From a virus: a stretch of DNA of 20,749 bases. Below are positions 1-20,749 of this stretch, piece by piece. Position 1 is the first letter of the stretch; each line of letters starts with the position of its first letter. The translations under genes were made by a program, and so were the position numbers. Under the pieces are notes generated by a model. The model was not told where the DNA came from. It saw nothing but the letters and a program-made list of their open reading frames with translations, and did not search any database. The DNA is taken from positions 1 to 20,749 of IMG/VR virus record IMGVR_UViG_3300027418_000057. One strand, given 5' to 3'.

Positions 1-27
1 GCATTGTATATATTATCTATATAAAAG

Positions 28-60
28 AAAAAATCCCAATCAGAGGCGGATCCGATTGGG
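28..60 (-). terminator. Rho-independent terminator of the minus-strand cassette
   Basis: Bases 35-41 (CCCAATC) pair perfectly with 54-60 (GATTGGG), giving a 7-bp stem with a 12-nt loop. Read on the minus strand, the stem is followed by ATTTTTTCTTTT, a typical U-tract. It lies about 90 bases downstream of the last minus-strand gene and is the obvious end of that transcript. A second, weaker 5-bp hairpin (69-73 with 78-82) sits just before it. On the plus strand the downstream T-run is short, so bidirectional action is doubtful. Confidence 0.85.
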
Positions 61-148
61 CATTTCTAGTGTATTGCTACACATTATATAGGGAGACATT
101 GCTGCCGTCACCTACACATCTTAATTGTAAGCCAGGTTATTTTATATG
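61..148. other. Short 3' untranslated stretch, no gene seen
   Basis: This is the stretch between the last minus-strand stop codon and the terminator. Possible reading frames are under 20 codons and lack a ribosome binding site. No tRNA-like arms were found. Apart from the small hairpin at 69-82 nothing can be assigned. Confidence 0.5.
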
Positions 149-364
149 TCAAGCATTCTGGTCAACAGGATTTTCAGACGGGGTAAATGATGGCTCAGGT
201 CCAAGTAGATATCCTTGCTCATGATAATCAATCATCTTAGCCGTCTTGTCAGGATCTACTCCATTTGCCATAATTGTTAGCATATCGTAAATACGGTGAA
301 GCATTATATAATTCACCATAGGTAGGTTGTCTTCTAGATTTCTAGATGGTTCTTTCTCTTCCAT
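149..364 (-). CDS. Small conserved-type phage protein, function unknown (71 aa)
   Basis: I do not recognise a function. The product is acidic and mostly helical in appearance, with a central amphipathic stretch (about residues 15-35, NYIMLHRIYDMLTIMANG) and a Gly/Pro-rich tail (GYLLGPEPSF). It has no cysteines, membrane segment or signal peptide. I chose the ATG at 364 rather than an upstream in-frame ATG at 388. The 364 start overlaps the stop of the preceding gene as TAATG, and a strong GGGGAGG ribosome binding site lies 5 nt upstream. It is the last gene of the minus-strand cassette, 3' to the lysozyme-like gene, and is probably translated by coupling. Confidence 0.75.
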   Translation of the reverse strand: MEEKEPSRNLEDNLPMVNYIMLHRIYDMLTIMANGVDPDKTAKMIDYHEQGYLLGPEPSFTPSENPVDQNA

Positions 365-537
365 TATGGCCTCCCCATATCGTTCCAAAATACTTCTCTA
401 CCCATAGCGTCTTTTTCTAATAGGGCACTTGCTTCAAACTCATATGAAGAAAAGGTCTCTTCTTCCGCCGACGCACTTTTTGTTTCAATTTGTAGTCCTT
501 GACCACAATTGCAGTTACTACATTCATTCTCAGACAT
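364..537 (-). CDS. Very small acidic protein with a Cys-rich N-terminus (57 aa)
   Basis: This short gene fills the gap between its two neighbours exactly. It begins with ATG at 537, overlapping the stop of the upstream gene as ATGTCTGA, and ends with a TAA that overlaps the next ATG as TAATG. The product starts MSENECSNCNCGQG, with three cysteines in CxxCxC spacing (residues 6, 9 and 11) that could bind a metal. A long acidic region follows (AEEETFSSYEFEASALLEKD). The function is unknown. Perfect packing between two translationally coupled genes is the main reason to accept it as real despite its size. Confidence 0.7.
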   Translation of the reverse strand: MSENECSNCNCGQGLQIETKSASAEEETFSSYEFEASALLEKDAMGREVFWNDMGRP

Positions 538-736
538 TGTTGACTTCCTTAACTAGGTTCTCATATACCTCTAGACCTACGTAGTTCTTGTACTCACAGG
601 CTAGGCAGTATAAATAGATGTTATCCTCTAAATCCAAATTACATTGAAGAGAGCCCTGATCCAGTGGGCATAAAAGCTCTGGAACAAGGCCCTCTTTTGA
701 TAAAGAGAGATACTTCGATACGTATTGTATCTTCAT
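530..736 (-). CDS. Small putative zinc-ribbon protein (68 aa)
   Basis: Four cysteines (C23, C32, C44, C47) are arranged as C-x8-C-x11-C-x2-C within a hydrophobic context (LLCPLDQG, YLYCLACEYK). This suggests a small zinc-binding fold. No enzymatic motif is present, so a structural, nucleic-acid-binding or protein-protein role is all that can be proposed. The start at 736 follows AGGAT by a few bases, and that site lies at the end of the upstream lysozyme-like gene, only 5 nt away. Its 3' end overlaps the next gene by 8 nt. Zinc binding is inferred from cysteine spacing alone. Confidence 0.7.
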   Translation of the reverse strand: MKIQYVSKYLSLSKEGLVPELLCPLDQGSLQCNLDLEDNIYLYCLACEYKNYVGLEVYENLVKEVNNV

Positions 737-741
737 TTATC

Positions 742-1293
742 CTACTTCTTTTCAGTTGTTGGGAATCGCAATAGCCATTCCTGTGCTTTAGGGGTCATAC
801 CCTTCCAGCTGGACCAATCCTGACCGCCATTGGTCATATAGTACGTTATCTCTGCGTTTGTTACTGGGTCGAATAACTCTTTGTTACTCTTTAGGTCGAA
901 CTTCTCTAGTCTTTCAGGACCAAGATTTCCGATCATGTTTATCTGGAATACTCCGTAAGAACTATCTCCAGTTTTCTTATCCCCGTTATATGCAAGCGGT
1001 CTTCCGTTAGATTCACGCTTTGCTATGGACCAAGCTTTCTTAAGGCCTACTCCTTCGAATCCTACAGTCTTGAGTAGCAATAGCAACTCTTCGTCTGTAA
1101 GCATCTCAGATGGCTTGTAAATTTCTTTACTGAACTTATCTAAGACTTCTTGCTTTAGTTGGGCTTCAGTTTTCACTAAAGGTTTTACTACTAAGGCTTG
1201 TGAAGGCTGGACTGGAAACATAAATAATGTTATCATTACTATTGTAACCAGATTATGAGCTAAATCACTAACCTGTTGTTTTATTTTCTCCAT
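742..1293 (-). CDS. Secreted lysozyme-like / SLT-type lytic transglycosylase (183 aa)
   Basis: Probably a peptidoglycan glycan-strand cleaving enzyme acting outside the membrane, as an endolysin or wall-penetration factor. Residues about 14-33 form a hydrophobic signal or anchor segment ending in a signal-peptidase-like SQA. The lysozyme-like domain spans about 65-180. It carries the probable catalytic glutamate E94 in AKRESNGRPLAYNGD, then TGDSSYGVFQINM (residues 108-120) and a late DWSSWKG block. These match the order of goose-type lysozyme/SLT folds. I place the start at 1293: AGGAGG lies 8 nt upstream, and the promoter at 1327-1356 would begin transcription near 1320, excluding an in-frame ATG at 1365. 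ATG 1299 is a less likely alternative. It is the first gene of the minus-strand cassette. The exact bond cut cannot be told from sequence. Confidence 0.85.
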   Translation of the reverse strand: MEKIKQQVSDLAHNLVTIVMITLFMFPVQPSQALVVKPLVKTEAQLKQEVLDKFSKEIYKPSEMLTDEELLLLLKTVGFEGVGLKKAWSIAKRESNGRPLAYNGDKKTGDSSYGVFQINMIGNLGPERLEKFDLKSNKELFDPVTNAEITYYMTNGGQDWSSWKGMTPKAQEWLLRFPTTEKK

Positions 1294-1299
1294 TGGCAT

Positions 1300-1328
1300 T
1301 TCCTCCTCTAGAGATAACGAACTACAAT
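1300..1328 (+). promoter_or_regulatory. Weak candidate promoter for the glycosyltransferase gene
   Basis: A -10-like TACAAT (1323-1328) sits 17 bases after TTCCTC (1300-1305). The -35 is poor. The -10 overlaps the -10 of the opposing minus-strand promoter, so the two would compete. It is listed because no better plus-strand promoter is visible before 1379 and because a TTCCCC-N17-TAGAAT arrangement recurs at 2384. Confidence 0.25.
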
Positions 1329-1356
1329 CATAACATTGATCGGATAAGCCTGTCAA
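1327..1356 (-). promoter_or_regulatory. Sigma70-type promoter of the minus-strand cassette
   Basis: On the minus strand a perfect -35 TTGACA (1356-1351) is followed after 18 bases by TATGAT (1332-1327), one mismatch from TATAAT. Transcription would start at about 1320, leaving a leader of roughly 27 nt with the AGGAGG site of the lysozyme-like gene. It resembles promoters read by a host vegetative sigma factor and fixes the start of that gene. Confidence 0.75.
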
Positions 1357-1378
1357 GCCAGTCAACTAGAAAGAAAAC

Positions 1379-2380
1379 ATGAATATATCTTATTATACTA
1401 TTCAAGCGGGGCTAAACCCTGCTGTTGGCTTTGGCTATGCGGGAAAAAATATTGTTAAATCATTAAATAATCTAGGATATGCTGTATCTTTTGCTAATCC
1501 TAAATCTACTATTCAATTAAACTTTACTCAGCCACACCATTTTAAATTACATAGAAGCCAATATCAAATAGGATACACTCCATGGGAATCAACATCCATG
1601 CGCCCCGACTGGGTTGAAAGATTTAATGCATGTGATGAAGTTTGGGCGACATCTGATTGGTGTGCACAAGTATTTAAAGACAATGGTATTACAAAGCCAA
1701 TATATGTTTACCCACACGGTATAGAAAGTATTTGGAAACCAAAACGCAGAGTTATTCGAGAAGGACAACCACTTAAATTTTTACACATAGGAGAGCCGTC
1801 ACCTAGAAAAGATGGACAGTTAGTAGTAGATACCTTCATTAAACTATTTGGCGGAAACCCAGATTACCATTTAACAATTAAAGCACATAAGTTTAATACT
1901 ACTAGGGTGTATGATAAAAATAATCAATTTGATTCTCCAGAAACAGCATACGGAAACATAACTTTAATCACAGATGAATTAGAAGAAGCAGATCTTGTTT
2001 CCTTGTACCATAGCCATCATGTTTTGTTATATCCAACATGGGGAGAGGGTTTTGGATTCATCCCGCTTCAAGGTTTAGCAACAGGTATGCCAGTTATATC
2101 AACATATGATTGGTCTCACTATGTGGACTACATGGGACCACTCAAATTAAAATCTAAACTTACAGATGAGACTTTACCTAAATCAGTTGGCGATGAATAT
2201 ATTGGTAAGATGTTTAAACCAGATGCAAAACATTTAGAAGAGCTAATGCGTGAAGTATCTTCTGATTATAAAGCATACTCTGGATATTATTTTGCTCAAG
2301 CAGATAAAATACATGAAGATTATAATTGGGATCAGTTGACTAAGAAAGCTTTTGAGCATTTAGTAGAGAAATTTTCTTAG
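1379..2380 (+). CDS. GT-B fold glycosyltransferase, group 1 (GT4-like), 333 aa
   Basis: Likely transfers a sugar from a nucleotide-sugar to an unknown acceptor in the cytoplasm. The N-terminal half has a glycine-rich loop (GFGYAGKNI, residues 17-25) and the block CDEVWATSDWCAQVF (85-99). The C-terminal half has FLHIGEPSPRKD (134-145), a donor-site region, and the diagnostic PTWGEGFGFIPLQGLATGMP (219-238). In the usual E-x7-E motif the first glutamate (E223) is kept, but the second is Q231. The length is close to family norms, so it looks intact. The ribosome binding site is weak (GAAAG). The gene stands alone between the divergent promoter region and the reductase. Fibre or other virion protein glycosylation, or host surface modification, are possible roles; neither is shown by the sequence. 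Confidence 0.85.
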   Translation: MNISYYTIQAGLNPAVGFGYAGKNIVKSLNNLGYAVSFANPKSTIQLNFTQPHHFKLHRSQYQIGYTPWESTSMRPDWVERFNACDEVWATSDWCAQVFKDNGITKPIYVYPHGIESIWKPKRRVIREGQPLKFLHIGEPSPRKDGQLVVDTFIKLFGGNPDYHLTIKAHKFNTTRVYDKNNQFDSPETAYGNITLITDELEEADLVSLYHSHHVLLYPTWGEGFGFIPLQGLATGMPVISTYDWSHYVDYMGPLKLKSKLTDETLPKSVGDEYIGKMFKPDAKHLEELMREVSSDYKAYSGYYFAQADKIHEDYNWDQLTKKAFEHLVEKFS

Positions 2381-2383
2381 GGC

Positions 2384-2412
2384 TTCCCCTTTTAAGCGTT
2401 CTTTGGTAGAAT
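2384..2412 (+). promoter_or_regulatory. Candidate extended -10 promoter before the ribonucleotide reductase
   Basis: TGG-TAGAAT (hexamer 2407-2412) is an extended -10 element (TGn). A weak -35 TTCCCC lies 17 bases upstream. The same nine bases TGGTAGAAT occur at the same relative place before the holin-like gene at 4471. A predicted start near 2419 gives a leader of about 50 nt containing a small CCGC-TGG-GCGG hairpin (2440-2450). Confidence 0.5.
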
Positions 2413-2468
2413 AGGATCTTCACACTAAATTTAAATTAACCGCTGGGCGGAGAAAAAGGTATTATAAA

Positions 2469-4403
2469 ATGTCTAAGACTATTGCAAACCCGTACGAAAA
2501 TTTTATTGCGTTATCCAGATATGCAAGATGGATTTCAGAAGATAACCGCCGTGAAACGTGGGGAGAAACAGTAGATAGATATTTTAGCTTTATGCTAAAC
2601 CACCTAGAACAAAACTACAATTACATTCCAGATGAGAAGCTTGTTGCGGAATTAAAAAATGGTGTATTTGAGAGAAACGTCATGCCATCAATGCGCTCCG
2701 TTATGACTTCAGGAGTAGCATTGGAAAGAGACAATGTAGCAGGATACAACTGTGCTTTCTTACCAGTTGATTCAGCTCGCTCATTTGATGAAACAATGTA
2801 CATACTTATGTGTGGCACTGGTGTAGGGTTTTCTGTTGAGTATAAGTATATTAATAAACTTCCTGCCGTCCCAGAAGCGTTAGAAAAATCAACTACAGTA
2901 ATTACAGTAGAAGACTCAAAGCAAGGCTGGGCAAAAGCATACCGTGAGTTGCTAGCACTACTTTGGTCTGGACAGATTCCAGCAATTGATGTATCCAAAG
3001 TACGTCCTGCAGGCGCAAGACTTAAGACAATGGGTGGAAGATCATCAGGCCCACAACCACTTATTAATCTATTTGATTTTACAATTGCAAAATTTAAAAG
3101 CGCTACAGGAAGAAACCTAAAGCCAATTGAATGTCACGATATTATGTGCAAGATTGGTGAAGTAGTTGTTGTAGGCGGAGTTCGCCGCTCAGCAATGATT
3201 TCTCTTTCTAACATTAACGATATTGAGATGGCACAGGCTAAGTCAGGCAACTGGTGGGAAGCAAATACACAACGTGCTTTATCTAATAACTCTGTTGCGT
3301 ACTCACGCAAGCCAGACATGGAGCAATTTATTGCAGAATGGAAATCTTTATATGATTCAAAGTCAGGAGAACGAGGTATATACAATGTGGCCGCAGCTCA
3401 AGCCCAAGCAGCCAAGTATGGAAGAAGAGATCCAGATATACACTATGGAACTAACCCGTGCTCAGAGATTATTTTACGTCCTTACCAGTTTTGTAACCTT
3501 TCAGAAGTCGTACTACGTGAAAATGATACAAAGAAAGATATTCAACGCAAAGTAGAGCTTGCAACCATTCTTGGTACATGGCAATCTACCCTTACAGACT
3601 TTAAATATATTCGTAAAATTTGGAAAGACAATACAGAAGAAGAGCGCCTACTAGGTGTTTCTTTGACTGGACAGTTTGGACACAAGTTTATGTCAGGTAA
3701 AGAAGACCTTGTTTCGCTAGAAGCATTTTTAATGAGTCTTAGAGAATCAGCAAGAGCAAAGAATAAAGATGAGGCTGGGAAAATTGGGATTCCAGAGTCT
3801 GCCGCTATTACTTGTGTAAAGCCATCAGGAACCGTATCTCAATTGGTCGGGGTATCTTCAGGAATGCATGCTTGGCATTCTCCATATTACATTCGTACAG
3901 TTCGTGGAGCAAAGGGAGATCCAATCTCTACATTTTTGAAGGAAGTTGGAATTCCAGTAGAAGATGATGTTATGAAGCCAAACGACACATACGTATTTTC
4001 ATTTCCAGTAAAGGCACCAGATGGTGCAATTGTTAGAAATGACTTAACTGCTATTGAACACTTAAACATTTGGTTAGTTTACCAACGTGCCTGGTGTGAG
4101 CACAAGCCATCTATTACAGTTTCTGTAAAAGAAGATGAATGGATGGAAGTAGGAGCCTGGGTGTACAAGCATTTTGACGAAGTGTCTGGAATTTCATTCT
4201 TGCCTCACTCAGACCATTCATACAAGCAAGCTCCATATCAAGAAGTAACAGAGAAAGAGTACAATGACCTTGTTGCCAAAATGCCAGCCGAAATTCGCTG
4301 GGAAGATTTGTCCTTTTACGAGACAGAAGACGGAACTTCTACTAATGCTACGCTTGCCTGCAGCTCAGACGGAAACTGCGAACTTGTAGATATTTCAGCT
4401 TAG
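2469..4403 (+). CDS. nrdJ: Adenosylcobalamin-dependent (class II) ribonucleotide reductase, 644 aa
   Basis: Reduces ribonucleotides to deoxyribonucleotides for phage DNA synthesis using vitamin B12 chemistry. The monomeric RTPR-type cysteine set is complete. C95 (AGYNCAFLPVD) and C342 (QFCNLSE) are the redox pair. C331 with N329 and E333 in TNPCSEIIL is the thiyl-radical site, and the 11-residue spacing C331-C342 equals C408-C419 in the Lactobacillus leichmannii enzyme. C631 and C637 near the C-terminus (ACSSDGNCEL) are the reducing tail. CVKPSGTVSQL (449-459) and GTGVGFSVE (116-124) are further family blocks. The gene looks full length and intact. The ribosome binding site is mediocre (AAAGG 11 nt upstream). 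Its last codons contain the candidate -35 for the next gene. Confidence 0.95.
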   Translation: MSKTIANPYENFIALSRYARWISEDNRRETWGETVDRYFSFMLNHLEQNYNYIPDEKLVAELKNGVFERNVMPSMRSVMTSGVALERDNVAGYNCAFLPVDSARSFDETMYILMCGTGVGFSVEYKYINKLPAVPEALEKSTTVITVEDSKQGWAKAYRELLALLWSGQIPAIDVSKVRPAGARLKTMGGRSSGPQPLINLFDFTIAKFKSATGRNLKPIECHDIMCKIGEVVVVGGVRRSAMISLSNINDIEMAQAKSGNWWEANTQRALSNNSVAYSRKPDMEQFIAEWKSLYDSKSGERGIYNVAAAQAQAAKYGRRDPDIHYGTNPCSEIILRPYQFCNLSEVVLRENDTKKDIQRKVELATILGTWQSTLTDFKYIRKIWKDNTEEERLLGVSLTGQFGHKFMSGKEDLVSLEAFLMSLRESARAKNKDEAGKIGIPESAAITCVKPSGTVSQLVGVSSGMHAWHSPYYIRTVRGAKGDPISTFLKEVGIPVEDDVMKPNDTYVFSFPVKAPDGAIVRNDLTAIEHLNIWLVYQRAWCEHKPSITVSVKEDEWMEVGAWVYKHFDEVSGISFLPHSDHSYKQAPYQEVTEKEYNDLVAKMPAEIRWEDLSFYETEDGTSTNATLACSSDGNCELVDISA

Positions 4404-4412
4404 TGGTAGAAT
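4384..4412 (+). promoter_or_regulatory. Candidate promoter before the holin-like gene
   Basis: TTGTAG (4384-4389, inside the end of the reductase gene) is followed after 17 bases by TAGAAT (4407-4412), which is preceded by TGG as an extended -10. Transcription would start at about 4419-4420, exactly at the foot of the hairpin at 4420-4434. The hexamer and its TGG prefix repeat those at 2404-2412. Confidence 0.55.
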
Positions 4413-4419
4413 TATAGTA

Positions 4420-4455
4420 TTCGGGTAAACCGAAAATTCATGGGCACCTTGCCCA
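4420..4455 (+). promoter_or_regulatory. Two tandem hairpins in the 5' leader of the holin-like gene
   Basis: The first hairpin is TTCGG (4420-4424) with CCGAA (4430-4434) around a GTAAA loop. The second is TGGGCA (4441-4446) with TGCCCA (4450-4455) around CCT. The second ends one base before the GAGGAG ribosome binding site (4457-4462). Neither is followed by a T-run, so they are not terminators. They may stabilise the mRNA 5' end or tune ribosome access; this is inference. Confidence 0.5.
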
Positions 4456-4470
4456 CGAGGAGATGATAAA

Positions 4471-4713
4471 ATGGCTAAATTTGCAAAAGCAGATTTAAAC
4501 AAAGATGGGAAAGTTGTTATGACAGAACAGATTTTAGCAGCGCTTGGAACTTATGCACGTGCATTTCTTTCAGCAGCAATTGCTCTATACATGACTGGTA
4601 ATACTAGTCCAAGAGATCTTTTGATGGGTGGATTTGCCGCAGTGGCACCAGTTATTCTTAAGGCTCTAAGCCCAAGTAATAAGGAATTTGGATTCGTTTC
4701 AGAATCAAAGTAA
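4471..4713 (+). CDS. Holin-like small membrane protein (80 aa)
   Basis: Two hydrophobic helices are visible: YARAFLSAAIALYMTG (about residues 28-43) and DLLMGGFAAVAPVILKAL (49-66), separated by a short turn (NTSPRD). Both tails are charged or polar. This layout and size fit holins that permeabilise the membrane for endolysin release. The N-terminus contains DLNKDGKV, which resembles an EF-hand loop start but is alone and probably not calcium binding. The start at 4471 has an excellent GAGGAG site 8 nt upstream. The gene has its own candidate promoter and is closed by the terminator at 4731-4760, so it seems to be a single-gene unit. It lies about 3 kb from the lysozyme-like gene, on the opposite strand. 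Confidence 0.65.
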   Translation: MAKFAKADLNKDGKVVMTEQILAALGTYARAFLSAAIALYMTGNTSPRDLLMGGFAAVAPVILKALSPSNKEFGFVSESK

Positions 4714-4730
4714 TTTCATTATTAGGATCG

Positions 4731-4760
4731 CTCCTGTGCTAAAATGAGTACAGGAGTTTT
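4731..4760 (+). terminator. Rho-independent terminator after the holin-like gene
   Basis: CTCCTGTGCT (4731-4740) pairs with AGTACAGGAG (4747-4756). This gives a 10-bp stem with one G-T wobble and a 6-base loop AAAATG, followed by TTTT (4757-4760). It separates the holin unit from the fibre operon beginning at 4779. Confidence 0.85.
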
Positions 4761-4778
4761 CCTATTCTAGGAGTAAAA

Positions 4779-5132
4779 ATGTCAGCGGTTAAAAATTTTG
4801 AAGTAGACCAAAATGCAACATTTTCTTTTGTTGTAGAATATAAAGACAACCAAGACTTGCCAATAAGTCTAGTTGGGGCTTCTGCAAAAATGCAGGTTCG
4901 TGATACAAAGGGCGGTACAAAGTTAGCTTTTACCCTATCAACCCCTAATTTATCAGATGGAATTTCAATAGACCCTACTGCTGGAAAACTAACAATTAAA
5001 ATGACGGCGGCACAGACAAATAAACTGTTCTATCCTAAATCAGCCTATGACATTATGATAACAGATAGCAACGGAAATAAAATAAAATTACTTGAAGGCT
5101 TTTTAGCTCTAAGTAGATCGGTTACAATATGA
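4779..5132 (+). CDS. Probable virion/baseplate accessory beta-domain protein (117 aa)
   Basis: The product is predicted to be all beta. It has FSFVVEYKDNQDLPISLVGASAKMQVRD-type strands at the N-terminus and a closing block YDIMITDSNGNKIKLLEGF (90-108). Alternating strands ending in a short turn and a final hydrophobic strand are common in small tail accessory proteins that precede collagen-like fibre genes. No enzyme motif or membrane segment is visible. AGGAG lies 5 nt before the start. The stop overlaps the next ATG as ATGA, so it is co-translated with the collagen-like gene. It is the first gene after the terminator and so probably the first of the fibre operon. The specific role is not known. 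Confidence 0.7.
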   Translation: MSAVKNFEVDQNATFSFVVEYKDNQDLPISLVGASAKMQVRDTKGGTKLAFTLSTPNLSDGISIDPTAGKLTIKMTAAQTNKLFYPKSAYDIMITDSNGNKIKLLEGFLALSRSVTI

Positions 5133-5569
5133 CAGATAAAATAATAGTAACGGAAATTGTAAATGATGTAGTCGTTTCCACCCCTGGCCCACAAGGACCA
5201 AGAGGAAAAACAATATTAAATGGCCTAGGTGTTCCATCAGAGACATTGGGCCTTGAAGGCGATTTTTACTATGATAAAAACACAACAAGATTTTATGGTC
5301 CAAAGCCTTCAGACTTTACTTGGGCTGGAGCAGCAAATTACCTTTTAACAGCTGGAACTCTTACTTATCCGTGGATGTTGACTCAAGTAACAGGTCCAGT
5401 ATCTGGAGTATATAGCCTTCCAATAACACATAATTTAGGGTATAACCCAAATGTTACTGTAAAAAATTCCGCAGGCGACATATTAGAAACGGGAATAGAC
5501 TATAATAGTATTAACCAAATAACACTGACGATGGCACAACCATTTTCAGGGACAGCGTACCTGTCCTAA
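5129..5569 (+). CDS. Short collagen-like tail fibre protein (146 aa)
   Basis: A structural fibre or appendage protein. After a short N-terminal strand there is one collagen-type segment GPQGPRG (20-26). Next is the block GLEGDFYYDKNTTRFYGPKP (41-60), commonly attached to phage Gly-X-Y repeats. A C-terminal beta domain (about 84-146) opens with LPITHNLGYNPNVTVKN. The HNLG block and following strands recur at the end of the next gene, where the match is VTHNLGSDDVTVQVF. This indicates a shared terminal domain, perhaps for trimer capping or attachment. The start overlaps the preceding stop (ATGA) and has no clear ribosome binding site, so translation probably depends on coupling. Confidence 0.75.
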   Translation: MTDKIIVTEIVNDVVVSTPGPQGPRGKTILNGLGVPSETLGLEGDFYYDKNTTRFYGPKPSDFTWAGAANYLLTAGTLTYPWMLTQVTGPVSGVYSLPITHNLGYNPNVTVKNSAGDILETGIDYNSINQITLTMAQPFSGTAYLS

Positions 5570-5581
5570 AGGAGATAAAAA

Positions 5582-6883
5582 ATGGCAAGATTATTTGTAA
5601 CTAACATTGACCTCAACAAGAATGAGCTGCTCAATGCCCGAATTCAAAATTTAAGTTCAGCACCATCAAATCCAGTAGCAGGACAGATTTATTATGATTC
5701 AACTAATAATACAATGTACTACTACAATGGCCTCGCCTCTCCTAATGGTCCATGGATGCCGATGTCTGGCTCCACAGAAGTTATTCAAGATGTAGTTGGT
5801 GCATTAATATCTGGCGGAACAGGTTTAACAGCAACATATAATGATCCAGCAGGAACGTTATCAATTAAATTAAATGATACCGCAGTAACAGCAGGCTCAT
5901 ATGGTTCAGCAACAAAGATTCCAACATTTACAGTAGATCAACAAGGTCGTTTAACTGCAGCTGGTGAAGCAAACGTAGCAACTAATCTTTCTATTGCAGG
6001 AGAAACTGGCACAGACACAGTAAATCTTCTTACAGATACGTTAACAGTAACTGGCGATGGATCTATTGATACAGCAGTAACAGACAATACAATTACAATC
6101 ACTGCAAAAGATGCAAGCACAACTCAAAAGGGTGTTGCTTCATTTAATTCAACAGATTTTACAGTAACATCAGGCGCAGTATCTCTTAATAAAGATTCAG
6201 TAATTACTCTCTCAGGAGATGTAAACGGTACTGGAACAATGACAAATCTTGGCGATGTAACAATCACCACAACAGTACAACCAAACTCCGTAGCACTTGG
6301 AACAGATACCACTGGAGACTATGTACAAAATATTCAAGGCACAACTGGTGAAGTAACAGTATCACCTACATCTGGAGAAGGCAGCACAGTAACAATTGGT
6401 CTTCCAGATGATGTAACAATTACTAATAACTTAAACGTTGGCGGTAACTTAAACGTTACAGGAACAATTAACTCTGTAAATACTACACAGGTAAATATTG
6501 TTGATAATAAGATTAATCTTAATACCGACTTTGAAGGAACCCCTACAGCAGATGCTGGAATCCGTGTAGAACGTGGAACATCAACAGATGTAGAAGTTCT
6601 TTGGAATGAAACTGATGATCGGTGGACCCTTACAAATAATGGTACTAACTATCATGCAATTGCAAGAAAGTATGCGGTAGACCTTGCCAACCCATCAACC
6701 CTCACAGCATTAGTTGTAACACATAATTTAGGATCAGATGATGTTACCGTTCAAGTTTTTGAAACAGCAGGATCAAAAGCACTTGTTGAAACAGATGTAG
6801 AGCGCACATCAGCAAATACAGTTACATTAAGATTTGCAACAGCGCCTGCAAGTGGAGCATATAGAGTCGTAATTACTGGATAA
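5582..6883 (+). CDS. Tail fibre protein, modular (433 aa)
   Basis: The N-terminal module (about 28-62) has the block PVAGQIYYDSTNNTMYYYNG, seen again in two other genes of the window. It is followed by the fibre repeat VVGALISGGTGLTATYNDPA (71-90). The middle is Thr/Val/Asn-rich beta-helix-like sequence with the block TTTVQPNSVALGTDTTGDYV (229-248). Residues 270-355 carry NLNVGGNLNVTGTINSVNTT and GIRVERGTSTDVEVLWNE, typical of long fibres of aquatic T4-like phages. The C-terminus (about 376-433) is the HNLG domain shared with the preceding gene. AAGGAG precedes the start. The role in host binding is inferred from composition and context. Confidence 0.8.
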   Translation: MARLFVTNIDLNKNELLNARIQNLSSAPSNPVAGQIYYDSTNNTMYYYNGLASPNGPWMPMSGSTEVIQDVVGALISGGTGLTATYNDPAGTLSIKLNDTAVTAGSYGSATKIPTFTVDQQGRLTAAGEANVATNLSIAGETGTDTVNLLTDTLTVTGDGSIDTAVTDNTITITAKDASTTQKGVASFNSTDFTVTSGAVSLNKDSVITLSGDVNGTGTMTNLGDVTITTTVQPNSVALGTDTTGDYVQNIQGTTGEVTVSPTSGEGSTVTIGLPDDVTITNNLNVGGNLNVTGTINSVNTTQVNIVDNKINLNTDFEGTPTADAGIRVERGTSTDVEVLWNETDDRWTLTNNGTNYHAIARKYAVDLANPSTLTALVVTHNLGSDDVTVQVFETAGSKALVETDVERTSANTVTLRFATAPASGAYRVVITG

Positions 6884-6894
6884 GGGAGTTTTAA

Positions 6895-7146
6895 ATGTCA
6901 GTTCAAAGATTAGTTCCCTTACACGCAGTAGCACTAGCAACAGATCCAGCAAACCCACGCATAGGTGATATTTATTTTAATACTGCTGAATCTTCTTTAA
7001 AATATTATGATGGTTCGTCTTGGAGCCCAGTCGGTGGTGCCATAACAGGTCTACTAGATCATATTCATACATATGATGGAGCAATTTATTCCGTAGAGAC
7101 ATTTGAAGTTCCAAATCCAGGAACTCTTGATGGTGGCGGTGCATAA
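6895..7146 (+). CDS. Small tail fibre-type protein (83 aa)
   Basis: The core PANPRIGDIYFNTAESSLKY followed by YDGSSWSPVGG (18-48) is the same short module found in the fibres at 5582 and 11934. It probably forms a small beta unit at a fibre joint. The rest (LLDHIHTYDGAIYSVETF) ends in a Gly-rich tail. It may be a connector or a detached N-terminal domain of a longer fibre. AAGGGAG lies 7 nt before the start, and the stop overlaps the next ATG as TAATG. No catalytic motif is seen. Confidence 0.7.
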   Translation: MSVQRLVPLHAVALATDPANPRIGDIYFNTAESSLKYYDGSSWSPVGGAITGLLDHIHTYDGAIYSVETFEVPNPGTLDGGGA

Positions 7147-8627
7147 TGAGTGCAGTTACAATTAAAATAAGAAGAGGAACTTCATCTCAATGGTCTTCTT
7201 CCACAAGACCTTTAGCAGCTGGAGAACTAGGTCTAGATACAACGCTAAATAAAATAAAAGCTGGAAACGGAACAAGTTTGTGGCCCGCTCTTCCATTTTT
7301 AAGTGTTATTCAAAGTGAAATTACAGAAATTGCTCAAGATGCAATAGATTCAGCATTAATTGCAGGCACGGGAATTACTAAAGCCTATAATGATACTGCA
7401 AATACAATTACTCTTGCAGTTGACAATACTATTGCTAATAAAACATATGTAGATACTGCTGTTTCTGGTTTAGGAAACACTGTTGGAGAAACATATCTTC
7501 CAGTTAGCTTATATGGAAATCCAGATGGAGTTGCTACTCTTGATCAAAATGGAAAAATTCCAGATTCTGAAATCCCGTCTGGAATCACAAGAGATTCAGA
7601 GTTATCAACAGCAATAAATAACCTTATAAATTCAGCTCCAGGAACGCTAGACACTTTAGGTGAAATTGCTACAGCTTTAGCAAATGATGTAAGCGGGCTT
7701 AGCGCTTTAACCACTGTTGTAAATTCTAAAGCTCCAATTGCATCCCCTACCTTTACTGGAACTGTTTCTGGAATTACCAAGAACATGGTTGGTTTAGGAA
7801 GCGTCGATAACACTTTGGATATTAGCAAACCAGTTTCAACTGCTCAACAAGCTGCATTAGACCTTAAAGCTAATCTTGCTTCACCGACATTTACTGGAAC
7901 AGTTGCAGGTGTAACATCAACCCACGTAGGACTAGGAAATGTTGATAATACATCAGATGCAAATAAGCCAGTATCAACTGCGACACAAACAGCATTAGAT
8001 TTAAAGTTAAATTCAAATTCTCCTTCAGTTGATTATTATATTGCTAACTCTGGATCTGGAGCCTATTTAGTAAACGGTGTATCTAACGGATTAATTACTT
8101 TTGAAAAAGGCAAGAAGTATAGAATACATGTTAATGCTGCAGGACACCCCTTTTGGATTCAAACAGTATCTGGAGCTTATAGCTCAGGGAATGTATATTC
8201 AACTGGAATAACAAATGGCGGAACACAAGCAGGATATATCTTAGTAGAGCTTCCACAGAATGCTCCAGACAACCTTTATTATGCCTGCGAATTTCATTCA
8301 TCAATGCAAGGTTCTATTTCAGTACAGTCTGATAATGCAATAACAATAAATTCTAAGTCTACCAGTTACACTATTGCGCCAATAGATTCTGGAAGACTTA
8401 TTGAAATGTCTGCAGGCGGAACTATAACAATAACAGATTCTACCTTATTTCCCATTGGATACTCTGTAGATATATTACAAACAGGAACCTCTCAGGTTAC
8501 TATAGCAGGAGATGGATTTACTCCAAACTCTACTCCTGGATTAAAATTACGTGCACAGTGGAGCAGCGCTACACTTATTAAACGAGCACTTAATTCTTGG
8601 GTCATACTTGGCGATTTGAGCGCTTAA
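7146..8627 (+). CDS. Receptor-binding-type tail fibre with Mtd-like N-terminus and cupredoxin-like domain (493 aa)
   Basis: Residues 4-52 (VTIKIRRGTSSQWSSSTRPL, then LAAGELGLDT and NGTSLWPALPFL) match the N-terminal domain of the Bordetella phage major tropism determinant. Residues 71-91 hold the YND fibre repeat. Two tandem 46-residue phage-tail repeats follow (199-244 and 245-290), each with ASPTFTGTV and VGLG-VDNT--KPVST. Residues 296-394 look like a cupredoxin fold with ligand-type residues H334 (AGHPFWI), C381, H384 and M387 (YYACEFHSSMQGSISV). A beta domain (400-493) closes the protein. The start overlaps the previous stop (TAATG) and the ribosome binding site is weak, so coupling is likely. 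There is no C-type lectin variable region. Copper binding is inferred from residues only. Confidence 0.8.
   Translation: MSAVTIKIRRGTSSQWSSSTRPLAAGELGLDTTLNKIKAGNGTSLWPALPFLSVIQSEITEIAQDAIDSALIAGTGITKAYNDTANTITLAVDNTIANKTYVDTAVSGLGNTVGETYLPVSLYGNPDGVATLDQNGKIPDSEIPSGITRDSELSTAINNLINSAPGTLDTLGEIATALANDVSGLSALTTVVNSKAPIASPTFTGTVSGITKNMVGLGSVDNTLDISKPVSTAQQAALDLKANLASPTFTGTVAGVTSTHVGLGNVDNTSDANKPVSTATQTALDLKLNSNSPSVDYYIANSGSGAYLVNGVSNGLITFEKGKKYRIHVNAAGHPFWIQTVSGAYSSGNVYSTGITNGGTQAGYILVELPQNAPDNLYYACEFHSSMQGSISVQSDNAITINSKSTSYTIAPIDSGRLIEMSAGGTITITDSTLFPIGYSVDILQTGTSQVTIAGDGFTPNSTPGLKLRAQWSSATLIKRALNSWVILGDLSA
7740..8015 (+). repeat. Two tandem 46-codon phage tail repeats
   Basis: Within the fibre at 7146, codons 199-244 and 245-290 encode near-copies: ASPTFTGTVSGI then VGLGSVDNTLDISKPVST, versus ASPTFTGTVAGV then VGLGNVDNTSDANKPVST. 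The period is 138 bases. Protein similarity is clear while the DNA has diverged, so this is an old duplication. Confidence 0.8.
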
Positions 8628-8628
8628 A

Positions 8629-9579
8629 ATGGCCAGAAGATTTCGCAAAATTGGCCTATTGGGTAAACTTGGAATAAGAAAAGTTAATGTGCCCAGCCTC
8701 AGTGGACTAACAAGAGCTCAAGCAAAACAAGAATTAGAATCAAAAGGATTAGCCTGGCAAGAAACAGCAGAGACTACAACTAACATAGGTCTTGACTTAA
8801 ATATAAAAGACCAATCAGTGGCTGCAGACTCGGTGATAAAAATTGGAGACGTAGTAAGTTTTACCTATTATGGCTATGTTGCCCCACCTAACTTTAACCC
8901 AGGGTTTGCCCCTGACTTTAACCCAGGTTTTAACCCAGGATTTAACCCAGGATTTGATGCTAACCCAGGATTTAACCCAGGATTTGATGCTAACCCAGGA
9001 TTTAACCCAGGATTTAGCCCAGGATTTGATGTGGGGCCAGGTTTTGATATTACCTTAACATCTCTTGACCTAAGTGCGTTATTTAGTTTTGGTGGAGGAA
9101 AAAGTATTGGTATTGCAACATTAGTTCGCACAACCGATGGTCTTGTTAAAGCAGGCGATTTACAAGTTGGAGATACGCTTCTTTCTGCAAATATTGAAGG
9201 CTTTCCTTATGAGCATGAAGAAGGCGCAACTCAAGCAGCCCTAGACTGGTCAGATGTCAACCCAAACATAATACCAGAAATTACAAATATTGTGGCTTTA
9301 TATAAAACTCAATCTGCTTATGCAGTTGTAATAAATCGAGATGTATTTTCTCAATATCACTATATTTTAATAAAAAGAAACGGCATTGCTAAATTTGAAA
9401 TTTCTGTAAATATATCTCCAGAAACAGATCTTATTTATTCATATGAAAATAGCAGTTGGGAGCCAATCAATCTTTATGAAATAGTTGCGGCACCACATGA
9501 TATTGTTTCAATAAATTGTGAGCCATTTGATATGTTCTATACTGAAAGGATGTTAACCCATGACTCAAGCGCAATATAA
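8629..9579 (+). CDS. PASTA domain + NPGF-repeat + Hint-like (intein-type) structural protein (316 aa)
   Basis: Three parts are visible. Residues 19-81 form a PASTA domain (VNVPSLSGLTRAQAKQEL ... IKIGDVVSFTYYG), a fold that binds peptidoglycan stems in Gram-positive proteins. Residues 88-139 are repeats of NPGF. Residues 159-313 have the block order of a Hint domain: block A SIGIATLVRTTDGLVKAGDL with VGDTLL, block B VFSQYHYILIKRNG (H244), and a last block INCEPFDMFYTERMLTHDS. The presumptive first residue is Ser159; the end is H311-D312-S313, with Asp in place of the usual Asn. Only SAI follows. A full splice is therefore unlikely, but self-cleavage or ligation is possible. There is no clear ribosome binding site; the gene starts one base after the previous stop. 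Confidence 0.7.
   Translation: MARRFRKIGLLGKLGIRKVNVPSLSGLTRAQAKQELESKGLAWQETAETTTNIGLDLNIKDQSVAADSVIKIGDVVSFTYYGYVAPPNFNPGFAPDFNPGFNPGFNPGFDANPGFNPGFDANPGFNPGFSPGFDVGPGFDITLTSLDLSALFSFGGGKSIGIATLVRTTDGLVKAGDLQVGDTLLSANIEGFPYEHEEGATQAALDWSDVNPNIIPEITNIVALYKTQSAYAVVINRDVFSQYHYILIKRNGIAKFEISVNISPETDLIYSYENSSWEPINLYEIVAAPHDIVSINCEPFDMFYTERMLTHDSSAI
8932..9015 (+). repeat. 30-bp tandem repeat (two perfect copies plus 24 bp)
   Basis: Bases 8932-8961 and 8962-8991 are identical 30-mers encoding NPGFNPGFDA. A third copy matches for 24 bases (8992-9015). Looser 15-bp units (AACCCAGGATTT-like) extend the array to about 8890-9048. The array is in frame within the PASTA/Hint protein, so gain or loss of 30 bp would change fibre length without a frameshift. 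Confidence 0.9.
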
Positions 9580-10108
9580 CATTACTGGCATGAAGCCAGT
9601 TGGAGAGTATTCTGTTCCAATATTTTCTTCAATGCCAGAAGAGCTCAAAGGTTGTTGGATACATGTAACAAAATTAGACAACCTAGCGCAAGTAAAATAT
9701 GTAATTTGTGTTTATTTTAATAATAATCATCCAGAAAATACAGTTGTTGTCTCAGATTTTTTGCCAACAGAATATCCAGATTTATACGCAACAGTTAATA
9801 AAAACTTAATGAATGAAAGAGTGTATATTCAGCCAAAATATAGAAAAAGGGGTCTTCTTCCCGTATTTGGTTTAATTGGAAGAACAATATTTTATGAGTA
9901 TTTAGATTCACTTTGCGATGTGCCCTTAGATAGAAGTATGCAAACTGAATCAGCTACGTGTAAAGCAAAAGCTATGTGCAATGAAGAAATAAAAGAAATT
10001 CCAATAGAGCAAAGATCTGCTATATCTTTGTTTGATATCAACCCACCAAGGGATCCCGTTTATCCAAATATTTGGCACGGACACAGAGCAGGAGGAAAAA
10101 ATGATTAA
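9560..10108 (+). CDS. Conserved-type phage protein, possibly GNAT-like (182 aa)
   Basis: The function is not recognised with confidence. The stretch ERVYIQPKYRKRGLLPVFGL (86-105) followed by a helix resembles motif A of GCN5-type acetyltransferases (V-x-P-x-x-R-x-x-G). The preceding strands (VKYVICVYFN, 45-54) could be the core sheet. The acetyl-CoA loop is not canonical, so this is tentative. The C-terminal part is Pro/Asn-rich (INPPRDPVYPNIWHGH). The start overlaps the end of the Hint-like gene by 20 nt in another frame, with AAGGA 11 nt upstream. The end overlaps the next gene by 8 nt. Its place between a Hint protein and oxygenase-like proteins suggests a virion-associated or modification role. 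Confidence 0.5.
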   Translation: MTQAQYNITGMKPVGEYSVPIFSSMPEELKGCWIHVTKLDNLAQVKYVICVYFNNNHPENTVVVSDFLPTEYPDLYATVNKNLMNERVYIQPKYRKRGLLPVFGLIGRTIFYEYLDSLCDVPLDRSMQTESATCKAKAMCNEEIKEIPIEQRSAISLFDINPPRDPVYPNIWHGHRAGGKND

Positions 10109-10631
10109 TAAAATATTTACAGAACAAGATATAAATGTATATGATTTTGTTTATAATAATGATGATGTTCTTTTACCTATGCTTTCTAATTTTGAAGAAA
10201 TTGCGTGGGTGGATAGAACAGGTGGATTTAAAGAGGGTATTATTAAAACAACAAATCTTAAAAATTTAAATTTAGAAAATAGGCATTTGTATATAAGTTT
10301 TATATCTGAAATAAACTCTTATCTTAAAGAAAAGTCTTTATCTTTTGTTTTTCCTATTGAAAATCTTTTCATAAAGATATTGCCAGAAACCTCATACTCT
10401 CAACAATTTTTAAATCCAGGACTTATAGATACAGTATCTGTTTTATATGTAGTAAACAATAGCCATACAGGATCCAGCATTAATTTTATAAATAAAAACA
10501 TATCTATTCCATTATTAAAAGGAAATTTAATTATTTTTAAATCTTCAGAAGAATATGCCTATACTATAGGAGAAGTAGATTCAGGGGAATTGATAATAGG
10601 AACTTCCTATGTAGAGGTTGAAAATGTCTAA
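10101..10631 (+). CDS. Degenerate 2-oxoglutarate-oxygenase-like protein (176 aa)
   Basis: The C-terminal half (about 108-170) aligns by eye with the oxygenase encoded at 11235. SVLYVVNNSHTGSSINF here matches TVMYLNSDYEGGELYF there, and KGNLIIFKSSEEYAYTIGEV matches YGDIVLFPSSYLFSHAALPV. The iron ligands are missing: no HxD is seen, and the distal His position is Tyr (EYAY). It therefore probably keeps the double-stranded beta-helix fold without that chemistry. The start at 10101 has GGAGG 5 nt upstream and lies inside the end of the previous gene; an in-frame ATG at 10032 lacks such a site. The gene is markedly more AT-rich than its neighbours. The fold assignment is inference from one internal comparison. 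Confidence 0.55.
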   Translation: MINKIFTEQDINVYDFVYNNDDVLLPMLSNFEEIAWVDRTGGFKEGIIKTTNLKNLNLENRHLYISFISEINSYLKEKSLSFVFPIENLFIKILPETSYSQQFLNPGLIDTVSVLYVVNNSHTGSSINFINKNISIPLLKGNLIIFKSSEEYAYTIGEVDSGELIIGTSYVEVENV

Positions 10632-11214
10632 TATTAATTTTGCAAATAAAAATGAAAATGTTATTTATCGTGAAACAAGGGATACTATTTTAGAAAAAGA
10701 TTCATTTGATATTTCGGGTTTATACAATGTAATTTACAATGAATTAAATAAAACTGAAACAAAATATCTTTTCCCAAATAAAAATGAAGAAATTGTTTAT
10801 ATTAATGATAAAAATAAATATAATCTCTTTTATATGCATGATATACAAATGCATTCTCTTTTTCAAAAAATAGTTATTTTAATTAAAAACACTTGTTTAA
10901 AACATGAATTTAGTTATTCAAAAAATAGATATTATGTATATGCATCATTAGTAGAAGATCAAGATCCAGCATTTTGGTATGATGCGGGCGGAACATCAAG
11001 GCCATCAATGTTTGGTATAATATCTTTAGATTCAAATAAAACGCAACTTAGTATTAATGAGACAATCTTTGATCTGGAACCAGGAGACATTGTATTATCT
11101 GAAGCGGGTAATAAGATTATTTATTCAAGACCCTTTAAATCTATAGTGTTTTATGTAAGTCCATTGTCAGAAATAAAAAATCAATATTCACAAAAGTGGA
11201 TACCTTTAGTATAA
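10624..11214 (+). CDS. Putative cupin/2OG-oxygenase-fold protein (196 aa)
   Basis: The C-terminal part (about 105-180) reads as a beta-helix or jelly-roll: YYVYASLVEDQDPAFWYDAG, MFGIISLDSNKTQLSINE, then FDLEPGDIVLSEAGNKIIYS and a last strand SIVFYVSP. The LEPGDIVL turn is typical of cupins and 2OG oxygenases. A clear HxD...H triad is not seen; D120 in FWYD could be one ligand remnant. The N-terminal half is helical, Asn/Lys-rich and unassigned. The ATG at 10624 follows AGAGG by 6 nt and overlaps the previous stop by 8 nt. An in-frame TTG at 10618 is less likely. Base composition is strongly AT-rich, like the preceding gene. Confidence 0.5.
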   Translation: MSNINFANKNENVIYRETRDTILEKDSFDISGLYNVIYNELNKTETKYLFPNKNEEIVYINDKNKYNLFYMHDIQMHSLFQKIVILIKNTCLKHEFSYSKNRYYVYASLVEDQDPAFWYDAGGTSRPSMFGIISLDSNKTQLSINETIFDLEPGDIVLSEAGNKIIYSRPFKSIVFYVSPLSEIKNQYSQKWIPLV

Positions 11215-11215
11215 T
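11187..11215 (+). promoter_or_regulatory. Candidate promoter before the prolyl-hydroxylase-like gene
   Basis: TTCACA (11187-11192, one mismatch from TTGACA) and a perfect TATAAT (11210-11215) are separated by 17 bases. The predicted start near 11222 leaves the GGAG site (11226-11229) and the ATG at 11235 intact. The promoter overlaps the last codons of the preceding gene and would express the oxygenase and downstream fibre genes separately from the upstream operon. Confidence 0.55.
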
Positions 11216-11234
11216 AGAGTAGAATGGAGAAATT

Positions 11235-11885
11235 ATGATAATTGATACACCAGCTGTTGGGATTAAGATATATAGAAATGCCTTGCCCGAAGCAATGAAT
11301 ATTCCAGCAAGACTGGAAGAAGTTTTAGGGGCAGGCAAAAGCTCTTTGTTTAAATGGTCGGTTGCTACGGTAGGAGACCATGAAGAAAGACCAGACTATA
11401 GAGACTGTGTTGATTTTAAAATTAAAAGAGATTCTTTAAGGCCAGGTAATGATCTTTCAGATAGTATTATTTCTATACATGATCAAATAACAGAAAAGCT
11501 AAACGAATGCCTAGAGGACTATATGAGTCAATACCGAGTAAATCGTTTAAACTACATGGAAGCAATTAATTTTGTTCGTTACGGAGAAGGCCAGCATTTT
11601 AAAACACACCCAGATAGCGGACCAAGCTATTCTTGTGATGTTTCTACAGTAATGTATTTAAATAGTGACTATGAAGGGGGAGAGTTGTATTTTCCTCATT
11701 TTGACTATACATATGTTCCTCAATACGGAGACATTGTTTTGTTTCCGTCCAGCTATCTTTTTTCACATGCTGCCCTGCCAGTAAAATCAGGCATAAAGTA
11801 TTCTGCGGTAACAATGTTCTCATATAACGACAGAAACCATCAAGACCATGCAAGATACCAGGGTCAAGTTTCTAAAGTTTTATAG
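11235..11885 (+). CDS. 2-oxoglutarate/Fe(II)-dependent oxygenase, prolyl 4-hydroxylase family (216 aa)
   Basis: Uses O2, 2-oxoglutarate and Fe(II), probably to hydroxylate an amino-acid side chain such as proline. The metal triad is present: H125 and D127 in HFKTHPDSG, and the distal H178 in SSYLFSHAALPV. K188 sits 10 residues after H178, where the family binds the 2OG carboxylate. VMYLNSDYEGGELYFP (139-154) and YGDIVLFPSS (164-173) are the usual core strands. The gene is full length for a short phage or bacterial P4H. GGAG lies 5 nt upstream of the start, and a good promoter sits in front. It lies between two fold-related but ligand-poor proteins upstream and collagen-like and other fibres downstream. 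The substrate is unknown; virion proteins are plausible. Confidence 0.88.
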   Translation: MIIDTPAVGIKIYRNALPEAMNIPARLEEVLGAGKSSLFKWSVATVGDHEERPDYRDCVDFKIKRDSLRPGNDLSDSIISIHDQITEKLNECLEDYMSQYRVNRLNYMEAINFVRYGEGQHFKTHPDSGPSYSCDVSTVMYLNSDYEGGELYFPHFDYTYVPQYGDIVLFPSSYLFSHAALPVKSGIKYSAVTMFSYNDRNHQDHARYQGQVSKVL

Positions 11886-11907
11886 ATAGGTAAAAAGGCA
11901 TTTAGGG

Positions 11908-11913
11908 TATAAT
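11908..11913 (+). promoter_or_regulatory. TATAAT element before the long fibre gene, uncertain
   Basis: A perfect TATAAT preceded by GGG lies in the 48-base gap before 11934. No -35 is recognisable. A start about 7 bases downstream would fall inside the AAAGAGG ribosome binding site. It is similar in placement to the TATAAT at 13826-13831 and may be a phage-specific element or chance. Confidence 0.3.
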
Positions 11914-11933
11914 AAGGAAAGAGGTGCAACCAT

Positions 11934-13811
11934 ATGGCAACAAATTTTCCAGCAGACCTAGACGTTTTAGTTAACCCACAGCCGACTGACTCGGTTTTAG
12001 CCGTCCCACATGCTAAACAGCATGCAGACGCAAATGATGCTATTGAGGCCCTTGAGGTAAAGGTTGGCAAAACCAATGACACAAACCCTAACTCCCTAGA
12101 TTTTAAAGTTCGGACCCTAGAAACCAATATTCTTGATGCCGAAGAAGTAGAGGATCTAGTTGGAGATCTGATAACTACTGGAACGCATACAAATATAACC
12201 GTTGCTTACGACGATGTAGCCAGAAAAATAAACTTAACAGCTACATACGATAACGAAGAAGCAATCGCTGCAATTGCAACGGCAATTGTTGCTACAGGTG
12301 GGATAAACAAAGTCTACGATAGCGTAGCAAAAACAATAACCTTATCTGTAAATACAAATACAATAGCGAGCCAATCGTACGTAAATCAAGCAATCTCAAA
12401 TTTAGTTGATACCTCTCCAGCGCTATTGGATACTCTAAATGAAATAGCGGCAGCAATAAATGATGACCCTAATTTTTCAACAACTATAACAACAGCCATA
12501 GCTACAGCCCTAGCATCATCAAAATCATATACTGATGCAGCAATATCTGCTTTAGGTAACTCAAGCGATGTTAAATATGTTCCTGTATCAGAAGTCGGTC
12601 AAGCAGATGGAATTGCACAACTTGACGGTGCTGGAAAAGTTCCACTGTCCCAATTAGATATAGACGAGAAAATTCAGGATGTAGCCGCAGGTCTTATAAC
12701 ATCAGGAAATCACACAAACTTAACGGCATCTTATGATGACGTAACAGGAAAAATTAACTTTACAGCAGTAGCTCAATTAACACAAGAACAAGTTCAAGAT
12801 GCAATTGGACCATTGTTTGCCCATGGAACAAATCCTAATATTTCTGTAACCTATGATGATGTAGCAAACAAGATGATTTTAGAGGCATATATCCCTCCTT
12901 CTACTGCAAAGATGTCTTCTAATGCACCCGCTTCTCCAATAGATGGTCAGTTCTGGTTTGATACAGATGAAGCAAGAAGCGGAACAATAGGTGCTCTAAA
13001 GGTATGGAATGCTTTAAATGCTGCTTGGGAAAATGTAACAACAAACCTATCTCAATCTACAACAAACACCTGGACGTCTAAAAATACTTTTAATAATGGA
13101 ATTATTATTGGTCTTGGTGCTGCTCCATTAACACCAGTACACGGACAAATTTATTATAATACAATTTTAGATAAGTTAAAAGTTTGGGATGGCCTTTTGT
13201 GGCAAGATATACAAGGTTCTGGCGGAGGCGGAGGACTAACACTAATCCCAACAGATACATCTTTACCACCAAGCACTTTTTTTGTTGGTTTGATTTCGCC
13301 ACCATCAGGCGCAACATCTGCAGGCGATCTTTGGATAGATGTTGACGATGACGCAGGCTCTACTGAATTTGTATTTGCTGGACCCAATCCTCCAGCTGAA
13401 GGAACATATGGAATGGACACTCTGTGGATCGATACAGATGAGCCAGAACTTCCTTTAATTTATTCAGATGAAGAGCCGCCTACATATACTGCAATTGAAG
13501 GGGATTTCTGGGTAGATCTTGACGATACAAGCGGTCAATCAATTTTATCTTCAACAACTCCGCCAAATCCAGCACAAACAGAATTTTGGCTAGACTTAAC
13601 AACAGAAGAAGGAGAAATAACTTACTCTGATTTGTTTAAAAATAATGCTGCACAAATAACAAATTTTGCTAGCCTGCCAGCAGCATCTTTGCACGGCGGA
13701 ATGATAGCATACATATCTTCAGAGGCTTCTTTATATGTAGCAGCAGCAGGAGAATGGATAAAGATATTCCCAACCTTTGATGCGGAAACGCTGATTTGGG
13801 CTGGGGTTTAA
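11934..13811 (+). CDS. Long modular tail fibre protein (625 aa)
   Basis: The N-terminus (PADLDVLVNPQPTDSVLAVP, then HAKQHADANDAIEALEVKVG) is a phage-attachment-type start, ending in a short coiled coil. A module of about 30 residues with the core YDDV occurs at 76-104, 249-278 and 289-318. A shortened version is at 113-139, and relatives occur in the fibres at 5582 and 7146. Residues 154-240 (LLDTLNEIAAAI ... QADGIAQLDGAGKVP) also resemble the 7146 fibre. Two GQ-type joint modules lie at 335-367 and 400-427, followed by a Gly linker GSGGGGG. Four GDxWxDxDD-like repeats come next (464-472, 494-502, 523-531 and 549-554). It is acidic and low in aromatics. Its role in adsorption is inferred. Confidence 0.8.
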   Translation: MATNFPADLDVLVNPQPTDSVLAVPHAKQHADANDAIEALEVKVGKTNDTNPNSLDFKVRTLETNILDAEEVEDLVGDLITTGTHTNITVAYDDVARKINLTATYDNEEAIAAIATAIVATGGINKVYDSVAKTITLSVNTNTIASQSYVNQAISNLVDTSPALLDTLNEIAAAINDDPNFSTTITTAIATALASSKSYTDAAISALGNSSDVKYVPVSEVGQADGIAQLDGAGKVPLSQLDIDEKIQDVAAGLITSGNHTNLTASYDDVTGKINFTAVAQLTQEQVQDAIGPLFAHGTNPNISVTYDDVANKMILEAYIPPSTAKMSSNAPASPIDGQFWFDTDEARSGTIGALKVWNALNAAWENVTTNLSQSTTNTWTSKNTFNNGIIIGLGAAPLTPVHGQIYYNTILDKLKVWDGLLWQDIQGSGGGGGLTLIPTDTSLPPSTFFVGLISPPSGATSAGDLWIDVDDDAGSTEFVFAGPNPPAEGTYGMDTLWIDTDEPELPLIYSDEEPPTYTAIEGDFWVDLDDTSGQSILSSTTPPNPAQTEFWLDLTTEEGEITYSDLFKNNAAQITNFASLPAASLHGGMIAYISSEASLYVAAAGEWIKIFPTFDAETLIWAGV

Positions 13812-13825
13812 TAAAAGATATGTTG

Positions 13826-13831
13826 TATAAT
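13826..13831 (+). promoter_or_regulatory. TATAAT element before the collagen-like gene, uncertain
   Basis: A perfect TATAAT sits in the 39-base gap before 13851, just ahead of the GGAGAGG ribosome binding site (13835-13841). There is no convincing -35. A transcript from it would start within the ribosome binding site, which argues against simple promoter function. Confidence 0.3.
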
Positions 13832-13850
13832 AGTGGAGAGGTAATCAAAT

Positions 13851-14468
13851 ATGTCATTAAAACGCTATAACGGAACTGAGTGGGTAGTCGTTGCAGGATC
13901 ACGACCTGGCCCAACGGGAGCCACTGGACCACAGGGCCCAGCAGGAACTGCCGCAGCCGTATCTGTAGGAACAGTAACATCAGTTGCATCAGGTGCAAAC
14001 GCAACAGTAACAAATTCAGGTACAGCAACAAATGCTGTTTTTAACTTTTCAATTCCACGGGGCGCATCAGTTACAGGCCCAGCAGGTGTTGCGGGCACAA
14101 GAGGTTCAAAGACATATACAGCACAATCAGTTCCACAAAATGCAGGATTAACAAATTTAATTGAAGGCGACAACTTTATTAATTTAAGTACTGGAGATTA
14201 TTATATCTACAGCGCTTCAACAACAACATGGGTATTACAAGGTAACGTAAGAGGCCCACAAGGTATCCAGGGTCCAGCAGGAGTCCAGGGACCAGTTGGT
14301 CCGACAGGTCCAATTGGAGATGTAGTTGTGGCGGATATTGAAAGAAGAGTTTCAGCCTATGAATTAGATTCATTACTTAATCTAGGTATTTATTATCCAA
14401 AATATGCACTAACATCATCTTTGGCACAGATAAATGGTACAATTATGGCAACAAGTTTTATTTTCTAA
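13851..14468 (+). CDS. Collagen-like tail fibre protein (205 aa)
   Basis: Three Gly-X-Y segments are visible: GPTGATGPQGPAG (20-32), GPAGVAGTRG (76-85) and a 22-residue one (135-156, beginning GPQGIQGPAGVQG). Between the first two is a beta domain common in phage collagen-like proteins (VGTVTSVASGANATVTNSGT, then FNFSIPRG). Between the second and third is a small domain (IEGDNFINLSTGDYYIYS). The C-terminus is hydrophobic and short. All prolines in the triplets are in the X position. It likely forms trimeric rods on the tail. GGAGAGG lies upstream of the start. The gene follows the oxygenase gene by about 2 kb, making it one possible hydroxylation substrate, though the X-position prolines differ from the classical 4-hydroxylation site. 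Confidence 0.8.
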   Translation: MSLKRYNGTEWVVVAGSRPGPTGATGPQGPAGTAAAVSVGTVTSVASGANATVTNSGTATNAVFNFSIPRGASVTGPAGVAGTRGSKTYTAQSVPQNAGLTNLIEGDNFINLSTGDYYIYSASTTTWVLQGNVRGPQGIQGPAGVQGPVGPTGPIGDVVVADIERRVSAYELDSLLNLGIYYPKYALTSSLAQINGTIMATSFIF

Positions 14469-14483
14469 GGGAGACTAACCAAT

Positions 14484-17400
14484 ATGGCAAGAAGAGCAAT
14501 TAACGACCAAGGGATTATATTTTCCCCATCAACATCTACTATCACAATTCCAAGAGTAGTCTTAAGACAAAATCTTCTTTTGATCACAAATGTCACCCAG
14601 AATAAAATAATCTACAATTTTTCAGACCCTTCAATTGGTCTAGTAAGCCACTCTCTAAGCTCTAGTCAAAATGACCCATCAACTGTATTAGTTCTTGAAT
14701 ATAATACTGCATCAATGCAATCAACAGATAAACTTCAAATCATGGTTGATGAGCCATCTGAGACATATACACCAGCCCCAGATCAAACAGATGCAGTTGG
14801 AAAGTTCAAGACTTCTAATCCACAATCTTTGATTGACACCGACTTTGAATATGGTGTACAAGGATCTAAGTGGGAATCACTCTCTCTACAAAACAACTAT
14901 CCAACATTCTTTTCAAGAAATACAGGCGGAAACTCATTAGATGTAATAAGCATCATTTCAGCAGGAGGAACGCCAAGATCAAGAATTGTTGTAACAACTG
15001 CAACCTCACACGGATTAAATAATGGAGATGTTGTAAGCGTTAATGAGTCTACAAGTCCATTAACAGACGGAACATTTCTTATTACAGTCATTGACTCAAC
15101 TTCATTCTCATTTATTGCTAAAGGAAGTGTACCAAACTTAACTAACGTTCAAGATGGAACATTAACAACACTTTATGGTGGAGGAATATTTGATAATGCT
15201 CATATCCCAGGTGGAATCACAGGCGCTCTAAATACCTGGGCTGCAACATCAGATGGAGCAGCTCTTTCAAGAGTTGACGTTGTTACTACAAACCCTCACG
15301 GACTTTATCCAGGAACACCAATATTAGTTTCAGCTCCTTCAGGAAGCACAATTAATGGAAGCTTTTTAATTGATAGAGTTACAACACCAAATTCATTTTC
15401 ATTTATTACACAGGGTCAAATTCCAGTAGGAGCTATTAGCACACTCGGAATTGGTCTTTATTGCAAGCCAGAAGGGTATGTAGAGCATAGACCATTTGAT
15501 GGCGGAGTTATTCTATCAACTGGAAACAACGTATGTGGAACACAAACACTAAGACAAACACGTCAATACTTTAGGTATCAGTCAGGTAAGTCAATTACAT
15601 TCTCAACAGGAACAAAATTTACTCCTTCATTTGATATATCTTATATTGCATCATCAAGTACGGCAATTGGGTCAAATACAATTACAATTAGAGTATTACA
15701 AGACCATAACCTGCAGGCAGGCGCAACAATTAAAATTGAAGGAATTGAAGTAGTAGGAGCATATAATCCTTATAATGGTTTGTTCACTATTAATTCAGTG
15801 CCAGATTCAAACACAATTACAGTACAAAAAACATTTACATCTGCTATTAGCGCAATTGATCAATTGCCAGGTGGAGTTAACTCATTCGTAACAGCATATC
15901 AATGGAAGGGCTCTGCAACAAGAGCAGGTCTATACGATGATCAAAATGGTTTTTATTTTGAATATGATGGAGCAACATTGTATGCAGTAAGACGATTCTC
16001 AAACAAAGAACTATTTGGAAAGATTACAGCAACACAATATTCAAATGTTATAACTGGAGTAGACACTAGATTTAGAAAGCAACTGCTGGTTGGAGACCTA
16101 ATTGTAATTAGAGGACAGTCTTATAGAGTTATTCAGATTAACAATGATACTTCTTTAAACGTTGCCCCAGCATATAGAGGACCAAGCATTTCTGGATCAC
16201 CTTATCTTAAAACACAAGTTCAAAAAATTCCACAATCACAATGGAATATTGACACAGTAGATGGATCAGGTCCTTCAGGATATACTTTAGACATAGCAAA
16301 GATGCAAATGACATTTATTGATTATTCATGGTATGGCGCAGGAACAATTAGATTTGGATTAAGAGGTACTGACGGTAGTATTATGTGGTGCCACAAGATG
16401 GTTCAAAATAATATTAATACCGCCGCATACATGCGATCAGGTAACTTGCCAGCAAGATATGAAACAATTAATGAGCCACTAAACTCTGCAAAATTAATTT
16501 CAGGCGGATCAGGACTAAGTGGATCAACACTATTCCCTCAAGATACAGTAATTTATGTTAATGACGTGAGTTTCTGGCCATCAAGAGGATATTTAAGAAT
16601 TGCAGATGGAGCTAACTTTGAAATTTGTGAGTATACATCAATTGGTGCATATAATCCAACAATTCAAGCAACAGCTGTAAACATTGTAAGAAGAGTAGCT
16701 CAACCACTAGTTTATGGTGGACAGTCAATGAATCTATTTGGAACATCTATTCAGGCAAACTTTGTTCCAGACTCAACAATACCTGGAGGATCTGGAACAG
16801 CACAAGTTTCAGTACAAACAATTTCTCAAAACTGTGCTCCAGTTATGTCACACTGGGGATCATCCGTAATTATGGATGGTGGATTTAATGATGATAAATC
16901 ATTTATCTTCGTTGCTGGTATGCAGAAGTATCTTCAGGTCGGTGGATCTGGAACAATTTCAGCAACATTAACAAACCGTCAAGCTTCATCAGGTGTTGCA
17001 ACAATGACAACATCGGGTACTCACACACTTGCAGCGGGTACAAATGTTACTATATCTGGTGTAAATGATATTTATACACCTACATTTAAACAGCTTACAA
17101 ATAATATTGCAACAATTACAACAGGAACATCACACCTATATTCAGTAGGTCAGCAGGTAACAATCACTGGTGTAGATACCGTATTTAACGGAACATATAC
17201 AATTTCACTTGTTCCAAGCCCTACAACTTTCTCATTTAGCAAAGTTAATGCAAATATTGGATTCCAGGCAGTAACTGGAACACCAAGAACTCAAGGTTCA
17301 AGTAGATATAATGGTACATTTAATATTACATCTGTTGCTCCAACATCATTTACATATGCTTTAGCAGGTGCAGATGAAGCAGTTTCTGCAATTAACCCTA

Positions 17401-17981
17401 ATGGTACTGCAGTTCAGACATTTGGAAGCACACCTACACCACGTCCGCTTGTTTCTATTAGACTAGCACCATCAGTAGATAATGGTCTAGCAAGAAACTT
17501 TGGTCTTCGTGAATTAGCAAACCGCATGCAGATGAAACTTGACTCAGTTGGCGTTCTTTCACAAGGACAGTTTATTATTGAAGGAATTCTAAATCCAGCA
17601 ACAATGAACGGTGTTGTTATTCCTACAGAATGGGAAACAGTAAGAGTTGGTTCAGGTTCCCTCGCACAGGTAATTTACCATGACGGTACAGGTGTTAGAG
17701 GTACTGGAGCACCAGTTACATCTCCTACAAATACAGTTACTGGTGGAGATAGAATCTTTGCATTCTACACCGAAAACTCTGGTGGAACTAACTACTCAGT
17801 TACACACTTTGATGCTAAAAAGGTTCGAGATCTTTCAAACTCAATTCTTAATGGAAACGGATCTCAGACAAACCCATCATTCCCTAATGGGCCAGACATT
17901 TTAACAATTACAGCAACAAACCTTGGTTCAGGAGCCGCAAATATTCTTGCTAGAGTTTCTTGGACTGAAGCACAGGCTTAG
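14484..17981 (+). CDS. Very large virion structural protein with beta repeats (1165 aa)
   Basis: Probably a baseplate- or tail-associated protein. Repeats of the form H-L-x-x-G-x-x-V-x-I ... N-G-x-F-x-I ... F-S-F lie at about 166-212, 263-308, 398-450 and 836-967. The region 360-650 holds a larger beta domain (YDDQNGFYFEYDGATLYAVR, 484-503, and WYGAGTIRFGLRG, 616-628). Residues 785-813 (APVMSHWGSSVIMDGGFNDD, then KSFIFVAG) and 988-1036 (PLVSIRLAPSVDNGLARNFG, then LRELANRMQMKL) resemble conserved blocks of structural proteins in aquatic T4-like phages, from memory of such families. No enzymatic motif is visible. GGGAG precedes the start. It is the longest gene in the window, followed after 8 bases by a fibre gene. 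Confidence 0.75.
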   Translation: MARRAINDQGIIFSPSTSTITIPRVVLRQNLLLITNVTQNKIIYNFSDPSIGLVSHSLSSSQNDPSTVLVLEYNTASMQSTDKLQIMVDEPSETYTPAPDQTDAVGKFKTSNPQSLIDTDFEYGVQGSKWESLSLQNNYPTFFSRNTGGNSLDVISIISAGGTPRSRIVVTTATSHGLNNGDVVSVNESTSPLTDGTFLITVIDSTSFSFIAKGSVPNLTNVQDGTLTTLYGGGIFDNAHIPGGITGALNTWAATSDGAALSRVDVVTTNPHGLYPGTPILVSAPSGSTINGSFLIDRVTTPNSFSFITQGQIPVGAISTLGIGLYCKPEGYVEHRPFDGGVILSTGNNVCGTQTLRQTRQYFRYQSGKSITFSTGTKFTPSFDISYIASSSTAIGSNTITIRVLQDHNLQAGATIKIEGIEVVGAYNPYNGLFTINSVPDSNTITVQKTFTSAISAIDQLPGGVNSFVTAYQWKGSATRAGLYDDQNGFYFEYDGATLYAVRRFSNKELFGKITATQYSNVITGVDTRFRKQLLVGDLIVIRGQSYRVIQINNDTSLNVAPAYRGPSISGSPYLKTQVQKIPQSQWNIDTVDGSGPSGYTLDIAKMQMTFIDYSWYGAGTIRFGLRGTDGSIMWCHKMVQNNINTAAYMRSGNLPARYETINEPLNSAKLISGGSGLSGSTLFPQDTVIYVNDVSFWPSRGYLRIADGANFEICEYTSIGAYNPTIQATAVNIVRRVAQPLVYGGQSMNLFGTSIQANFVPDSTIPGGSGTAQVSVQTISQNCAPVMSHWGSSVIMDGGFNDDKSFIFVAGMQKYLQVGGSGTISATLTNRQASSGVATMTTSGTHTLAAGTNVTISGVNDIYTPTFKQLTNNIATITTGTSHLYSVGQQVTITGVDTVFNGTYTISLVPSPTTFSFSKVNANIGFQAVTGTPRTQGSSRYNGTFNITSVAPTSFTYALAGADEAVSAINPNGTAVQTFGSTPTPRPLVSIRLAPSVDNGLARNFGLRELANRMQMKLDSVGVLSQGQFIIEGILNPATMNGVVIPTEWETVRVGSGSLAQVIYHDGTGVRGTGAPVTSPTNTVTGGDRIFAFYTENSGGTNYSVTHFDAKKVRDLSNSILNGNGSQTNPSFPNGPDILTITATNLGSGAANILARVSWTEAQA
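16989..17384 (+). repeat. Nested beta repeats in the large structural gene
   Basis: A repeat begins SGVATMTTSGTHTLAAGTNV (residues 836-855). It is interrupted at about residue 863 by a second complete repeat with its own linker (ATITTGTSHLYSVGQQVTIT ... FNGTYTISLVPSPTTFSFSK), and it resumes at residue 940 as RYNGTFNITSVAPTSFTYAL. The inserted part corresponds roughly to bases 17070-17300. Confidence 0.6.
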
Positions 17982-17989
17982 GAGAAAAA

Positions 17990-18655
17990 ATGCCAGATTA
18001 TACAACACTATCAACGCAAGTTGAATTGTTTAAAACAAAAGTAAGCGCATTAGCATCTACAACACTAGATGCAAATGACCTAGTACTACTGGCTTCTGCT
18101 CTTGATACCCTAGCAAAGTCTATGGGCGTGAATGATATTTTAGAGATTACAACTGAAAGACTTGCCGCAATCACAACAGCAACAAATGCTGCTATATCAA
18201 CAATTAATAACTCAACTAATGGCGCTAGAATAACAGCACTTGAAAATACTTCAGCAAGTTATGAAACAAGAATTTATGCAACTGAAAACTACGTTAATAC
18301 AGCAGGTGGACAGATATCTGCTTTATCTTCAACAGTTACAGGTTTATCATCACTAGTTGCTGGAAAAATTCCAAATACTTGGACAAATATAACTTCTTCA
18401 TATACAGCAGTTAGAGGAGATAGACTTCTTGTAACCCCAGCAGCAGGTCTTGTTATTACTTTGCCGTCTGCTCCCTCAATTGGAGATACAGTGGTTGTTG
18501 TTGATTCAGCGGGAACTTCACAAACAACAAACTTTACAATTGCAAGAAACGGAAGCCTAATAGCAGGCGTAGCTGAAGACCTAGTCTTTAACGTAAAAAG
18601 CAAAGCTGCAACTCTAGTCTTTTCAAATACATCTCAAGGATGGAGAGTAATGTAA
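17990..18655 (+). CDS. Short tail fibre with helical stalk and beta tip (221 aa)
   Basis: Residues 1-125 are Ala/Thr/Ser/Leu-rich with heptad-like spacing (LEITTERLAAITTATNAAIS, ARITALENTSASYETRIYAT), consistent with a coiled-coil stalk. Residues about 130-221 form a beta domain (YTAVRGDRLLVTPAAGLVIT, GDTVVVVDSAGTSQTTNFTI, ATLVFSNTSQGWRVM), a common fibre tip. AGGAG lies 5-6 nt upstream of the start. The stop overlaps the next start as TAATG. A similar but diverged tip closes the 7146 fibre. The role is probably as a side or short tail fibre. Confidence 0.75.
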   Translation: MPDYTTLSTQVELFKTKVSALASTTLDANDLVLLASALDTLAKSMGVNDILEITTERLAAITTATNAAISTINNSTNGARITALENTSASYETRIYATENYVNTAGGQISALSSTVTGLSSLVAGKIPNTWTNITSSYTAVRGDRLLVTPAAGLVITLPSAPSIGDTVVVVDSAGTSQTTNFTIARNGSLIAGVAEDLVFNVKSKAATLVFSNTSQGWRVM

Positions 18656-19020
18656 TGGCACTATTAAGCGATGTTATCGGAGACCAAGTAGGATCTCTCA
18701 ATACATATAAGACTGGAAGGCTAGACCTTGGCTCTCGCTCAGGCGCAGTTAATCTAGACCTATCCCTATCAAATGATTTTACTTGCACAGTTACAGCAAA
18801 CACAACATTTACTATTACAAATACACCTGCAACTGGAGTTGTTTCATTCTCTCTACAGTTAACTGGTGGAGGCGCATATACAATAACATTTGCAAATGCA
18901 AAATACCCAGGAGCTACAGCACCATCCCTCACTTCTGGAGGAATCGATGTTATAACATTTATTACATATGATAACGGAACAAACTGGCGAGGATCAATTG
19001 CAATGAAGGACTCAAGATAA
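18655..19020 (+). CDS. Small tail fibre/appendage beta-domain protein (121 aa)
   Basis: The product is almost entirely beta: LDLGSRSGAVNLDLSLSNDF, TFTITNTPATGVVSFSLQLT, GGGAYTITFANAKYPGATAP and ITFITYDNGTNWRGSIAM. This is a domain often found at the ends of phage fibres, here encoded alone. I chose ATG 18655 because it overlaps the previous stop (TAATG) and has AAGGA 9 nt upstream; an in-frame ATG at 18640 has no ribosome binding site. The stop likewise overlaps the next start (TAATG), so three genes form a tightly coupled set ending in a chaperone-like protein. Confidence 0.75.
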   Translation: MALLSDVIGDQVGSLNTYKTGRLDLGSRSGAVNLDLSLSNDFTCTVTANTTFTITNTPATGVVSFSLQLTGGGAYTITFANAKYPGATAPSLTSGGIDVITFITYDNGTNWRGSIAMKDSR

Positions 19021-19520
19021 TGTACGCACAAGTTATAAATAAGCATATTACTCAAATTGTAAATGAGCAACAGCTAAGAGAGATGTATCCTTCAACACAT
19101 TTCCCTTCACCAATTTTAGAATCACACCTTGAAGGCTTTGATAATTGGTATATATGTGAAGATGAAACAGAAACTCCATCATTCGATACAACTAAAAAGA
19201 AAGTTTCTTTTGAAAGAGTCCTTACTGGTAAAAAAGTTAAAGGCTCATATGTGCTTATTGATTTATCAAATGAAGAAAAAGCAGAAGTAATAGCAAATCA
19301 GTGGGGTCTAGTAAAATATCATAGAGATAACACTATTACCGCAACAGACTACTTAGTTATGCCAGATGTATTTTCTTCTTTTTCAGATTCAGATCAAGAA
19401 AAGATTATTGCATATAGACAATCTTTAAGAGATATTACAAAACAAACAAACCCATTTAATATCACCTGGCCCACATTAGGAATTGCTTCAGTCAAACTAA
19501 AATATACTGTGGAGGTTTAA
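19020..19520 (+). CDS. Tail fibre assembly / chaperone-like protein (166 aa)
   Basis: The C-terminal part (about 86-150) reads EKAEVIANQWGLVKYHRDNT, TATDYLVMPDVF, then QEKIIAYRQSLRDIT and PFNITWP. The order R/Y-RDN...L/I..TDY...PD...YRQ.LRD...PF.I.WP is typical of tail-fibre assembly chaperones and related XkdW-like proteins. The N-terminal part (GFDNWYICEDETETPSFDTT) also fits that class. It probably helps fold or attach the fibres encoded just upstream and is not expected in quantity in the virion. GAAGGA lies 9 nt upstream, and the start overlaps the preceding stop. The next gene begins immediately after its stop (TAAATG). Confidence 0.75.
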   Translation: MYAQVINKHITQIVNEQQLREMYPSTHFPSPILESHLEGFDNWYICEDETETPSFDTTKKKVSFERVLTGKKVKGSYVLIDLSNEEKAEVIANQWGLVKYHRDNTITATDYLVMPDVFSSFSDSDQEKIIAYRQSLRDITKQTNPFNITWPTLGIASVKLKYTVEV

Positions 19521-20441
19521 ATGCCATTTCCGCAAAATAGATATATGTCTGGTTCAGGTGGGCCCGTAGCATTTCTTTTGAGACAGATTATTACAAAAGG
19601 TTACGTGCTTGCTGGATATAGAAACAGCAGCCCGTGGACAAGCGTAAATGAAGTAACACACTCAACTGATACAACAATTGATTTAGGTAGTCCGCTAAAT
19701 AACTCTACTGGATATCCTGGTGGAATGTCTGATGATACATTTGCCTATGTTCTTAAAGCCAATAATCAAGTTGGAGGATCAAGCTCGCAAACCAATCGTT
19801 ACAATATGAGAACAAACACATCAATTATTGGTCCTTCCGCCCCATATGCAGTAGGAAATTCAGGAACGCTTATGCATCAAGAGCAACTGTACGCATATGG
19901 TGCACCAGGCGAAGTAAATGTAGCAGCAATTATGAAGTTTAATTTCACAACACAGTCTTGGATGAATTCACTTGGCAAAAACTTTGGATCCAACTCTCAA
20001 ACAATGTCATCTTTTTATCATGAAACAAAAGGTTTTCACTATGGAGATGATAATGGTGTTAAATTAACTTTTGCAACAGAAACTCAAGCTCAATCACCTT
20101 GCAATGGCGTTCACGGACAACAAAAAGGAATTTCTTCAAAGTTAACTACTCTATACGCAGGTAATGAGGGTAACTATGCAGGTGGAAACAACTTAAGAAG
20201 ATTTAGTGTTGCTACTGAAACAAATATAGGAAATGTTGGAAAGCCAATTACAAATTGTGGTGAAGAAAATTTCGATATGGGACAAGCATGGCAATACATG
20301 CTTGGAAACTATAACGGAGAGCAAAATAACAGATCTTGGAGATTTAACTACGCTACAGATTCTGGCTTTGAAGGCGGCGGCACCATGCAGTCTAAGGGAG
20401 TTCCAGGCAGAAGTTCTGCCTACTCAGCACAACGTTCTTAA
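19521..20441 (+). CDS. Kelch-like / beta-propeller virion protein (306 aa)
   Basis: Six approximate repeats of 40-45 residues are visible, each opening with an aromatic-rich strand and ending in T-x-T-like turns. They are GYVLAGYRNSSPW (27-39), FAYVLKANNQVGG (74-86), QLYAYGAPGE (122-131), KGFHYGDDNG (170-179), TLYAGNEGNYAGG (210-222) and QYMLGNYNGEQNN (258-270). Each is followed by an F/Y-N-x-x-T-x-T/S segment such as RYNMRTNTS, KFNFTTQSW, RRFSVATETN or RFNYATDS. This suggests a propeller, plausibly a receptor-binding head. Similar proteins occur among structural genes of aquatic phages, from memory. GGAGG lies 5 nt before the start. Confidence 0.65.
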   Translation: MPFPQNRYMSGSGGPVAFLLRQIITKGYVLAGYRNSSPWTSVNEVTHSTDTTIDLGSPLNNSTGYPGGMSDDTFAYVLKANNQVGGSSSQTNRYNMRTNTSIIGPSAPYAVGNSGTLMHQEQLYAYGAPGEVNVAAIMKFNFTTQSWMNSLGKNFGSNSQTMSSFYHETKGFHYGDDNGVKLTFATETQAQSPCNGVHGQQKGISSKLTTLYAGNEGNYAGGNNLRRFSVATETNIGNVGKPITNCGEENFDMGQAWQYMLGNYNGEQNNRSWRFNYATDSGFEGGGTMQSKGVPGRSSAYSAQRS

Positions 20442-20456
20442 TAGATAGGTAATAAA

Positions 20457-20749
20457 ATGAGATATATAAACGATATAACGTCGGATGTTTCTGGCTATAC
20501 AAAATCACAAAAAGATATTCTTCTTTATGCTACAAATAGACACTGGGGGGTTCCAGTATTTAAAATAGATAATTTTGTTGGTGGAGCGCAATTTACTCCA
20601 TTTGGAAAACTTAGACAGCTTTTGCTTGAGCTAGGAGCAAGAGAGAATATGATTGTAGAGCAAGAGCTTAAAATAGAAAGAACTAGACTAGAAATTGATT
20701 TAGAAAAAGAAAGAATTAGTGCTTCTACTTCTCCTACAGAAATTAAAAT
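20457..20749 (+). CDS. Partial gene, coiled-coil protein of unknown function (cut by window end)
   Basis: The frame opens with ATG at 20457 after AGGT 8 nt upstream and stays open for 97 codons to the end. It begins MRYINDITSDVSGYTKSQKD, followed by LLYATNRHWGVPVFKIDNFV. A helix then begins (FGKLRQLLLELGAREN) leading to a highly charged, heptad-like region rich in Glu, Lys and Arg (QELKIERTRLEIDLEKERIS), likely a coiled coil. The start matches the spacing and strand of the operon. It may be another virion-associated protein; the function is unknown. Confidence 0.65.
   Translation, partial: MRYINDITSDVSGYTKSQKDILLYATNRHWGVPVFKIDNFVGGAQFTPFGKLRQLLLELGARENMIVEQELKIERTRLEIDLEKERISASTSPTEIK

Follow-up and report, generated by a model that had tools for sequence, protein, structure and literature searches.

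A fibre-like gene ending in a Hint domain

The window analysed here is a stretch of viral DNA of 20,749 nucleotides, corresponding to positions 1 to 20,749 of the IMG/VR virus record IMGVR_UViG_3300027418_000057. One of its genes is predicted to encode a protein that combines a PASTA domain, NPGF-type repeats and a C-terminal Hint domain (Table 1). The PASTA domain and the repeats had already been read in this ORF by a first-pass annotation made from the letters alone, and Pfam and repeat detection recover both. The neighbouring ORFs match Mtd_N and tail-fibre PHROGs, a context that suggests that the protein is a phage fibre, and its PASTA domain is presumed to be 'wall-binding'. The ORF directly upstream (7146-8627) carries the Major tropism determinant N-terminal domain (Mtd_N, E 1e-10), and a single base lies between its stop and the ATG of the Hint gene. 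Of the 105 records matched by one large structural protein of the window, 88 are from Synechococcus phages and cyanophages (up to about 41% identity among the matches listed). A promoter and terminator scan of the window gave results near chance level.

Table 1. Features of the fibre-like gene and of the gene that follows it
Feature	Positions	Strand	Details and basis
CDS, fibre-like protein: PASTA, NPGF repeats, C-terminal Hint domain	8629..9579	+	316 aa
PASTA domain, residues 19-80	8683..8868	+	Pfam PF03793, E 1.3e-07, 31.9 bits against a cut-off of 23.2
NPGF-type repeats, tandem array of 12-base and 30-base units	8893..9027	+	Tandem Repeats Finder
Hint domain, residues 159-316, 158 aa	9103..9576	+	AlphaFold2 pLDDT 93.2; Foldseek and VIA against PDB; hhalign
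Block A: candidate nucleophile S159 (codon 9103-9105), T164, TTDG, VGD	9103..9186	+	Alignments, conserved Ser
Block B, [ST]xxH, S241 to H244	9349..9360	+	Aligned with TxxH of jumbo-phage Hint domains
Blocks F and G, residues 290-312, with end H311-D312 replacing His-Asn	9496..9564	+	VIA end point; alignment with jumbo-phage His-Asn
Tail SSAI, four residues after D312	9565..9576	+	Sequence
GAAAGG, Shine-Dalgarno-like, within Hint codons, 10 bases 5' of the next ATG	9544..9549	+	Sequence; role inferred
Following gene (weakly GNAT-like product), with an ATG that overlaps the H311-D312 codons (CATGAC)	9560..10108	+	AlphaFold2 pLDDT 88.8

Membership of the Hint superfamily

Hint domains carry out protein splicing and Hedgehog maturation and also occur in bacterial proteins of varying composition. 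The first-pass annotation had recognized one here from the order of its motifs (S159 with TTDG and VGD, H244, then H311-D312-S313) and had proposed a profile search and a structure prediction as checks. Single-sequence scans were weak, and the motif reading therefore required stronger tests. For the Hint domain alone (residues 159-316), Pfam returned nothing at E ≤ 1 and NCBIfam no Hint model. The NCBIfam scan gave single weak matches to intein models (TIGR01445, NF038136), next to unrelated ones. Against PHROG the domain gave one weak match ('virion structural protein', E 0.011), and in a sequence search of PDB the sole match was a bacterial intein-like domain at E 0.11. When 42 relatives were scanned singly, Pfam matches were again weak: Hint_2 in seven members, Intein_splicing in four, PT-HINT in three, and Hom_end_hint and Hint in one each, with best E-values of 6.4e-4 to 0.18 across these five models. 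PT-HINT had no match at E ≤ 10 in the four clade contigs searched, and exceeded its cut-off of 27.7 in both Alexandravirus genomes (28.4 and 27.9 bits). The whole protein of one member of the Cys/His-Asn Hint group, L023, scored 26.3 with this model, below the same cut-off, so that Pfam is borderline even for that group.

Structure and profile comparisons gave a much clearer answer. The AlphaFold2 model of residues 159-316, computed from an alignment of 42 sequences selected among the fetched relatives, has a mean pLDDT of 93.2 and a pTM of 0.88, and all 41 of its Foldseek matches in PDB at E ≤ 0.001 are Hint proteins. A bacterial-intein-like (BIL) domain is at the top of these matches, which include BIL2 (6y75), the gp41-1 intein, the Clostridium thermocellum BIL domain (2lwy), DnaB inteins and Hedgehog. 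VIA-align superposed 130 residues of the model on BIL2 (Z 17.8, rmsd 1.6) and 130 on Hedgehog 1at0 (Z 17.4, rmsd 1.9). In 29 of the 50 VIA alignments listed (Z 13.8-17.3), the aligned span runs from model residue 1 to 154, that is, to D312, and in the other 21 it ends at model residue 155-158. The end points opposite D312 include residue 440 of the RecA intein and residue 198 of the GyrA intein, which we take to be their C-terminal Asn. By hhalign, the 42-sequence profile matched five jumbo-phage Hint domains of the Cys/His-Asn type with a probability of 98.6 (E 6.6e-16). The same profile matched 2lwy at E 7.8e-5, mainly over block A, and the jumbo-phage Hint profile matched 2lwy at E 3.9e-7 over nearly its whole length. 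In the reverse search, the family profile picked out the Hint proteins of an Alexandravirus (E 7.9e-15) and those of phage NCTB (best E 3.8e-14) within the respective genomes.

Structure, profiles and conservation agree with the Hint assignment and the block order read by the first-pass annotation. Residues 159-316 have the predicted fold, a block A with a candidate residue-1 nucleophile and a block B of the form [ST]xxH, and we regard their membership of the Hint superfamily as near certain. In the model and in the alignments, S159, H244 and D312 sit at the places of intein residue 1, of the block-B His and of the terminal Asn, respectively. That the C-terminal Asn is replaced by Asp had also been seen in the first reading, which counted three residues behind it; there are four after D312 and three after S313.

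Relatives and distribution

Viral contigs were first scanned with the Hint domain of the window, which gave 21 loci at identities of 64-83%. Searching with the PASTA part returned the same 21 contigs, the two lists being compared by eye, so that among these close relatives no PASTA-fibre contig without a Hint domain, i.e. no intein-free allele, was found (21 of 21 contigs). Wider scans used an alignment of 11 domains as query (best 80 of 194 relatives) and divergent members (best 80 of 280). Among ten IMG/VR records searched, two carry two such genes each. In bacterial and archaeal genome contigs, the scan with the 42-sequence alignment produced 54 pattern matches and no relative, whether as a host gene or in a prophage.

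Among 50,697 phage records, the window domain matched only 14 Erwinia and Dickeya records of 261-267 kb, at 21.7-23.6% identity and with a best E-value of 3e-3. Another clade member (L020) matched ten records, all from Erwinia or Dickeya phages and below 26% identity, and three others (L069, L092 and L075) matched none at E ≤ 0.01. In our searches, the family with Ser at residue 1 and Asp at the end was thus seen only in sequences assigned to metagenomic phages, its matches among isolates being distant jumbo-phage tail proteins. Jumbo-phage Hint domains were found in Alexandravirus, Yoloswagvirus, Rivsvirus, Yersinia phage fHe-Yen9-02 and phage NCTB. The last (LT598654, L112) encodes three Hint proteins in a tail-fibre cluster (BN7874_132, 135 and 136), already annotated as containing an intein domain. 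BN7874_135 is a stand-alone Hint protein of 153 residues in which the block-B His is replaced by Tyr and the His-Asn end is intact. As this degenerate protein is still encoded, some phage Hint domains persist without a full active site. A query with a jumbo-phage Hint domain also retrieved Alcaligenes phage Afa-NA1 (L107) and Salmonella phage Sen-NF (H67) with an identical match (36.8% identity, same query range and E-value); the two records, from different hosts, may have a region in common or reflect a record mix-up.

The first-pass annotation knew of no described system with this architecture. This is no longer accurate for names: close structural matches in BFVD are proteins of uncultured phages called 'Hint domain containing protein', 'PASTA_pknB domain containing protein' or Fibronectin type III, and the NCTB entries bear the name 'putative phage tail protein, contains intein domain', so the domain has already been named in databases. 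As to function, our literature search, which covered titles and the beginnings of abstracts and mostly fell outside subscription journals, returned no work on a fibre-borne phage Hint domain or on its role.

Conservation of the active-site positions

Numbering the alignment from S159 as column 1, relatives in the 42-sequence alignment, which extends down to 33% identity, share 15 invariant columns, including S1, H86 and D154. Five others (I137, C139, E140, P141 and D143) fall inside the search pattern; the conservation of block F is inflated because the relatives were mostly collected with the pattern INCEP[YF]D. Residues were counted over all fetched loci, in 88 unique domain rows derived from 93 hits. 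Column 1 is Ser in all 75 aligned rows and a gap in the other 13 of the 88; 11 of these gaps belong to the group of jumbo-phage, NCTB and related uncultured sequences, one (L137) to a truncated contig and one to L138, in which by eye a Ser stands just ahead of the aligned start. The codons for this Ser are TCN in 54 rows and AGY in 21; both serine codon families being in use, the residue has survived a change of codon family. The [ST]xxH motif is preserved as well: of 87 aligned rows, 85 have His at column 86 and 86 have Ser or Thr at column 83. Compared with the window, dN/dS is 0.11-0.28 in 12 comparisons, indicative of purifying selection.

The C-terminal end is conserved in another form than in inteins. 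At column 154, 74 of 85 rows have Asp and the other 11 have Asn; nine of these 11 come from the jumbo-phage, NCTB and uncultured group. The remaining two Asn rows, L160 and L184, are members of the Ser/Asp clade that end in Tyr-Asn instead of His-Asp, with Leu next. In this clade, counted as 76 rows after removal of the 11 jumbo-phage, NCTB and uncultured rows and of the open-ended L022, the terminal residue is Asp in 74. Inteins have His just before this position; among 86 aligned rows, 31 have Tyr or Phe there instead. Position +1 varies in the clade (Ser 34, Gly 32, Asn 7, Leu 2, Thr 1; Ser in the window), and the tail behind the terminal residue has 2-46 residues with a median of 6. At the other end of the domain, a Lys directly precedes S1 in 49 of 74 rows.

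We considered whether Asp312 could be a by-product of the ATG of the next gene, which starts at 9560 and shares its G with the Asp codon. Only 15 of the 76 clade rows show such an overlap with an ORF of 100 aa or more and 61 lack it, and Asp is found in 74, so this explanation was rejected. A class 3 intein mechanism using C297, the conserved Cys of the INCEP motif, found no support. C297 aligns with a Val of the jumbo-phage Hint domains, three residues after a block-F Asp in the usual naming of block-F positions, and across 87 aligned rows of the wider set its column holds Cys in 68 and otherwise mostly Val (9) or Thr (8).

Variation of the N-terminal modules

The part of the protein upstream of the Hint domain differs widely between relatives. 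According to rough local profiles and a regular expression, it is of Fn3 type in 38 of 85 rows, PASTA in 33, collagen-like in seven and other in seven. Pfam scans of ten members placed PASTA above the cut-off in L002, L065, L105 and L160 and Fn3 in L069, L075 and L092; the same set yielded sub-threshold Fn3 in L052 and PASTA in L139, and collagen in L023. A Hint-domain tree was computed by a quick method from the 85 rows with 130 residues or more, and several of its long branches were flagged. In it, the Ser/Asp group forms a separate clade of 75 rows with an SH-aLRT of 100. Placing the PASTA and Fn3 labels on this tree takes five changes, one of which is a doubtful split of the near-identical pair L160/L184. 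Varied N-terminal modules (PASTA, Fn3 and others) are thus joined to one conserved Hint core.

The downstream gene

The GAAAGG motif ahead of the next gene looks like its ribosome-binding site, and its counterpart in related loci is GAAAGGATG or GAGAGGATG (12 loci). Of 90 Hint ORFs, at least 52 are directly followed on the plus strand by a relative of this gene, a lower bound because identical ORFs were collapsed; the remaining 38 include contig ends, collapsed duplicates and jumbo phages. These relatives diverge to about 19% identity, and a tblastn search of the phage collection with the copy of the window found nothing. In an alignment of 43 of the 53 distinct hits of this family, Acetyltransf_1 matched ten members (best E 2.2e-4), and unrelated models reached similar E-values (CR4_N in three members, Ntox50 in two). 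Foldseek gave no match at E ≤ 0.001 for its model. With VIA, most of the matches listed were acetyltransferases, with Z up to 6.6, a value possible without kinship. We accordingly call the product weakly GNAT-like, and its pairing with the Hint ORF may be explained by shared synteny among related phages.

Comparison with known Hint systems

The nearest structural counterparts are BIL domains (2lwy and BIL2, 6y75), which share with the window the Hint fold, a nucleophile at residue 1, the block-B His and the lack of a conserved +1 nucleophile. The window domain differs from them by Ser at residue 1, by Asp in place of the His-Asn of the A type, by having only a short tail behind it and by its phage fibre context. 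A-type BIL domains end in His-Asn; the domain of the window ends in His-Asp, and 74 of 76 clade rows have this Asp. The motif pattern of the window would agree with the published description of B-type BIL domains, which have the intein motifs other than the C-terminal one and cleave at their N-terminal side (PMC7765530); the comparison was made with this description, at the level of motifs.

The Hint domains of jumbo-phage tail proteins resemble that of the window in their C-terminal location on a tail- or fibre-type protein, in their short tail and in the next gene following closely. They differ from it by the Cys at residue 1, the TxxH and the His-Asn of their intact members, by a collagen-like stalk where tested and by a different next gene. 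The Hog domain of Hedgehog (1at0) has the same fold and also stands C-terminally after another domain. Its residue 1 is Cys, whereas the window has Ser there, a terminal Asp and no sterol-recognition region, for which there is no room because only the four residues SSAI follow D312.

Class 1 inteins with an atypical C-terminal Gln or Asp (PMC4031507) are similar to the window in having Asp at the Asn position and Ser at positions 1 and +1. However, class 1 inteins are in-frame insertions with intein-free alleles and a conserved +1 nucleophile; in the window no conserved host protein is interrupted, no intein-free allele was found among close relatives and position +1 is unconserved in the clade. 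Since +1 is not conserved, the domain lies at the C-terminus and no Hint-free fibre was found among the 21 contigs, it would be an integral autoprocessing domain and not a mobile intein, and a homing endonuclease would presumably not fit into its 158 residues. The first-pass annotation had likewise preferred an autoprocessing-type domain to a splicing intein, a preference that structure, profiles and conservation now strengthen.

A possible self-cleaving fibre and alternative explanations

The conserved Ser, His and Asp at the active-site positions of a true Hint domain suggest that the fibre probably cuts off its Hint domain. We favour, with modest confidence, a reading in which the Hint domain of a tailed-phage fibre or adhesin self-cleaves before S159 by an N-to-O acyl shift and so frees the PASTA/NPGF fibre at maturation. 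The fold would strain the K158-S159 bond, H244 and its neighbours would promote the shift onto S159, and the resulting ester would be hydrolysed or attacked by an amine, releasing the fibre from the Hint domain during maturation. Published reviews describe partial reactions of this kind: B-type BIL domains, which lack the C-terminal motif of inteins, cleave at their N-terminal side (PMC7765530), and Hedgehog employs the first acyl shift only (PMC7664689). At D312, where Asp stands in for Asn, cleavage probably proceeds slowly if at all, and the short tail would probably be dispensable. Slow cleavage there keeps some probability because cyclisation is described for inteins that end in Asp or Gln, those with Asp being able to splice (PMC4031507). 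The chemistry, its timing and the presence of the protein in virions are inferred.

The alternative that deserves most weight, although we consider it unlikely, is that nothing is cut and that the fold serves as a structural cap, as an interface within a trimer or with a partner, or as a chaperone. The conserved Ser, His and Asp could then have been retained for structure instead of catalysis. Asp in the Asn position, Tyr or Phe before it in so many aligned rows, the degenerate stand-alone protein of phage NCTB and the divergence of the window domain beyond the reach of the Pfam Hint models all fit such a silent domain. Serine is, besides, less nucleophilic than cysteine would be at residue 1. 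A purely structural role, however, does not predict that Ser-1 is kept through both codon families together with [ST]xxH, and catalysis at S159 seems somewhat likelier to have been retained than lost. The same residues S1, [ST]xxH and His-Asp, with Ser at +1, would also permit complete splicing of a class-1-like intein that joins the fibre to SSAI, C-terminal-Asp inteins being described as capable of cyclisation and splicing (PMC4031507). To this reading we give the least credence, given a +1 position that is Gly almost as often as Ser in the clade, a downstream extein reduced to a short and variable tail, and a PASTA-part search in which every contig had its Hint domain.

Self-cleavage before S159 might also be coupled to ligation, an amine or hydroxyl resolving the ester so that the fibre becomes joined to a subunit, to the host surface or to another partner, perhaps with the help of the GNAT-like neighbour. 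Hedgehog-type Hint domains transfer their ester (PMC7664689), and the frequent adjacency of the next gene as well as the common Lys before S1 would agree with such a step. But synteny among related phages could account for the neighbour, 38 of the 90 Hint ORFs showed none, and the GNAT assignment is weak in Foldseek, VIA and Pfam alike; we see a slim chance that ligation takes place. Slimmer still is that of a more elaborate version, in which an exchangeable adhesin (PASTA, Fn3 and other modules) would be made as a Hint precursor, ester-activated at S159 and then passed on to an acceptor by a covalent bond, the recurrent GNAT-like neighbour acting as acyl-transfer partner, in a system widespread in uncultured phages. 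If true, it would represent a Hedgehog-like or ligase-like route to anchor or modify a phage fibre.

Returning to simple self-cleavage, a Ser/[ST]xxH/Asp clade at the end of modular phage fibres would point to self-cleavage or conjugation in the making of adhesins. It would supply compact, N-terminally cleaving Hint domains in which Ser replaces Cys at residue 1, and would account for many unnamed proteins of metagenomic phages. Whether the fibre cuts itself before S159 is a question that can be tested.

The window encodes one more protein that may be connected with the fibre. A gene for a 2OG-Fe(II) oxygenase (11235-11885, Pfam E 7.4e-14) is located near the gene of the proline-rich NPGF fibre, and its product could act as a hydroxylase of that fibre.
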